DNA from: Methylocaldum szegediense
GTDB lineage: Bacteria; Pseudomonadota; Gammaproteobacteria; Methylococcales; Methylococcaceae
DNA length: 64,000 nucleotides
NCBI RefSeq assembly: GCF_949769195.1
Contig: NZ_OX458333.1
Coordinates: 1,550,001-1,614,000, forward strand
Direction: 5' to 3'
A program made the translations under genes and the position numbers. Position 1 is the stretch's first letter; each line of letters starts with the position of its first letter. Below are positions 1 through 64,000 of the stretch, in pieces. The notes beneath the pieces are model-generated. The model made no database searches. It saw only the letters and a list, made by a program, of their open reading frames with translations, and was not told where the DNA came from.

Positions 1-691
1 GAGCTCCGAGTTCCACGTCGATGCGGCTCGTGGTGTGTGCGAACACATAGCTGCGCAGCCCGCTTAGGACCACCTCGAAGATCGAGACGATCAGAAGACC
101 AACAACGATTACGTCTAGGGTCGTCAGACCCCGGTGTACCAGCACCTTGTCCATGACAACCTGAAAAAAAAGCGGCGTCACCAAGGCGAACAGTTGCAGG
201 ACGAACGACGCCAGTAAAACTTCACCGAGCAGCTTCCGGTATTTGACGATCGCTGGAATGAACCAGGTGAAGTCGAATTTGGCGAATTCGCCGGCCAGGA
301 AAGCTCTTGAGGCAAATAGGATCAAATCTCCCGTCCAGCGCGATTCCAGGTCGTCTCGGGCAACGACCTCCGGCCGTTCCCGCGAGGGATCGTGGATCAG
401 GACTTTCTCGTTGTCGCTCCTTGCGAGAATGAAGAAGTCGTCCCCCCGCCCGATCGCAAGCGCTGGCAGCGGCGTATTGGCGAGGCGCGAAAAGTCGGTC
501 TTGACGGTCTTGGCTTTGAGCCCCAATTGTTTGGCGGCGAGCAGGATCTCGGTGACGCCAAATGGTCGGCTTCCCTCCCCGAACCTATGCCGCAATTGCC
601 CCGGATCAGCCGCGACGCCGTGAAAACGGGCCAGCATCACGAGACAAGCGAGCCCCGTGTCCGGCGCCTGTCGCGTGGATTTGTCTTCCAT
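1..691 (-). CDS. Type I secretion ABC transporter (HlyB-type permease/ATPase), partial
   Basis: The gene runs off the left edge, so only the N-terminal ~230 residues are visible. It begins with a C39-peptidase-like domain in which the usual DCG motif is DTG (start of DTGLACLVMLARFHGV). The catalytic cysteine is therefore missing, as is typical of RTX exporters that bind but do not cleave their substrate. A hydrophobic segment follows (FVLQLFALVTPLFFQ), then the start of the ABC transmembrane domain (VVMDKVLVHRG). In the inner membrane such a protein pairs with an HlyD-type adaptor and TolC to export RTX proteins. It lies downstream of the large RTX gene on the same strand. An in-frame ATG 30 bp further upstream (position 721) is an alternative start; neither has a strong ribosome binding site. 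The ATPase domain lies outside the window. Confidence 0.9.
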   Translation of the reverse strand, partial: MEDKSTRQAPDTGLACLVMLARFHGVAADPGQLRHRFGEGSRPFGVTEILLAAKQLGLKAKTVKTDFSRLANTPLPALAIGRGDDFFILARSDNEKVLIHDPSRERPEVVARDDLESRWTGDLILFASRAFLAGEFAKFDFTWFIPAIVKYRKLLGEVLLASFVLQLFALVTPLFFQVVMDKVLVHRGLTTLDVIVVGLLIVSIFEVVLSGLRSYVFAHTTSRIDVELGA

Positions 692-847
692 TTTTGCATG
701 TTTGGGTTCAAACAGAACCATACGACTTGCTTGTTGCCTTGGCAGAAATCACCAAAGTTCAGAAACGACGGATGACCCCTTTGTGTTTGTCGAAGCTGGG
801 AAAACGCTGGCATGAACTTCATCCCTTGCTCACCCAACCACTCGAGC

Positions 848-882
848 CCTTGGCCTTCATTAACGTACGGCGAAGGCCAAGG
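848..882 (-). terminator. Hairpin between the RTX gene and the secretion ATPase gene (possible attenuator)
   Basis: A perfect 11-bp inverted repeat, CCTTGGCCTTC / GAAGGCCAAGG, with a 13-nt loop sits 12 bp after the RTX stop and before the transporter gene. There is no clear T-tract on the minus strand, so full termination is not assured. A partial stop between toxin and transporter genes is known in hly-type operons, where it makes substrate more abundant than exporter. That role here is inferred. Confidence 0.45.
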
Positions 883-893
883 ACTCCTTTTCA

Positions 894-3800
894 CTATTGC
901 CAGTTGGCAGCAATCACTGCGTTGAGGGCGTCTTGGTAGCTTGGCGGCAGCGTGGTTTGTCCCGCTGGCGGCGGGGCAAAGGCCGCCATCGCTGTGACGA
1001 GGTTCTCCACCTGGCTGTCCAGCAGCGTCCGGCCATCCCAGGTGACGAATTGCTCGACCCGGCACGCATCGCTCACATACCAGTCCTTGACGATCAAGGT
1101 GTCGTTCGTGCCGAGAATAGAGATTTCAAGGTCGTTGCTCGCGCCCGGGCGCGAGAACCAGAGCTGATCGGCCGATACCTCCGGCAGAAACCGGACGGTA
1201 TCCGTGCCGCCGGCTGTGGTGTCGTGTTCGACCACCGTATCGGTGCCGTAACCGCGACCGAAACGGTAGGTGTCGCTGCCGACGCCCCCGATCAGCGTGT
1301 CCGCGCCACCCAAACCGTCCAGCGTGTCGTTACCGGCGCCACCTTGCAGGCGGTTGTCACTGTCGTTGCCCGTCAAGACGTTGTCGAGCCGATTGCCGGT
1401 ACCATCGATGGACGCGGTACCGATAAGCGTGAGATTTTCGAGATTGGCCCCCAAGGTGTAGTCGATCGAGGTCTCGATGGTGTCGATACCGTCATGGCCG
1501 CCTTCCAATACGGTATCAAGCCGATGATCGACCACGTAGACATCGTTCCCGCTGCCGCCCAGCATGAGGTCTGCCCCGCTCCCGCCGTCGAGGAGGTCGT
1601 CGCCTGCATCACCGAACAAACTGTCGATGCCTTCACCGCCGAACAGCCGATCAGCCCCCTGCCCGCCATCCAGTCTATCGGAGCCGGCACCCCCCAGCAG
1701 GGTGTCGTTACCGCCGTTGCCGAGCAGCCAATCCAAGCCGCCGAGACCGTCGATCACGTCATCGAATGCGCCGCCTCGCAGACAATCCGCCCCGGCAGTG
1801 CCAGTCAGGCTGAGGCCCGGCTCACTACCGGCCTCTATGGTCAAGGCGAACAGGCCGGAGGCCGATGCTCCGCTCGCATCGGTCGCCGTCACCTGAATCG
1901 CGTAGCGCCCTGTCGTTCCCAGGGTCGGACTGCCTTCGAAGACGCCGGTCTCCGGGTCGAACGTCAACCAGTCGGGCAGCGCGTTGCCGTTCTCCAGCGC
2001 CGCCGAAAGGGTGAGTGCGTCGCCCTGATCGATGTCGACGAACGTGGATACCGGCAGTTCAAACATGAAGCGCTGACCTTCGACACCGCTCCGATCGGGG
2101 ATCGGTTGCGCCAGAATGGGCGCATCGTTAGCGCCGTGGATGGTCACCTCCAGCTCAGCGGAGGCGGCAAGCGGGTCCGCGGCATCATCGACCACGGTGT
2201 AGACAAACCGATCAGTGACCGTCTGGCCGGCGGCGAGCCCTTGCACCGCCTGGGCGTCATTGTCGAGCAGGTAGCGATACGCGCCGTCCTCGCTCAGACT
2301 CAAGGTGCCGTAGGCTCCCGCGAGACTACCAGTAGTGACAACCCTCAGCACGGTGTTCGAGTCCGGATCGCGATCGTTGGCCAACACGTTACCAGTCGCC
2401 TCGCTTATGCCGTCCTCGACAACCTCGGCGCGGTCGTCGAGCGCGCCGGGCGCATCGTTAGCGCCTTCGATACTGACGGTGAGGGTAGCTCCGCCCTGAC
2501 GCGGATTCAGCGGGTCGTTGTCCGTGACCGTATAGCCGAATGTGTCGATCACCGTTTGCCCCTGGGCCAGGGCCTGTACCGGGTCGGCCTCCAGGTCCAG
2601 CTCGTAAGCGTAAGAGCCGTCCGCTGCCAAGCTCAGCCGGCCGTAGCGGCCCTGGTGGACACCGGGGTTCGCTACCGCCAGAACCGCACCGTCGTCCTCT
2701 CCGTCATTGCTTAGGACGTTGCCGACAACGGCAAGCTCGTCATCCTCGCCGATCCGCGCGTTATCGTCGCGGGCCGTTAGGGATGCCCGGTTGACGGCCC
2801 GATCGATCGCGGTCGCATCCAGCGTGCTCCCGTCGGCGAATTCGATAGTTTCCACCCGGTTATCGTCCACATACCAGTTCTTCAGCGTCAGCCGGTCGGT
2901 GCTTCCTTTCAATTCAAGGATGACGTCGTCACCGTCCCGAGCGAGGGTGATATCCGCCGGGGTCAGAGCACCGTTCATCACGACGGCGTCGGCGGCGCCG
3001 CCTTCGTCGAAGATTACATCCCAGCCGGAACCCCGACCAAAGGCATAGCGGTCGTCGTCCAGACCGCCTGCGAGCCAATCGTCGCCCTCGCCGCCGTCGA
3101 GAAAGTCACTGCCGGCTCCACCCTCCAGGCGGTCCGCCCCAGCGCCAGCAAAAACCGTATCGTCCCCTTCCAGGGCGAGTAGGCGGTCCACCGTCGCTGT
3201 GCCCTGCAACCGGTCGTCCTCGGAGGTGCCAACGATATCGAAACCGCGTTCGATGAGTTGGTGGTAAGAAAGGGTTGTGCCGTCGGCGAACTCGAACGTG
3301 TCGATTACCGGATTCGCCCCTGGGTCGTTGGCATTGAAGCCCTCGATATGGATCGCGCCGCCGTCCGGCAAATGGATCGCCAACGAGCCCAAACCCAGAC
3401 GGAGGTCGGATGGCCCGATCCCGGCGCCAAAGCTCAGAATGTTGCCGATCGGCCCGCCGGCAGCCCCCGGCTCGGCGAAGTCGTCGATTCGGTCGATGCC
3501 GTCGCCTAGGTTGTAGACATAGGTATCGCGCCCAGCCCCGCCAGCCAAGGTATCGTTGCCAGACCCACCGAACAATAAGTCGTTCCCCTCACCACCATCG
3601 AGATAGTCGCTGCCGTCTCCTCCTTGAAGTTCGTCATTTCCCGTACCTCCAACCAGCACATCGTTGCCGCTTTGACCGAAGATCAGATCATCGCCGGCAT
3701 CGCCATAGAGAGCATCATTCCCGTGGATGGATACGTCGACATCGGTGTTATCACCATATAAGGTGTCGTTTCCATCGCCTCCATGGATCACGTCGCTGCC

Positions 3801-6269
3801 GCCGTCGCCGGCGATTTGATCGTCACCTCTACCGCCTTCGATACTGTCATCACCCTGATAGGCCGCGCCAATCTGGGCACTGCTTGAATCGCCGCGGATA
3901 GTGTCGTCGCCATCGCCGCCGTAGATCACATCGGCGTTTCCTTCCCCAAAAATCGTATCGTTACCGCCTTTGCCGTCGATATAGTCGGCACCGTGGTAAT
4001 CGGCGTTATACCCCTGGCGAATTTCATCGCCTTCTATCAGGTCGTCGCCCTCGCTGCCGATTAACATATCGTTGCCGCCATTGCCCATCAGGAAACTGGG
4101 GCCGGTCCCACCGCCGGCATCGATATAGTCATCGCCGTGGTCGGCAGGATTGGCGTTGATATCACCGGTAATCGAATCGTCATCGTCGCCGCCGTAAAGG
4201 ATGTCGTTTCCTGCGCCTCCGTCGATGGAATCCATTCCGCTTTCGCCGAAGACGATGTCGTCACCCCGGCCAGCTAGAATCCAGTCGCCGCCGGTGCCGC
4301 CGTAAATCCGGTCATTCCCGCCGCCGGGATCGAACAGACCGATAACCGGGGCAAGCCCCACGCTGCTGCCCCAGAAAGGGGCATCTGGGTCCGCTGCCGG
4401 ATAGGCTTGCGGCAAGCCGTGCAAGGTCCAGTCGAAGCTCTGTGCCTGATAGGTGGCGTCGCCGAACAGAACGTCATGCCCTGCACCGCCGATGAGAAGA
4501 TCGTCGCCTTCGCCGCCCATGAGAGCGTCCGCTTGTTCGCTACCCACTAGCGAGTCGTTGCCCGCACCCGCTGACAGAAAGTCGCCGTAAACACCGTCAG
4601 CGGTTTCGCCGCCGAAATCGCGAAAATCGGTCCACCCGCTCAAATCCACCGCGTCGGCGGCATATAAGACGTCGTTGCCTGAACCGCCGATAAGGAGGTC
4701 GCGGTCACCGCCGCCTTCGAGAACATCATCGCCCGCCTTGCCGTCCAATCGGTCCTGACCCAGCAATCCCGATAGCCGGTCACGACCAGCGCTCCCGTAC
4801 AACGTATCCGCTCGCCCCGGTTCAGCGTTGCCGGAATCGGTAACGACGTTGCCCAAATCGTCGTACTGGATCTGTATTCCGTCCGCGTCTGGGTCGAAAT
4901 CTACCGGAGCCCGATCACCGATAATTTCCAATAAGGGCGTAGGATTGGACGGAGTCGAACTGTTCTGAGGCAAATCAAAGCCCAGATCGCCGTCGTGGAA
5001 ATCCTTTACAATCAGGTTCACGGAAACACCGGTATCGGCGGCATTGCGGATATACAGGTTGCGCTTGCCGTCGGGATCCGGCACGTCAAGGATAAATTGG
5101 TATTGTTTATCCGCGGAAAGCCAGGTATCCGGGCCGGTCTTTTCGCCGCCGGCCAGGGTCAGTGTTACACCGCCGACGGTGATGCGGCCGAGACCGTCGG
5201 CATCGTCGATGATGTCCAGACCGTCACCGCTGTTATAAACATAGGTGTCATTACCCCTCCCGCCGACCAGCGTATCGTTACCGCCATGCCCATTTAAGAT
5301 ATCGTTATCGTCACCGCCATAGAGTTTGTCGTTTTTATCTCCGCCATTGAGATCATCGTTGCCTGAGCCGCCAACTAAAACAACACCATTTGAAACATAA
5401 TCATGAACCGGAGAGAGTACATTCACAGAGGCGGTAAGCTCATCATCCCCTAACGTTCCGTAAACAATGGGCTTGCCGCCATCTAGAAATCGTGTGACGC
5501 CCTCATTCCATAATTGCTCCCATACCGCTTGAACCGCGCTATACACTTGGTCAAAAATCAGTGGAAGTGGACCTTTATACCAAGCGGATTCTTTGGCCAA
5601 ATCAGCTTGGTAATCGGACCAGTAATAGGAGGTTCTGGGAATCTTGTCTGAGTTGATAAAGTCAAATATAACTTTGCGCCCAATTCCAAAAGTGTCAATT
5701 TTTTCCTCGAGATACAGATTAGCTATAGCTGTTGCACCATCTCCTGTTTCAAAATCGAAATTTTCCTTTCTACTTTCATCTTTCTCGCTAATATCATACC
5801 TTGGCACCACAGCAAAATTTTCAATATGGCGTGTACCATCGGCATCGACGATGAAAGCTGCGTCACCGCTTATTTTGAAAGCAGTTGAATTCCAGATATA
5901 GATACGCTCTCCGTAGTCATCTTGTTCATCATCATAACTATATTGCTGAACATAAATACCATAGTCGGTCCCCGTCAAACCGAGGAAGTTTGCCATCTCC
6001 TCTTTCGTATAGGATTGGCCCGCCACTACCCCAGGTATATCACCGACGTGAGAAAAAAATTTCTTGACTAAATCCGACATCGATCCTAATGCAAATCGTC
6101 CAGGACCTGCCATGTACTCCACTGCATCAACTTTCTCATGTACCAGATCGTCATCAGGAATTTGATCGGAATCAGGACGAATCAGTGCGTCATCCACTAA
6201 GTTATGTGGCGTTAATTTCACGCCGTAGAGGTATAACTGGGTAATCTCTTTCGCAGTCGGTAGGCTCAT
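894..6269 (-). CDS. Large RTX calcium-binding protein with VCBS/cadherin-like domains, type I secreted
   Basis: This 1,791-residue protein has an N-terminal region (about 1-270) that I do not recognise. It is followed by many GGxGxDxLx calcium-binding nonapeptides in blocks (roughly 275-340, 485-960, 1040-1120 and 1500-1660). At about 1165-1390 there are two VCBS-type repeats marked by ANDAP motifs, then a putative Ig/cadherin-like domain (about 1390-1490), then a final RTX block. The C-terminus (LPPSYQDALNAVIAANWQ) resembles the uncleaved secretion signal of type I substrates, and an HlyB-type ATPase follows on the same strand. The start at 6269 is supported by CGGAG 8 nt upstream. No lipase or protease motif is visible, so it may be an adhesin, surface layer-like protein or toxin. 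Residues about 910-1014 are almost identical to part of the second RTX protein, which suggests recent exchange. Confidence 0.92.
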   Translation of the reverse strand: MSLPTAKEITQLYLYGVKLTPHNLVDDALIRPDSDQIPDDDLVHEKVDAVEYMAGPGRFALGSMSDLVKKFFSHVGDIPGVVAGQSYTKEEMANFLGLTGTDYGIYVQQYSYDDEQDDYGERIYIWNSTAFKISGDAAFIVDADGTRHIENFAVVPRYDISEKDESRKENFDFETGDGATAIANLYLEEKIDTFGIGRKVIFDFINSDKIPRTSYYWSDYQADLAKESAWYKGPLPLIFDQVYSAVQAVWEQLWNEGVTRFLDGGKPIVYGTLGDDELTASVNVLSPVHDYVSNGVVLVGGSGNDDLNGGDKNDKLYGGDDNDILNGHGGNDTLVGGRGNDTYVYNSGDGLDIIDDADGLGRITVGGVTLTLAGGEKTGPDTWLSADKQYQFILDVPDPDGKRNLYIRNAADTGVSVNLIVKDFHDGDLGFDLPQNSSTPSNPTPLLEIIGDRAPVDFDPDADGIQIQYDDLGNVVTDSGNAEPGRADTLYGSAGRDRLSGLLGQDRLDGKAGDDVLEGGGDRDLLIGGSGNDVLYAADAVDLSGWTDFRDFGGETADGVYGDFLSAGAGNDSLVGSEQADALMGGEGDDLLIGGAGHDVLFGDATYQAQSFDWTLHGLPQAYPAADPDAPFWGSSVGLAPVIGLFDPGGGNDRIYGGTGGDWILAGRGDDIVFGESGMDSIDGGAGNDILYGGDDDDSITGDINANPADHGDDYIDAGGGTGPSFLMGNGGNDMLIGSEGDDLIEGDEIRQGYNADYHGADYIDGKGGNDTIFGEGNADVIYGGDGDDTIRGDSSSAQIGAAYQGDDSIEGGRGDDQIAGDGGSDVIHGGDGNDTLYGDNTDVDVSIHGNDALYGDAGDDLIFGQSGNDVLVGGTGNDELQGGDGSDYLDGGEGNDLLFGGSGNDTLAGGAGRDTYVYNLGDGIDRIDDFAEPGAAGGPIGNILSFGAGIGPSDLRLGLGSLAIHLPDGGAIHIEGFNANDPGANPVIDTFEFADGTTLSYHQLIERGFDIVGTSEDDRLQGTATVDRLLALEGDDTVFAGAGADRLEGGAGSDFLDGGEGDDWLAGGLDDDRYAFGRGSGWDVIFDEGGAADAVVMNGALTPADITLARDGDDVILELKGSTDRLTLKNWYVDDNRVETIEFADGSTLDATAIDRAVNRASLTARDDNARIGEDDELAVVGNVLSNDGEDDGAVLAVANPGVHQGRYGRLSLAADGSYAYELDLEADPVQALAQGQTVIDTFGYTVTDNDPLNPRQGGATLTVSIEGANDAPGALDDRAEVVEDGISEATGNVLANDRDPDSNTVLRVVTTGSLAGAYGTLSLSEDGAYRYLLDNDAQAVQGLAAGQTVTDRFVYTVVDDAADPLAASAELEVTIHGANDAPILAQPIPDRSGVEGQRFMFELPVSTFVDIDQGDALTLSAALENGNALPDWLTFDPETGVFEGSPTLGTTGRYAIQVTATDASGASASGLFALTIEAGSEPGLSLTGTAGADCLRGGAFDDVIDGLGGLDWLLGNGGNDTLLGGAGSDRLDGGQGADRLFGGEGIDSLFGDAGDDLLDGGSGADLMLGGSGNDVYVVDHRLDTVLEGGHDGIDTIETSIDYTLGANLENLTLIGTASIDGTGNRLDNVLTGNDSDNRLQGGAGNDTLDGLGGADTLIGGVGSDTYRFGRGYGTDTVVEHDTTAGGTDTVRFLPEVSADQLWFSRPGASNDLEISILGTNDTLIVKDWYVSDACRVEQFVTWDGRTLLDSQVENLVTAMAAFAPPPAGQTTLPPSYQDALNAVIAANWQ

Positions 6270-6281
6270 GAATATGCTCCG

Positions 6282-6929
6282 TTACAGGTTCAAGAATCTG
6301 AATATCTCATGAACAATCCCATATATCGTTATTATGGAAAAATCGTTCTCATCCCCGCCACAAAACTGTCCGCAATTCCCAGCTGTGTATAAATGATCCC
6401 GAATAAGCCGCTCATGCTTTTCTCCTTTGATTTCGTTCAGTGTACGTTCGCGTTTTTCAGCACCACCTTTAACGTTTTCGTCGATAGGTTCCTTGAGGGT
6501 CTTTTTGATATATCTGTAGGTGTAGGTCATTCTGACACCGTAATTACACGTCCCGAAGATTTTCTCAAAGAAGCCAGGGGGACGGTCATCAGCAAAACCT
6601 TTATAAATCACCCTGCAACAGTTTGGGTTCTCACGCAAAAATTCATCTACGTCAGCATAAGGTATGACAACTTCGTACTCACTTACTCGACCTAACTTAT
6701 CATAACTGGATCGACGCCACTTTTGATTACCTTTAATCGTGTGATTGGCAGCGATTGCTCCGCGGATCTTTTCCTCATCGGAAAGATACCGCATTTCCTT
6801 AAAGCAAAAGCCAGAATAGTTTAACGACCCAAAAACCATAAGTAGCAACATCGGCCATTTAAGAATTCTTAGAAAAGCTAGTTTTCTAACGAGTATTACA
6901 AGCGGATGTTTCTCTTTAAAAATGCTCAT
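6282..6929 (-). CDS. Hypothetical membrane-anchored protein upstream of the large RTX gene
   Basis: A 215-residue protein with one N-terminal hydrophobic segment (about 19-40, including ILKWPMLLLMVFGSLNYSGF) preceded by lysines and arginines. The rest is hydrophilic and contains several cysteines (NPNCCRV, GTCNYG, GNCGQFCGG), so an extracytoplasmic location is likely. I do not recognise a family. It ends 12 bp before the large RTX gene and is probably co-transcribed with it. Its ATG overlaps the stop of a truncated upstream frame (ATGA), so it was once inside a longer operon. By position it parallels the unrelated 184-residue protein that precedes the second RTX gene. A helper, inhibitor or immunity role is a guess from that position. 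Confidence 0.7.
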   Translation of the reverse strand: MSIFKEKHPLVILVRKLAFLRILKWPMLLLMVFGSLNYSGFCFKEMRYLSDEEKIRGAIAANHTIKGNQKWRRSSYDKLGRVSEYEVVIPYADVDEFLRENPNCCRVIYKGFADDRPPGFFEKIFGTCNYGVRMTYTYRYIKKTLKEPIDENVKGGAEKRERTLNEIKGEKHERLIRDHLYTAGNCGQFCGGDENDFSIITIYGIVHEIFRFLNL

Positions 6930-7039
6930 GCTGTGCCCACTCCATCTTTGCCAGACATCGTGTTACTGATGTAACCGATAAGGCTTTCCTGGTCCGCCAA
7001 TAATTTCTGCATGAAACTAATCCATGGCACCTTGGATAA
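6926..7039 (-). pseudogene. 3' remnant of an unknown gene cut by IS481 copy 1
   Basis: An open frame of 37 codons enters from the IS boundary at 7039 and ends in TGA overlapping the ATG of the next gene (ATGA). It begins LSKVPWISFMQK and ends SGKDGVGTA. The overlap, typical of translational coupling, indicates a real gene whose 5' part was lost when the IS481 element arrived or recombined. The fragment is too short to assign. Confidence 0.5.
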
Positions 7040-8104
7040 TGTCACGTCCCGTATGATTATTTACCGAGAAGGAGTTATGCTCTGTTCGAAGCCCGGAGCC
7101 TTCTCCAGGAGATCTTCGGTCCGTCCAAGTGAGGTTCCTTTCCATGCAGATTCGCCTTCACAAGAAGGCCCGTACCACACCGGCTGTGCGACAGGCCATT
7201 CAAGAGTCCACGTTGAGCGAGCGCGCCTTGGCCCAAAAGCATGGCATTAGCCGAACGACCGTCCGCAAGTGGAAACACCGCTCCTCGGTCGAAGATGCCT
7301 CGCATCGGCCCCACACCCTCAGAACCACGCTCACGCCCGCCCAGGAAGCCATCGTGGTCTACCTCCGCCAAGCTCTGCTCCTCTCCTTGGATGATCTCCT
7401 GGCCGTGACCCGGGAATTTCTCAATCCTGCCGTGTCCCGTTCCGGGCTAGACCGCTGCCTGCGCCGCCACGGGGTGGCGTCCCTCAAGACCCTGCTTCCG
7501 CCTACAGAGAAGGCGAAGGTCAAACCCTTCAAGGCCTATGAGCCCGGCTTCCTTCACCTGGATGTTAAGTACTTGCCCGCCATCGACGGCGAACCCCGCC
7601 GATACCTGTTCGTCGCCATCGACCGCGCCACCCGCTGGGTCTATGTCGCCCTCAAGCCCAACCGCACCGCCTTAAGCGCAAAGGACTTCCTCAAAGCGGT
7701 GATTCAGGCCGCGCCTTTCCGCATCCAGAAATGCCTGACCGACAACGGCTCGGAGTTTACCGACCGTTTCCTGACCCGAACTCGGCAGCCCTCGGGGACG
7801 CATGAGTTTGACCGCCTCTGTACTGAACAAGGCATCGAACATCGCCTGATTCCGCCGGGCCGGCCCCAAACGAATGGCCTGGTGGAACGCTTCAATGGCC
7901 GCATCGAGGAGGTGTTGCAAACCCATCACTTCGATTCAACCGCCGATCTGGACACCACCCTGCACCGCTATGTCGAGCTGTACAATCATCACATTCCCCA
8001 AAAGGCCTTAGGCCATCTCACCCCGATTCAGGCTCTCAAAAACTGGCAAACGTCCCATCCCCATCTCCTTCGCAAGAGGGTTTATCTTCACGCGGGACCT
8101 GACA
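7040..8104 (+). mobile_element. IS481-family insertion sequence, copy 1 (1,065 bp)
   Basis: The ends are imperfect inverted repeats starting TGTC: left TGTCACGTCCCG, right (reversed) TGTCAGGTCCCG. The right boundary is confirmed because the sequence from 8105 onward recurs at 17303 without the IS. All three copies in the window are exactly 1,065 bp. The flanks (GGATAA and CCAGAA) do not match, so there is no target duplication. The left flank is a gene fragment and the right flank belongs to another duplicated segment. This indicates deletion or recombination at this copy after insertion. It is the most diverged of the three copies. Confidence 0.88.
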
Positions 8105-8154
8105 CCAGAACGGTACCGAATGATTCTGTCGATTCGCTTGCGCAAGTCTGCTAG
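7144..8154 (+). CDS. IS481-family transposase, copy 1
   Basis: A 336-residue transposase with an N-terminal helix-turn-helix (LAQKHGISRTTVRKWKHR) and an rve-type DDE core: first Asp in HLDVKYLP, second in TDNGSEF, Glu in NGLVERFNGRIEE. The start at 7144 is preceded by AAGTGAGG at 9 nt; an in-frame GTG at 7129 has no better signal. The IS ends at 8104, but the frame stays open into host DNA until 8154. The last 17 residues (from TRTVPNDSVDSL) are therefore not IS-encoded. The catalytic core is intact, so activity is possible. Confidence 0.88.
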   Translation: MQIRLHKKARTTPAVRQAIQESTLSERALAQKHGISRTTVRKWKHRSSVEDASHRPHTLRTTLTPAQEAIVVYLRQALLLSLDDLLAVTREFLNPAVSRSGLDRCLRRHGVASLKTLLPPTEKAKVKPFKAYEPGFLHLDVKYLPAIDGEPRRYLFVAIDRATRWVYVALKPNRTALSAKDFLKAVIQAAPFRIQKCLTDNGSEFTDRFLTRTRQPSGTHEFDRLCTEQGIEHRLIPPGRPQTNGLVERFNGRIEEVLQTHHFDSTADLDTTLHRYVELYNHHIPQKALGHLTPIQALKNWQTSHPHLLRKRVYLHAGPDTRTVPNDSVDSLAQVC

Positions 8155-8309
8155 CAAGGTACTGTCTCTACAATGAGACATTGACTGATTTTTCTGTCAG
8201 CCATAGCGGATTTTTTTGTCCGTTTTGGCTTACAGCGACGATGACAATATTGTGCGCCAATGCCGTGGCTTTTTATCGGCCTTCTCGCGCAACTGAGGAT
8301 GCTGAACTG
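8105..8309. repeat. Duplicated segment downstream of the truncated RTX genes (second copy at 17303-17512)
   Basis: This sequence recurs at 17303-17512 with about 90% identity by eye. It includes CTGATTTTTCTGTCAGCC, AGCGGATTTTTTTGTCCG and the last 26 codons of both truncated RTX frames. Similarity to the intact RTX gene stops abruptly at about 8309, so this looks like the terminal part of a foreign element that once interrupted an RTX gene. The repeated TGTCAGCC / TGTCCG / TGTAAGCC-like words recall IS21-type ends, but I cannot confirm a family. Truncation plus element end was then duplicated as a unit. Confidence 0.6.
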
Positions 8310-11109
8310 TGCCGACGATATCGAAACCGCGTTCGATGAGTTGGTGGTAAGAAAGGGTTGTGCCGTCGGCGAACTCGAACGTGTCGATCACCGGATTCGC
8401 CCCTGGGTCGTCGGCGTTGAAGCCCTCGATATGGATCGCGCCGCCGTCCGGCAAATGGATCGCCAACGAGCCCAAACCCAGACGGAGGTCGGATGGCCCG
8501 ATCCCGGCGCCGAAGCTCAGAACGTTGCCGATCGGCCCGCCGGCAGCCCCCGGCTCGGCGAAGTCGTCGATCCGGTCGATGCCGTCGCCTAGGTTGTAGA
8601 CATAGGTATCGCGCCCAGCCCCGCCCTCGAGCGTGTCGTCGCCGATACCGCCGACCAGGACGTCGGCGCCGTCGTCGGCATGCAAAACATCCTGTTCCGC
8701 GCCACCGTCGAGATAATCCACCCCGGTTCCGCCTGCCAGGACGTCCGAGCCCGCACCGGCGAACAGCGTGTCGTTGTCTGCACCGCCCAGCAGGGTGTCG
8801 TTGCCTTCCCCGCTTTCGACATAGTCGTCACCCGCGCCGCCATCGACGTAATCGTCGCCGTCCGCTCCGGCGAGCGCGGATAGCGGACCCGCCCAAATAT
8901 CGTCGTTTCCGCCGCCACCGAAGATGATGTCACCCCCGGCTTCACCGAACAACTGATCGTTCTCGGAACCGCCGTCCAGCACATCGATTCCGGATCCCCC
9001 TATCAGGATATCCTCACCCTCGCCTCCCTTGAGGTCGTCGTCTCCGCCATTGCCCAGCAATATGTCGTTATCCTTGCCGCCGGCCAGGTTGTCTTTCGCA
9101 CCATGGCCGATCAGCAGGTCATTGCCGTCCCCGCCCCACAGGGCCACCCCCTGGACATGGGCGGGCATACTCGCCATGCCATGCTCCCAAGACCTTGCCG
9201 GTGCGATACCGGTCGGTGCAAGGGTAGGATGCATGTATTTGACGTTGAAGACGTTGCTCGAGGTGATCGTGAACTCGTAGGTCCAGCCTCCGCCGAGTAC
9301 CGACTCGCCGCGGTAGGTTTCGCCGGGACGAATCCCGCCGTAGTAGTCCACGGTAACGCTACCGCTTGCATGCAAATAGGGGGCACTGTGCCCACTGTTC
9401 CAGTGCTGGCTGACATCGGTCCAAAAAGCGTCCGCGGTGATTGGCGAGTTGGGCCGGTCGATGACCATAAATTCGGCACCGACCGCGGAGATGATGTCGT
9501 GCCCGCCGCCGGCGTCGACGAAGCTCCCGTCGCCCACACCGGTGATGTAGTCATCACCTGGCCCGCCGTCGATATGATCTGCCCCGCCGTCACCCACGAT
9601 CCAGTCGTTCCCGTCGCCCCCGTTCAGAACGTCGGCTTCGGCCGAACCCCAGATCATGTCTTTGCCGTCCAGGCCATCCACCCGTACTGAGCCGATCGAT
9701 GTGCTGCTGAGATAGTTGCCGGTTTCGTCGCCGTTAAGCTGAGTGTGCGTCGTAGGCGGCGCGGCGGCCAAGCGGATGCCCAGATCGCCCGATTGGAAAT
9801 CCGCTCCCAGGTCGATGGACGCGCCGTCCGGCGTTTGCAACTGCCAGGTGGCACCGCGGATCAGGATCAGGCCGTCTGCCGAGGTGTACGTGTCCGGCTG
9901 ATCGTCAACCGGTTTGAAGTAACCGGTGGCGAGCTGATCAGAAACCGTGCTTTCGATGCGGATCAAGCCATGGAACGTGCCATCTGCCTCACGTGTTTCG
10001 ACAATTCGGTCGCTGCCGTCACCGCTTCGATGGACGTAGGTATCGAAACCCGCGCCGCCAACCAGGATGTCGTCGCCCTTGCCGCCTTCTAGCGTGTCGT
10101 TGCCGGCGTTTCCTTCCAGACGGTTTACCGCATCGTTACCAATCAGGCGGTCGTCACTCGTTCCGCCTATGGCGTTTTCAATCCAATTGTGCTCGTAGCC
10201 GGCAATCTGATAAGCAATCGCAATTTGCTGCACGCTGTGCCGCTCGTCTTTGCCGACAAAGCTGAAATGCCCAGGACGTAAGTCAATCGTGACCGGCTTG
10301 GTCAATGCCGATGCGTCGATGACGTCGTCGCTCCCATCCGCATCCCAAATCGCCTGGATTGCATTGGCGCCAGTTTGAAAGGTATAGCGGTCGCCATCTC
10401 CGGCCCCGGTGTTCGGATTGGCCCCGTACAGCGTTTGAATGGCCAGGATGTCGTAAAGCATAGGCGCAGACGCCCACCACTCGGCATAACCCGGTATGCC
10501 TTTCACCGGTTGATAGGACATCACGGTATAGCGCTGACCGGGATCGGACGGCAGGGGATTTGGATTGGCGGTTTCGTCTTTGTAGTTCACCGGATGATTC
10601 AAGCCCAGCGCATGGCCCAATTCATGTACGAAGGTGTTAAAGCCGGTTTGCCCGGGCTCAAGCTGACTGTTCTGAATTGCGGCCGGCCCGGTATTCGCAA
10701 TCACGATATCGCCGACCGAGTTTACCGAGCGGGATGCGGAGGGGAAAGTTGTGCTTCCAAGAATGTCTCGCTCTTCCATTGCACCACCCACAACAACAAT
10801 ATCCCCAAAAGAATATGAAGCCGCTGATCCCTCGACCGTGAAGGTATACGGAGCCTCCTCTTTTAAGTGAATATTGGCGACGCTTTCCCAACGTTCGACA
10901 GCCGCACGAAAGGCTTCTTTCTGTGGTCCTGTAATGGAATTAATAGTGCCCTTTACTACTTTGCTCAATCCAAAGTCAAAGTTTTCCCAATAAGGCAAGA
11001 GATCAGCAAAACTGTAGGTCAGGTTCAGTTCCTGGCCAAGATCGTAGCCATTCCAAGCGTAGGTTCTCACCAATGAATTCTTAATTTCTTCCTTCGTATA
11101 CGCTGTCAT
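8230..11109 (-). CDS. Serralysin-type RTX metalloprotease, C-terminally truncated
   Basis: A 959-residue protein whose N-terminal ~250 residues form an M10B zinc metalloprotease. The zinc site is HELGHALGLNH (H162, E163, H166, H172) and the Met-turn is M197-S-Y. RTX nonapeptides follow (about 330-350, 480-530, 650-830). Residues about 828-933 nearly duplicate part of the large RTX protein. Soon after GFDIVGT the sequence switches to an unrelated tail of 25 residues (VQHPQLREKADKK...) taken from the adjoining element. The normal C-terminal secretion signal is therefore gone, and export by the type I system is doubtful although the protease domain is intact. The start is supported by GGAGATAAA just before ATG. 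The gene follows the 184-residue exported protein by 52 bp. Serralysins are normally secreted by an HlyB-type system and often have a linked periplasmic inhibitor. Confidence 0.9.
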   Translation of the reverse strand: MTAYTKEEIKNSLVRTYAWNGYDLGQELNLTYSFADLLPYWENFDFGLSKVVKGTINSITGPQKEAFRAAVERWESVANIHLKEEAPYTFTVEGSAASYSFGDIVVVGGAMEERDILGSTTFPSASRSVNSVGDIVIANTGPAAIQNSQLEPGQTGFNTFVHELGHALGLNHPVNYKDETANPNPLPSDPGQRYTVMSYQPVKGIPGYAEWWASAPMLYDILAIQTLYGANPNTGAGDGDRYTFQTGANAIQAIWDADGSDDVIDASALTKPVTIDLRPGHFSFVGKDERHSVQQIAIAYQIAGYEHNWIENAIGGTSDDRLIGNDAVNRLEGNAGNDTLEGGKGDDILVGGAGFDTYVHRSGDGSDRIVETREADGTFHGLIRIESTVSDQLATGYFKPVDDQPDTYTSADGLILIRGATWQLQTPDGASIDLGADFQSGDLGIRLAAAPPTTHTQLNGDETGNYLSSTSIGSVRVDGLDGKDMIWGSAEADVLNGGDGNDWIVGDGGADHIDGGPGDDYITGVGDGSFVDAGGGHDIISAVGAEFMVIDRPNSPITADAFWTDVSQHWNSGHSAPYLHASGSVTVDYYGGIRPGETYRGESVLGGGWTYEFTITSSNVFNVKYMHPTLAPTGIAPARSWEHGMASMPAHVQGVALWGGDGNDLLIGHGAKDNLAGGKDNDILLGNGGDDDLKGGEGEDILIGGSGIDVLDGGSENDQLFGEAGGDIIFGGGGNDDIWAGPLSALAGADGDDYVDGGAGDDYVESGEGNDTLLGGADNDTLFAGAGSDVLAGGTGVDYLDGGAEQDVLHADDGADVLVGGIGDDTLEGGAGRDTYVYNLGDGIDRIDDFAEPGAAGGPIGNVLSFGAGIGPSDLRLGLGSLAIHLPDGGAIHIEGFNADDPGANPVIDTFEFADGTTLSYHQLIERGFDIVGTVQHPQLREKADKKPRHWRTILSSSL

Positions 11110-11161
11110 TTTATCTCCATCTCATAGAAATATTTTTCTGCCAATACTATGCAGAGATAGC

Positions 11162-11716
11162 TCAATATTCAAAATCATCTGGAAGATCGTGAATGAGGCA
11201 AAAATCGTGTTCCGGGTCCCCTTTCGGAAAGCAGATCCATTGATCGATGTTGATTAACTTATTCAAGCGCGTCGCAATCGCCAGAAAGAAAATACGATTA
11301 TTGATGCGCATATTGACATAATTATCTTTATATTTAACTATATCCGCTGTAGGCAAAGCTCGCATTATCTTTTCATACTTTAACAGCTCCTTGAAAGGTA
11401 ATGACAAAAATGCCAAGCGCAGCTCTTCAACCTGTTCCCGGGTCAATTGAGCATACCGGTCGCCAAGCACGGCTACACGCTGGCGCCACACATCCCTGAT
11501 CTTGACTTTGTTCCCCTGGTAATGAACCTTACCATCAACATAAACCTTGATAACAAAATCAGACTGCCCAAAAATGAAGTATGTGAGCTCAAATATCGGC
11601 TCAGACTCGGTCATCGCCGATGCGATCTGGCAGAACCACAGACCCATTATGAACAGAACCCCAACAAGGCTTTTTATCACACCTTTCGTGATTCCTGGCT
11701 TATCAAAGGCAGTCAT
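11162..11716 (-). CDS. Small exported protein linked to the RTX protease (paralog 1, intact)
   Basis: A 184-residue protein with a signal peptide (hydrophobic VIKSLVGVLFIMGLWFCQ, likely cleavage after IASA), so it is predicted periplasmic or secreted. The mature part has the pattern FELTY..GQSDFVIKVYVDGKV followed by LTREQVEELRLAFLSLPF. This resembles the DUF6438 fold family (beta-rich start, then a helix); the resemblance is by eye only. Two further paralogs, both broken, lie upstream at 11767-13374 and 14647-17061. It ends 52 bp before the RTX protease gene and is probably in the same transcript. Serralysin genes are often paired with a periplasmic inhibitor, and this protein has the right size, location and linkage, but not a recognised inhibitor fold. 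Confidence 0.75.
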   Translation of the reverse strand: MTAFDKPGITKGVIKSLVGVLFIMGLWFCQIASAMTESEPIFELTYFIFGQSDFVIKVYVDGKVHYQGNKVKIRDVWRQRVAVLGDRYAQLTREQVEELRLAFLSLPFKELLKYEKIMRALPTADIVKYKDNYVNMRINNRIFFLAIATRLNKLINIDQWICFPKGDPEHDFCLIHDLPDDFEY

Positions 11717-11827
11717 TTCTTACTCCGGAATAGATAGGTTCACTTCGCGGCAGTATCTCGAAATCTCTAATATTCAAAATCATCGGGCAGATCACTAGAG
11801 TTGTTTCTGATGCTAAACAATTGTAAA

Positions 11828-12334
11828 TCAAGATATTTTGTAGTTCCAAAGCCCGGCGGAAAGTGAGAAAAAATAATCCACGAAGTGACCCAGATGATTT
11901 CTAATCCGATGCATCAAGCAGTGGAAGAACTTCATGCCACCGATGGCATGCTCAACGATGACCCGGGTGGCGGCTTGTTTTCTGTTCTGTTTCTTCTGCT
12001 CAGGCGTCAATGTCGGATTAGGGTTTTTCTTGGATTTTCTAGGTTTCTTGTGGGGTAGATATATTTGGGTACTTTGATAATCTTTGTCAGCCCCCAGAAA
12101 TCCTAAGTCAAGCCATAAACCGACCTTCTCGAACCACGCTGAACCCGGCGTGAAGACGTCTTTCATGAGTGTGTAGTCATGTACGCTGCCTGCCACAATG
12201 CAGCACAAAAACAATATCCTTCGATTAAAGTCGGAGATGACGAGGGATTTGAGCGTATGTCTTTTTTTTTCCGCTGTAACGCTTTTCCTGTTCAGTTTCA
12301 TCTTGGGGTCGAACGCAAGCGACCTCCACGCCAT
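11828..12334 (-). CDS. ISL2-like transposase, C-terminal frame (copy A)
   Basis: This frame supplies the rest of the DDE_Tnp_4 domain: second Asp in GSVHDYTLMKD and the Glu in RVIVEHAIGGMK. Its own ATG (12334) overlaps the first frame, but the residues before RHTLKSLV do not look native. It is more likely translated as a fusion by slippage on the A9 run than as a free protein. Confidence 0.72.
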   Translation of the reverse strand: MAWRSLAFDPKMKLNRKSVTAEKKRHTLKSLVISDFNRRILFLCCIVAGSVHDYTLMKDVFTPGSAWFEKVGLWLDLGFLGADKDYQSTQIYLPHKKPRKSKKNPNPTLTPEQKKQNRKQAATRVIVEHAIGGMKFFHCLMHRIRNHLGHFVDYFFSLSAGLWNYKIS

Positions 12335-12755
12335 CGATCGCTATGTTCTTATATTGATCAATGAGTTGAGAGAATTCTTCTGGGGTTGTTAGCGTTCGCT
12401 CCGGCATGACGTTGAGGCTTGTCAGCGCTCGTCCCAAAACCGGCAGCAACCGGTCGATGTGGGCATGGGCATGTCCGCCACTGAAACCGAAATGAAAGCC
12501 CAGAACGTCAAAAGTGGGATAGGTTTTCAGATAGTACAAAACGAAAAACAGCTTTTTCTCGTAAGAATCAAGATAACCTTTAGGACCGCCCTGTTTGACG
12601 TGTTTTATCTCGCCCTTTTCGACACGCTCTCGATCGATGGCGAGAGCGGCCGACTCGAATACTTTGACGAGGGCTGTGAACTTCGCCTTGGGCATTCCAA
12701 TCAACGATGCCACGATGCGGTCATCGGTTATTTGGCTAAATTTGTCGTAGATCAC
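12225..12755 (-). CDS. ISL2-like transposase, N-terminal frame (copy A)
   Basis: 176 residues with an HTH_Tnp_4-like start (MIYDKFSQITDDRIVASLIG) and the first catalytic Asp in NIAIDGVEVAC. The frame runs over a run of nine A residues in the segment encoding KRYSGKKK and soon stops. The DDE domain continues in the other frame (RHTLKSLVISD). Losing one A, or slipping by one base on the run, would fuse the two. Confidence 0.75.
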   Translation of the reverse strand: MIYDKFSQITDDRIVASLIGMPKAKFTALVKVFESAALAIDRERVEKGEIKHVKQGGPKGYLDSYEKKLFFVLYYLKTYPTFDVLGFHFGFSGGHAHAHIDRLLPVLGRALTSLNVMPERTLTTPEEFSQLIDQYKNIAIDGVEVACVRPQDETEQEKRYSGKKKTYAQIPRHLRL

Positions 12756-13484
12756 GGAAGGTTTTTATATTCGGATTTGTTTGAGAAACAAGTGGGCTAT
12801 CAATACCATGCATTGGCATCAGGTACAACTCTACTGATAAGGCAGGTATCATGCTCAGGATCATTTTCCGGAAAACAAATCCATTGATCGATGTCGATCC
12901 ACCTGTTCAGCCGTGTCGTAATCGATTCGAAGAAAATAATATTATCAATGCGCATCTGAACGTAGGGGGCTTGGTACTGGATAACGGCGGCCCACGTCAC
13001 AGCCGGCATTTTTTCTCGTACTTTAGCAACTCTTTAAAAGGCAGTGACAGAAACACCGTTCGCAGCTCTTCCACCTGCTCCCGGGTCAATTGAGCATACC
13101 GGTGACCTAGCACGGGCACATGTTGGCGCCACTCATCCCTGATCTTCACCTTACTCCCCTGGTAATCGACTTTGCCGTCATCGAAAACCTTAATGACAAA
13201 AATCGGTTGTCCAAAACTCTTATAGGTTAACTCGAATAGCGGTTCAGGTTCTTTCATTGCCGATGCGACTTGGCAAAATAGCAAACCCGTGATGAGTAAA
13301 ATCCCTTCAAACGCTCCAAACAGCGCTTGTTTGATAGCTTTTCGGCGAGGTTTAGTTACCTTGTTTTCGAACATCTTTATTTCTCCTTGAACCGAATACA
13401 CTAATCGGGCCTGATAACACCAGGCAGGTGCAGTATTTGGCGAGTTGCTCCACACTATCCGCTCGCAAAAAAGACCACCCTATG

Positions 13485-14549
13485 TGTCGCGTTCCGTGTG
13501 ATTATTTACCGAGAAGGAGTTATGCTCTGTTCGAAGCCCGGAGCCTTCTCCAGGAGATATTCGGTTCGTCCAAGTGAGGTTTCTCTCCATGCAGATTCGT
13601 CTTCATAAGAACGCCCGTACCACCCCGGCCGTTCGGCAGGCCATTCAAGCGTCCACGTTGAGCGAGCGCGCCTTGGCCCAAAAGCATGGCATTAGCCGAA
13701 CGACCGTCCGCAAGTGGAAACACCGCTCCTCGGTCGAAGATGCCTCACACCGGCCCCACACCCTCAGAACCACGCTCACGCCCGCCCAGGAAGCCATCGT
13801 GGTCTACCTCCGCCAAGCTCTGCTCCTCCCCTTGGATGATCTCCTGGCCGTGACCCGGGAATTTCTCAATCCCGCCGTGTCCCGTTCCGGGCTAGACCGC
13901 TGCCTGCGCCGCCACGGGGTGGCGTCCCTCAAGACCCTGCTTCCGCCTACAGAGAAGGCGAAGGTCAAACCCTTCAAGGCCTATGAGCCCGGCTTCCTTC
14001 ACCTGGATGTTAAGTACTTGCCCGCCATCGACGGCGAACCCCGCCGATACCTGTTCGTCGCCATCGACCGCGCCACCCGCTGGGTCTATGTCGCCCTCAA
14101 GCCCAACCGCTCCGCCTTAAGCGCAAAGGACTTCCTCAAAGCGGTGATTCAGGCCGCGCCTTTCCGCATCCAGAAATGCCTGACCGACAACGGCTCGGAG
14201 TTTACCGACCGTTTCCTGACCCGAACTCGGCAGCCCTCGGGGACGCATGAGTTTGACCGCCTCTGTACTGAACAAGGCATCGAACATCGCCTGATTCCGC
14301 CGGGCCGGCCCCAAACGAATGGCCTGGTGGAACGCTTCAATGGCCGCATCGAGGAGGTGTTGCAAACCCATCACTTCGATTCAACCGCCGACCTGGAAAC
14401 CACCTTGCACCGCTATGTCGACCTGTACAATCATCATATTCCTCAACGGGCCTTAGGCCATCTCACCCCGATTCAGGCTCTTAAAAACTGGCAAATGTCT
14501 CATCCCCATCTTTTTCGCAAGAAGGTTCATAATCTTGCGGAACTTGACA
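13485..14549 (+). mobile_element. IS481-family insertion sequence, copy 2 (1,065 bp)
   Basis: The ends are TGTCGCGTTCCG at the left and, reversed, TGTCAAGTTCCG at the right. The flanks CCTATG and TCTTAG do not match, so no target duplication remains. The left flank is the upstream region of paralog 2, which is also seen intact at 17076-17165. The right flank is the start of a third RTX gene. The IS therefore marks a deletion that removed nearly all of that gene. Confidence 0.88.
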
Positions 14550-14611
14550 TCTTAGCCAGTGCGCTCTTAATCTCATCCTGGGTAAATTTTGTCACCTTAA
14601 TTACCCCTTGA
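13589..14611 (+). CDS. IS481-family transposase, copy 2
   Basis: 340 residues from the ATG at 13589 (AAGTGAGG-type ribosome site 9 nt upstream). It has the same helix-turn-helix and DDE residues as copy 1 (HLDVKY, TDNGSEF, NGLVERFNG). The frame leaves the IS at 14549 without a stop and reads about 20 host codons (ASALLISSWVNFVTLITP) before terminating, so the C-terminus is set by the insertion site. Confidence 0.87.
   Translation: MQIRLHKNARTTPAVRQAIQASTLSERALAQKHGISRTTVRKWKHRSSVEDASHRPHTLRTTLTPAQEAIVVYLRQALLLPLDDLLAVTREFLNPAVSRSGLDRCLRRHGVASLKTLLPPTEKAKVKPFKAYEPGFLHLDVKYLPAIDGEPRRYLFVAIDRATRWVYVALKPNRSALSAKDFLKAVIQAAPFRIQKCLTDNGSEFTDRFLTRTRQPSGTHEFDRLCTEQGIEHRLIPPGRPQTNGLVERFNGRIEEVLQTHHFDSTADLETTLHRYVDLYNHHIPQRALGHLTPIQALKNWQMSHPHLFRKKVHNLAELDILASALLISSWVNFVTLITP
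14550..14595 (-). pseudogene. Start of a third RTX protease gene, cut off by IS481 copy 2
   Basis: Reading from GTG at 14595 the frame gives (M)TKFTQDEIKSALAK, a clear match to the N-terminus of the intact RTX protease (MTAYTKEEIKNSLVR). It stops at the IS boundary after 15 codons. It lies 51 bp after the end of paralog 3, the same spacing as between paralog 1 and the intact RTX protease, which confirms a repeated small-gene / RTX-gene unit. Confidence 0.7.
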
Positions 14612-14846
14612 TCGAACGATTCACTTACCAGCAGTACCACAGACCCTTAATATTCGAAACCCTCAGGAAGTTCGCTGATCAGGCAGGTATCACGTTCCTG
14701 AAAACAGATCCCTTGATCGATGTCGATCCACTTCTTCAGCCGCGTCGTAACCGTTTTGAAAAAAATAATAGAGTTGTACCTGATGCCAATGCATGGTATT
14801 GATAGCCCACTTGTTTCTCAAACAAATCCGAATATAAAAACCTTCC

Positions 14847-15377
14847 GTGATCTACGACAAATTTAGCCAAATAACCGATGACCGCATCGTGGCATCGTTG
14901 ATTGGAATGCCCAAGGCGAAGTTCACAGCCCTCGTCAAAGTATTCGAGTCGGCCGCTCTCGCCATCGATCGAGAGCGTGTCGAAAAGGGCGAGATAAAAC
15001 ACGTCAAACAGGGCGGTCCTAAAGGTTATCTTGATTCTTACGAGAAAAAGCTGTTTTTCGTTTTGTACTATCTGAAAACCTATCCCACTTTTGACGTTCT
15101 GGGCTTTCATTTCGGTTTCAGTGGCGGACATGCCCATGCCCACATCGACCGGTTGCTGCCGGTTTTGGGACGAGCGCTGACAAGCCTCAACGTCATGCCG
15201 GAGCGAACGCTAACAACCCCAGAAGAATTCTCTCAACTCATTGATCAATATAAGAACATAGCGATCGATGGCGTGGAGGTCGCTTGCGTTCGACCCCAAG
15301 ATGAAACTGAACAGGAAAAGCGTTACAGCGGAAAAAAAAAGACATACGCTCAAATCCCTCGTCATCTCCGACTTTAA
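14847..15377 (+). CDS. ISL2-like transposase, N-terminal frame (copy B)
   Basis: Appears identical to the first frame of copy A, starting at GTG 14847 and carrying the helix-turn-helix and the first catalytic Asp. The A9 run at 15332-15340 is where the frame must change. Both copies share the same out-of-phase run, so the element moved in this state, which favours functional slippage over random decay. Confidence 0.75.
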   Translation: MIYDKFSQITDDRIVASLIGMPKAKFTALVKVFESAALAIDRERVEKGEIKHVKQGGPKGYLDSYEKKLFFVLYYLKTYPTFDVLGFHFGFSGGHAHAHIDRLLPVLGRALTSLNVMPERTLTTPEEFSQLIDQYKNIAIDGVEVACVRPQDETEQEKRYSGKKKTYAQIPRHLRL

Positions 15378-15774
15378 TCGAAGGATATTGTTTTTGTGCT
15401 GCATTGTGGCAGGCAGCGTACATGACTACACACTCATGAAAGACGTCTTCACGCCGGGTTCAGCGTGGTTCGAGAAGGTCGGTTTATGGCTTGACTTAGG
15501 ATTTCTGGGGGCTGACAAAGATTATCAAAGTACCCAAATATATCTACCCCACAAGAAACCTAGAAAATCCAAGAAAAACCCTAATCCGACATTGACGCCT
15601 GAGCAGAAGAAACAGAACAGAAAACAAGCCGCCACCCGGGTCATCGTTGAGCATGCCATCGGTGGCATGAAGTTCTTCCACTGCTTGATGCATCGGATTA
15701 GAAATCATCTGGGTCACTTCGTGGATTATTTTTTCTCACTTTCCGCCGGGCTTTGGAACTACAAAATATCTTGA
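15268..15774 (+). CDS. ISL2-like transposase, C-terminal frame (copy B)
   Basis: Supplies the GSVHD and VIVEHAIGG parts of the DDE catalytic domain and stops just inside the right end. It overlaps the first frame by 110 bp. The functional product is expected to be the fusion through KKK-RHTLKS. Confidence 0.72.
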   Translation: MAWRSLAFDPKMKLNRKSVTAEKKRHTLKSLVISDFNRRILFLCCIVAGSVHDYTLMKDVFTPGSAWFEKVGLWLDLGFLGADKDYQSTQIYLPHKKPRKSKKNPNPTLTPEQKKQNRKQAATRVIVEHAIGGMKFFHCLMHRIRNHLGHFVDYFFSLSAGLWNYKIS

Positions 15775-16140
15775 TTTACAATTGTTTAGCATCAGAAACA
15801 ACTCTAATATTATCAATGCGCATCCGAACGTACGAGGCTTGATACTGGATAACGGCGGCCCAGGTCACTTCGGGCATCTTTTTCTCGTACTTTTGCAACT
15901 GTTTAAAAGGCAGTGATAAAAACACCATTCGCAGCTCTTCCACCTGCTCCCGGGTCAATTGCGCATACCGGTGGACTAGCATGGGCACATGTTGGCGCCA
16001 CTCATCTCTGATCTTCACCTTGTTTCCCTGGTAATCGACCTTGCCGTCATCGAAAACCTTGATGACAAAAACCGGTTATCCAAAACTGTTATAAGCTAAC
16101 TCGAATAGCGGCTCAGGTTCTTTCATTGCCGGGTGGTGGA

Positions 16141-16608
16141 TCAATTTAGTTGAAAGCAGTAGCGATTAATGAAGAGGCCGATCACCCCATCGTGAAGCAA
16201 CTCAGATTTTGAAAAGCAGAGCGTTTTGCGAGTCAAGCGCTTGATGCGAGTACGTAACAAAAGGTTTTTGTTTTCGATCTTTTGCGTATGTTTCTTACCA
16301 ATGACGTGCTGGTTTGCCGGAATGAACGCCGCATAGCTTGGCCAATCATCGGTGTAATCGGTTCGAATATTGAAAACACGCAGGTTGGCGATCAATTGTG
16401 CGCAAACCTCCTCTTTGCGCCGCCCAAACACAAAGGACAAAATGCATCCGGTGGCGGCGTCGATGGCGTACCAGAGCCAACGTTGGTTCGTCTTGCGAGC
16501 CACATAGCTCCACTGTTCGTCCGCCTGAACATCCATCGGTGAATCAAAGAGATGCCTGATTTCCACGGCGATTTCCCGAGAGCCGATGTAAGGATTCACC
16601 GTGACCAC
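16141..16608 (-). CDS. insB: IS1-family InsB transposase domain
   Basis: 155 residues with the IS1 DDE pattern: DVQADEQWSYV, then YTDDWPSY, then IENKNLLLRTRIKRLTRKT and the conserved FSKS. After a -1 slip on the A7 run, InsA reads on as KKSTEVVTVNPYIGSRE, giving the usual InsAB' transposase. All key residues seem present, so the element may be active. Confidence 0.85.
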   Translation of the reverse strand: MVTVNPYIGSREIAVEIRHLFDSPMDVQADEQWSYVARKTNQRWLWYAIDAATGCILSFVFGRRKEEVCAQLIANLRVFNIRTDYTDDWPSYAAFIPANQHVIGKKHTQKIENKNLLLRTRIKRLTRKTLCFSKSELLHDGVIGLFINRYCFQLN

Positions 16609-16871
16609 TTCGGTAGACTTTTTTTGAATGTAGCCATGACCGTGTTTTTCCCAATCCCGAGAACACGAGCGGTATCTCGAATACCATTGCCATTCATCGC
16701 CATGTCAACAATCTGCTCTTTGATGCCGGACTCGTAGGCCCGGTAAATGTATTCGGTCTTGAAGGTGCGCCCACAGTGCTTGCAACGAAAGCGGGGATAA
16801 CCACTCTGTGTACCATAGCGCACCACATCGGAACTTTTACAGTATTTGCACGGAATCGTTTGAGAGGCCAT
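16596..16871 (-). CDS. insA: IS1-family InsA (DNA-binding regulator)
   Basis: 91 residues from ATG at 16871, with a zinc-ribbon (CKYCKSSDVV...FRCKHCG) and a helix-turn-helix (IRDTARVLGIGKNTVMATFKK). InsA binds the IS ends and represses. The upstream ATG at 16883 is in frame, but the family starts near MASQTIPCKYC. The frame crosses the slippery AAAAAAA that allows a -1 shift into InsB. Confidence 0.85.
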   Translation of the reverse strand: MASQTIPCKYCKSSDVVRYGTQSGYPRFRCKHCGRTFKTEYIYRAYESGIKEQIVDMAMNGNGIRDTARVLGIGKNTVMATFKKSLPKWSR

Positions 16872-17302
16872 TGGTCCAGTCAATGCTTAAGCTAAGAAAT
16901 AATTGTACATTGTAGTATATAAACTAATTAAACCCACCACCCATTGCCGGTACGGCCTGGTAAAATAGTAAACCCGTGATGAGTAAAATCCCTTCCAACC
17001 CCCGAAACAGCGTTTGCTTGATGGCTTCTCGTCGAGGTTCAGTTACTTTGTTCTCAAACATCTCTATCTCTCCTTGAACCGGATAAACTAATCGGGTTTG
17101 ATAAAGCTAAGCGGGTGCAGTATTTGACGTGTTGCGCCACACTATCCGGTCGCGAATAAAGACTACCCGATGTTGCTCAGTTTTTTCCGCATGCCGAGGA
17201 TGCATCGCCAATGGCTATCCAGGCCCTAAAACGCCGTGACGTCTTTGGTTGGCGCCATGTGCGCCCGAGCAGTCAACGTTTCCAGGAAACGATCGTCTCA
17301 AC

Positions 17303-17840
17303 CAGAACGGTACCGAATGATTCTGTCGATTCGCTTACGCAAGTCTGCTAGCAAGTTTCCGTCTCGACAATGAGACATCTGCTGATTTTTCTGTCAGCCA
17401 TAGCGGATTTTTTTGTCCGTTTTGGCTTACAGAAACGATGACAATATTGCGAGCCAATACCGTGACTTTTTATCGGCCTTCCCGTGCAAATGAGGATGCT
17501 GAACTGTGCCGACGATGTCGAAACCGCGTTCGATCAGTTGGTGGTAGGAAAGGGTCGTGCCGTCGACGAACTCGAGCATGCCGATCACCGAATTCACCTC
17601 AGGATCGTCGGCGTGAAACCCTCGATATGGATCGCTCCGCTTTCCGGCAAATGGATCGCCAACGAGCCCAAACCCAGGCGGAAGTCGGATAGCCCGATCC
17701 CGGTGCCGAAGCTCAAAGCATTGCCGATCGGCCGGCCGCTCCCTGCGGCTTAACGAAGTCGTCGATGCAGTCGATGCTTCTGCTCAGATCAATGGCAAAA
17801 TATTGTCGCTACCGGCGCCGACCAGCTGGTCCCGCCAGGA
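17303..17840 (-). pseudogene. Decayed 3' end of a fourth RTX gene plus the shared downstream segment
   Basis: The region matches 8105-8560. From about 17755 leftward it reads in broken frames PIGNALSFGTGIGLSDFRLGLGS, LAIHLPESGAIHIEGF, a frameshift, then TTLSYHQLIERGFDIVGT and the same foreign tail (VQHPHLHGKADKK...) as the truncated RTX protease. A GAGSDN remnant lies near 17815. Frameshifts and stops make it non-coding. Because the foreign tail is shared, the truncation came before the duplication. A frame (PMAIQALKRRDVFGWRHVRP...) running into 17350 on the plus strand may be the end of the element that caused it; I cannot identify it. Confidence 0.75.
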
Positions 17841-18074
17841 ATTCTGAAGATGGGACCATCACCGGCCTCGCAGCGCCTAAGGGCAGTTCAGCGTCTTCCG
17901 AAATGGAACAATGAGCGGAAATAGAGGCCTTCGATCAGCATCGGCCGGCACCGGCCAGGCGATCTCATCCGCCGCATGAGAGGCAATCTCGGTGGCGTTA
18001 CTGAACGGTGATGTACCGAGGGGGATTAGTTAACGCCGGCAATGGCGTCGGCATCCAGCCCAGCAGGGTACGCA

Positions 18075-18893
18075 TCAGCCCTCTATTCCGTCCGCGTATC
18101 TACACCAATCCCTGGATTTATCACCAAACACGAGAAAGTAAGGATTGAGCAACGACGGTTTGGCGTTATAGCGCAGCGGCTGCCCATGCAAGTCGGTGAC
18201 TTCGCCGCCGGCCTCCTTGACGATGCAATGCGCAGCCGCCGTATCCCACTCCGAGGTGAGGCCGATACGGGGATAGAGATCCGCCGCCCCCTCCGCAACC
18301 CAGCAGAACTTTAGCGAACTGCCGATCGATACGAGTTCATGCTCGCCCAAGCGGCTCAGAAAGACCGCCAACTCTTCTGTCTGGTGAGAGCGGCTACCCA
18401 CTACTCTTAGCGGATAGCGGGCATTTGCCGCGACTTCGATGGTCTGCGGCGACAAGTCGTCGATCTGTTTGTAAGCGCCGCACCCCTCGGCGGCGAAATA
18501 GCAAAGTTTTTTCGCCGGCGCGTATACGACGCCGAGCACCGGTTGATGGCGGTGAATCAAAGCCACGTTAACGGTGAACTCGCCGTTTCGCTTGATAAAC
18601 TCCTTAGTGCCGTCCAGGGGATCGACCAGCCAAAAAGTCTCCCACTCTAACCGCTCTTCGAACGGCAAGCTCTTAGATTCTTCCGAAAGGATTGGATAGG
18701 CCGGACGCAAGGCCGTCAAACCTTCGACCAAGCAGTGATGGGAGGCAAGATCAGCCGCGGTGAGAGGCGAGCTGTCTTCTTTGACGCCCACACGGAAATC
18801 CGATACGTAGATTTCGAGAATGCGCCTCCCAGCCTCCTTGGCGAGAGCGACTACGGACTCGAGAAAGCGGGAGGGTTCTTTTCTAAGGGGCAT
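18075..18893 (-). CDS. cysQ: 3'(2'),5'-bisphosphate nucleotidase CysQ
   Basis: A 272-residue inositol-monophosphatase-fold enzyme that hydrolyses 3'-phosphoadenosine 5'-phosphate, the by-product of sulfate assimilation, to AMP. Metal-binding motifs are visible: E in ILSEES, WLVDPLDGTKEF and the second motif SEWDTAAAH. Family length is about 245-275. The start at 18893 (MPLRKEPSRFLESVV) fits CysQ alignments; longer in-frame extensions run across the divergent nucleotidase gene and are not credible. It borders the RTX island, so it marks the return to core genome. Confidence 0.92.
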   Translation of the reverse strand: MPLRKEPSRFLESVVALAKEAGRRILEIYVSDFRVGVKEDSSPLTAADLASHHCLVEGLTALRPAYPILSEESKSLPFEERLEWETFWLVDPLDGTKEFIKRNGEFTVNVALIHRHQPVLGVVYAPAKKLCYFAAEGCGAYKQIDDLSPQTIEVAANARYPLRVVGSRSHQTEELAVFLSRLGEHELVSIGSSLKFCWVAEGAADLYPRIGLTSEWDTAAAHCIVKEAGGEVTDLHGQPLRYNAKPSLLNPYFLVFGDKSRDWCRYADGIEG

Positions 18894-18980
18894 GGCCTGA
18901 AATCCGCGGCTACTCACTGGATACGCTGAATGGAGAGAATCGAAGAAAATACCTGAAGCGACCGAATAAGATATTAAACC

Positions 18981-19637
18981 ATGATCGACTGGCGAAACAT
19001 CAGCAGCGTGTTTCTCGATATGGACGGCACGCTGTTGGACCTCAATTTCGATAACCATTTCTGGCTCGAATTCGTTCCTCAGCGTTATGCCGAACGGCAC
19101 GGGCTTTCCCTGGCCGAAGCCAAGGCGGAATTGGCGCCAAAATTCAAGGAAACCGAGGGGAAGCTCGAGTGGTACTGCCTGGATTACTGGAGCGATCACT
19201 TGGGCTTGGACATCGCTGGCCTCAAAGCCGAAATTTCGGGATTGATCACGGTCTTGCCCCACGTCACGGAATTCCTCGAGGCGGTGCGCAAGGCCGGGAA
19301 ACGTCTGGTTCTCGTGACCAACGCACATCCCAAGGCCTTGAATCTCAAGTTGGAGCGCACCTGCCTCCATACGTTTTTCGACGAAGTTTTCTCATCGCAT
19401 GCCTTTGGCTTTCCAAAGGAAAGCCCCGGCTTCTGGCAAGCGCTCAGCGTCAAAGAATCGTTTTCCACGGATCGGACACTGCTGGTTGACGACAGTTTGC
19501 CTGTATTACGCGCCGCGCGGGAATTCGGCATCCGCCATGTGGTGGCCGTAAGGAAACCCGATAGTCGTCAGCCTCTAAAGAACATCGTCGAATTCGACGC
19601 TATCGACGACTTTCGGGAGCTCATGCCTCCAGGCTGA
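18981..19637 (+). CDS. yrfG: HAD-family GMP/IMP nucleotidase YrfG
   Basis: 218 residues with all four HAD motifs: DMDGTLLD (motif I), VTNAHPK (II), the Lys in FGFPKESPGF (III) and LLVDDSLPVL (IV). The helical cap between motifs I and II (HFWLEFVPQRYAERHG) is characteristic of YrfG/YjjG-type 5'-nucleotidases, which dephosphorylate GMP and IMP. It is divergent from cysQ with an 87-bp gap that must hold both promoters. Confidence 0.88.
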   Translation: MIDWRNISSVFLDMDGTLLDLNFDNHFWLEFVPQRYAERHGLSLAEAKAELAPKFKETEGKLEWYCLDYWSDHLGLDIAGLKAEISGLITVLPHVTEFLEAVRKAGKRLVLVTNAHPKALNLKLERTCLHTFFDEVFSSHAFGFPKESPGFWQALSVKESFSTDRTLLVDDSLPVLRAAREFGIRHVVAVRKPDSRQPLKNIVEFDAIDDFRELMPPG

Positions 19638-19885
19638 CGTCGATGGCATTGCGGGATCCTCCGGAAGAACATGTTTCAGGAGGACTTCTCACCTCGCCCA
19701 CCGGCTCGCCAAAATTCTCGTGTCCATGGACGGCGATTTACGTACGAATCCTGAGGACTTGAAATTGTTTTCCGTTTAAGCTGAAATGGGCGTATGCAAG
19801 GGAGCACTGCACCGTTCTCACGCGCCGGCCACTGGCGCCCCAATCCCGTTCGATCTTCCCCCGTCAAGACTGTGAGGAGTTCATT

Positions 19886-20212
19886 GTGAGCGAACGTATA
19901 CTTCAGGTTACTGATGCCGAATTCGAGGACAAGGTCCTCAAAGCAAGCGGCCCTGTGCTAGTTGATTTTTGGGCCGAATGGTGCGGCCCCTGCAAAATGC
20001 TTGCTCCGATTCTCGAAGAGGTCGCCGGGGACTATGAGGGTAAGCTGACCGTCGCAAAACTCAATGTCGACGATAATCCGAATACCCCCCAGCGCTACGG
20101 TGTACGCGGAATTCCAACGCTGATTTTGTTCAAGAACGGTGAAGTGGAAGCCACTAAAGTGGGCGCCTTGGCCAAGTCTCAATTGACGGCCTTCCTTGAC
20201 GCCAATCTCTGA
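19886..20212 (+). CDS. trxA: Thioredoxin 1
   Basis: 108 residues, the standard length, with the active site WCGPCK (Cys33 and Cys36) and the conserved cis-proline segment RGIPTLILF. It is the cytoplasmic disulfide reductant used by ribonucleotide reductase, PAPS reductase and others. The start is GTG with GAGGAG 6 nt upstream. It sits ahead of rho, the conserved gammaproteobacterial order. Confidence 0.96.
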
Positions 20213-20388
20213 GCGCTTGGCATGTGCGGGTCGCCACGACTAGACGGCCTCGCACGCCTGTGCTAACGTTTGTGAAAGTCTGTACGTCGTCCTCTTAACC
20301 GGGCCGCTTCTGGCCGTTCTCTCCGAGCTCGTTTCTCGTACGAGCGCAATCCTATTAGCCATTTAAATTCTGCTCTTCATTAACGTCT

Positions 20389-21645
20389 ATGAATCTGACT
20401 GATCTTAAACGCAAACCTGTTTCCGAGCTCATCGAAATCGCCGAATCACTCGACATTGAGGGCGTCGCACGAACGCGCAAGCAGGATTTGATCTTCTCGA
20501 TCCTGAAAAAACAGGCTAAGAGCGGCGAGGACATCTACGGTGACGGCGTACTGGAAATTCTAAGTGACGGATTCGGTTTTCTGCGGTCCGCCGACAGTTC
20601 CTTCTTGGCCGGTCCCGACGATATTTACGTGTCCCCTAGTCAGATTCGTAGATTTAGCTTGCGGACCGGAGACACGATTTCCGGAAAGATTCGTCCACCC
20701 AAGGACAACGAACGCTACTTCGCCATGCTCAAGGTGGAGCAGATCAATTACGAGCCGCCGGAAAACGCCAAGCACAAGATCTTGTTCTCGAACCTCACGC
20801 CGCTTTTTCCGGTCGAGCGCTTGCAACTGGAGCTCGGCAACGGGACCACGGAGGACTTGACTGCTCGCGTCATCGACCTCATCGCGCCAATCGGCAAAGG
20901 CCAGCGCGGCCTGATCGTATCGCCTCCGAAGGCGGGCAAGACCATGATCCTGCAGAACATCGCCCATTCGGTGGCTGAAAAGAACCCGGAATGCTACTTG
21001 ATCGTCCTTCTGATCGACGAGCGCCCGGAAGAAGTCACCGAGATGCAGCGCAGCGTCAAGGGCGAAGTAGTATCCAGCACCTTCGACGAACCGCCAGCAC
21101 GCCACGTGCAGGTCGCCGAAATGGTCTTGGAAAAGGCCAAGCGACTGGTCGAGCACAAGCGCGACGTCATCATTCTGCTCGACTCGATCACGCGCCTCGC
21201 CCGAGCGTACAATACCGTGATCCCGTCGTCCGGCAAGGTGTTGACCGGCGGTGTCGACGCCAACGCCCTGGAGCGGCCCAAGCGCTTCTTCGGCGCTGCC
21301 CGAAACATCGAGGAAGGCGGCAGCCTAACGATCATCGCAACCGCCCTCATCGATACTGGATCACGCATGGATGAAGTGATTTACGAAGAATTCAAGGGCA
21401 CCGGCAATATGGAATTGCACCTCGAACGTAAAATCGCCGAAAAACGCATTTATCCAGCCATCAACATCAACCGGTCTGGTACTCGCCGCGAGGAATACAT
21501 TGTCCCGCCGGACGAGCTGCAAAAATGCTGGATCCTGCGAAAAATTCTGCAACCCATGGACGAAATGGCAGCCAGCGAATTCCTGCTGGGCAAGCTGAAG
21601 GACACCAAGACGAACGCCGAGTTCTTCGAAATGATGAAGCGGTGA
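20389..21645 (+). CDS. rho: Transcription termination factor Rho
   Basis: 418 residues, typical length. The N-terminal helical part and cold-shock-like RNA-binding domain (GFGFLR near 62-66) are followed by the RecA-like ATPase: Walker A PPKAGKT (about 179-185), Walker [17 protein letters not shown], and Q-loop/R-loop residues in the C-terminal half ([10 protein letters not shown]). Rho is a hexameric RNA translocase that ends transcription. The 176-bp leader after trxA has no clear intrinsic terminator; rho leaders are commonly autoregulated. Confidence 0.97.
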
Positions 21646-21922
21646 CGGACTGCAAGCAGGCCTTCACTAATGATCCGGACCCGCTCGGTTCGCCAAAACG
21701 GCAATAACCACTCCAACAGACCCAAAACGTTTTTCAAGAGGACTGAGGCGACTTGAGTCGTCTCGACCACGGCTAACAAATGCTTTCTGCATAGAGTGTT
21801 GCAGATGAGCGCTGAAAAGCGCCGGAAGAGTCTGATGGGTCCCGACTGTCCATGACTTCCCGATCTCATCGGTCAGCTTTGGACATCGTACACTCGGTCA
21901 GGGCGGGTGGTCGGCGCCAGGG

Positions 21923-23530
21923 TCACCCTTTAGAAGAGTCGCGCGCTTCGCCGACTGTCTGAAGTTCCAGGCTGAGTGCCGTGTACGTGTCGTCTTCGGC
22001 TTCCAGGTCGATTCTTTCCAAAATGCTTTTTGGAAGCCGTTTATTCACCTTAGCTCCGAGCTCAACGAAACTTTCGGCTTGTCGGATCAAGTTACCGCGC
22101 CCGCGGGTCAATTTGTTCATCGCGTCTTCGTAGGCTTTGTGGGCATTGCCGAGTTGGGTGCCCAGCTTTTCCAAGTCTTCCACGAATCCACGCAATTTGT
22201 CGTAAATTGCGCCTGCTTTGTCGGCGATCAGTTTTGCGTTTTCGTTTCGGCGCTCGTAGCGCCAGATGTTTTCTATCGTGCGCAGCGTCGCGAGGAGTGT
22301 GGTCGGCGTCACCACGACGATATTGCTGGCAAACGCATCTGAAAACAGCTTGTCGTCGTGCTGGAATGCCAGCATGAACGCTGACTCGATCGGCATGAAC
22401 AGCAGAATGAAATCGAGTGAGCGTAACCCGATCAAGCTGGAATAGTCTTTCTGCGCCAAGGTTTTGATATGGTTGCGTACCGCCTGAACATGCTCGCGTA
22501 CCGCGAGTTCCCGCTCGGGTCCGTCGTCCAAGGCGCAGCAGCGTTCATACGCAACCAGGGAAACCTTGGAATCGATGATGATGTCCTTTCCCTCCGGCAA
22601 ATGCACGATGACATCGGGCCTAAACAAACGATTGTCGCCGTCGCGGTACCCGCCTTGGGTCTCGTATTCGATACCTTTGCGCAACCCCGACTGCTCCAGA
22701 ACGCGCTCCAAAATCAACTCGCCCCACGCGCCTTGCAGTTTCTTGTCCCCTTTCAGGGCGCGCGTCAAATTGACCGCTTCCTGATTGATGCGCTGAGTTT
22801 GCTGGCGCAGACTCTCAAGTTCCTGCCGCAGCGACGCCCTATCTTTGGCGTCGTGGAGGTGCATTTCATCCACCTTCTTGCGGAAGTCTTGAAGTTGTTC
22901 GCGAAACGGGCTCAATAGGCCATCCAGTTGATTCTTGTTCTGTTCGGTGAACTTCCGTGTCTTTTCTTCTAGGATTTTTTGCGCCAGAGTCTCGAATTGC
23001 GCAAACAGTTGAACTTCCGCGTTACGGAGCAGTGCCAGCTTTTCTTCCGTGTTCTGCCTTTCATTCTCCAAACGTGTCTTGAGTTCCGCGACTTCGGTAC
23101 GCAAGGATTGGAGTTGCTCATTTCTTTCCGCTAATTCCGCCTCCAGTACAGGCACTCGCGCCGTCTGCTGTTCGAATGCGGTACGACGGGCGATCTGCTC
23201 CTGCAAGTCACGGTGCATTTCCGCGACAGTTTGCAAATGGGATTTGATCTCGCTTTCCAGCAGCGGGATTCGGGCAGCTTTTTCGTCGGCGACGGCCAGC
23301 TTGGCGTTCAGTGAAAAAACTTGAGCTTGCCCAGCAGCCAGTTCCTCGCTCAACTGAGCAATACGCTCCGCTTGCTGTTCAGCCGATCGCCGACACAACT
23401 CCGGATGATGTCCCCGGTGGCGCAGAGCGCTGACCAACCATCCTACAGCGAGACCGATAGCCAAGCCGGCGGCCAGCGCGATAGACGGCGAAAGCTTGTC
23501 AAAATCGGCTACCCAAATTGCTTTTTCCAT
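21923..23530 (-). CDS. rmuC: DNA recombination protein RmuC
   Basis: 535 residues with an N-terminal membrane segment (SIALAAGLAIGLAVGWLVSAL), a long coiled coil (about 50-215, rich in Glu/Gln/Leu/Arg), then the RmuC nuclease-like core (GAWGELILERVLEQSGLRKG, FRPDVIVHLPEGKDIIIDSKVSL). RmuC limits inversions at short inverted repeats in E. coli. It is the last gene of a minus-strand run and starts 29 bp after the DedA/LssY gene. Confidence 0.93.
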   Translation of the reverse strand: MEKAIWVADFDKLSPSIALAAGLAIGLAVGWLVSALRHRGHHPELCRRSAEQQAERIAQLSEELAAGQAQVFSLNAKLAVADEKAARIPLLESEIKSHLQTVAEMHRDLQEQIARRTAFEQQTARVPVLEAELAERNEQLQSLRTEVAELKTRLENERQNTEEKLALLRNAEVQLFAQFETLAQKILEEKTRKFTEQNKNQLDGLLSPFREQLQDFRKKVDEMHLHDAKDRASLRQELESLRQQTQRINQEAVNLTRALKGDKKLQGAWGELILERVLEQSGLRKGIEYETQGGYRDGDNRLFRPDVIVHLPEGKDIIIDSKVSLVAYERCCALDDGPERELAVREHVQAVRNHIKTLAQKDYSSLIGLRSLDFILLFMPIESAFMLAFQHDDKLFSDAFASNIVVVTPTTLLATLRTIENIWRYERRNENAKLIADKAGAIYDKLRGFVEDLEKLGTQLGNAHKAYEDAMNKLTRGRGNLIRQAESFVELGAKVNKRLPKSILERIDLEAEDDTYTALSLELQTVGEARDSSKG

Positions 23531-23559
23531 CTGTTTGATGTCTCCGGAACGCTCGGCAA

Positions 23560-25461
23560 CTACGGAGGAAGCAATACCACGGTCTGGCCGCTCTCATTGA
23601 CCCGCAACACGAGCTGACGAAGTGGCCGAAGCTCCTCGCTAAGGATTTCGAGCGCCTCTGCACCGTTTGTGGCTTCTTCCGAGAATTTCAGAATGCCGAG
23701 GAAATTGCGCTCCTCCAGGAAGGCAACGCTTCCTAGCCAGATCGGAATGGCTCCCGGCTGTAACTGCTGTCCGCTAGGCCAGAAACGGACAATCAGCCAA
23801 CGCCCTTCGCCATTGGATTTGATCATGCGCAAAGCATCCACATCGATTTGATTGAAATGAGGCAAGACCGGCAAATTCGAGATTTCCGTCTGCGGATTCA
23901 GAAAATGTAGTGCTTGGGTCGGCGTCAACGGCCGCGGCTCTTGCCAGCCGAGTTTGACCAACTCGGAACGGATCGTGTCGATCGACGAGGCCCATTGAAT
24001 GCACAATGGCTGTTCGGGTCGCCCGACCGTTTTCACTCGATAGGCCGGCAAGAACCGCCAGCCTTGTTCCAGCCATTGTTCCTGGTCCACGCTCAACAGC
24101 GGCCGCCGGTAAGAAAATTCTTCGACCGAGTGGCTGTACCAAGCAAACACTCCTATCCCAAGCAAGCAAGCCATCGCTATCGAAGTTAAACCTGCTATCG
24201 GCGCATCGCCGTCCCGGTGGCGCCGGTAAGCTACGCCCAACAGGATCAGCCAGAACAGAACGAACGATAAGGTGAAACACACCGCGAGAAATTCGCCTGT
24301 ATCCGCATAAACGCGAGCAAAAGCGATGACGATGACAAGCAGGGTCGCACCGGAATAGATCAGCCAGCGCCAACGTGGCGTCGCACTATCGGCGGTCAGT
24401 ACGGCGGTAAAGCCGTATACCACGCCGCCGTTCAGCACATGGCTGTCGATCAGCGGATTGTCCGCGACATAGCGGCAGGCCGTTCCGACAGTCAAGGCGA
24501 AAACCAAAGCCCACAGAAAATGTGCCCCGGCGACGCTTTGCTTACGGAACAACAGCCAGCCGAGCACGGCCGTCGAAAAAACCATAACAGCCGTGGTCTC
24601 GCCTAATTCCTCGAAGACGATCAAGGCATAATCGGACCAGGGCGTCCGCCAGGCTTCCAGGGACACAGGGACCAGGTCGGCCGGGACGAAATAACAGACC
24701 AACAAGGCCGCCACGCCCAAGATGGCAGCCCACACGGCTAGACCGGCGTAATCGCGCTGCTCAGGGTCGATCAAAGGCGCGGTGAGGCGTCCGAGGAGCG
24801 GGTGCTCCCGGCTAAGATCAAACGTCGCAAGGATGAGCTGGTGAGCGCGTGGCTGGAAGTAAAGATAGAGATGCTTGCTCAGCCAGGCCCCGAACCATAG
24901 GACCACGAGCAAGGCGATCAACAGACCCGCCAAACGTCCGGTAACTTTCGTAGCGAGTTCGAGCGACGCGCCGAAGGCCATGCCCGGCAACAAGTACGCT
25001 GGCCCCCAAAGTATGGCGGACAATACGTTGATGTAAACGAATTTCCGCGCCGGCATGGCCAACATGCCCGCGACCAGCGGAATAACCGCGCGAATCGGGC
25101 CGACGAAGCGCCCGAACAATACGCTGCGCCCCCCATAGCGGTGAAAATAATCCACCCCGCGGGCTATCATCCCTGGGTACCGCGTGAACGGCCACAGCGA
25201 TAACACCCGATCTCGGTAGCGCCAACCCAGCCAGAAGCTGATTCCGTCGCCCACTACCGCGCCGGCGATCGCGTAGGCGCAAATCGGGGCGAAGCTGAGC
25301 GCTCCCGCGCCAACCAGCGCGCCGGCCGCGAACATCATGGCGACGCCGGGTATCAACAGCCCCACGATCGCCAACGACTCCGCCATAGCGATCAGGAAGA
25401 CAGCCAGGCCGGCATAGTGAGGATGCAGCGCGATCCACGCGTAAACGGTTTCAAAGCTCAA
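23560..25461 (-). CDS. DedA-family / LssY C-terminal domain membrane protein
   Basis: A 633-residue fusion. Residues about 1-200 are a DedA (SNARE-associated) domain with the conserved FxGRFxGPxR motif ([18 protein letters not shown]) and re-entrant hydrophobic segments. A PAP2-like multispan section follows (about 240-440). The soluble C-terminal ~180 residues match the LssY C-terminal domain ([13 protein letters not shown]). Related proteins act in lipid or undecaprenyl-phosphate transport and dephosphorylation. The start is TTG overlapping the hemL stop (TTGA); the next ATG is too far into the first helix. Translational coupling to hemL is likely. Confidence 0.87.
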
Positions 25462-26738
25462 AGTCGGTTGAAAACGCGCTCCGCCGCCCGCAGCGTTTGA
25501 TCCAAAACTTCGAAATCATGGGCAGCCGAAACAAATCCAGCCTCGAACGCGGAAGGCGCGAGATAAACGCCCTCGTCGAGCATGCCATGGAAAAAGCGCT
25601 TGAAGCGCTCCTGATCGCAGCCCATGACTTGTCCGAAGCTTTCGACGACAGGCTCGTTGGTGAAAAAGAGGCCGAACATGCCGCCGACTTGGTTGGTTGT
25701 AAACGGGATACCGGCTTTCGAAGCCCTTTCTCGAAGCCCAACTACGAGATAGCGCGTTTTTTCGCTCAGACTTTCGAAAAAGCCGGGAACGGAAATCAAT
25801 TCCAGAGTCTTTAATCCCGCCGCCATGGCGACCGGATTACCGGACAAAGTCCCGGCCTGATAAACGGGACCGAGCGGAGCCAATTGTTCCATGATGTCAC
25901 GCCGTCCGCCGAAAGCGCCAACCGGCATGCCGCCGCCGATAACTTTGCCGAGCGTGGTCAAATCGGGCGAGATGCCGTAATGTGCCTGGGCTCCCCCGAG
26001 CGCGACGCGGAATCCGGTCATCACTTCATCGAAGATCAGTAGCGATCCGTGAGCATCGCAAACCTCCCGAAGCGTCTCTAAGAACCCCGGTTTCGGAAGC
26101 ACGCAGTTCATGTTGCCGGCTACCGGCTCCACGATAATGCAGGCGATCTCGTCACCCAAGCGCGCAAACACTTCGCGCACGCCGTCGCTGTCGTTGAAAG
26201 AAAGCGTAATCGTATGTTCGGCCAGAGAAGCCGGAACCCCGGGCGAACTCGGTACGCCCAGCGTCAACGCGCCGGAACCGGCTTTGACCAGTAGAGAGTC
26301 CGAATGGCCGTGATAGCAACCTTCGAACTTGACGATCTTGTCTCGGCCCGTATAACCGCGCGCCAGTCGGATGGCGCTCATGGTCGCCTCGGTGCCGGAA
26401 TTCACCATGCGCACCATGTCCAAGGACGGCACCAGCTCGCACAATTTTTTCGCCATCGCGGTTTCGATGGGCGTGGGGGCGCCGTAGCTGAGACCGCGAT
26501 CCACGGCTTCGTGTACGGCCTTCAAGACTTCCGGATGGGCGTGCCCGACCACCATGGGTCCCCAGGAGCCGACATAATCGATGTAGCGGCGTTCGTCCGC
26601 ACCGAAAAGATAAGGTCCTTCCGCGCGTTCCACGAAAACCGGAGTTCCGCCGACGCCTTTGAAGGCACGAACCGGTGAATTTACGCCGCCCGGAATATAG
26701 GTTTGAGCTTCCGCTAACAAAGCGGACATATCGGCCAT
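25458..26738 (-). CDS. hemL: Glutamate-1-semialdehyde 2,1-aminomutase
   Basis: 426 residues, the usual size. This PLP enzyme converts glutamate-1-semialdehyde to 5-aminolevulinate in C5 tetrapyrrole synthesis. Visible motifs are [15 protein letters not shown] at the N-terminus, [19 protein letters not shown], and the PLP lysine in [18 protein letters not shown]. It precedes the DedA/LssY gene with overlapping stop and start and follows dcd by 69 bp on the same strand. Confidence 0.96.
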
Positions 26739-26807
26739 AGTCTTAACTCTCGATCAACTCAAGGAATCTCTGTATGGGAAACGATCGTCGTACCCGTTCG
26801 TTATTCG

Positions 26808-27374
26808 CTAGGTCTTAGGCAGGGTCACGCCCGTCTGTCCCTGATATTTCCCGCCACGATCTTTGTAGGACACTTCGCAGATCTCGTCGGCGCCGATGAA
26901 TAACACCTGCGCCACCCCTTCGTTGGCGTAGATCTTGGCGGGCAGCGGCGTGGTATTGGAAAACTCGAGGGTCACATGCCCCTCCCACTCCGGTTCCAAA
27001 GGCGTTACGTTGACGATGATTCCGCAGCGGGCGTAAGTCGATTTCCCGAGACAGATGGTCAGCACATCGCGCGGAATCCGGAAATATTCGACGGTTCTCG
27101 CCAAAGCGAAGGAATTAGGCGGGATGATGCACACATCCGAGATGACATCGACGAAGCTGTTTTCGTCGAAGTTCTTCGGATCCACGATCGCGGAATTGAT
27201 GTTGGTGAAAATCTTGAACTCGTTCGAGCACCGGATGTCGTAGCCGTAACTCGAGGTGCCATAGGAGATGACCCGGGTATTCTCCACTTCCCTCACTTGC
27301 CGGGGCTCGTAGGGCTCGATCATCCCATATTCTTCCGCCATACGGCGGATCCAGCGGTCTGACTTGATGCCCAT
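26808..27374 (-). CDS. dcd: dCTP deaminase
   Basis: 188 residues, exactly the family length, from the ATG at 27374 ([19 protein letters not shown]). The enzyme deaminates dCTP to dUTP for thymidylate synthesis. Signature stretches are [12 protein letters not shown], the SxxARxG-type site in [28 protein letters not shown] (read in two parts), and GVAQVLF. An upstream in-frame extension reads into apbC and is rejected. It begins 1 nt after the apbC stop, so the two are in one transcript. Confidence 0.96.
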
Positions 27375-27375
27375 G

Positions 27376-28464
27376 CTAGTCGTTGGCGATCGTGATCGTG
27401 GGGAAGCGCGCACTGTAATCCTTCGCTTTGAGTGCCAAGCGGGCCGCCATCTTGCGGGCCACGTCCTTGTAGATTTGCGCTAGCTTGCCATCTGGCTCGG
27501 CGACCACGGTGGGATGGCCGCTATCGGCGTTCTTTCGAATACTGATATCGAGCGGCAAGGAACCGAGTAGCTCCACGCCGTACTTCTTGGCCATCTTCTC
27601 GCCGCCTCCTTCGCCGAAAATCGGCTCGGCATGGCCGCAGTTCGAGCAGATGTGAACGCTCATGTTCTCCACGATACCGAGGACCGGCACGCCCACTTTT
27701 TCGAACATCTTGAGTCCTCTCTGGGCATCCAATAAGGCGATGTCCTGGGGCGTTGTCACGATGATCGCACCGGATACGGGAATCTGCTGGGCTAGCGTCA
27801 ATTGGGTATCTCCGGTGCCGGGCGGCAAGTCGACGATCAAATAATCCAGGTTGTCCCATTTAGTATCCCTGAGCAATTGCTGCAAGGCGCCGGTTACCAT
27901 AGGACCGCGCCAAATCATCGGCGCGTCCTCGTCCACTAGGTAGCCTATGGACATGGATTGCACGCCGTACGCGACCATCGGGATCAGCTTGTTTCCACCC
28001 TCGGTCTGCGGACGCCCCGAAATCCCTAGCATAAGCGGCTGGCTCGGTCCGTAGATATCGGCATCCAGAATACCGACCCGAGCGCCTTCCGCTGCCAAAG
28101 CCAAAGCCAGATTGACTGCAACCGTTGATTTGCCGACACCGCCCTTGCCGGAAGCGACGGCGATGATGTTCTTGACGCCCGGCATCGGCTTCAGGTTTTT
28201 CTGGACCGCGTGGGAAACGATGTCGGTAACGACTTCGACAGATACCTCGGTAGCGCCCGCTTCCGAACGAAGCTTCTCTTCGATCAGACGCTTTAGCTCG
28301 GCGTGGAAACTGGCCGCTGGATAACCGAGCGCCACTTTCACCCGAACCCTGGAATCCTCTATTTCGATTTTCTTGACCGCCTTGGCGGAGACCAAATCCC
28401 TATCGAGATTGGGGTCCACCAGGGTCCTAAGGGCATTCTCGATATCCGATTGAGCAAGTGGCAT
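27376..28464 (-). CDS. apbC: Iron-sulfur cluster carrier ATPase ApbC (Mrp/NBP35 family)
   Basis: 362 residues. An N-terminal MIP18/DUF59 domain (about 5-85) is joined to a ParA/MinD-type ATPase with the deviant Walker A GKGGVGKS (106-113). The Walker B-like segment is [12 protein letters not shown] and the cluster-binding CxxC is in HICSNCGH. It carries and delivers Fe-S clusters in the cytoplasm. It is divergent from metG and upstream of dcd, a common gammaproteobacterial neighbourhood. Confidence 0.95.
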
Positions 28465-28651
28465 TCAAATCTCCGACATCTTCGGCCAAATAAGCCGTTA
28501 TTCTACACAATTGCCTCCGAACCTTAATGGCTGCGGCTCGTCCGGTCGACGGCGCAGAGGCGTTCAGCCATTCTTGTCACCGCATCCCTCTGAATGCCTG
28601 GCCTAAATATGGGATAATCGCGCGATTCCTGAAAACATTGCATTTCGCCAC

Positions 28652-31231
28652 ATGACCAGTCATCGAACGATTCTCGTCACCAGCGCCCTGCCTTATGCCA
28701 ACGGCCCGATTCACCTGGGCCACCTGGTCGAATACATTCAGACTGACATCTGGGTGCGATTCCAGAAAATGCGCGGCAATACGTGCTATTACGTTTGCGC
28801 CGACGACACCCACGGCACGCCGATCATGCTTCGGGCCGAAAAAGAAGGCATCACACCGGAGGAGCTGATTCGACGGGTTCATGGCGAGCATCTACGGGAT
28901 TTCACCGGCTTTCACATCGAGTTCGACAATTATTACTCGACCCATTCGGAAGAAACCCGGCAACTGGCCGAGACCATCTATAGCCGGCTGAAAGAACGAG
29001 GCCTGATCGAAGCCCACTCGATCGAGCAGTATTACGATCCGGTCAAGGAAATGTTTCTCCCGGATCGCTTCATCAAGGGCGAATGTCCGCGTTGCCACGC
29101 CAAGGATCAATATGGCGATTCCTGCGAAGCCTGCGGCGCCACCTATTCGCCGACCGATCTGATCAACCCCTATTCCGCCGTTTCTGGCGCTGAGCCGGTA
29201 CGGAAGGAATCGGTACATTATTTTTTCAAGCTCGGGAAATGCGAGGACTTCCTCAAGACCTGGACCCGCGCCGGCCATTTACAGGAGGAAGCCGCCAACA
29301 AAATGGCGGAATGGTTCGAGGCGGGACTAGCCGACTGGGACATTTCCCGCGACGCGCCCTATTTCGGCTTCGAAATACCCGATGCGCCCGGCAAGTTCTT
29401 CTACGTCTGGTTGGACGCGCCCATCGGCTACATGGGCAGCTTCAAGAATTTGTGCGAGCGGCTGAATCTCGATTTCGAGCAGTACTGGAACAAGGATTCC
29501 GATGCCGAGCTTTACCACTTCATTGGCAAGGACATCCTGTATTTCCACGCGCTGTTCTGGCCGGCGATGCTGGAACACTCGGATTTCCGCACTCCTACCA
29601 AAATCTTCGCCCACGGTTTCCTGACCGTAAACGGCGAGAAGATGTCCAAATCCCGCGGCACCTTCATCACCGCCGAAAGCTATCTCCAGCAGGGCTTGAA
29701 CCCCGAGTGGCTGCGCTATTACTACGCCTGCAAGCTGAACGGGACGATGGAGGACATCGACCTGAATCTGGACGATTTCGTAGCGCGGGTGAATAGTGAT
29801 TTGGTGGGGAAATACATCAATATCGCGAGTCGAGCGGCAGGATTCATTCATCGCCTGTTTAACGGGGTGATTCTTGACCAGAATCTTCTTCCAGAAATTG
29901 GCGAAGCTTCAAGTTCAAACTTAATTCCCCAGTTGCCATATAAAAACGTTTTAACCAGCAATGCCGTAAAAAAAGGACCTGCCCAACGGATCGCCGAAGC
30001 TTATGAGCAGCGTGACTTCGCGAGAGCGATTAGGGAAATCATGGTCGTTGCGGACGACATCAACAAGTTCTTCAACGATGCAAAACCCTGGGAATTGGCA
30101 AAGGCGCCTGAAAATCTTCCCGAAGTACACTGGGTATGCTCCGCGACAATCGAAGCGTTTCGAATTTTGACCCTATATCTGAAGCCTCTCTTACCTGAAA
30201 CCGCGAAGAAAGTTGAAGATTTCCTTCAAATTGAACCGCTTTCTTGGTCGGATTTGGATAAGTCGCTGGCAGGCCACACGATAAAGCCTTACCAGCACCT
30301 GTTAACCCGCATCGATCCCAAACAAATCGAGTCCCTCGTGGAAGCCAACAAACAGAGCTTGCGAGCCGCTGTCGAGCCGGAACCTCATTCGCAGCAACGT
30401 CACGCCGAGCATCAGCAGCACACAACAACACACCCCTCTCCCTCTGGGAGAGGGGCTGGGGGTGAGGGCGCCCTGCGTCCCGCCAAGATTCCCGATGATT
30501 TACTGGCCTATGCGCGGCAATTGAGAAAAACCGCCACCGATGCGGAAACCCGGATGTGGAACCTGCTCAGGGACCGCCGCATCGCCAATGCCAAATTCCG
30601 TCGTCAGCACCCGGTAGAGTTAGGCGGAAAGCGTCACGTATTGGACTTTTTCTGTCCCGAAGCGAATTTGTGCATCGAAATCGACGGAAGCCAACATTTG
30701 GAGCAAGTACGCTACGACACGGAACGGACTCGGCTGTTGGCTGCCCAGGGCATTCGCGTGCTGCGCTTTTGGAACAATGAAGTTCTGGCACAAACCGAGA
30801 CTGTGGCGGAAATGATATGGCTCGCACTGACCGCTGGCCAAACGCAGACCCAAAAACCGACTTCTCCTCCCTCACCCCCGGCCCCTCTCCCAGAGGGAGA
30901 GGGGGGATATATCGGCATCGACGACTTCGCCAAGATCGATCTGCGCATCGCCCATATTGCCAAAGCGGAACATGTAGAAGGCGCCGACAAGTTGCTGAAG
31001 CTGACTCTGGATCTCGGCAGCGAAACACGCACGGTATTCGCAGGTATCAAGTCAGCCTACGCTCCGGCGCAATTGGAAGGAAAATTGACGGTGATGGTCG
31101 CGAATCTCGCGCCGCGCAAGATGAAGTTCGGTCTGTCAGAGGGAATGGTACTCGCCGCGAGCGACGAGCGCGGGGGGCCTTTCGTACTGTTTCCGGACGA
31201 GGGCGCGCAGCCGGGGATGCGGGTCAAATAG
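28652..31231 (+). CDS. metG: Methionyl-tRNA synthetase with an internal DUF559 nuclease-domain insertion
   Basis: 859 residues against about 670-690 for the family. Class I motifs are intact: HLGH (21-24) and KMSKS (about 330). So is the zinc knuckle [18 protein letters not shown] (about 145-165), followed by the helical anticodon-binding domain and the C-terminal Trbp111/EMAP tRNA-binding domain (about 755-859, [14 protein letters not shown]). In the linker between these last two, residues about 595-752 are a foreign cassette: palindromic ends read as [12 protein letters not shown] and PLPEGEG around a complete DUF559 domain. The frame is open throughout, so a full-length enzyme can be made. 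The anticodon domain around 29870-30330 is more AT-rich than its surroundings, hinting at a recombined segment. As the likely sole methionyl-tRNA synthetase it should be essential. Confidence 0.95.
30433..30468 (+). repeat. Left palindromic inverted repeat of the DUF559 cassette
   Basis: Begins CCCCTCTCCCTCTGGGAGAG and ends GGGGGTGAGGG. It can fold on itself and also pairs with the right copy. It is translated in frame as [12 protein letters not shown]. Similar dispersed CTCTCCCTCTGGGAGAG palindromes occur between genes in many proteobacteria; being inside an essential coding region is unusual. Confidence 0.85.
30869..30904 (-). repeat. Right palindromic inverted repeat of the DUF559 cassette
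   Basis: The reverse complement of the left repeat with one mismatch (CCGGGGG for CTGGGGG). It is translated as the [12 protein letters not shown] segment just before the tRNA-binding domain. Confidence 0.85.
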
Positions 31232-31297
31232 CGTTGCGAGCGATGGGCCGGGTGCGCACGGAAACGATGCGCGCCCGCCCCATCTGGCAAAATTGCA

Positions 31298-31570
31298 TCA
31301 CTCGGCAGTTGTCGGATCTATCACCGTCTTGATCTCGGAAATCCGATCAGCCGGAAAACCGCCCTCCTCAGCGTGCTTCCGAATCATTTCCTCGCTCGGC
31401 GCAATGTAGACGCAATAGACCTTATCGTCCGTAACATAGCTCTCCACCCACTGGATTTGCGGCCCCAGATGGTTCAGCACACCACAGGATTTTTGCGAAA
31501 TAGAACGCAACTCCTGCTCCGATAATTTTCCCGCCCCGGGAATATCGCGCTCGATTAGATACTTGGGCAT
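31298..31570 (-). CDS. DUF4242 (SCO4226-like nickel-binding) family protein
   Basis: 90 residues from the ATG at 31570, which has GGAGG 5-6 nt upstream; the in-frame ATG 12 bp earlier lacks one. The pattern MPKYLIERDIPGAG, then WVESYVTDDKVYCVYIAPSEEMIRKHAEEGGFP, matches the small ferredoxin-like DUF4242 family, one member of which binds nickel. It follows mtoX on the same strand (74-bp gap), so it may be part of the TetR-controlled unit. Its function is unknown. Confidence 0.85.
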   Translation of the reverse strand: MPKYLIERDIPGAGKLSEQELRSISQKSCGVLNHLGPQIQWVESYVTDDKVYCVYIAPSEEMIRKHAEEGGFPADRISEIKTVIDPTTAE

Positions 31571-31644
31571 ATCATCCTCCACTCGTCAAAGAGAGTCGTC
31601 AAAAAACCGTCACTAGCCGGGGACACAGCCCCGGCATTCGTCAT

Positions 31645-33033
31645 TCAGCGACGCTGGAACTCCGCGAAGAGCTCCACCGGGCGCGCTTCAGCCGCGCTCT
31701 TGTAAAGGGAGTAAGCACCGAATCGTACTTGGTGCGGACGTCCAAGCTTCTCTTTGTTGAAGTCAATGGCGAACTGCTCTTTCAGTTCCTTGCCATCCCA
31801 GTGATAAAGCTTAAGGAACTGTTCGTTGTCCTTGCCCTTCTTGTCCCAGTTGGCAAGCAGCGATGAGGTGTAATAAAGGCGTTTCCCATCCCAGCTCGAC
31901 GAGACCATGTTGACTTGGGCGCCGATGTGTTTTTCGTAGACTTGCACCGGTTTGTGCGGATTCGAGATGTCGAATGCACGGGTGTTGCCGTCCATGAAGG
32001 TATTCACCCAAAGCCGTTTGTCGTCGTTGGAGATCGAAATATCCACGGGCAACGGCACCTTCGACGGATCACCGATATCCGCGACCGCCTTGGCTTGCCA
32101 CTCGCCCTTGTCGTCCTCGTAGATCAGCCAGAGCTTGGACGTGAGTGCCGTCGTGGTGAAGCAGTAGTTGTGGGATTCTTCCCAGGCGCACCGGATTTCC
32201 AAGGGTGAGCCGGGCACGTCAAGCACCTTCTTCGGCTTCCGGCTGTGCAAATCCCAAACCACCACCGTATTGCCGAAGTGTTTCATCGCTTCCTTGTCGG
32301 ACAGCAGTTTGCCGAAGTCCATCATGTAATTGTTCCAACCGGTGAAGGACGAGGAAATCAGTACGTTTCGTCTCGGCAATGCGCGCACGTCGTAGTTGTA
32401 GCCGTCGGCGTACTTGCCCGCTTTTACGGCACCACGCAAATCGCTGTCGGTGGGTATCCAATAGGTCGCAACGTAATCACCCTGGTTGGTATATTCGACT
32501 ATCGCGCTCCGACCGCCGTGATCCTTGTTGTTCGAAAGCCCCGTGATCAGCATGCGCCCGGGCAAGGCATAGAACGTGTGAGGCCCGACCACCCCGCCGC
32601 TTTTCGCGACAAAATCCGTAATCGTTTTGTGCAGCTTGGGTTTCGCCGGATCGCTATGGACGTCGAAGATGAAAATCTTGCTGGTGTCCAATCCTCCAGC
32701 CCATAGATAATTCCGGTCGTCCGTGAAATCCGAGTGGTGCGCTTCGTTGCGGCCGCCCACCGAGAGACTGTCCACTACTTTCCCGTAATTAGGAGACTTT
32801 GGGTTGACGTCCACGGTCACCAGCTTGTCCTGCTCATCGCCGACACCGACGGCACCGAGCGTCCAAATGTAGGCGAAATCTTCCTGTCCGGTAATTTTGG
32901 CCATGTACGGCGATAAACAGGTCTCGTCCGCGTTGACGGAGACCATACCCGTCATCGTCAAACCCGATACCAGTCCCAACGCCAAAGCCCGAACTGCCCG
33001 AGTCCTTTTTTTCCGTATTTCCAACTTGCTCAT
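31645..33033 (-). CDS. mtoX: Methanethiol oxidase (selenium-binding protein 56 family)
   Basis: 462 residues with an N-terminal signal peptide (RALALGLVSGLTMTGMVSVNA), so it is periplasmic. The SBP56 beta-propeller follows with conserved HHSDFTDDRNYLWAGGLDTS (His pair as a metal ligand), GPHTFYALPGRML, and a C-terminal GRPHQVRFG. Bacterial members oxidise methanethiol to formaldehyde, H2S and H2O2 and are copper-dependent. The role fits a methylotroph that meets methylated sulfur compounds. It starts 18 bp after the tetR gene and is very likely co-transcribed and regulated by it. Confidence 0.88.
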   Translation of the reverse strand: MSKLEIRKKRTRAVRALALGLVSGLTMTGMVSVNADETCLSPYMAKITGQEDFAYIWTLGAVGVGDEQDKLVTVDVNPKSPNYGKVVDSLSVGGRNEAHHSDFTDDRNYLWAGGLDTSKIFIFDVHSDPAKPKLHKTITDFVAKSGGVVGPHTFYALPGRMLITGLSNNKDHGGRSAIVEYTNQGDYVATYWIPTDSDLRGAVKAGKYADGYNYDVRALPRRNVLISSSFTGWNNYMMDFGKLLSDKEAMKHFGNTVVVWDLHSRKPKKVLDVPGSPLEIRCAWEESHNYCFTTTALTSKLWLIYEDDKGEWQAKAVADIGDPSKVPLPVDISISNDDKRLWVNTFMDGNTRAFDISNPHKPVQVYEKHIGAQVNMVSSSWDGKRLYYTSSLLANWDKKGKDNEQFLKLYHWDGKELKEQFAIDFNKEKLGRPHQVRFGAYSLYKSAAEARPVELFAEFQRR

Positions 33034-33051
33034 TGCATAACCCCCTGGCTT

Positions 33052-33657
33052 TCAATCATTCTTCGGCTTGAAATAATCATCGAGCAAATGGCTCAAGCAA
33101 CTCTCAAGCGGTCGTACCGATCGCTCGACTTTCATCCGCAATAAGGCTCCTTGCATACTGTCAGCGAGCAAATCCGCCATAGTCTCGGCAGACAAGTCGG
33201 CGCGTACCGTTCCTTCCGCCTGGGCGCGAGCCAAACCTTCCGTGTACTTGTCCCTGTAGCGGTGAAAAGCGTCTCGGAGAGCCGCCATGCAGATCTCGTT
33301 GGTGTCTCCGATCTCACCGATCAGGTTGCCCAACAAACAGCCTCCCTTGAACTGCCGCCGCTCCAGTTCCTCGATCAAATCACGGAAATAACGTTTCATC
33401 GCGGACAGCGCATCCAGCTCCGGTCGGCTCAAGTAATCGCCGAGTTGCCGAATGAACGGCTCTATGTAGTGCTGAACCACCTCCGCCCCGAACTCATCCT
33501 TGCTGGCAAAATAGTTATAAAACGATCCCTTCGGAACCTTGACGCTGGATAGCAAGTCCTGTAGACCCGTGCCATGATAGCCACGCTCCATTATCATGGC
33601 GACGCCCTGGTCTAATAGCTTTTCGCGAGTGATTTGTTTGTTGCCGATTCGAGCCAT
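33052..33657 (-). CDS. TetR/AcrR-family transcriptional regulator
   Basis: 201 residues. The N-terminal helix-turn-helix spans about 10-55 (LLDQGVAMIMERGYHGTGLQDLL, then VPKGSFYNYFASKDEF; read in parts). The C-terminal ligand domain has a FKGGCLLGNL motif seen in AcuR/NemR-like regulators that sense electrophiles through cysteine. It is the first gene of the mtoX unit. A perfect 12-bp palindrome lies 12 bp upstream of its start, so it probably represses itself and mtoX. Confidence 0.88.
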   Translation of the reverse strand: MARIGNKQITREKLLDQGVAMIMERGYHGTGLQDLLSSVKVPKGSFYNYFASKDEFGAEVVQHYIEPFIRQLGDYLSRPELDALSAMKRYFRDLIEELERRQFKGGCLLGNLIGEIGDTNEICMAALRDAFHRYRDKYTEGLARAQAEGTVRADLSAETMADLLADSMQGALLRMKVERSVRPLESCLSHLLDDYFKPKND

Positions 33658-33668
33658 GCACAGAATAT

Positions 33669-33680
33669 ACGACCGGTCGT
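33669..33680. promoter_or_regulatory. Candidate TetR operator (perfect palindrome)
   Basis: ACGACCGGTCGT is a perfect 12-bp palindrome directly upstream of the TetR-family gene. GACCGGTC-type centres are common for this regulator group. It overlaps the expected promoter and so would block tetR-mtoX transcription. Assignment is by position and symmetry only. Confidence 0.6.
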
Positions 33681-33934
33681 CTACTATTGCAAGAAAAATG
33701 TGATGGAGCGGATCGGTCGAAGACCAATGCCATGGTCGAGGGGCGCCGTAAAATCGGCGCGCACCATCCTCAAGATTAAGAAACAGGATTTGTCGACGCT
33801 AATTCGCACGTTTTCGGCAACGGTTGGGGACGACGGCGTACCGGAATGCCGACTCGATGCGGACTAAGGGCTTCTCTCAGGAGGGTGCGTGTCCTGGACC
33901 GAGTGAATGAGCGTTGCGATGTGCTGGATCGGCT

Positions 33935-34420
33935 TTAAGCCGAGAACGACCGGCGCGAGATATCACCGCGGCGCGTCATTCCATTTGGACCATAGGTTGC
34001 GTCCGCCGACGAGACGCCGTGGAGAAAATTCAAACTGGCATCGACATGGCGCAGTAAAAGGCCAATATAAGCGCCGTTAAGCTCATTCTGTTTTCTGCAA
34101 ACTAAACCGAGACGCACGATTTCTTGCCAGTCGGCGCGAAGGGATTCTGCATCGGGCAGTTCGAAGTCAGGCCCCTGCAAGAAGGTATCGAGACCGCGTC
34201 CGTCGGGCGGCGAGCCATAGGCTTGGAGACAACCGTTCTGCCGGGCAACCAGATCGTTTAGGCGGGCAGCGAGCTTCTGCTTCTTTGACGCGGCTTGTTC
34301 CAGCGCCTCGGGATCGCGGCGTGCGAGGCACCGTGCCTCCTCTTCGAGCACCTTCGACATTTTGCCGAGCCCGTCCAGCATCTGCCGGAACAGTTCGCGC
34401 AACTCCCGGTGACGTGCCAT
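33935..34420 (-). CDS. flgN: Flagellar export chaperone FlgN
   Basis: About 161 residues, mainly helical, with heptad-like leucines (LRELFRQMLDGLGKMSKVLEEEARCLARRD) and the FlgN feature NELNGAYIGLLLRHVDASLNFL near the end. It chaperones FlgK and FlgL, both encoded downstream in this window. Two consecutive ATG codons exist (34423 and 34420); the first overlaps the flgM stop as ATGA, so coupling is likely with either. Confidence 0.85.
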   Translation of the reverse strand: MARHRELRELFRQMLDGLGKMSKVLEEEARCLARRDPEALEQAASKKQKLAARLNDLVARQNGCLQAYGSPPDGRGLDTFLQGPDFELPDAESLRADWQEIVRLGLVCRKQNELNGAYIGLLLRHVDASLNFLHGVSSADATYGPNGMTRRGDISRRSFSA

Positions 34421-34716
34421 CATGAAAATTCGGGAAGCATGAGTTCCATCGCGATCAGCTTTTCAGCGGCTCGCTGCGGATCGATTTGGTAGCTGCCGGA
34501 TTGGACCAAGCCTGCGATACGGGCCACTTTTGCCTCGTCGATCGAAGGCTCGCTCAACAAGCGTTGTTTGATTTCAGAGAGCAAAAGTGACGTTTGAGAC
34601 GATACACCGCCGATCGGTGTCGACAAGCTGCCGCCGGCAACGGGCTCCCTACTCTGTTTTTTCTGAAGTCCCCCCGCAGAAAGACTACCGACCGTGTTTT
34701 GAAGCTTGATTTCCAT
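34420..34716 (-). CDS. flgM: Anti-sigma-28 factor FlgM
   Basis: 98 residues from ATG at 34716. The disordered Ser/Gly-rich N-terminus is followed by the sigma-28-binding helices (VARIAGLVQSGSYQIDPQRAAEKLIAMELM), a standard FlgM C-terminus. It holds FliA inactive until the hook is complete and is then exported. A sigma-28 promoter (34749-34775) precedes it. A longer in-frame start at 34782 would place that promoter inside the gene and is rejected. Confidence 0.92.
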   Translation of the reverse strand: MEIKLQNTVGSLSAGGLQKKQSREPVAGGSLSTPIGGVSSQTSLLLSEIKQRLLSEPSIDEAKVARIAGLVQSGSYQIDPQRAAEKLIAMELMLPEFS

Positions 34717-34748
34717 GACCGTATTCTCTTCGCAAAACCTCTTAGTGG

Positions 34749-34775
34749 TTATCGACCGCCACGCATTCGACTTTA
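34749..34775 (-). promoter_or_regulatory. Sigma-28 (FliA) promoter of flgMN
   Basis: On the minus strand TAAAGTCG-N11-GTCGATAA closely matches the sigma-28 consensus TAAAGTTT-N11-GCCGATAA, 33 bp before the flgM start. This is the usual feedback arrangement in which FliA drives its own antagonist. Confidence 0.8.
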
Positions 34776-34801
34776 GCGCCAAAGCCGGTTTTTTTCACCG
34801 C

Positions 34802-35500
34802 TCAAAGTTCAATCAATACGAGACCGGGACCGGCAACAGTGCCTTCAACAATTCTCGCTGACTGATCGTTACGAACACGTATACGCTGGCCGACCTCCCC
34901 GTCGCTCAGAGCTTCACCCGACATCTTCACTGCAAAGTGAGTGCTCTCGGCCTGGATGATGACCTTCTGTCCACGCCGGATCATTTTCGGCACAGTTATC
35001 CAGTCTGGACTCAATACCGCGCCGGCCGCCAAACTTCGTTTGACCGGTTTGTTCACCACCGGCTCGACAGACGTGAAAAAACGGCCGTGCAGCTCTCCGA
35101 GCTCTCGTCTTTGCAAGTCCAAATCGGCCTCGGTGAGTATGGCCCCATGCCTGACAGCTTTCTTGAGCACCACGACATCACGGTATACCTTGACGCGAAC
35201 CTTGTTGTATACCGTCCAGGGACGGCTTCCTACGCAGCGCACGCCCACGGAAAGAAAACCGCTCTCGCGTTGTCCTGGCGGAAAGAACGCTTCCAATGGC
35301 TGCTCGCACAGCGGGAGACGCAAACGATCGTCAAGCTTCATCGGCTCCGCCTGAAAATCTTCGTTCCTCTGACGGAAATCCGACTCGATGAGCGACATCA
35401 TTGCGGCCATGATCGACTCATGGGACTGCAGCCGTTCCACTGCCAAAGCGCCAGGCATGGCCAAGGCGAGCAGGAGCGCGAATTTTGGTTTGCCTCGCAT
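34802..35500 (-). CDS. flgA: Flagellar P-ring assembly chaperone FlgA
   Basis: 232 residues from ATG at 35500, which has GGAGG 7 nt upstream. A signal peptide (KFALLLALAMPGALA) leads to the periplasmic part, and the C-terminal SAF-like domain is recognisable (AAGAVLSPDWITVPKMIRRGQKVIIQAES, ending VAGPGLVLIEL). It helps FlgI form the P ring; FlgI is encoded in the plus-strand operon. It is transcribed away from cheV and preceded by a sigma-54 promoter. Confidence 0.92.
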   Translation of the reverse strand: MRGKPKFALLLALAMPGALAVERLQSHESIMAAMMSLIESDFRQRNEDFQAEPMKLDDRLRLPLCEQPLEAFFPPGQRESGFLSVGVRCVGSRPWTVYNKVRVKVYRDVVVLKKAVRHGAILTEADLDLQRRELGELHGRFFTSVEPVVNKPVKRSLAAGAVLSPDWITVPKMIRRGQKVIIQAESTHFAVKMSGEALSDGEVGQRIRVRNDQSARIVEGTVAGPGLVLIEL

Positions 35501-35527
35501 GGATAACCTCCGGTAGTCCCGAAAATC

Positions 35528-35544
35528 TTGCACAGAATGTGCCG
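35528..35544 (-). promoter_or_regulatory. Sigma-54 promoter of flgA
   Basis: On the minus strand CGGCACATTCTGTGCAA has GG and GC elements exactly 12 bp apart, matching the -24/-12 pattern (consensus TGGCAC-N5-TTGCA). It lies 28 bp before the flgA start. Confidence 0.72.
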
Positions 35545-35619
35545 CACGACCCTCAAGCAGAGAAATCACTTGCCGCTACAATTGAGTCAGCGTCAATCTT
35601 TCTTTCCTGGAACGTCACA

Positions 35620-36558
35620 ATGCCAAGCCTACTCGAAGGCGTAGATCAACGAACCAAGCTTGCGGGGCATAATCGCCTGGAGCTGCTGCTGTTCAAGCTC
35701 ACGAGCAACCAACGCTTCGGAATCAACGTATTCAAGGTGCAAGAGGTCATCCAATGTCCACCTCTGGTTCAACTGCCGAAATGCCATCCGGTCATTTGCG
35801 GGGTGGCCCACTTGCGCGGCAAGACCATACCCGTGATGGATCTCTCTATGGCCATCGGCGCTCGCCCGCAGCCGCGCGACGGCAGCGGCTATGTCATCAT
35901 TACCGAATACAACCGGTCCACCCAAGGATTCCTCGTTAACACTGTCGACCGCATCATCAACATGGGATGGCATCAGATTCAGCCTCCACCAAAAGGCACC
36001 GGCAAAGAGACTTATCTTACCGCCGTAACACAATTCGAGAAGGAGCTCATAGAAGTCATCGATGTTGAAAAAATCATGAAGGAAGTCATGGGGGGAAGCG
36101 ATCGTGTCTCGAGCGGCGTGATTGACGAGAATGGCAAGACCCCTGGGCAGCATGTGCTAGTCGTGGATGATTCGTTCGTGGCCCGGAATCAGATTCTGCG
36201 CGTCCTGGAACAACTTGAAGTGGAGAGCACGGTCGCCAAGGACGGACAAGAGGCATTGGATATCCTCGAACGCTGGAAATCCGAAGGAAGGAAATTGAGC
36301 GAATTCCTGGCCATGATCATTTCCGATATCGAAATGCCGCGCATGGACGGCTATACACTCACAGCCAACATACGCAAAGATCCCGCCATGAAAGACCTCC
36401 ACATACTGCTCCATACCTCCTTAAGCGGTGTGTTCAATCAGGCGATGGTGGAAAAAGTCGGTGCCGACGAGTTTCTGGCTAAGTACGATCCGGACGAGCT
36501 TGCGCGGGTCGTGCAGCAGCGGCTCAAGGAACATGCCGAGAAGGGCCACGGAACCTGA
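35620..36558 (+). CDS. cheV: Chemotaxis coupling protein CheV
   Basis: 312 residues: an N-terminal CheW-like domain (about 20-165; FGINVFKVQEVIQCP, VCGVAHLRGKTIPVMDL-type motif) and a C-terminal receiver domain (about 185-305) with VLVVDDSFVARNQ, the phospho-acceptor Asp in ISDIEMPRMDG, and the Lys in EFLAKYDPDEL. It couples chemoreceptors to CheA and adapts by phosphorylation. The start at 35620 is chosen because the longer in-frame region reads across the divergent flgA promoter. Confidence 0.92.
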   Translation: MPSLLEGVDQRTKLAGHNRLELLLFKLTSNQRFGINVFKVQEVIQCPPLVQLPKCHPVICGVAHLRGKTIPVMDLSMAIGARPQPRDGSGYVIITEYNRSTQGFLVNTVDRIINMGWHQIQPPPKGTGKETYLTAVTQFEKELIEVIDVEKIMKEVMGGSDRVSSGVIDENGKTPGQHVLVVDDSFVARNQILRVLEQLEVESTVAKDGQEALDILERWKSEGRKLSEFLAMIISDIEMPRMDGYTLTANIRKDPAMKDLHILLHTSLSGVFNQAMVEKVGADEFLAKYDPDELARVVQQRLKEHAEKGHGT

Positions 36559-36626
36559 GGAATTCTGAACCAGCCGAGCCGACAACAGGCGAACGCCATT
36601 CTTAAAGCGCGTCTATCGGAGTATTC

Positions 36627-37469
36627 ATGAATTCGGATTTAACTCCGGAACAGTTCGCGGTGTTTCAGAAATTTCTCGTGGACGCCTGCGGGATCTGGCT
36701 CGGCGAAAGCAAACAATACTTGGTCAAGAATCGTTTGACTGGCCTTCTGAAAGAGAGTGAATATTCGTCTGTCACGCAGTTGATCGGTGCACTGCGTAGC
36801 GATGCCGTTCCCGCCAGCCTCAAAGCCCGTATTATCGATGCCATGACCACGAATGAGACTTTTTGGTTCCGCGACAACGCCCATTTCGAAGAACTTCGAA
36901 AGGTCCTCCTTCCCGCATGGGCGGCCGATAAGACCCGCGGCACGCTGCGAATTTGGTCCGCGGCCTGCTCATCGGGGCAGGAACCTTATTCGATCGGCAT
37001 CTGCGTCGAGGAGTTCTTTCGTTATGATTGGACCGGCATCAAAAGGAGCGTACAGATCATCGGGACCGATATCTCGGAATCGGTTTTGACTGAAGCGACT
37101 CAAGCCATTTACAGCGAATTGGCGCTCTCGCGCGGACTCGACGAAACACTGAGATCCCGCTATTTCGAGCGTTACCAGGACAAATGGAAACTAAAACCGG
37201 AAATCGTCGATCGTGTCCGCTTCCAGCAATTCAACCTGCTCAAGCCGTTTGCAGCACTGGGCCGCTTCGACATCGTCTTCTGCCGCAACGTGCTGATTTA
37301 TTTCTCTGAGGAACTGAAGCGCGATATCTTGGTGCGCATCGCCAAAGTGCTCAATCCGGGAGGCTATCTCTTCTTGAGCAGCACGGAATCCCTACCGGCC
37401 GGACTCGATGCGTACGAAACCGTTCGCGGTGCCTCCTGCCGCTATTACCGTCTAAAGCCAACGTTCTGA
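36627..37469 (+). CDS. cheR: Chemoreceptor glutamate methyltransferase CheR
   Basis: 280 residues with the CheR all-alpha N-terminal domain and a SAM-binding fold: IWSAACSSGQEPYSIG (motif I), IIGTDISESVLTEA, and the conserved DIVFCRNVLIYF. It methylates chemoreceptor glutamates for adaptation. GGAG lies 6 nt before the ATG. The gene sits between cheV and flgB, as in Pseudomonas and Vibrio type flagellar clusters. Confidence 0.95.
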   Translation: MNSDLTPEQFAVFQKFLVDACGIWLGESKQYLVKNRLTGLLKESEYSSVTQLIGALRSDAVPASLKARIIDAMTTNETFWFRDNAHFEELRKVLLPAWAADKTRGTLRIWSAACSSGQEPYSIGICVEEFFRYDWTGIKRSVQIIGTDISESVLTEATQAIYSELALSRGLDETLRSRYFERYQDKWKLKPEIVDRVRFQQFNLLKPFAALGRFDIVFCRNVLIYFSEELKRDILVRIAKVLNPGGYLFLSSTESLPAGLDAYETVRGASCRYYRLKPTF

Positions 37470-37545
37470 CACCGCCCGGCAAATTTGCCGCCGCAAGCGG
37501 CGAAAAATTGCCGCAGGCCGGTCCCGCTCCCGCGCCAAACTATGC

Positions 37546-37569
37546 AAGCCTTTGTTAATACAAAGGCTT
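37546..37569. terminator. Hairpin between cheR and the flgB promoter
   Basis: A perfect 9-bp stem AAGCCTTTG / CAAAGGCTT with a TTAATA loop sits 6 bp upstream of the sigma-54 promoter. It lacks a long T-tract. It could end cheR transcripts or act as an activator-proximal site for the flgB promoter. Confidence 0.5.
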
Positions 37570-37575
37570 TAGGCA

Positions 37576-37592
37576 TGGCATACCTCGTGCTT
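37576..37592 (+). promoter_or_regulatory. Sigma-54 promoter of the flgB operon
   Basis: TGGCATACCTCGTGCTT carries GG and GC elements 12 bp apart, close to the TGGCAC-N5-TTGC consensus, 33 bp before the flgB start. Rod and hook genes under RpoN/FleQ-type control are typical of polarly flagellated gammaproteobacteria. Confidence 0.78.
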
Positions 37593-37624
37593 AAGGTCCG
37601 GCAAGCAGCAACGAGGATATGCGT

Positions 37625-38017
37625 ATGACGATCAACTTCGATAATGCCTTAGGCATTCATCCCCTGGCACTGAAACTCCGCGATCGGCGCACTGAGCTGC
37701 TGGCCTCCAACCTGGCCAATGCCGATACGCCGAATTACAAGGCTCGCGACCTGGACTTCCGTGCCGTGTTGCAGGGCGTGACTCCGCCCCCGCTCCGTCT
37801 CGCTGCCACGCACGCGAGGCATCTGGCGGCGACGGCGCCGGGTTCACAGGGAGAAGCGCTGTTTCGTCTGCCGTCGCAGCCCAGCCTGGACGGCAATACC
37901 GTGGAAACGGAACAGGAACAGATGCGTTTCGCCGAAAACGCGGTGCAATACCAGGCCACGCTCCGCTTTCTGAACGGCAAGATCTCTTCCTTGAAAACGG
38001 CGCTGACGGGAGAATGA
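37625..38017 (+). CDS. flgB: Flagellar proximal rod protein FlgB
   Basis: 130 residues from ATG at 37625, which has GAGG 8 nt upstream; the ATG at 37619 is too close to that site. It contains the rod-family N-terminal motif LASNLANADTPNYKARDLDF and the C-terminal helix ENAVQYQATLRFLNGKI. First gene of the flgB-L operon; its stop overlaps the flgC start. Confidence 0.94.
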   Translation: MTINFDNALGIHPLALKLRDRRTELLASNLANADTPNYKARDLDFRAVLQGVTPPPLRLAATHARHLAATAPGSQGEALFRLPSQPSLDGNTVETEQEQMRFAENAVQYQATLRFLNGKISSLKTALTGE

Positions 38018-38439
38018 GTATGTCCTCATTCAAGATCTTCGATATCGCAGGCTCCGCCATGGCCGCCCAATCGCTGCGGCTCAATCTGGTGGCCAGCAAT
38101 CTGTCCAATGCCGACAGCATCAGCAGCAGCATCGAGCAGACTTACCGATCGCGCCAGCCGGTGTTTGCGGCACAGCTTCAGGAGGCCATCGACAAGCGCA
38201 GCGCGCCGGTCGGCGTGCAGGTGCTCGGCGTGGTCGAGAGCCAGGCGCCGCTACGCATGGAATACGCGCCGGACCACCCGATGGCCAACGCCGACGGCTA
38301 TATCTTCAGGCCGAACGTCAATACGATCGAGGAATTGACGAATATGATGTCCGCGTCACGCTCCTACCAAGACAATGTCGAGGTGGCGAATACCGCGAAG
38401 CAATTGATGCTCCAGACTTTACGACTCGGCCAAACCTGA
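38014..38439 (+). CDS. flgC: Flagellar proximal rod protein FlgC
   Basis: 141 residues. The N-terminal motif is AMAAQSLRLNLVASNLSNADS, with MANADGYIFRPNVNTIEELTNMM (in parts) and the C-terminal helix SRSYQDNVEVANTAKQLM as expected. ATGA overlap with flgB. A second in-frame ATG lies 6 bp in. Confidence 0.95.
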   Translation: MSMSSFKIFDIAGSAMAAQSLRLNLVASNLSNADSISSSIEQTYRSRQPVFAAQLQEAIDKRSAPVGVQVLGVVESQAPLRMEYAPDHPMANADGYIFRPNVNTIEELTNMMSASRSYQDNVEVANTAKQLMLQTLRLGQT

Positions 38440-38450
38440 GGTAACGAATC

Positions 38451-39119
38451 ATGAGCATCGACATCAACACGCTTCATTCCCTCGGCCTGGCCGAAACCTC
38501 GGCACCGGTTCGTAAGCGTAACGAATTGGGGCAAGACGATTTTCTCAAGCTGATGGTCACCCAGCTGACTAGCCAGAATCCTTTAAAGCCCCAGGACGGC
38601 GCCGAATTCGTCAACCAGTTGGCACAGTTCAGCACGGTAACGGGAATCCAGCAGCTGCAATCCTCGTTCGCCGACTTCGCCGCGGCCGCCAACAACGGAC
38701 AAGCTCTGATGGCTGCAAACCTGGTTGGGCGATCCGCGCTGGTCGCGTCCGACAAAGCCATTCTGGCGACGAACGGTACCGTCCAGGGCGAGTTGAACAT
38801 TCCGTCCGATGCCTCGAACGTTTACATCCGAATCATGGATAAGAACGGTACCTTGGTCCGCACATTGGAACTCGGGCAGCAAAGCGAAGGACCGTTGTCG
38901 TTTGAATGGGACGGCAAACTGGATGATGACCTGCACTTCGCAGACCCCGGACTATACAAAATCAAAGCCGACGCGGTCATCGCCGGCCAGACCCTGGCAC
39001 TCGAAACGCACATCGCCGCTCCTGTGGAAAGCGTGACCATGGGCGCCGCCAAGGGTATGGAAATCCATCTCGACGGTCTCGGACGTTACACCCTGGGCGA
39101 TATCCGGGCGGTCCTTTGA
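38451..39119 (+). CDS. flgD: Flagellar hook assembly scaffold FlgD
   Basis: 222 residues: the N-terminal hook-cap region with DFLKLMVTQLTSQNPLKPQD, a flexible part with QFSTVTGIQQL, and a C-terminal FlgD Ig/tudor-like domain (LELGQQSEGPLSFEWDGKLDD). It caps the growing hook so FlgE can polymerise. It lies 11 bp after flgC. Confidence 0.95.
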   Translation: MSIDINTLHSLGLAETSAPVRKRNELGQDDFLKLMVTQLTSQNPLKPQDGAEFVNQLAQFSTVTGIQQLQSSFADFAAAANNGQALMAANLVGRSALVASDKAILATNGTVQGELNIPSDASNVYIRIMDKNGTLVRTLELGQQSEGPLSFEWDGKLDDDLHFADPGLYKIKADAVIAGQTLALETHIAAPVESVTMGAAKGMEIHLDGLGRYTLGDIRAVL

Positions 39120-39146
39120 TAACTCTAATCTCGAACGAGGTAAGAC

Positions 39147-40397
39147 ATGGCCTTTAACACTGCCCTGAGCGGCTTGAATGCCGCATCCAATATGCTCTCG
39201 GTGACCGGCAACAACATCGCCAACGCCAATACCACGGGATTCAAGAAATCACGTTCCGAGTTCGCCGATGTCTATGCCAGCAGTTTGGGCGGCACGCCCG
39301 GAGCCGGCGTCCGGGTCACCAACGTGGCGCAACAGTTCACCCAGGGCAACCTCGACTTTACCGAGAACAACCTCGACCTTGCGATCAGCGGCGAAGGCTT
39401 CTTCGTCCTCGGCGACAACATCAACAACATCAACGAACGGGTCTATACCCGCGCCGGTTCTTTTCACATGGACCGGGAAGGCTACGTGGTCAACCACCTC
39501 GGCCAGCCGCTGCTGGTCTATGCGCCGAACGGCGAGACCGTCGAGGAAGGCTTCAGTACCGGCGTATTCCAGACCTTGCGGCTCGATTCCACGCAAGGTC
39601 TGCCGAAAGCCACGAGCTCAATCGACATGAGCGTCAACCTGGACTCCCGACAAACCGTGCCCGCTACATCGCCGTTCAACCCGGACGACCCCACCAGCTA
39701 CACCCACGCAACATCGGTCACGATCTACGACTCGCTGGGGAACACTCATGTTGCGACCAGCTATTACGTCAAAGGCGCGACGCCGAATACCTGGGACATG
39801 TACGTCTACGTAGACGGGCAAGATATGCTGGACGGCGGAGCCAACAACCCCACCGCCCTGGTTTTCGATCCGGACGGGAAACTCTTAACGGTAAACGGGG
39901 GCTCGGCGACGACCTTCACGACTCAGAGCAAACTCATCAATCCCAGCGCTCAGCCCATCGCGTTCACGATAGATCTCGCCGGGTCGACCCAATTGGGCAG
40001 CGCGTTCAGCGTCAATACTTTGAACCAAGACGGTCTAACTATCGGTCGGCTCACAGGCGTCGACATCGACGACACCGGTGTCGTTCTTGCCCGTTTCAGT
40101 AACGGCAGCTCCAAACCCTTAGGCCAGGTCGCCATGGTTCGATTCCAAAACCCGCAGGGACTATCCAAGCTCGGCGATACCACCTGGGCGGAAAGCGCCA
40201 ACTCCGGCGTACCTATCAACGGTGTAGCTGGAACCAGCAGCTTCGGCACTATAAAAGCTGGCGCCCTCGAGGGATCAAACGTGGATTTGGCGCAGCAACT
40301 CGTCAATCTGATCATTGCCCAGCAGGCTTACCAAGCGAACGCGCAGACCATTTCCACGGAAAACACGATCACCCAGACGCTGCTCAACATTCGTTAA
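39147..40397 (+). CDS. flgE: Flagellar hook protein FlgE
   Basis: 416 residues, typical for a short FlgE. N-terminal rod/hook motif LNAASNMLSVTGNNIANANT, mid-domain FlgE_D2-like region, and C-terminal helix LVNLIIAQQAYQANAQTIST. It forms the universal joint outside the outer membrane. Confidence 0.96.
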   Translation: MAFNTALSGLNAASNMLSVTGNNIANANTTGFKKSRSEFADVYASSLGGTPGAGVRVTNVAQQFTQGNLDFTENNLDLAISGEGFFVLGDNINNINERVYTRAGSFHMDREGYVVNHLGQPLLVYAPNGETVEEGFSTGVFQTLRLDSTQGLPKATSSIDMSVNLDSRQTVPATSPFNPDDPTSYTHATSVTIYDSLGNTHVATSYYVKGATPNTWDMYVYVDGQDMLDGGANNPTALVFDPDGKLLTVNGGSATTFTTQSKLINPSAQPIAFTIDLAGSTQLGSAFSVNTLNQDGLTIGRLTGVDIDDTGVVLARFSNGSSKPLGQVAMVRFQNPQGLSKLGDTTWAESANSGVPINGVAGTSSFGTIKAGALEGSNVDLAQQLVNLIIAQQAYQANAQTISTENTITQTLLNIR

Positions 40398-40422
40398 CGC
40401 TCTATAGCCGGGACTTCCAATC

Positions 40423-41163
40423 ATGGATCGCGCCCTTTATGTCGCCATGAGCGGCGCCAAGCAAATCCTGCTGGCGCAAGCTTCCAACGCCAACAATCTC
40501 GCGAATGCGAATACGCCGGGCTTTCGTGCCGACTTCGAACAGCTTCGCTCCATGCCGGTGTTCGGAAACGGCTACCCCAGCCGGGTTTACGCTATGACCG
40601 AACGGCCCGGCACCGATTTGTCTATGGGCTCCTTGCAAACCACCGGCCGCGACCTCGATGTCGCAATCAACGGCGAAGGGTGGATCGCAGTGCAGGCGAG
40701 GGATGGTAGCGAAGCCTATACCCGGGCCGGCAACCTGCAAATCACGCCCAGTGGACAGCTGGTCACCGGCAGCGGTTTGCCGGTGCTCGGCAACGCCGGT
40801 CCCATCGCCATTCCGCCCGCGCAAAAAGTCGAGATCGGTACGGACGGAACGATCAGCATCGTTCCTCAGAATGCCAACCCTGCCGCCCTGGCGATTCTCG
40901 ACCGGATCAAACTGGTCAAACCTGACAAATCGCTCCTCGAAAAAGGCGAAGATGGGCTGATGCGAGTCCGAAACGGCGCTCCGGTGGCTGCTACCAACGA
41001 GGTTCAACTGGTCACCGGCTCGCTGGAGGGCAGCAATGTCAGCACGGTGGAGGAACTGGTGCAGATGATCGAGCTGGCGCGCCAATTCGAATACCAGATC
41101 AAGCTGATGAAAACCGTGGAAGACAACGGCAATGCAGGCACCACGCTCATGCGGATTGGATAA
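40423..41163 (+). CDS. flgF: Flagellar rod protein FlgF
   Basis: 246 residues. Starts MDRALYVAMSGAKQILLAQA with SNANNLANANTPGFRADFEQ; the C-terminus has VEELVQMIELARQFEYQIKL. This is the FlgF rod subunit, placed before flgG as usual. Confidence 0.95.
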   Translation: MDRALYVAMSGAKQILLAQASNANNLANANTPGFRADFEQLRSMPVFGNGYPSRVYAMTERPGTDLSMGSLQTTGRDLDVAINGEGWIAVQARDGSEAYTRAGNLQITPSGQLVTGSGLPVLGNAGPIAIPPAQKVEIGTDGTISIVPQNANPAALAILDRIKLVKPDKSLLEKGEDGLMRVRNGAPVAATNEVQLVTGSLEGSNVSTVEELVQMIELARQFEYQIKLMKTVEDNGNAGTTLMRIG

Positions 41164-41187
41164 AGACACTCCAAGAGGTTCAAGACC

Positions 41188-41976
41188 ATGACCACCCCTT
41201 CCCTTTGGATCGCCAAGACCGGCCTGGACGCGCAGCAAACCCAGATGTCGGTGATTTCGCATAATCTAGCCAACGTCAACACCACTGGTTTCAAGAAGGA
41301 ACGGGCTCTGTTCGAGGACCTGCTTTACCAGAACATACGACAAGTCGGTGCTCAGGCCACGCAAAACACGACGCTGCCGTCCGGCCTGCAACTCGGCACC
41401 GGCGTCCGCACCGTTGCCACGGAAAAAATCCATACTCAGGGCAACATCCTCCAGACCGGGAACTCCCTGGACATCGCCATCAACGGCCGCGGCTTTTTTC
41501 AGATCCTGATGCCGAACGGTGATATCGCCTATACCCGGGACGGTTCTTTCAAGCTGGATTCCAACGGGCAAGTCGTCACCAACGGCGGCTACCCGCTGGA
41601 ACCCGCGTTAACCGTGCCTCAGGACGCCTTGAGTATCACTATCGGCTCGGACGGAACGGTATCCGTCCTGCAACCGGGCACCGCCGCGCCCAACATCATC
41701 GGCGAGATTCAACTGGCGGATTTCATCAATCCGACGGGCTTGGAACCCGTCGGCGAGAACCTCTATCGCGAGTCGGTATCGAGCGGCCCACCCATCGTCG
41801 GGATTCCTGGAGAAGACGGCATCGGAAAGCTGGTCCAGGGCTCCTTGGAAACCTCGAACGTCAACGTAGTGGAGGAGTTGGTCAATATGATCGAAACCCA
41901 GCGCGCCTACGAAATGAACTCCAAGGCCATCGCGACTACGGACGAGATGCTCGGTTTCGCCACCAACACCCTGTAA
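41188..41976 (+). CDS. flgG: Flagellar distal rod protein FlgG
   Basis: 262 residues, close to the conserved 260. N-terminal [20 protein letters not shown] and C-terminal [20 protein letters not shown] are hallmark FlgG segments. It is the most conserved axial protein of the operon. Confidence 0.97.
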
Positions 41977-41984
41977 TCGACGCG

Positions 41985-42662
41985 ATGAAATACACGGCAC
42001 TCTGTCTTATCCTGTTGATCTTGAACGGCTGCGCCTCCATCCTCAATCCGCCACCGCGCCGGGATCCGGCCTACGCACCGGCCCGTCCCGAAGATATGAC
42101 ACCGCCTATGCAGAATCCCGGTGCCATTTTCCAGTCCGGTTACGACATACGGCTGTTCGAAGACCACAAAGCTCGGCGCGTCGGCGACATCCTCACCATC
42201 CGCCTGGTCGAAAGAACGAACGCACAGAAGGATGCCGACACCAAGGCCGACCGTTCGGCAGTCACCCAGATCAAAGCGCCCATGCTGATGGGACAGGAAG
42301 CCGCCGAGATTCTGGGCTATAACGTCGCGACCAGTTTGGAATCGACGCACAAGTTCGAAGGCAAGGGCGAAAGCAATCAGAGCAATCTCTTGACCGGAAA
42401 CATCAGCGTGACCGTGGTCGAAGTTCTGCCCAACGGCAATCTACGCGTACAGGGCGAAAAGCGCGTGGGTCTGAACCAGGGCAATGAATACATCAAACTC
42501 TCGGGACTGGTGCGCCCGGTCGATATCGACACCACCAATAGCGTGGACTCCACCAAAGTCGCCGACGCGACGTTCATCTACAACGGCGAAGGCGTGGTGG
42601 CTGACATCAACCGCATGGGATGGCTGCAGCGGTTCTTCACCAGCATTTTGTTCCCGTTCTGA
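41985..42662 (+). CDS. flgH: Flagellar L-ring lipoprotein FlgH
   Basis: 225 residues with a lipoprotein signal ([11 protein letters not shown], lipobox LNGC at Cys17). L-ring features are [20 protein letters not shown] and the C-terminal [20 protein letters not shown]. It forms the outer-membrane ring with FlgI below. Confidence 0.95.
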
Positions 42663-42679
42663 GCGATGGAGGTAAGGCC

Positions 42680-43789
42680 GTGAAAGCATTCTTCCCACGC
42701 ACAGTCCTAACCGTGGGACTCCTGGGTCTCGCCCTGTTGCATTCTCAAGCAATGGCGGAACGCATCAAGGACATCGCTTCCATCGCCGGCGCTCGAAGCA
42801 ACCAGCTGATCGGCTACGGTCTGGTGACGGGGCTAAACCGTACCGGCGACTTAACCCGGTTTACCAGCCAAACCCTACGCAACATGATGCTCCAACTCGG
42901 TATAACCGTGCCGCCCGGAATCGATCTCCGATCGAGAAACATCGCCGCCGTATCCGTGACAGCCGAACTCCCTCCCTTTGCCAAGCCCGGACAGACAATC
43001 GACGTCAACGTGTCATCCCTAGGAGACGCTAAGAGTCTCCGCGGCGGCAGCCTCTTGATGACGCCGCTCAAGGGTGCCGACGGCCAAGTCTATGCCGTCG
43101 CGCAAGGCAATCTCGTGGTCGGGGGACTCAGTGCGCAAGGACTGGATGGCTCCAAGATCACCGTCAACGTGCCCAGTTCCGGCAGAATTCCGAACGGGGC
43201 CACCGTCGAGCGCGAAGTTCCGACCGGATTCACGCAAGGCAGCCATCTGATGCTCAACTTGCATACGCCCGATTTCACGACCGCCAATCAAATCGCTGAC
43301 ATGATTAATCGAACCTACGGCGGAAGCGTAGCGCGCCCGGTGGATGCGGCTTCGGTGCAGGTGGCCGCGCCGCGCGATCCGGCTCAGCGCGTCTCGTTCA
43401 CGTCCTTGATCGAGAATCTCGAAGTGAGTCCGGGTGAAGCCCCTGCCAAGGTCATCGTGAATTCAAGGACCGGCACCGTCGTCATCAGCAGCCATGTCCG
43501 GGTTCAGCCGGCGGCCGTGACGCATGGCAATCTTTCGGTAACCATCAGCGAAAACCCGATCGTCAGCCAGCCTCCTGCCCTATCTAGGGGTTCGACTGCG
43601 GTGGTGCCCCGCTCCGACATAACCGTGAACGAGGAAGCGAACCGCATGTTCGTCTTCAACCCCGGCGTATCACTGGATGAGATCGTGCAGGCTGTTAACC
43701 GCGTCGGCGCCGCGCCGAGCGACCTGGTTGCTATCCTGGAGGCCCTGAGAAGCGCCGGAGCACTCAGAGCCGAGCTGATCGTCATTTAG
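42680..43789 (+). CDS. flgI: Flagellar P-ring protein FlgI
   Basis: 369 residues from GTG at 42680, preceded by GGAGGTAAGG. This start gives a clean signal peptide ([18 protein letters not shown]) followed by [22 protein letters not shown] longer start inside flgH is rejected. The P-ring motif [17 protein letters not shown] and a C-terminal [20 protein letters not shown] are present. Confidence 0.95.
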
Positions 43790-43799
43790 GAGAAACGGC

Positions 43800-44774
43800 A
43801 TGATTAAGCAAACCGGCCTGGCCGATGTCTACACCGATTTCAACGGAACCGCCCGGCTCAGGAACCAGGCGAAACAGGATCCGAAAGCGGCGCTGAACGA
43901 AACCGCCCGGCAATTCGAGGCGCTGTTCATCCAGATGGCCGTGAAGAGTATGCGCCAAGCGGTACCGAACGGCGGACTCACGGACGGCAAACGATCGCAG
44001 ATGTTCCGCGACATGTACGATCAACAACTAGCGGTGGAACTCGGCAAACGGACCAGTCTGGGTTTTGCCGATTTGCTGGTCCGGCAACTGGGTGGCGACC
44101 CATCCCCCGATAACGCGAAACCCGGCATGAGCTTGAACGATTACCGCAGCAGCGCACCGGTGAAACCCAGAACGGCATCTTTCGAACACGCGACAAACGA
44201 AAGTCCGAAATCAAGCGCTCAAAACACCGCTCGAGCGAACAACAGCGGTCGCACGCCTCACCGGACCGCCGATACCGCCTCGCAAGTCAAACCATTCGCC
44301 AATCCCGAAGAATTCGTAAACGCGCTTTGGCCTCACGCCCAGGAAGCGGCTGCGGAATTGGGCGTCGACCCCAAACTGCTGCTGGCGCAGGCGGCATTGG
44401 AAACGGGCTGGGGAAAATCCATGGCGGCGCGAGGAAATAACGACCACAGCCATAACCTCTTCGGCATCAAAGCCGACCGACAATGGGACGGACGCCGCAT
44501 CGTCGCCCGCACGTTCGAATACGCCGACGGTCAAATCATACGGAACAGAGCGGCATTTCGCGCCTACGATGATTACGCCGAAAGTTTCCGCGACTACGTA
44601 CAGTTCCTCAAAACCAACCCGCGTTATGCGGCGGCCCTGAAACACGCTGACGACCCAAGGCGGTTCATGGCTTCCCTACAAAAAGCCGGCTACGCAACCG
44701 ATCCGAACTATGCCCGCAAAGTGCTCTCCATATACAAGGGACATCGTGCGTTCGAAAAACTGCCCGTTGCCTGA
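43800..44774 (+). CDS. flgJ: Bifunctional rod-capping protein / peptidoglycan hydrolase FlgJ
   Basis: 324 residues. The N-terminal rod-scaffold domain (about 30-100, ARQFEALFIQMAVKSMRQA) is joined by a Ser/Thr-rich linker to a C-terminal glucosaminidase-type domain (about 165-320; AQAALETGWGKSM with the catalytic Glu, then HNLFGIKADRQWDG). It cuts peptidoglycan so the rod can cross the periplasm. Confidence 0.94.
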   Translation: MIKQTGLADVYTDFNGTARLRNQAKQDPKAALNETARQFEALFIQMAVKSMRQAVPNGGLTDGKRSQMFRDMYDQQLAVELGKRTSLGFADLLVRQLGGDPSPDNAKPGMSLNDYRSSAPVKPRTASFEHATNESPKSSAQNTARANNSGRTPHRTADTASQVKPFANPEEFVNALWPHAQEAAAELGVDPKLLLAQAALETGWGKSMAARGNNDHSHNLFGIKADRQWDGRRIVARTFEYADGQIIRNRAAFRAYDDYAESFRDYVQFLKTNPRYAAALKHADDPRRFMASLQKAGYATDPNYARKVLSIYKGHRAFEKLPVA

Positions 44775-44781
44775 TCCAGTC

Positions 44782-44808
44782 TTCAGTTAAGACGTTCGCT
44801 GCCGATAA
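44782..44808 (+). promoter_or_regulatory. Possible sigma-28 promoter of flgKL
   Basis: A perfect GCCGATAA -10 element lies at 44801-44808, 38 bp before flgK, with a weak -35 (TTCAGTTAA) at about the right distance. Late genes flgKL are commonly FliA-dependent. The weak -35 limits confidence. Confidence 0.5.
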
Positions 44809-44846
44809 CAGGCGTAGAAACACAATGCAATGAGAGTGGTTGATTT

Positions 44847-46520
44847 ATGGCTAGTGGACTTCTCGGCATAGCGACATCCGGACTGATGGCGGCTCAGCGC
44901 GGACTCGCGACCACCGGGCACAACATCGCCAATGTCAACACAGAGGGTTACAGCCGGCAAAGAACCGAACAAATCGAACGCTTGCCGTCGTTTACCGGCG
45001 CGGGTTTTATCGGTAACGGTGTCGACATCGCATCCATTACCCGCTCCTACGACAGTTTCCTCAGCACCCAACTCAGAAGCAGCCTTTCCGCGCATGGCGA
45101 ACTGTCGGCGTATCACGCCATGGCCTCGCAGATCGACAATTTCATCGCCGATCCCGACGCCAGTTTGTCGCCTTCGCTCCAATCGTTCTTCAACGCGGTC
45201 CAAGACGTAGCCAACGATCCCACATCGATTGCCGCAAGACGCGTGATGCTGAGCGAGGGCGAAACCTTGGTTCACCGTTTCAACATCATGAACGGGCGCA
45301 TGGACGAATTGCGCAGCCAGGTGAATCAAAGTCTGAGTACCAATATCGACGAGATCAACGGTCTGGCAAGAGGGATCGCCGGCTTGAACGAGCGCATCGT
45401 CGCCGCCTATAACCAGGCGGGCAAAGCACCAAACGATTTGCTCGATCAGCGCGACTTGTTGGTGGAGCGACTGTCAGAGAAAGTCGGCACGAGCGTGTAC
45501 GAACAAAAGGACGGGTCTTTGAACGTCTTTATCGGGAACGGGCAGGCGCTGGTCATGGGCACGACGGCAGGCCAATTGAGTCTGCAAAGCTCGGCGTATG
45601 ATCCCAATGAGAAAGACATCGCCATCACGACCGGCGGCTCCAGCACCGTAGTCATTACCGGCGCCATCAGTGGCGGAGAAATCGGTGGATTGCTGCGTTT
45701 CGTCAGCGAAGTGCTCGATCCGGCGCAAAACGCCATGGGCCGCATCGCCGCAGGGCTCGCCGCCACGTTCAACGCCCAGCATGCGGCCGGCTCCGACTTG
45801 AACGGAAATCCCGGCACCAACTTCTTTTCGGACGTTAGCGATACGGCGATAGGCCAGTACAGCTGGTTCAAAAAACAGACAAACACGGGAACAGCAGCAC
45901 TAACCATTGCCTTCGACAACGCTGCCGGAAACGGCCCTGCCGATTTGACGGCCAGCGACTACCGGCTGGATTTCGACGGCACCGAGTACAGGCTCACCCG
46001 CTTGAGCGACAACTACTTGTTTCCTCCCAATACCACTGGAAACTTCACCGTAGACGGATTGAGCATCAGCGTCACCGGTTCCGCGGCCGCCGGCGACAGC
46101 TTTCTCATTCGCCCGTTCCGGCGAGTGGCCGGCGATCTGAGCGTGTCGCTGACCGACCCCCGTGAAGTCGCTGCAGCCGGGACACCCTTTGCCGGCCCCG
46201 GCGACAACACCAACGCCCGCGCCCTGGCTCAGCTGCAGGCGACGCCCGCGCTCTTGGGCGGTAAAGCCACTTATCAGGATGCCTACAATGAAATCGTGGG
46301 CGATGTGGGCACGCGAACCCACGCCGCCGAAATCGACCGCACCGCTCAGGAGCAGTTGCTCGACCACGCCCGGCAGGCTCGCGACTCAGTTTCGGGCGTC
46401 AATCTCGATGAGGAAGCGGCCAATCTGCTGAAGTATCAACAGGCTTATCACGCCGCGGCCCAATTGATTCCCGCTTTAAACAATATGTTCGACGCGCTGA
46501 TCGGAGCCGTGAGGAGATAA
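44847..46520 (+). CDS. flgK: Flagellar hook-filament junction protein FlgK
   Basis: 557 residues. The N-terminal motif GLMAAQRGLATTGHNIANVN and C-terminal NLDEEAANLLKYQQAYHAAA are diagnostic. It joins hook and filament and is chaperoned by FlgN. Confidence 0.95.
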   Translation: MASGLLGIATSGLMAAQRGLATTGHNIANVNTEGYSRQRTEQIERLPSFTGAGFIGNGVDIASITRSYDSFLSTQLRSSLSAHGELSAYHAMASQIDNFIADPDASLSPSLQSFFNAVQDVANDPTSIAARRVMLSEGETLVHRFNIMNGRMDELRSQVNQSLSTNIDEINGLARGIAGLNERIVAAYNQAGKAPNDLLDQRDLLVERLSEKVGTSVYEQKDGSLNVFIGNGQALVMGTTAGQLSLQSSAYDPNEKDIAITTGGSSTVVITGAISGGEIGGLLRFVSEVLDPAQNAMGRIAAGLAATFNAQHAAGSDLNGNPGTNFFSDVSDTAIGQYSWFKKQTNTGTAALTIAFDNAAGNGPADLTASDYRLDFDGTEYRLTRLSDNYLFPPNTTGNFTVDGLSISVTGSAAAGDSFLIRPFRRVAGDLSVSLTDPREVAAAGTPFAGPGDNTNARALAQLQATPALLGGKATYQDAYNEIVGDVGTRTHAAEIDRTAQEQLLDHARQARDSVSGVNLDEEAANLLKYQQAYHAAAQLIPALNNMFDALIGAVRR

Positions 46521-46522
46521 GT

Positions 46523-47818
46523 ATGCGCATTTCGACGCCTTTGATGGAACGACTCGGCATCGATGCCATCCTCCGACAGCAAGCCAAGTTATCCAAAACC
46601 CAATTGCAAATCTCGACCGGCCAACGCATTCTGACGCCCTCGGATGACCCCAGCGCAGCAGTACGTGCGCTAGACCTCAAGGAATCGCTGGAAAACTACC
46701 GGCAGTTTCAGTCCAATATTCAGGCGGTTCGTTCGAGACTCGAATTCGAAGATTCCGTCTTGGCGGGAGCTGATAACGTGTTGCAGCGGGCGCGCGAATT
46801 GACGATCCAAAGCCTCAATGACACGCTGAGCCCCAGCGACCGCCGCGCCATCGGACAAGAAATGCAGCAACTGCTGGACGAAATGCTCGGACTCGCGAAT
46901 ACGCGTGACGCCAACGGCGAATATATTTTCGCCGGCTTCCGCTCGGATACCGTACCGTTCGTATTCGATAGCAACCGAACGCCGCCGATTTACATTTACC
47001 AAGGCGACAAAAATCAGCGTCTACTCCAAATCGCCCCCCAGCGCCCCATGGCCGATGGCGATTCCGGATTTGCGGTCTTTGAAGATATTCCTTCGGATTC
47101 AGGCGCAAACGCAATCGCTGCTTTTGGCGGCAGGCAGAGCATACTCAATACTTTGCTTTCCCTGACCAAAGCGTTGAACGGACAATTCAGCGCGTCCCAC
47201 GGCACCATCGTGGGAACGAAAGACCTATCAGCCGGCATCGATTACAGCAGTGTCCCTCCCAAGAGCTTCGATCTGACCGTGGACGGCACGTTGGCGACCA
47301 TTGTCATCCCCGCGGCGAATTACGCTTCAGCCGACGAACTCGTCGTCGCCGTAAACAACGCCATCGACGGTACTGCTTTGGAAGGAACGGTGGTTGCGCA
47401 ACACCGATCGGGGTTCATCGAGTTCGTCTCTAAAACCTCCGGAGCTACATCGTCGGTAATGATCAGCGACGACGCCGACGGCGTTTTAACCGATCTGGGC
47501 TTCACCGACTCCCAAATCGGCACAGGCGCCGACGTCACATTCCACGATGCCGCCAACGCCGCTCTGAAGGATATCGATGCGGCTCTGCAAAACATCCTGG
47601 ACACCCGCGCGAGCGTCGGTGCACGGTTGAATGCGTTGGACCAACAAGAAGACGTTCACGACAAATTTATTCTCGATACTCAGGCCAATCTTTCCGAGCT
47701 GCAAGATCTCGACTACGCCGAAGCGATCAGTCGCTTCAACATACAGCTGGTTGCGCTACAGGCCGCGCAGCAGGCTTATGTTAAAGTTCAAGGTCTGTCC
47801 CTTTTCAATTATCTTTAA
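46523..47818 (+). CDS. flgL: Flagellar hook-filament junction protein FlgL
   Basis: 431 residues, flagellin-like at both ends (LRQQAKLSKTQLQISTGQRI; DYAEAISRFNIQLVALQAAQ). It starts 2 bp after the flgK stop, so the pair is coupled. The middle is larger than in minimal FlgL proteins. A terminator follows. Confidence 0.94.
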   Translation: MRISTPLMERLGIDAILRQQAKLSKTQLQISTGQRILTPSDDPSAAVRALDLKESLENYRQFQSNIQAVRSRLEFEDSVLAGADNVLQRARELTIQSLNDTLSPSDRRAIGQEMQQLLDEMLGLANTRDANGEYIFAGFRSDTVPFVFDSNRTPPIYIYQGDKNQRLLQIAPQRPMADGDSGFAVFEDIPSDSGANAIAAFGGRQSILNTLLSLTKALNGQFSASHGTIVGTKDLSAGIDYSSVPPKSFDLTVDGTLATIVIPAANYASADELVVAVNNAIDGTALEGTVVAQHRSGFIEFVSKTSGATSSVMISDDADGVLTDLGFTDSQIGTGADVTFHDAANAALKDIDAALQNILDTRASVGARLNALDQQEDVHDKFILDTQANLSELQDLDYAEAISRFNIQLVALQAAQQAYVKVQGLSLFNYL

Positions 47819-47851
47819 GCTTTAAACGCGCAGCTTCCCGATATAGGCACT

Positions 47852-47883
47852 TTCGGGCGCACTCGCACGCCCGAATTTATTTG
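47852..47883 (+). terminator. Intrinsic terminator after flgL
   Basis: An 8-bp stem TTCGGGCG / CGCCCGAA with an 8-nt loop is followed by TTTATTTG, 34 bp past the flgL stop. It closes the flgB-L operon. Confidence 0.75.
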
Positions 47884-47933
47884 CGGACGATTGGTCGCTG
47901 AACCAGGCGTTCCCGATCGGATGAGAACGGAGT

Positions 47934-50420
47934 GTGGTTAGAAACATCAAGCTTGCTCTGAAACTGGTCCTGCGCGATTGGCGCAGCGGTGAATTGACCA
48001 TCCTGATGGCCGCCCTGCTGATCGCGGTAGCCAGTTCCACCGCAGTCAGCCTCTTAGGCGACAGATTGACCCGCACGATGAGCCTCCAGGCAGCCGAGTT
48101 CCTGGCGGCGGACCTCGTCGTCGCAGGCCATCAGGAACCACCGCCTGTCTGGCGGCAACAGGCCTCCGCACAAGGGCTACGGGTTTCCGGAACCGCCGAG
48201 TTTTCCAGCGTACTGATCGAGAACGACGAATTGCTGCTGGTGGGCGTCAAAGCGGTCGAAGAAGGATATCCGCTGCGCGGCGCCCTTCGCACCACCCTTG
48301 GCGAGGTCACAGCCGCGACCGAGACACACGACATCCCCAACCGCGGTGAGGCATGGGTAGAACAACGCGTGCTGACGGCCTTGGGTCTGAACTTGGGCAG
48401 CGAGATCACTGTAGGCGAAAAACCATTACGGATCACCCGCATCCTCACCCACGAACCCGACCGCCGCGGCGATCTTTACAGCCTCCAGCCGCGAGTGCTG
48501 ATGAATCGTGCCGATGTCGCCGAAACACGTGTCATTCAGCCCGGCAGTCATGTCCACTATTATGAATTGTTTGCCGGGGACGAGCCCGCGCTACGTGCCT
48601 TCAAGCAATGGATCAAACCCCAATTGCATCCGGGCCAACGCATTCTGGACGTGCACGATGATCGCCCTGAGTTGGGCAACGCCCTGACTCGCGCGGAACG
48701 CTATCTGGGGTTGACGAGCATCGCCGTGGTGCTGATTTCAGGCGTCGCGATCGCTATGACCGCCCGCCGCTACACCGAGCGGCATTACGACATGACTGCT
48801 ATGCTCAAATGTCTGGGAGCCCGAGAGCGGGATGTGCTCGGGATCTACACCGCTTTATTCCTCATCGTTGGCCTCATCGCCAGCACCCTCGGCTGCGCGT
48901 TGGGATATCTGGCGCAATACGGCGTGGTACAACTGTTACGCTCTCTTTTGCCCCAGACCTTGGCCAGCCCGGGATGGCTCGCGGTGACTTTCGGTGCGGC
49001 CACGGGACTCCTGATCCTGTTCGGCTTCGCCCTGCCCCCCATACTCAGGCTGAAACGCCTTGCTCCCCTACGCGTATTGCGCCGCGATCTTGAGCCGTTG
49101 CCGTCCAGCGCATGGTTGGTATTCGGGCTAGCCACACTTACCCTCAGTGCGCTTCTCTGGCGCTATACCAGCGATTGGATGATGACTATAAGCGTATTGG
49201 CAATTGCCGGCGCTGCGATCGCCTTATTCAGCGTAATCGGCTTGTCGATGCTAAGTCTAGGGCGCTTGCTGGTGCCTTACGTCTCGCTGTCGTGGCGGTT
49301 CGGTCTCCAACATCTGACCCGTAGGCCGCGACTCGGAGTCAGCCAGATACTCGCCTTCGCTGTGACCTTAGTGGCCATGCAGGTCAGCGTGTCGGTACGC
49401 ACCGAATTACTGCAGGAATGGAAACGCCAACTGCCCGAAGATACTCCCAACCACTTCGCGCTCAACCTATTCGACACCGATTTGCCGCGATTCCGCGAGA
49501 CCCTGAGCCAAGAAGGCATCGTCAGCAGCGATTACTATCCCATCGTGCGGGGACGGCTGACCGCCGTTAATGGCAAAGACGTTTTCGACATCGTGCACAA
49601 GGACTCACGGGCCGAAGCGTCCATCAATCGCGAACTTAGCCTCACTTGGGCTTCGAATTTGCCGCCGGGCAATCGAGTGGTTCGGGGCAGATGGGTAGAC
49701 GGAAGCGCCCCAATGAGCGTTTCGGTGGAAGCAGAACTTGCCAAAAGCCTAGGTATTGAACCTGGTGACAAACTCACCTTCAACATCGCGGGAGAAGAGC
49801 TTATCGCCAACGTCGTCGGTACCCGCAGCGTACGCTGGGACACCATGACGCCCAACTTTTTTATGATCTTTTCGCCGGGGAGTCTTGACAGGTATCCACA
49901 TACCTGGCTTACCAGTTTTTATGTGCCGCCGGAACGAAAAACGGCGCTCGGCCATCTGGCCAAAGCATTCCCAAGCATGACGGTCCTCGAAGTGGACGCC
50001 CTCTTGAAGCAGTTTCAGAACATCCTGCGGCAAGTAACCGGCGCTATCGAATACGTTCTGCTTTTGGCTTTGGCGGCCGGGTTTACGGTGTTATTCGCCG
50101 CAGTCCGAGCAACCCTGGATGAGCGCATTTACGAAGACGTCTTGCTTCGAACCATGGGTGCCAGCCGGCGCCTACTGCGGAATGCCCAATGGGTGGAATT
50201 CGCCTCGCTCGGATTTCTGGCCGGCATTCTAGCGTCCGCCATTAGTGAGGCGATCGCATGGACTTTGTTCAGCCGGGTTTTCGACTTAGCGTATCGCTTC
50301 CACTGGGAGGCGTGGCTGGCGACTCCCGCATTAGGGGCGCTGGTGGTCGGATTGGCGGGCTATTTGAATACGCGCTCAGTTGTAAAAAACAGCCCGATGC
50401 GCGTGCTGAGGGAACTTTGA
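47934..50420 (+). CDS. FtsX-type ABC transporter permease (YbbP-like)
   Basis: 828 residues. There is an N-terminal transmembrane helix (LTILMAALLIAVASSTAVSL), a large periplasmic MacB-PCD-like domain, three helices around 255-365, a second such unit, and three C-terminal helices with the FtsX motif ERIYEDVLLRTMGASRRLLR. YbbAP-type systems are thought to handle lipids, lipoproteins or exported proteins. The partner ATPase gene, normally adjacent, is absent here. The start is GTG at 47934. Confidence 0.85.
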   Translation: MVRNIKLALKLVLRDWRSGELTILMAALLIAVASSTAVSLLGDRLTRTMSLQAAEFLAADLVVAGHQEPPPVWRQQASAQGLRVSGTAEFSSVLIENDELLLVGVKAVEEGYPLRGALRTTLGEVTAATETHDIPNRGEAWVEQRVLTALGLNLGSEITVGEKPLRITRILTHEPDRRGDLYSLQPRVLMNRADVAETRVIQPGSHVHYYELFAGDEPALRAFKQWIKPQLHPGQRILDVHDDRPELGNALTRAERYLGLTSIAVVLISGVAIAMTARRYTERHYDMTAMLKCLGARERDVLGIYTALFLIVGLIASTLGCALGYLAQYGVVQLLRSLLPQTLASPGWLAVTFGAATGLLILFGFALPPILRLKRLAPLRVLRRDLEPLPSSAWLVFGLATLTLSALLWRYTSDWMMTISVLAIAGAAIALFSVIGLSMLSLGRLLVPYVSLSWRFGLQHLTRRPRLGVSQILAFAVTLVAMQVSVSVRTELLQEWKRQLPEDTPNHFALNLFDTDLPRFRETLSQEGIVSSDYYPIVRGRLTAVNGKDVFDIVHKDSRAEASINRELSLTWASNLPPGNRVVRGRWVDGSAPMSVSVEAELAKSLGIEPGDKLTFNIAGEELIANVVGTRSVRWDTMTPNFFMIFSPGSLDRYPHTWLTSFYVPPERKTALGHLAKAFPSMTVLEVDALLKQFQNILRQVTGAIEYVLLLALAAGFTVLFAAVRATLDERIYEDVLLRTMGASRRLLRNAQWVEFASLGFLAGILASAISEAIAWTLFSRVFDLAYRFHWEAWLATPALGALVVGLAGYLNTRSVVKNSPMRVLREL

Positions 50421-50456
50421 ATTCCGTACGGGCCTAACGCTTCAGTCTAGGAACAA

Positions 50457-50498
50457 GAAACGGCGATGGGCGAACACTCTTACGCACATCGCCGTTTC
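50457..50498. terminator. Bidirectional terminator between convergent genes
   Basis: A perfect 12-bp stem GAAACGGCGATG / CATCGCCGTTTC with an 18-nt loop lies between the permease gene (plus) and the next gene (minus), which ends at 50501. T-richness is modest on the minus side (TTTCTTGTT). Confidence 0.65.
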
Positions 50499-50500
50499 CA

Positions 50501-50920
50501 TCAGCCGCCCTTGACGTTGACCTTAGAGGTCCAACCGCTCTTTCCCTGGCAATCGCCGTCCAGCACTTTCACTTTTACGAACGGCAATTGGCCAACGATC
50601 ATCTCTTCCTCGACCGTCGCCCTAGTTCCGGCCTTAGTCAGACATACGTTTTGATCCTTATCTTCTTCCGCTTCCGAGGCGCTCATCAGTCCAGGCGTGC
50701 TCGTCAATTGCGATCCGCCGCCGTTCGGATTGTCCAAGATCACTTGCTGACCGACAGACAAGGCTGTCTTGACCTGTACCTCATGGCCGCCGCCACTTAT
50801 CGCAAGCACGAGAACGATTACCACTAATGCGCCGATCGCCGCGTAAAGAACTTTCGGATTGCTCTTTAAGGTCTCTACAATGCCTTGAGCGGCTTTACTC
50901 GGGGTATTCTCTTCGGACAT
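50501..50920 (-). CDS. Hypothetical membrane-anchored protein with SH3-like C-terminus
   Basis: 139 residues: a short cytoplasmic start (MSEENTPSKAAQGIVETLKS), one transmembrane helix (LYAAIGALVVIVLVLAISGG), an acidic linker and a C-terminal portion containing GTRATVEEEMIVGQLPFVKV and GDCQGKSGWTSKVNV. The last part resembles bacterial SH3 domains, and its two cysteines could pair. No specific family is recognised. Confidence 0.65.
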   Translation of the reverse strand: MSEENTPSKAAQGIVETLKSNPKVLYAAIGALVVIVLVLAISGGGHEVQVKTALSVGQQVILDNPNGGGSQLTSTPGLMSASEAEEDKDQNVCLTKAGTRATVEEEMIVGQLPFVKVKVLDGDCQGKSGWTSKVNVKGG

Positions 50921-51252
50921 TACGCTGTACCTCCTCTTATAAGTTCTTATCGCCTCCCGGGTTCACGAACGAACGCTCTGGAGCAGGCGCAAATTACCAT
51001 GTTGTAAACGGGTTGCAAACAGTTAATTTGCTCGTTCGGCACCACTCGAGAAACGAACAAGAAACAGTGCACTTTACCACGCTTCGTACTGGTACTTGCG
51101 TTCGAAGAGCTCCTCATCCGCACAGGGACAAGGAGTCACGCTCGTCAGCGGATGGTCTAAGCCTTCGCAACAGGCAAGCCTATCCGGTCGCGCTTTTTCC
51201 TGAACGGTTTTCTGCTGGATAGAATGTTTTACTATCGACCCCATAAAAGATC
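50921..51252. other. Intergenic region, 332 bp, no gene seen
   Basis: It lies between divergent genes and must contain both promoters. I see no convincing coding frame, RNA gene or strong hairpin. Confidence 0.5.
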
Positions 51253-51963
51253 ATGAGCGACTCGAAAAAACTTCCGTCACAATCCGAAAGCCGAGACATA
51301 CAAGCATTTTTGGATAAACTCGCACGAACGCCTACGGTTAAGCCGGCTGGACGCAAGGGTCGTCTCATCTTTGCCCTGGACGCAACAGCAAGCCGCGAAC
51401 CCACCTGGCGGGAAGCCTGCCGCATCCAGGCCGAGATGTTCGACACGGCTGCGGCTCTCGGCGGCTTGGAAATCCAACTCTGTTATTACCGCGGCATGAC
51501 GGACTTCGAAGCCTTTCCCTGGTTTGTCCGCGCCGAAGATTTGCGGCGACGGATGGCCGATGTGGATTGCCTTGGAGGCTACACGCAGATCGCCAGGGTT
51601 CTACAGCATGCTTTGCAAGAAACGCGGAAAAGCAAGGTCGACGCGTTGGTGTTCGTTGGCGACTGCATGGAAGAAAATGTCGACGAACTTTGCAAGCTTG
51701 CTGGGGAGTTGGGGCTTCTGGGCGTTAAAGCCTTTGTGTTTCAAGAAGGTTTCGATCCCACTGCCGAATTTGCCTTCAAACAGATCGCCAGACTGACGCA
51801 CGGCGCCCATTGTCGCTTCAACGCCGGAAGCGCACAGCAACTTCGCGATTTGCTGACTGCCGTTGCGACCTATGCTGCCGGTGGAATAAAAGCTCTTGAA
51901 AACCTTGGCCGCAACCGAGGCGGGATTGTTCTACAGTTGGCTCGACAAATAAGCAGATCTTGA
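51253..51963 (+). CDS. VWA-like domain protein
   Basis: 236 residues. The segment RLIFALDATASREPTWREAC corresponds to a von Willebrand A-type first strand with a modified MIDAS (DxTxS). LGGYTQIARVLQHAL supplies the Thr, and DALVFVGDCMEENVDEL the acidic residue. There is no signal peptide, so it is cytoplasmic. Its stop overlaps the next start (TTGA). The family occurs next to J-domain membrane proteins. Function is unknown; a scaffolding or chaperone-linked role is possible. Confidence 0.7.
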   Translation: MSDSKKLPSQSESRDIQAFLDKLARTPTVKPAGRKGRLIFALDATASREPTWREACRIQAEMFDTAAALGGLEIQLCYYRGMTDFEAFPWFVRAEDLRRRMADVDCLGGYTQIARVLQHALQETRKSKVDALVFVGDCMEENVDELCKLAGELGLLGVKAFVFQEGFDPTAEFAFKQIARLTHGAHCRFNAGSAQQLRDLLTAVATYAAGGIKALENLGRNRGGIVLQLARQISRS

Positions 51964-52709
51964 TTCAGCTCATTCTTCTCCTCTTCCTTATCTTTCTGGC
52001 TGTACTCACGGTGCGTCGTTTTCTTGGCTCGGCGCCACCGGAAGCAATCGCGAAAAAATTTCGCCGTGGGCTGATGTGGGCGGCGATTCTTGCCCTACTG
52101 GTTCTGGCCGCCAGTGGACGGCTGGGCTGGCTAGTCCCTCTGATCGGCGCGCTGATCGCCGCCGTGGTACGGCTCGCTCCAGTCGTTCTTCACCTTTTGA
52201 TTCAATATGCGCCTCTCATACGGCACTGGTATCAGCAGAAAACGGCGACCCAGCGGCCGGCCTCCTACGGTAGCGGGAACACTTCATCTGTCGAGTCGCG
52301 TTTTCTGCGTATGCAGCTCGACCATTCCACCGGAGAAATCGCTGGCTTCGTGCTGAGAGGGCTCTATGCTGGGTCCAGCCTGGCCGATCTGGGGCTAGAA
52401 CAATTGCGCGAGCTGTATGCCGCTTATGTCCGCGACGATCCTGAGTCCGCTTCCTTGCTGAAGGCTTATATCGAACGCGTCCACGGCGCTTCCTGGCAAG
52501 AGAGCGAAGAAAGACCCAAAAACCACGACGACGGCAAGATGACGGTTGAAGAAGCGTATCGCGTCTTGGGCATTCAACCCGGCTCTCCACGCGAAGTCGT
52601 CATCGACGCCCATCGCCGCCTCATGCAGAAGCTTCATCCTGACCGCGGTGGCTCTGACTATCTCGCCGCCAAAATCAATCAAGCCAAAGACGTTCTGCTC
52701 GGACGATAG
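51960..52709 (+). CDS. Membrane-anchored J-domain protein
   Basis: 249 residues: two or three hydrophobic segments at the N-terminus (LILLLFLIFLAVLTVRRFLG, AAILALLVLAASGRLGWLVP, LIGALIAAVVRLAPVVLHLL), a linker, and a C-terminal J domain (about 195-249, MTVEEAYRVLGIQPGSPREV with the HPD in LHPDRGGS). The layout is the inverse of the usual N-terminal J domain and resembles TIM14/DjlA-like co-chaperones that recruit DnaK to a membrane. The start is TTG, overlapping the VWA gene stop, so the two are coupled. Confidence 0.8.
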   Translation: MIQLILLLFLIFLAVLTVRRFLGSAPPEAIAKKFRRGLMWAAILALLVLAASGRLGWLVPLIGALIAAVVRLAPVVLHLLIQYAPLIRHWYQQKTATQRPASYGSGNTSSVESRFLRMQLDHSTGEIAGFVLRGLYAGSSLADLGLEQLRELYAAYVRDDPESASLLKAYIERVHGASWQESEERPKNHDDGKMTVEEAYRVLGIQPGSPREVVIDAHRRLMQKLHPDRGGSDYLAAKINQAKDVLLGR

Positions 52710-52761
52710 AAGTCGCTAGGCTCGATAACGGAGCAAGCCTAACGCTCTTGAAGTGTTCTCG

Positions 52762-52785
52762 AAAACCGCCTTCCCGGCGGTTTTT
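52762..52785 (+). terminator. Intrinsic terminator after the VWA/J-domain operon
   Basis: A 9-bp stem AAAACCGCC / GGCGGTTTT with loop TTCCC and a terminal T5 run, 53 bp past the stop. A textbook rho-independent terminator. Confidence 0.88.
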
Positions 52786-53218
52786 ACTCTCCGCTAGGTC
52801 CAGACCCGGTACCCGCCAGCTTTTTTCCCCGACGACCTTGATCGCCCCGGAGCATCCGCCGAGTCTCCCCAAAACTTGCAATTTCGAGAAATTTCATTCG
52901 CAAACTGTGACCTTACTCACGAAAAAGCCACTAAAGAAAACATTTAACGGGCCGATATTAGAGATAACCGTCAAAAACCCGTCACGGGGAGATCGTTTCA
53001 ACGGCAAAACGCCATTTTTCCGATGCAGCCAGTGATTCGCCGGAACAAAGTAGTCGCGAACGATCCGCAGAATCACAGCAACTGCGAGCTTGTGTGAACG
53101 TTGGCACGATAAATGGTTTGACACTGATCGCGATAGCTCTCATCAGCGGAGTTCTCAATGACGGTAGGGTTTACCAAATAGGTTATCGATAACAGATCAA
53201 TTGCGTGGGGGTATTGGT
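52786..53218 (+). other. rpoS upstream region / leader, about 430 bp
   Basis: No coding frame is convincing. It holds A-rich stretches and short complementary words (AACCCGTCACGGGG) that could form leader structure. Long regulated leaders are usual for rpoS, but I cannot identify a specific RNA element or promoter here. Confidence 0.4.
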
Positions 53219-54208
53219 ATGTCTGAACCAATTGCGGACGAATTGAAAACCTATGGAGAAGCCGGCTTATACGACGACGGGGCCGCATTTATCGACGATT
53301 TCGAAGTAGACCAGGAATTTGAAGACGAGACCCCGATCTGGAACGACACGGAGTTCGACGCTGTTGATTCCGAATATCAGTACGACGCCACACGCCTTTA
53401 TCTCAAGGAATTGGGAAGTTCTCAGCTACTCACCGCGGACGAAGAAAAGTACTACGGTCGTTTGGCTAGAAAGGGTGACCCCGCCGCCCGTAAGAAAATG
53501 ATCGAAAGCAATTTACGGTTGGTGGTAAAAATTTCCCGTCGTTACTTGAATCGTGGATTACCCCTACTCGACTTGATCGAAGAAGGAAACCTGGGATTGA
53601 TCAGAGCCGTCGAGAAGTTCGAGCCGGACCGTGGCTTTCGTTTTTCGACTTACGCCACGTGGTGGATACGGCAAACGATTGAACGTGCTCTCATGAATCA
53701 AACACGTACGATTCGCCTTCCGATTCATGTCGTAAAAGAGATGAACGTTTATCTGAAGGCGTACCGTCATTTGGCCGTCACAATGCACCACGACCCGAGT
53801 CCGGAAGACGTAGCGAAATACCTGAACAAACCGGTAAAGACGGTCGAAAAAATGCTCAAACTAAACGAACGAGTCGTTTCGATCGATGTTCCTTTCAAGA
53901 AAGATTCGGAAAAGTCCCTGGTGGAATGCATTTCCGAAGAAGACAAACCTTCGCTTCCGGAAACTCTGCAAAGTGAAACTATTTCCAATAATTTATCCGT
54001 ATGGCTTGATCAACTGACCGATAAGCAACGGGAAGTCATCTCCAGGCGATACGGTCTCGGTAGCTACGACCATTCAACCCTAGAGGAAGTCGCCACAGTA
54101 ATGGGCGTTACTCGAGAAAGAGTACGGCAGATTCAAATGGAAGCACTAAATCGCCTCCGCGATATCTTGGAAACCGATGGCTATACCGCGGATACAATCT
54201 TTCATTGA
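53219..54208 (+). CDS. rpoS: Stationary-phase sigma factor RpoS
   Basis: 329 residues from ATG at 53219 (GGGGG about 8 nt upstream; an in-frame TTG lies 18 bp earlier). Region 1.2 is [20 protein letters not shown]. Region 2 is [20 protein letters not shown], then [20 protein letters not shown] and [20 protein letters not shown]. Region 4 has [20 protein letters not shown]. The acidic N-terminus and lack of an RpoD-type 1.1 region fit RpoS rather than RpoD. It controls stationary-phase and stress genes. An IS481 copy sits 14 bp beyond its stop. Confidence 0.92.
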
Positions 54209-54216
54209 TTGGATCG

Positions 54217-54222
54217 TTTAGC
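54217..54222. repeat. Target-site duplication TTTAGC of IS481 copy 3
   Basis: TTTAGC at 54217-54222 is repeated at 55288-55293, immediately outside the right end. This 6-bp duplication fixes the element boundaries and shows this insertion is intact and recent. Confidence 0.9.
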
Positions 54223-55287
54223 TGTCGCGTCTCGTGTGATTATTTACCGAGAAGGAGTTATGCTCTGTTCGAAGCCCGGAGCCTTCTCCAGGAGATATTC
54301 GGTTCGTCCAAGTGAGGTTTCTCTCCATGCAGATTCGTCTTCATAAGAACGCCCGTACCACCCCGGCCGTTCGGCAGGCCATTCAAGCGTCCACGTTGAG
54401 CGAGCGCGCCTTGGCCCAAAAGCATGGCATTAGCCGAACGACCGTCCGCAAGTGGAAACACCGCTCCTCGGTCGAAGATGCCTCACACCGGCCCCACACC
54501 CTCAGAACCACGCTCACGCCCGCCCAGGAAGCCATCGTGGTCTACCTCCGCCAAGCTCTGCTCCTCCCCTTGGATGATCTCCTGGCCGTGACCCGGGAAT
54601 TTCTCAATCCCGCCGTGTCCCGTTCCGGGCTAGACCGCTGCCTGCGCCGCCACGGGGTGGCGTCCCTCAAGACCCTGCTTCCGCCTACAGAGAAGGCGAA
54701 GGTCAAACCCTTCAAGGCCTATGAGCCCGGCTTCCTTCACCTGGATGTTAAGTACTTGCCCGCCATCGACGGCGAACCCCGCCGATACCTGTTCGTCGCC
54801 ATCGACCGCGCCACCCGCTGGGTCTATGTCGCCCTCAAGCCCAACCGCTCCGCCTTAAGCGCAAAGGACTTCCTCAAAGCGGTGATTCAGGCCGCGCCTT
54901 TCCGCATCCAGAAATGCCTGACCGACAACGGCTCGGAGTTTACCGACCGTTTCCTGACCCGAACTCGGCAGCCCTCGGGGACGCATGAGTTTGACCGCCT
55001 CTGTACTGAACAAGGCATCGAACATCGCCTGATTCCGCCGGGCCGGCCCCAAACGAATGGCCTGGTGGAACGCTTCAATGGCCGCATCGAGGAGGTGTTG
55101 CAAACCCATCACTTCGATTCAACCGCCGATCTGGACACCACCCTGCACCGCTATGTCGAGCTGTACAATCATCACATTCCCCAAAAGGCCTTAGGCCATC
55201 TCACCCCGATCCAGGCTCTCAAAAACTGGCAACTGTCCCATCCTCATCTTTTTCGAAAGAAGGTTTACGATCTTGCGGGACTTGACA
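54223..55287 (+). mobile_element. IS481-family insertion sequence, copy 3 (1,065 bp, with target duplication)
   Basis: Left end TGTCGCGTCTCG, right end (reversed) TGTCAAGTCCCG, with a 6-bp duplication TTTAGC. It is nearly identical to copy 2. It sits directly behind rpoS in the same direction, probably separating rpoS from its native terminator. Confidence 0.92.
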
Positions 55288-55292
55288 TTTAG
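54327..55292 (+). CDS. IS481-family transposase, copy 3
   Basis: 321 residues from ATG at 54327, same motifs as the other copies. The last codon and stop (ATT TAG) straddle the IS end, and the TAG lies in the target duplication. The stop is thus created by the insertion site. This probably gives the shortest native-like protein of the three. Confidence 0.9.
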   Translation: MQIRLHKNARTTPAVRQAIQASTLSERALAQKHGISRTTVRKWKHRSSVEDASHRPHTLRTTLTPAQEAIVVYLRQALLLPLDDLLAVTREFLNPAVSRSGLDRCLRRHGVASLKTLLPPTEKAKVKPFKAYEPGFLHLDVKYLPAIDGEPRRYLFVAIDRATRWVYVALKPNRSALSAKDFLKAVIQAAPFRIQKCLTDNGSEFTDRFLTRTRQPSGTHEFDRLCTEQGIEHRLIPPGRPQTNGLVERFNGRIEEVLQTHHFDSTADLDTTLHRYVELYNHHIPQKALGHLTPIQALKNWQLSHPHLFRKKVYDLAGLDI

Positions 55293-55293
55293 C

Positions 55294-55894
55294 TTCGGAA
55301 CGCTTTGCTGGAAACTTTCGCCCAAGGGAGCGCCCAAAAACGACTGACATTCACGTCACATACTAATCAGGCTTTCGGGCCGGAAAATCTCAATCTGTCC
55401 GGCTCCGAAAGCGGCCGTTAATAGGGTTCTAGCGAGCCGGCACCGCATGATCTATACACACGAGAGCGGAAAACCGTTAGTGAAAAACGGACGAACGATG
55501 TCTTGAGTCTAATGAATGCTCTCTCCATCCTCTTCGACACCCCACTGCCCTGCCGCAGTCCCCGCTCACTGGGCGGACCGTTGAATACTCAACCCGTGTG
55601 CCGGAACAGAGTTTGTAAGCGACGGTGAGCTGCCGGCCGTTCCGGCGGGTGAAACCCCTCTGAAAACCTAGGCGCCAACGCCGGGCGATACGCAGGCATG
55701 TATTCGCCTTGCCCGTAACAACGGGATCTGTTCCTTTACCGCTGGCAAGGCATAACCAGCGAGCCCAAAAGTAAGAATTTGTCCCTACGAATCGGCCTCA
55801 GAAAGAAGACGGCTCAAAGCCGTCTTAAAATTCGGTAGAATCAATGGCCAGCAGGGCGCCCGGCCCCACTCGGACAGTCATCGGAAAAGAACCA
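55294..55894 (+). other. Long untranslated, structured region upstream of acs
   Basis: About 600 bp without a convincing coding frame. Several hairpins line up on the plus strand: 55684-55708 (GGCGATAC with GTATTCGCC), 55712-55725 (CCCGT-aaca-ACGGG), 55741-55760 (GCTGG/CCAGC), and a perfect 9-bp stem at 55806-55826 (AAGACGGCT/AGCCGTCTT) just before the acs start region. The spacing suggests a leader RNA or small RNA ending in an attenuator-like hairpin. It does not match a riboswitch class I can recall. Confidence 0.45.
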
Positions 55895-58200
<2,306 letters not shown>

Positions 58201-58248
58201 TTTTGCCCTATGCGGCGGGGCCGCTATCCGTCATGGTCTTCGCCGCGA

Positions 58249-58830
58249 CTACGCATCTTCAATGGCAGGTTGGTGTTCTCGGCATATTTTTTCAGCGTCG
58301 CTTTCCGTAAGCCACTCCTTAGTCAGTCCGCACTGACGCGTCCCATCGTCTTGGATCAAGTGATGCCGGCAGGTCTTGCAAGAACCGAAGGTCTTCAGAT
58401 TGTTTGCCGTCTGCAACTCTCTCAAAACACGATTCAACGACGCCGTAATCTCACTGCGGGAGTTTTCGGACAATCCGTTGACGGCAAATCTGAAGACATT
58501 GGGCGGAATGGAATCCGAGACCACACGCAAGCCTTCATCTGTCAGGTTCAGATGAACCACCCGCCTGTCGTTACGATCAGCCTGCTTCTCGATCAGGCCA
58601 CTGGACTCTAAGACGCCCAAAGTCTGAGATACCGTTCCCTTGGTCAGTCCCAAGTAATCGGCCACCGCAACCGGCGTGTTGCTGTATCGATTGCATCGGC
58701 TCAAATAGTGAAGTGCTTCTAACTGAACCGGCTGCAACCCTCTTGCGATGCCCATCCTCCGCACGTCCGTCCGGATGAGGTTGGCGATACGTTCCAAATA
58801 GTCGTAAATCAAATCGGTATTCATATACAT
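58249..58830 (-). CDS. MarR-family regulator with a cysteine/histidine-rich C-terminal tail
   Basis: 193 residues. A winged helix-turn-helix lies at about 35-115 (VAVADYLGLTKGTVSQTLGV, then KQADRNDRRVVHLNLTDEG). Unlike simple MarR proteins it ends in an added ~50-residue tail with SCKTCRHH...RQCGLT...KICREHQP, that is CxxCxHH, C and CxxxH. This tail could bind zinc or an Fe-S cluster and serve as the sensor. It is divergent from a small two-gene unit, and the overlapping promoters at 58850-58885 suggest it controls both sides. Confidence 0.85.
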   Translation of the reverse strand: MYMNTDLIYDYLERIANLIRTDVRRMGIARGLQPVQLEALHYLSRCNRYSNTPVAVADYLGLTKGTVSQTLGVLESSGLIEKQADRNDRRVVHLNLTDEGLRVVSDSIPPNVFRFAVNGLSENSRSEITASLNRVLRELQTANNLKTFGSCKTCRHHLIQDDGTRQCGLTKEWLTESDAEKICREHQPAIEDA

Positions 58831-58849
58831 CTAATAGTATCGGATCAAC

Positions 58850-58885
58850 ATTATATTGACAAAACCTTTGGCTTGTCGCTAGAGT
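58850..58885. promoter_or_regulatory. Overlapping divergent promoters between the marR-type gene and the small operon
   Basis: Plus strand: TTGACA (58856-58861), 18-bp spacer, TAGAGT (58880-58885). Minus strand: TATAAT at 58855-58850 with GCGACA as -35, 18 bp away. The two promoters occupy the same DNA, so one bound regulator would affect both. Confidence 0.55.
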
Positions 58886-59208
58886 TTGTATCGACACAAC
58901 ACCTATTGACATCCTATAGAAACGACAGGTCCTCTGGTCGTCGAGTGCGAACTGCCTATCACTTGGCGTTGTTCCAGCCGATAGCAGACGCACTCTTTTT
59001 TTCTCCGAAGGTATCGCCATCTCGATATGGATGTTTCATATGAACAACAACATCATCGTCGATCTGGCTACATCGCTGGCATCGGGGCGCTCCCCAGAAA
59101 CGTTCCAGCCATTTCGGGTCTTGGGATCAAACATTCCCACCCTCATCAAGGCTCGAAAAAATGACTCCTCCCACTTAGTGAGTCTATGCAGAAGCCAGGT
59201 GACGCGTT

Positions 59209-59379
59209 ATGCGCGACCTCCCGGAGAAAATTGAACGCGTCATTCTTCAAGGATTACGGCTAAGCAAAAGGGGTCGGCAAACAAGCGTCAACCGACTCCT
59301 CACGATCGCTGAGGCCAATCCGCATGGCGCAGACCGAGTCCCCATTTCCAATCTCATTACCGAAGAGGAAAAAATATGA
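59209..59379 (+). CDS. Small hypothetical protein coupled to the DUF2024 gene
   Basis: 56 residues (MRDLPEKIERVILQGLRLSK ... ISNLITEEEKI), basic in the first half. AGGTGA lies about 7 nt before the ATG, and its stop overlaps the next start as ATGA. That overlap and the ribosome site are the main reasons for calling it. I recognise no family. Confidence 0.55.
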   Translation: MRDLPEKIERVILQGLRLSKRGRQTSVNRLLTIAEANPHGADRVPISNLITEEEKI

Positions 59380-59642
59380 GCCAAATCCACGTTTTTGACA
59401 CCTACGCTCGCAGTGCGAGTGGGAAAATCATGCATTTCGATGTGGTACTTCCGGAAAACGATCCCGAAAAAGCCCTGGCATGCGCCCGCGAATGGCTTAA
59501 GTCCATCGGCGAAGAACATGCCGTGGTAAATGCCGAAAATTGTGCCTATTGCCACAGCGAACCACAGGCCCCTGCTGAAATGCAGAAAGATATTGAAACT
59601 AAAGGCTACGCCATCTATAAGATGGAAGGCTGCCCCCGATAA
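59376..59642 (+). CDS. DUF2024 family protein
   Basis: 88 residues matching the small DUF2024 family: HVFDTYARSASGKIMHFDVV, ACAREWLKSIGEE, and CAYCHSEPQAP with a CxxCH motif that may bind metal or be redox active. It is divergent from the MarR-type gene and followed by a strong terminator. Function is unknown. Confidence 0.85.
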   Translation: MSQIHVFDTYARSASGKIMHFDVVLPENDPEKALACAREWLKSIGEEHAVVNAENCAYCHSEPQAPAEMQKDIETKGYAIYKMEGCPR

Positions 59643-59693
59643 CCCTATTTACTTTATGTGATTTAAGGCGCCATCTAGGCTCCAAATCGGTAT

Positions 59694-59730
59694 CCCGGAT
59701 GCGAGCACTTCGCATCCGGGTCTTTATTTT
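59694..59730 (+). terminator. Intrinsic terminator after the DUF2024 gene
   Basis: A perfect 11-bp stem CCCGGATGCGA / TCGCATCCGGG with a GCACT loop, then TCTTTATTTT. Strong rho-independent terminator. Confidence 0.9.
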
Positions 59731-59930
59731 GAATACCGATTCAGTAGCCCGTTCAAATCGGCGCCTCGAGTCGTACCACTAACAGTCACCCCAAAGTGCG
59801 AGCTGCCTTTGTTTTTTACGGGTCATTTCTCGCAAAAAGACAATCTGCCCCGTCTCCCCGCGACGACCAAACGAGTGTCAGAGCCCCCAAATATTTGACA
59901 CTCGTCGTGTAACCGAGAGAATCCCCTCGT

Positions 59931-60341
59931 TTACTTGCCCTCACCCTGCTCCTCGTCAGCCATCGCGATCACCTTGCCCATACACGTTATGACATAATCG
60001 GTGATACTCATGGCCGCATGGCGAGCCTCTTTAACCGAGCCGAATAACTCCTGGTAATCGGTAATCGCTTTCTCCGCGTCGGCCGGGGACGCCGCGCTCG
60101 CGAAATGCGTAAATGCTTCAAAGTACTGCTCGCGACGCGGGTCGACTCCGAAACCCGGCAGGTTGTCGCTGATCTCACCGACGACGCAATCCGCCATGGT
60201 CGCCGGATCGAGCTTATAATCTTTTAAATCAGCATCATCTTTAAATTTAGCGACCAATGCCTCTTTAAGGCTAGTCTTTTCCTTGCTCGTACACCCCACA
60301 AGCAAGAAAACGGCCAAAAAAGCAATCAACAAATTTCTCAT
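59931..60341 (-). CDS. Hypothetical lipoprotein
   Basis: 136 residues with a lipoprotein signal peptide (MRNLLIAFLAVFLLVGC, lipobox LVGC at Cys17), so membrane-anchored in the periplasm. The mature part is helical and acidic with two further cysteines (ATMADCVVGEIS, YVITCMGKV). No recognised domain. The start is placed at the ATG immediately before the signal peptide. Confidence 0.7.
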   Translation of the reverse strand: MRNLLIAFLAVFLLVGCTSKEKTSLKEALVAKFKDDADLKDYKLDPATMADCVVGEISDNLPGFGVDPRREQYFEAFTHFASAASPADAEKAITDYQELFGSVKEARHAAMSITDYVITCMGKVIAMADEEQGEGK

Positions 60342-60615
60342 AAGCAAACCCAATGGATGGTCTCTCTAGATAAAATGCAAAACGCGTTATTATGAGCAGG
60401 AACCGCGCCCGTTGCCAGACCATTCGACCAGTCAACGAACGGCGGCTAACAGCACCTGTCTTCGGCACCCGATATCTTAAAGAAAGCTGTGAATAAATGG
60501 ATTCCGTTCCTGCCTTTCGACAGGCTCCGGAACGTTTTCTGCAATCCCTGCCCTAAGCTGAGTCGAAAGATAATAGAGCTTTCCTAAACTGCGCCGACGT
60601 CCTATCGTCTGACTA

Positions 60616-61593
60616 GTGCCTACGGAAACCGAGACGCTCCAAAGGATCGAAAGTGCCGTAATCCAAGGGATCGAGACTTATCTAGCCTCGCGAAAGGCGA
60701 AAGTACCCGAGTTCGTCGAGCGGCATTTCTCTTTCCGGGGAGCAGTGTCGCTGCACAAAAAAACCTTCGGCAAGGACTTCTACAAACATCCGCTGAATAT
60801 GCTGTGGGGCTTGCCGAGCTTCATCATTCACAGCGCGGCGGCTCTGCTCCGAAAGACCGGGCTCCGTAGGGCAAGTGGAATTCTGGATAAGATGCCGACA
60901 GGTATGCCAACAGCCTTGCAAGCCGAATTGCAATGGTTGATCTATACCGAACTCCTGGAATTGCCGTTCGCTCAGGGTGAACGCGCATTCCAGCGCGACG
61001 CCCTCATGGAAGCCATTCTAAGCCGCCCCGAGATCTCCGCGTTGTGCGAACAATACCTCGAACAGATTCGAAACAAGTCAAACCTGCCCGAGTTTCGTCA
61101 GAAATTGGAAATCAGTCTGGCCGAGTATGGCAAGACTCGTATGGCCGTGACCGAATTGGCAGGTAGCGTGATCTCCCTCGCCACGAGCTATGCCGCTTTC
61201 CACAAAGCCATGCCGGGCACACTTTCGACCAGCATGGCTGCGGCAACCGCCATTGCCCAGCATATTGCGATCGCCAACTTTTGGTTGGGACCCACGGTTG
61301 GATCCTGGTATTACAGTCTTTTTCCAGCCTCCGCCTCGACCGGACTCGTCATTGCAACTACCGGCACGATGATGGCCGCAGTCAGCGCCGTAGCAGCTCT
61401 TGCCTGGGTTGTGGTCGACCCCCTGCTTGCCTGGACCGGTATACATGAGAAACGCCTCAATCGCCTTATCGATGCCATAGGGAACGAGCTTCGCGGTACG
61501 GAGCACGCCGACTATCGAGTTCGTGATCATTACGTCGCCCGCATTTTCGATCTACTCGACATTTTGCGAGTCGCTGCCAAGACGCTAAGCTAA
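60616..61593 (+). CDS. Hypothetical membrane-associated protein (DUF6635-like)
   Basis: 325 residues from GTG at 60616. The N-terminal half has VERHFSFRGAVSLHKKTFGK, a segment LNMLWGLPSFIIHSAAALL, and LQWLIYTELLELPFAQG, the pattern I associate with DUF6635. Two or three hydrophobic helices follow (about 225-275). The last 60 residues are soluble. Function is unknown. It precedes the Nramp-like gene by 45 bp and may be co-transcribed. Confidence 0.65.
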   Translation: MPTETETLQRIESAVIQGIETYLASRKAKVPEFVERHFSFRGAVSLHKKTFGKDFYKHPLNMLWGLPSFIIHSAAALLRKTGLRRASGILDKMPTGMPTALQAELQWLIYTELLELPFAQGERAFQRDALMEAILSRPEISALCEQYLEQIRNKSNLPEFRQKLEISLAEYGKTRMAVTELAGSVISLATSYAAFHKAMPGTLSTSMAAATAIAQHIAIANFWLGPTVGSWYYSLFPASASTGLVIATTGTMMAAVSAVAALAWVVVDPLLAWTGIHEKRLNRLIDAIGNELRGTEHADYRVRDHYVARIFDLLDILRVAAKTLS

Positions 61594-61638
61594 TCCGCCT
61601 TTTGAGTCCCCGCTCTGTCCGTCAATAACAATAACGTC

Positions 61639-63081
61639 ATGAACCGCCCGACTTCTTGCGACGCTCCACTGTCCTATCTTGCGCGAAACCCCGTTCCCGC
61701 CTTCCCCGGATGGTGGGCCGCGCTAGGTCCGGGGATTGTGTGGATGGCCCTGGCGCAAGGTAGCGGTGAGCTTATCTGGTGGCCCTATTTAATCGCCAAA
61801 TATGGGCTCACGTTTCTCTTTCTGTTGATTCCGGCTTGCCTGCTTCAGTATCCCATTAACATCGAGATCGGCCGCTACACCCTGTTGACCGGCGAGAGTA
61901 TTTTTCACGGCTTTATCCGTCTCAGCCGGACATTTGGAATTCTTCTCTGGATACTGATGTCGGTATCGTTTTTCTGGTTCGGCGCCTTTGCCTCCGCAGG
62001 CGGAACAGCAATGGCTGCGCTGACCCACTTCCCCGATGGCTGGGACACGCGCAGCCAGTCGCTCTTTTGGGGCTATTGCTCGATCGCCGTGTTCTTCACG
62101 GCAATCGTGCTCAGCAAAGTCGTCTACGCGCTGGTCGAACGCTTCATGAAAGGGGTCGCGGTCATTACCGTAGCCGGTCTGCTTTGGGCTTGTCTCCAGC
62201 CCGACGTCATCGCCGCGATGCCGAGTTTTTTCCGGGGTCTAATGGGGCCCGTCGGCGCGCCGCCTCGTCCGTGGGAAGCTCAGGATGCCACCAAACTCCT
62301 CACCGCCATCGCATTCGCCGGATTAGGGGGATTTTGGATTTTGTTGTACTCGTACTGGCTGCGCGACAAGGGCGTCGGAATGGCAGCCCATATGGGCAAG
62401 ATCACGGGGCCTATCGCCGGTAAACCCGAGGTCATTACCAGCGACGGCTTTCTGCCGAATTCCTCACCCGCGGACGAAGATCACTGGAAAAAATGGCAGC
62501 TATTCTTGCGCACCGACGTCTCGATCGGAATCCTCGGGAATCTGTCGACGACGCTCATGACCTGCCTGCTCGCATATGCCCTTCTCTTTCCCAAAGGATT
62601 GCTACCGCAGGATTACGAACTCGCCGTCGTCCAGAGCCGGTTTTTCGAGGTGGGATGGGGTACGATCGGGCGACTGCTGTTTTTGCTGGTGGCCGCGGCG
62701 TTCTTGGCCGATACTTGGCTCGCGACCGCCGATGCCGTCAGCCGCATGCAGGCCGACATCGTTCACATACTCTTTCCGAAGAGCCGAAGGATTGCGCTTC
62801 GGACCTGGTATTACATTTTCCTGGGGCTGCTGACCTTGATCACCTCGCTGACCATGGCGCTCGACGCACCCGGCACGCTAATCCTGCTCAGTGCCGTCAT
62901 CGGTTTCGCAGGAACCGTGATGTTCCCGATCGCCTTGTATCTGCTCAATTATCAGCTTCTTGCGCCGCAACTGCCGAAATGGGCCAGACCGCCCCGTAAC
63001 GGCCCATGGGTTTTAGGATTGAGCTTTCTCGTCTATCTCGGGCTGGCCTTGACTTACGGCTGGTCGATGCTGGCCGGCTGA
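61639..63081 (+). CDS. Nramp-like metal-ion transporter
   Basis: 480 residues with about eleven transmembrane segments. The first helix reads GPGIVWMALAQGSGELIWWP where classical Nramp proteins have the metal-binding DPGN, so the usual Asp and Asn ligands are absent. Later helices (LADTWLATADAVSRMQADIV) still resemble the family. Divergent Nramp-related proteins transport Mg or other ions, or are uncharacterised, so substrate is uncertain. It ends 13 bp before the amidase gene. Confidence 0.78.
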   Translation: MNRPTSCDAPLSYLARNPVPAFPGWWAALGPGIVWMALAQGSGELIWWPYLIAKYGLTFLFLLIPACLLQYPINIEIGRYTLLTGESIFHGFIRLSRTFGILLWILMSVSFFWFGAFASAGGTAMAALTHFPDGWDTRSQSLFWGYCSIAVFFTAIVLSKVVYALVERFMKGVAVITVAGLLWACLQPDVIAAMPSFFRGLMGPVGAPPRPWEAQDATKLLTAIAFAGLGGFWILLYSYWLRDKGVGMAAHMGKITGPIAGKPEVITSDGFLPNSSPADEDHWKKWQLFLRTDVSIGILGNLSTTLMTCLLAYALLFPKGLLPQDYELAVVQSRFFEVGWGTIGRLLFLLVAAAFLADTWLATADAVSRMQADIVHILFPKSRRIALRTWYYIFLGLLTLITSLTMALDAPGTLILLSAVIGFAGTVMFPIALYLLNYQLLAPQLPKWARPPRNGPWVLGLSFLVYLGLALTYGWSMLAG

Positions 63082-63094
63082 AACGCGACTTGCC

Positions 63095-64000
63095 ATGAAT
63101 TCGAGTACCTTGGTAGCCAAGCTTCGAAGCGATGAACGGCCTCTGTTGGACCATATCCAGGAACTGCAGAACCGCTTCGCCGAACTCGAACCGACCGTTT
63201 TGGCATTCGTAGCCGAGGAGGATCGCTGGACACGAATCCAGCGCGAAGCAGAAAACTTGCTACGCCGTTATCCGAAACCCGCGGGTCGACCGCCGTTGTT
63301 CGGCGTACCGGTGGGCATCAAAGACATTTTTCGCGTCGAAGGGTTCGAAACGCGGGCGGGCAGCCGTCTGCCGCCCGAGGAAATTCGCGGGGCGGAAGCC
63401 AGCTCGGTAAAGCGCCTCAAAGAGGCGGGTGCCCTCATCATCGGCAAGACCGTCACGGCGGAATTCGCCTATCTCGCTCCCGGTCCGACACGCAACCCTC
63501 ACGATCCCGAGCACACCCCCGGCGGGTCGAGCAGCGGCTCGGCGGCAGCCGTGGCAGCCCGCCTTTGTCTGCTTGCGCTCGGCACCCAGACCGTCGGATC
63601 GATCAATCGGCCCGCCGCTTTCTGCGGCATCTGCGGATTCAAGCCCAGTTATGGGCGATTGCCGGCGGATGGCGTCATTCCGCTCGCTCCCGGCGCCGAT
63701 CATATCGGCTGGTTCGCGCCCGATGTCGATGGCATCGAGCTCGCCGCAAAGGTGCTGATTCCAGATTGGCGATCGTCTCTGACCGAAACACGACCGAAAC
63801 TGGGCGTCCCCGCCGGGCCTTATCTCGACCGGGTGACACCGGATGCCCGGGACCACTTTCAGCAAACCTGCGCCCTCCTTCAAGCGGCCGGCTACATCCT
63901 CATCGATGTACCGGCGTTTCCCGATTTCGAAGAACTCTATCGCTGGCATCACTGCCTGGTCGCTGCCGAAGCCGCTCAGGTACACGCTAATTGGTATCGA
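63095..64000 (+). CDS. Amidase-signature family hydrolase, partial
   Basis: Cut by the right edge after 302 codons. The Ser-cisSer-Lys triad is visible: Lys in GVPVGIKDIF, Ser in PGGSSSGSAAAVAA, and the nucleophile Ser in TQTVGSINRPAAFCGICGFK. Family members include GatA, allophanate hydrolase and general amidases; the sequence lacks GatA-specific context here. Note SINRPA, where many members have GSIRIPA. Preceded closely by the Nramp-like gene. Confidence 0.88.
   Translation, partial: MNSSTLVAKLRSDERPLLDHIQELQNRFAELEPTVLAFVAEEDRWTRIQREAENLLRRYPKPAGRPPLFGVPVGIKDIFRVEGFETRAGSRLPPEEIRGAEASSVKRLKEAGALIIGKTVTAEFAYLAPGPTRNPHDPEHTPGGSSSGSAAAVAARLCLLALGTQTVGSINRPAAFCGICGFKPSYGRLPADGVIPLAPGADHIGWFAPDVDGIELAAKVLIPDWRSSLTETRPKLGVPAGPYLDRVTPDARDHFQQTCALLQAAGYILIDVPAFPDFEELYRWHHCLVAAEAAQVHANWYR

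Follow-up and report, generated by a model that had tools for sequence, protein, structure and literature searches.

In inteins that carry a homing endonuclease, the endonuclease is translated in frame within a host gene, and EDxHD is described as a homing endonuclease family in part of the same source (PMC3943268). In Rickettsia, palindromic elements (RPE) lie in frame in ORFs that likely encode functional proteins (PMC3733652). In REP/REPIN systems with RAYT, as partly described, dispersed palindromes, some of them in inverted pairs, are found around the gene of a DNA-processing enzyme. The DUF559 domain is known from VsrA of Caulobacter, which was reported to be responsible for an SOS response in cells without a cytosine methylase (PMC12907096). 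In the literature covered, mainly that available without subscription, none of the 14 papers mentioning DUF559 also names repetitive extragenic palindromic repeats.

The locus described here lies in a 64,000-nt stretch of the Methylocaldum szegediense genome (the window). Its positions 28652 to 31231, on the forward strand like all features given below, encode a methionyl-tRNA synthetase (MetG, 859 codons plus stop) with an internal DUF559 domain, as identified by its open frame, Pfam and NCBIfam. The ORF has no internal stop and is the sole full-length metG match in the genome, and its product scored 958.3 bits against the NCBIfam methionine--tRNA ligase model (cut-off 587). Pfam placed tRNA-synt_1g, the class I catalytic domain, at residues 7-395, Anticodon_3 at 445-560, DUF559 at 617-726 and tRNA_bind at 764-856. 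The DUF559 match is complete (positions 3-108 of 109 of profile PF04480; 113.6 bits against a cut-off of 20.6). The inserted cassette measures 472 bp (30433-30904) and sits in the linker ahead of the tRNA-binding domain. The host part 5' of it (28652-30432) holds the catalytic and anticodon-binding domains and the linker start, according to Pfam and to an alignment with the cassette-less metG of congeners, and the host part 3' of it (30905-31231) holds the Trbp111-like tRNA-binding domain (Pfam tRNA_bind; TIGR00399 metG_C_term).

Both ends of the cassette are formed by translated arms of 36 nt, located by repeat search at 30433-30468 (with a GTGAGGG tail pointing inward) and, as the inverted copy, at 30869-30904. 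The arms are 400 nt apart, 97% complementary (35/36) and encode linkers rich in Pro, Ser, Gly and Glu. Between them, the Vsr-like nuclease domain covers 30500-30829, as supported by Pfam, conserved residues and dN/dS. The ungapped inverted-repeat score of the arms was 33.5, while the best value was 12.0 from 1000 dinucleotide shuffles and 13.0 from 1944 equally spaced positions in the rest of the window; chance is excluded as the origin of this match. A previous sequence-only reading had described the module with its inverted repeats, the complete DUF559 domain, the frame running open from MetRS through both repeats into the tRNA-binding domain, and the site in the linker behind the anticodon-binding domain, and all of this was borne out. 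It had also called each arm a palindrome, which holds for the outer 23 nt (a 10-bp stem with a 3-nt loop) and not for the inner GGGGGTGAGGG tail.

No in-frame ATG, GTG or TTG was found between the left arm and the DUF559 domain of the window metG, the nearest in-frame starts (TTG at 30521, ATG at 30554) lying inside the domain. The cassette lengths of 472 bp, in the window genome (G000) and its congener G003, and of 449 bp, in the family member G011, are not divisible by 3, so that the frame is not built in but maintained through the junctions and selection. An assembly error was rejected as very unlikely because the separately assembled G003 carries the same cassette at the same length (472 bp) and related cassettes are found elsewhere.

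No Hint or intein domain was detected in Pfam scans of the MetRS (E <=1e-3) or of 45 DUF559 ORFs (E <=1e-5), and Rfam found no group I or group II intron at 28500-31400, its only hit there being to U4 (16.9 bits against a gathering score of 46, E 0.84); an intein or intron was rejected on these grounds. Pfam found no transposase domain of an insertion sequence in the cassette, and no target-site duplication was seen when its flanks were compared with empty sites. The cassette resembles the endonuclease-bearing inteins in being translated within its host, whereas no splicing domain was found in it and the protein seems to retain the insert (PMC3943268). It shares in-frame palindromic repeats with the RPE, which in the passage describing them are palindromic elements alone, whereas the cassette has a nuclease domain between its palindromes and hosts of several phyla (PMC3733652). 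In the REP/REPIN systems, as far as the sources describe them, the enzyme is a Y1 transposase, while here it is DUF559 and the GTAG tag is missing. With EDxHD (I-Bth0305I) the nuclease domain may be kin, as judged by profile, but no intron and no long DNA-binding tail were seen for the cassette in comparison with the part of the source describing them (PMC3943268). VsrA shares the DUF559 domain and is presented in the part of the report concerned as a predicted mismatch-repair endonuclease gene, not as an insert within another gene (PMC12907096).

Cassette presence was compared in the genus (four genomes) and in the family (38 genomes, with metG readable in 31). The sequence-only reading had proposed this comparison for close relatives, and both states were found: the metG of G003 holds the same cassette, and the linker is uninterrupted in two of the three congeners (G001 and G002). 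In the family, four of 31 metG carry a cassette (G000, G003, G011 and G019) and 27 are empty. By eye, the exact motif HAEHQQH was present in the linker of 15 of the 27 empty genes and a variant of it in most others; G006, G008, G033 and G034 have an empty metG with a different linker. The five sampled congeners of G011 are all empty, and all have HAEHQQH. On a metG tree built without the cassette columns, three changes of state are needed, and the starred branches force three. Although change counts alone do not tell gain from loss, these would be read most simply as three gains, because any loss would have required an exact return to the family linker. The left junction position is common to G000/G003 and G011 and differs in G019, and three more cassette-bearing metG, from betaproteobacterial MAGs, have the insert at other points of the same linker. 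The sequence-only reading was to be refuted if all relatives had the domain without flanking repeats; this holds in part, since for one of the four family copies (G019, score 11) the 200-nt flanks contain no inverted arms of significance. As a separate observation, the metG of G002 (L034) is strongly diverged from its congeners at about residues 408-591 (window numbering) and then similar again, a stretch that probably arose by recombination.

In-frame copies in other genes were sought via open frames, and therefore out-of-frame insertions would be missed. Among 161 DUF559 rows, 50 had a long frame. Eleven of these (L086, L088, one of L091, L092, L093, L094, L149, L151, L198, L199 and L202) were excluded for a domain at the frame end, a frame cut by the contig end, or duplication, and 39 were taken as internal, in-frame copies. 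In 38 of these, the open frame extends for at least 80 residues to both sides of the domain; in L087 only 33 residues precede it, and the host sequence upstream is therefore out of frame. Hosts were typed by Pfam (45 ORFs scanned), with L080, one of the 39, placed by its near-copy L079. DNA-methyltransferase or restriction genes hold 26 internal copies (eight hsdS, six hsdM, two hsdR, three type III mod, six type ISP/Eco57I/MmeI and one DUF1156) and other genes hold 13 (five metG, two valS, and one each of metH, bioA, bioF, hrpA, mfd and a cyanophycin-synthetase-like ligase). With the window and G003, the metG copies total seven. The kin cassettes in unrelated genes span several phyla, and several of their hosts, including the three betaproteobacterial metG, are known from MAGs only.

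Host domains were seen on both sides, in tables or alignments, in 15 copies: metG (L097, L098, L189, L191, L194), valS (L204, L207), metH (L192), bioA (L252), hrpA (L213), mfd (L218), hsdR (L090, L155), MmeI (L211) and type ISP (L265). L079, L083, L095, L154 and L150 have two host stretches, with the position of the second not given, and the remaining internal copies have a Pfam host on one side only, the second side of L262, L158 and L197 not being established as host. Hosts mostly remain complete: seven of nine scanned passed the curated NCBIfam cut-offs (window MetG, ValS L207, BioA, BioF, HrpA, Mfd and MetH); L204, whose gene is cut by the contig end, and L262 fell below. The designation of L262 as murF was dropped, as its resemblance to cyanophycin synthetase and Mur ligases concerns one side only and stays below the curated cut-offs, and that of L150 as cobD was replaced by bioF after the NCBIfam scan. 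Clean insertions were seen against PDB chains in metH (query 983|1166 versus chain 956|959) and bioA (query 312|485 versus chain 268|270). In hsdM, every copy except L157 (five of six) is inserted into one and the same loop, directly 3' of a conserved Trp.

An ATG between 25 codons before and 4 codons into the domain was present in 8 of 39 internal copies versus 89 of 117 others, and any of ATG, GTG and TTG in 24 of 39 versus 106 of 117 (5 of the 161 rows were not counted). On a tree of the 161 DUF559 domains, built from few columns by a quick method and with many unresolved forks, the standalone label (which includes end fusions) required 17 changes versus 42.9 when shuffled, and in-frame life is therefore concentrated in some lineages. 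The seven metG copies need 2 changes versus 6.9 shuffled, and hsdM needs 7 versus 8.8, while valS, Eco57I and DUF1156 need no less than shuffled labels; hosts other than metG cluster little or not at all. The domains of mod L081 and bioF L150 have 78 of 103 residues in common in different hosts, and the Rickettsiales genome AM-377-L16 has two in-frame cassettes, in valS (L207) and mfd (L218), sharing 67 of 104 residues. Three genomes and that of the window were searched for near-identical copies shared between genes, and none turned up, so that recent transposition was not seen. A plasmid search matched 42 records, all with less than 60% identity.

Taken together, these data indicate that the cassette is probably a nuclease element, mobile now or in the past, whose palindromic ends are coding and which is translated as an extra domain. 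The earlier proposal of a selfish or captured nuclease persisting without splicing in a tolerant linker gains support from its presence and absence in congeners, the family-type linkers of empty genes, the kin cassettes, the palindromic ends and the lack of an intein or intron signal. A nuclease-bearing element with two REP-like palindromic ends would have entered the flexible metG linker in the ancestor of G000 and G003. It would be translated within a MetRS some 860 residues long, with nothing removing it, and the full fusion would be made and active. DUF559, presumably folding independently, would form its own domain between the arm-encoded linkers, and MetRS would tolerate the insert. The in-frame copies would depend on the start and stop of the host. 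DUF559 may act at the palindromes or at empty alleles and so copy the cassette, the nick or cut being repaired from the filled copy. The variable insertion points in metG would favour movement directed by the palindromes, and the shared hsdM loop and the shared G000/G011 junction would favour site-directed movement, or merely tolerant loops.

The latter evidence bears on a different account, in which a site-specific, Vsr/EDxHD-like homing endonuclease cuts empty metG, repair then copies it in, and the palindromes are incidental. This would be in line with the possible kinship of the nuclease. Against PDB, the DUF559 profile matched 3hrl (E 1e-37) and, over 68 positions, the 'Mobile intron protein' 3r3p (E 1.7e-4), which we take to be I-Bth0305I. 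Six PHROGs were matched, two of them called homing endonuclease and one HNH endonuclease. Matching phage records numbered 22, of which 19 were Dickeya phages with about half of the domain covered, and a homing endonuclease annotation was present in 6 of the 15 phage records among the matches listed. (Matches to enterotoxin B chain profiles were weak, with E 0.016 and above, and were taken as chance.) The sister DUF559 domains of G000/G003 and G011, which share a left junction in hosts separated on the metG tree, and the common loop of the five hsdM copies would likewise agree with homing. Nevertheless, the insertion points vary along the metG linker (G019, L189, L191, L194), the arms are conserved and part of a dispersed family, and DUF559 kin are found in unrelated genes; homing is therefore considered rather unlikely.

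The pattern of selection was also counted in favour of the mobile element reading. Between G000 and G003, the dN/dS of DUF559 was 0.16 (dS 0.289), compared with 0.08 and 0.05 for the host parts, and 18 synonymous versus 11 non-synonymous changes were counted (P 2e-6); by these counts the domain appears clearly to be under purifying selection, though less constrained than the host parts. Between G000 and G011, amino-acid identity was 81% for DUF559 (no synonymous distance being computable) and 77% and 83% for the host parts, the domain being as diverged as its host, and this comparison speaks neither for nor against an exchange of the cassette between the two lines. Residues E19, E63, D65 and H69 are invariant in 52 DUF559 sequences and D52 is present in at least 90%; all five, presumably catalytic, are invariant in a set of 23 sequences and kept in the window cassette. 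At the DNA level, the arms of G000 and G003 are identical (72/72) versus 361/400 in the core (P 0.002), and those of G000 and G011 match at 68/72 (34/36 each) versus about 71% identity in the domain (P 7e-6). DNA ends and protein both look maintained.

Points against the mobile element reading are the lack of near-identical copies and of a target-site duplication, the armless copy of G019, the possible starts near the domain in 24 of 39 internal copies, the out-of-frame insertions that the search would miss, and the occurrence of palindrome and DUF559 apart from each other. A further one is that, with a dN/dS of 0.16, the domain may now serve the host. DUF559 could have been recruited for a job in or beside MetRS, e.g. 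in regulation or defence, leaving the arms as relics. The purifying selection, the conserved acidic and His residues and the repeated occurrence in metG (seven copies) would agree with such a domesticated fusion, which is nonetheless improbable: 27 of the 31 family metG do without the cassette, the same kind of cassette resides in hsdM, hsdS, hsdR, mod, valS, metH, bioA, bioF, hrpA and mfd, and as DNA the arms are better conserved than the core.

For the flanks of DUF559 genes, the 200 nt on the left were compared with the reverse-complemented 200 nt on the right, a score of at least 14 being counted as positive. Inverted flanks were found at 28 of 40 loci in the order set, 34 of 40 in the class set and 63 of 79 in the titled genomes. 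Control positions at the same loci gave 1/123, 4/120 and 1/240 (6/483 overall), and flanks exchanged between loci gave 4/40, 12/40 and 26/79. Direct comparison of the flanks also scored high (22/40, 26/40 and 57/79), as self-palindromes should. Long frames or high scores partly guided the choice of the order and class sets (1 of 41 order rows was dropped for too little flank), and the titled set comprised the best 80 of 580 confirmed stretches, chosen by DUF559 similarity alone (1 of 80 dropped). Most DUF559 genes have inverted REP-like palindromes on their flanks.

The 21-nt palindrome gave 53 strand hits in the window genome with at most 3 mismatches (28 forward, 25 reverse; reversed control 0), corresponding to 41 distinct places because self-palindromic sites count twice. 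Exact copies of the palindrome are present in 120 of the 311 order genomes, compared with 0 for the reversed control, and with its many dispersed copies it is REP-like. It is present in 64 of 98 order genomes with a strong DUF559 match versus 56 of 213 without (Fisher P 8e-11, with genomes counted as independent despite kinship); palindrome and DUF559 therefore each also occur alone. Of the three DUF559 matches in the window genome, one is metG, one is a standalone gene (L001) and one is a helicase-like protein of a different type. L001 has the same palindromes at both ends, its ORF reads into the right one, and its domain is 47% identical to that of metG. Other DUF559 lineages pair with other palindromes, translated as PPFEKGG, LPLSGEG and PPLEGCP types; within the order (L099-L115), the pairing with the PPFEKGG and LPLSGEG types suggests that nuclease and palindrome may evolve together. 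RAYT-driven spread of the repeats is unsupported in the window genome, as the 1.5 kb around each of the five Y1 transposase matches there lacks the CCCTCTCCC/GGGAGAGGG palindrome. One tail-like 9-mer was noted near the Y1 match L269, and three Y1 genes among the five (L271-L273) have GTAG-containing inverted palindromes on their flanks that are distinct from the GAGAGGG family. The window genome also has a pair of the same palindromes without DUF559, in frame inside a gene (L015 1501-1552, G000:C1:2790375-2790426) that we take, from its protein sequence, to be kynureninase-like.

Such pairs raise the question of whether the palindromes came first, as an in-frame REP pair in the linker into which a DUF559 gene later entered by recombination between them. 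The pair in the kynureninase-like gene and the solo in-frame palindromes present in other hosts would be compatible with this order of events. However, some palindromes form close inverted pairs in which CCCTCAC-like tails point outward (L005, L012, L018), whereas the tails face inward around DUF559, so that the cassette is not simply a filled REP pair. Moreover, none of the 31 family metG has such a pair alone in its linker, which leaves this order of events doubtful. Splicing or bypass of the insert (intein, intron or translational bypass), suggested by its in-frame position in an essential gene as with inteins, is highly improbable given that neither a Hint/intein domain (MetRS and 45 DUF559 ORFs) nor an Rfam intron was found and that frame and residues are conserved.

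The occurrence of kin cassettes, in frame, within many unrelated genes in other bacteria suggests that the cassette may represent a little-noticed mobile element that inhabits reading frames and does without splicing. A broader proposal is possible and put forward tentatively: a mobile class that would parasitise reading frames, consisting of an endonuclease ORF with no start or stop of its own and with coding palindromic ends, moving across phyla between unrelated genes, essential ones included, and tolerated unspliced as a domain of the protein, with DUF559 as the enzyme mobilising these REP-like palindromes. If this holds, essential genes could harbour selfish nucleases with no need for the splicing on which inteins and introns rely, and DUF559 would be a candidate enzyme for REP-like repeats that, in this genome, are not accompanied by its Y1 transposases. 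This domain of unknown function would gain a testable role, odd fusions such as MetRS-DUF559, HsdM-DUF559 and MetH-DUF559 would be explained as insertions, and natural tolerant sites would be marked in MetRS, ValRS, MetH and HsdM.

Further in-frame repeats were noted beside cassettes. The metG of G011 (L066/L097) has a second in-frame REP-like insert, without nuclease, in the catalytic part upstream of its cassette, and a type III methyltransferase gene (L059/L082) has an in-frame repeat array with 36-nt spacing (SPSPAGSGGENE) beside its cassette.
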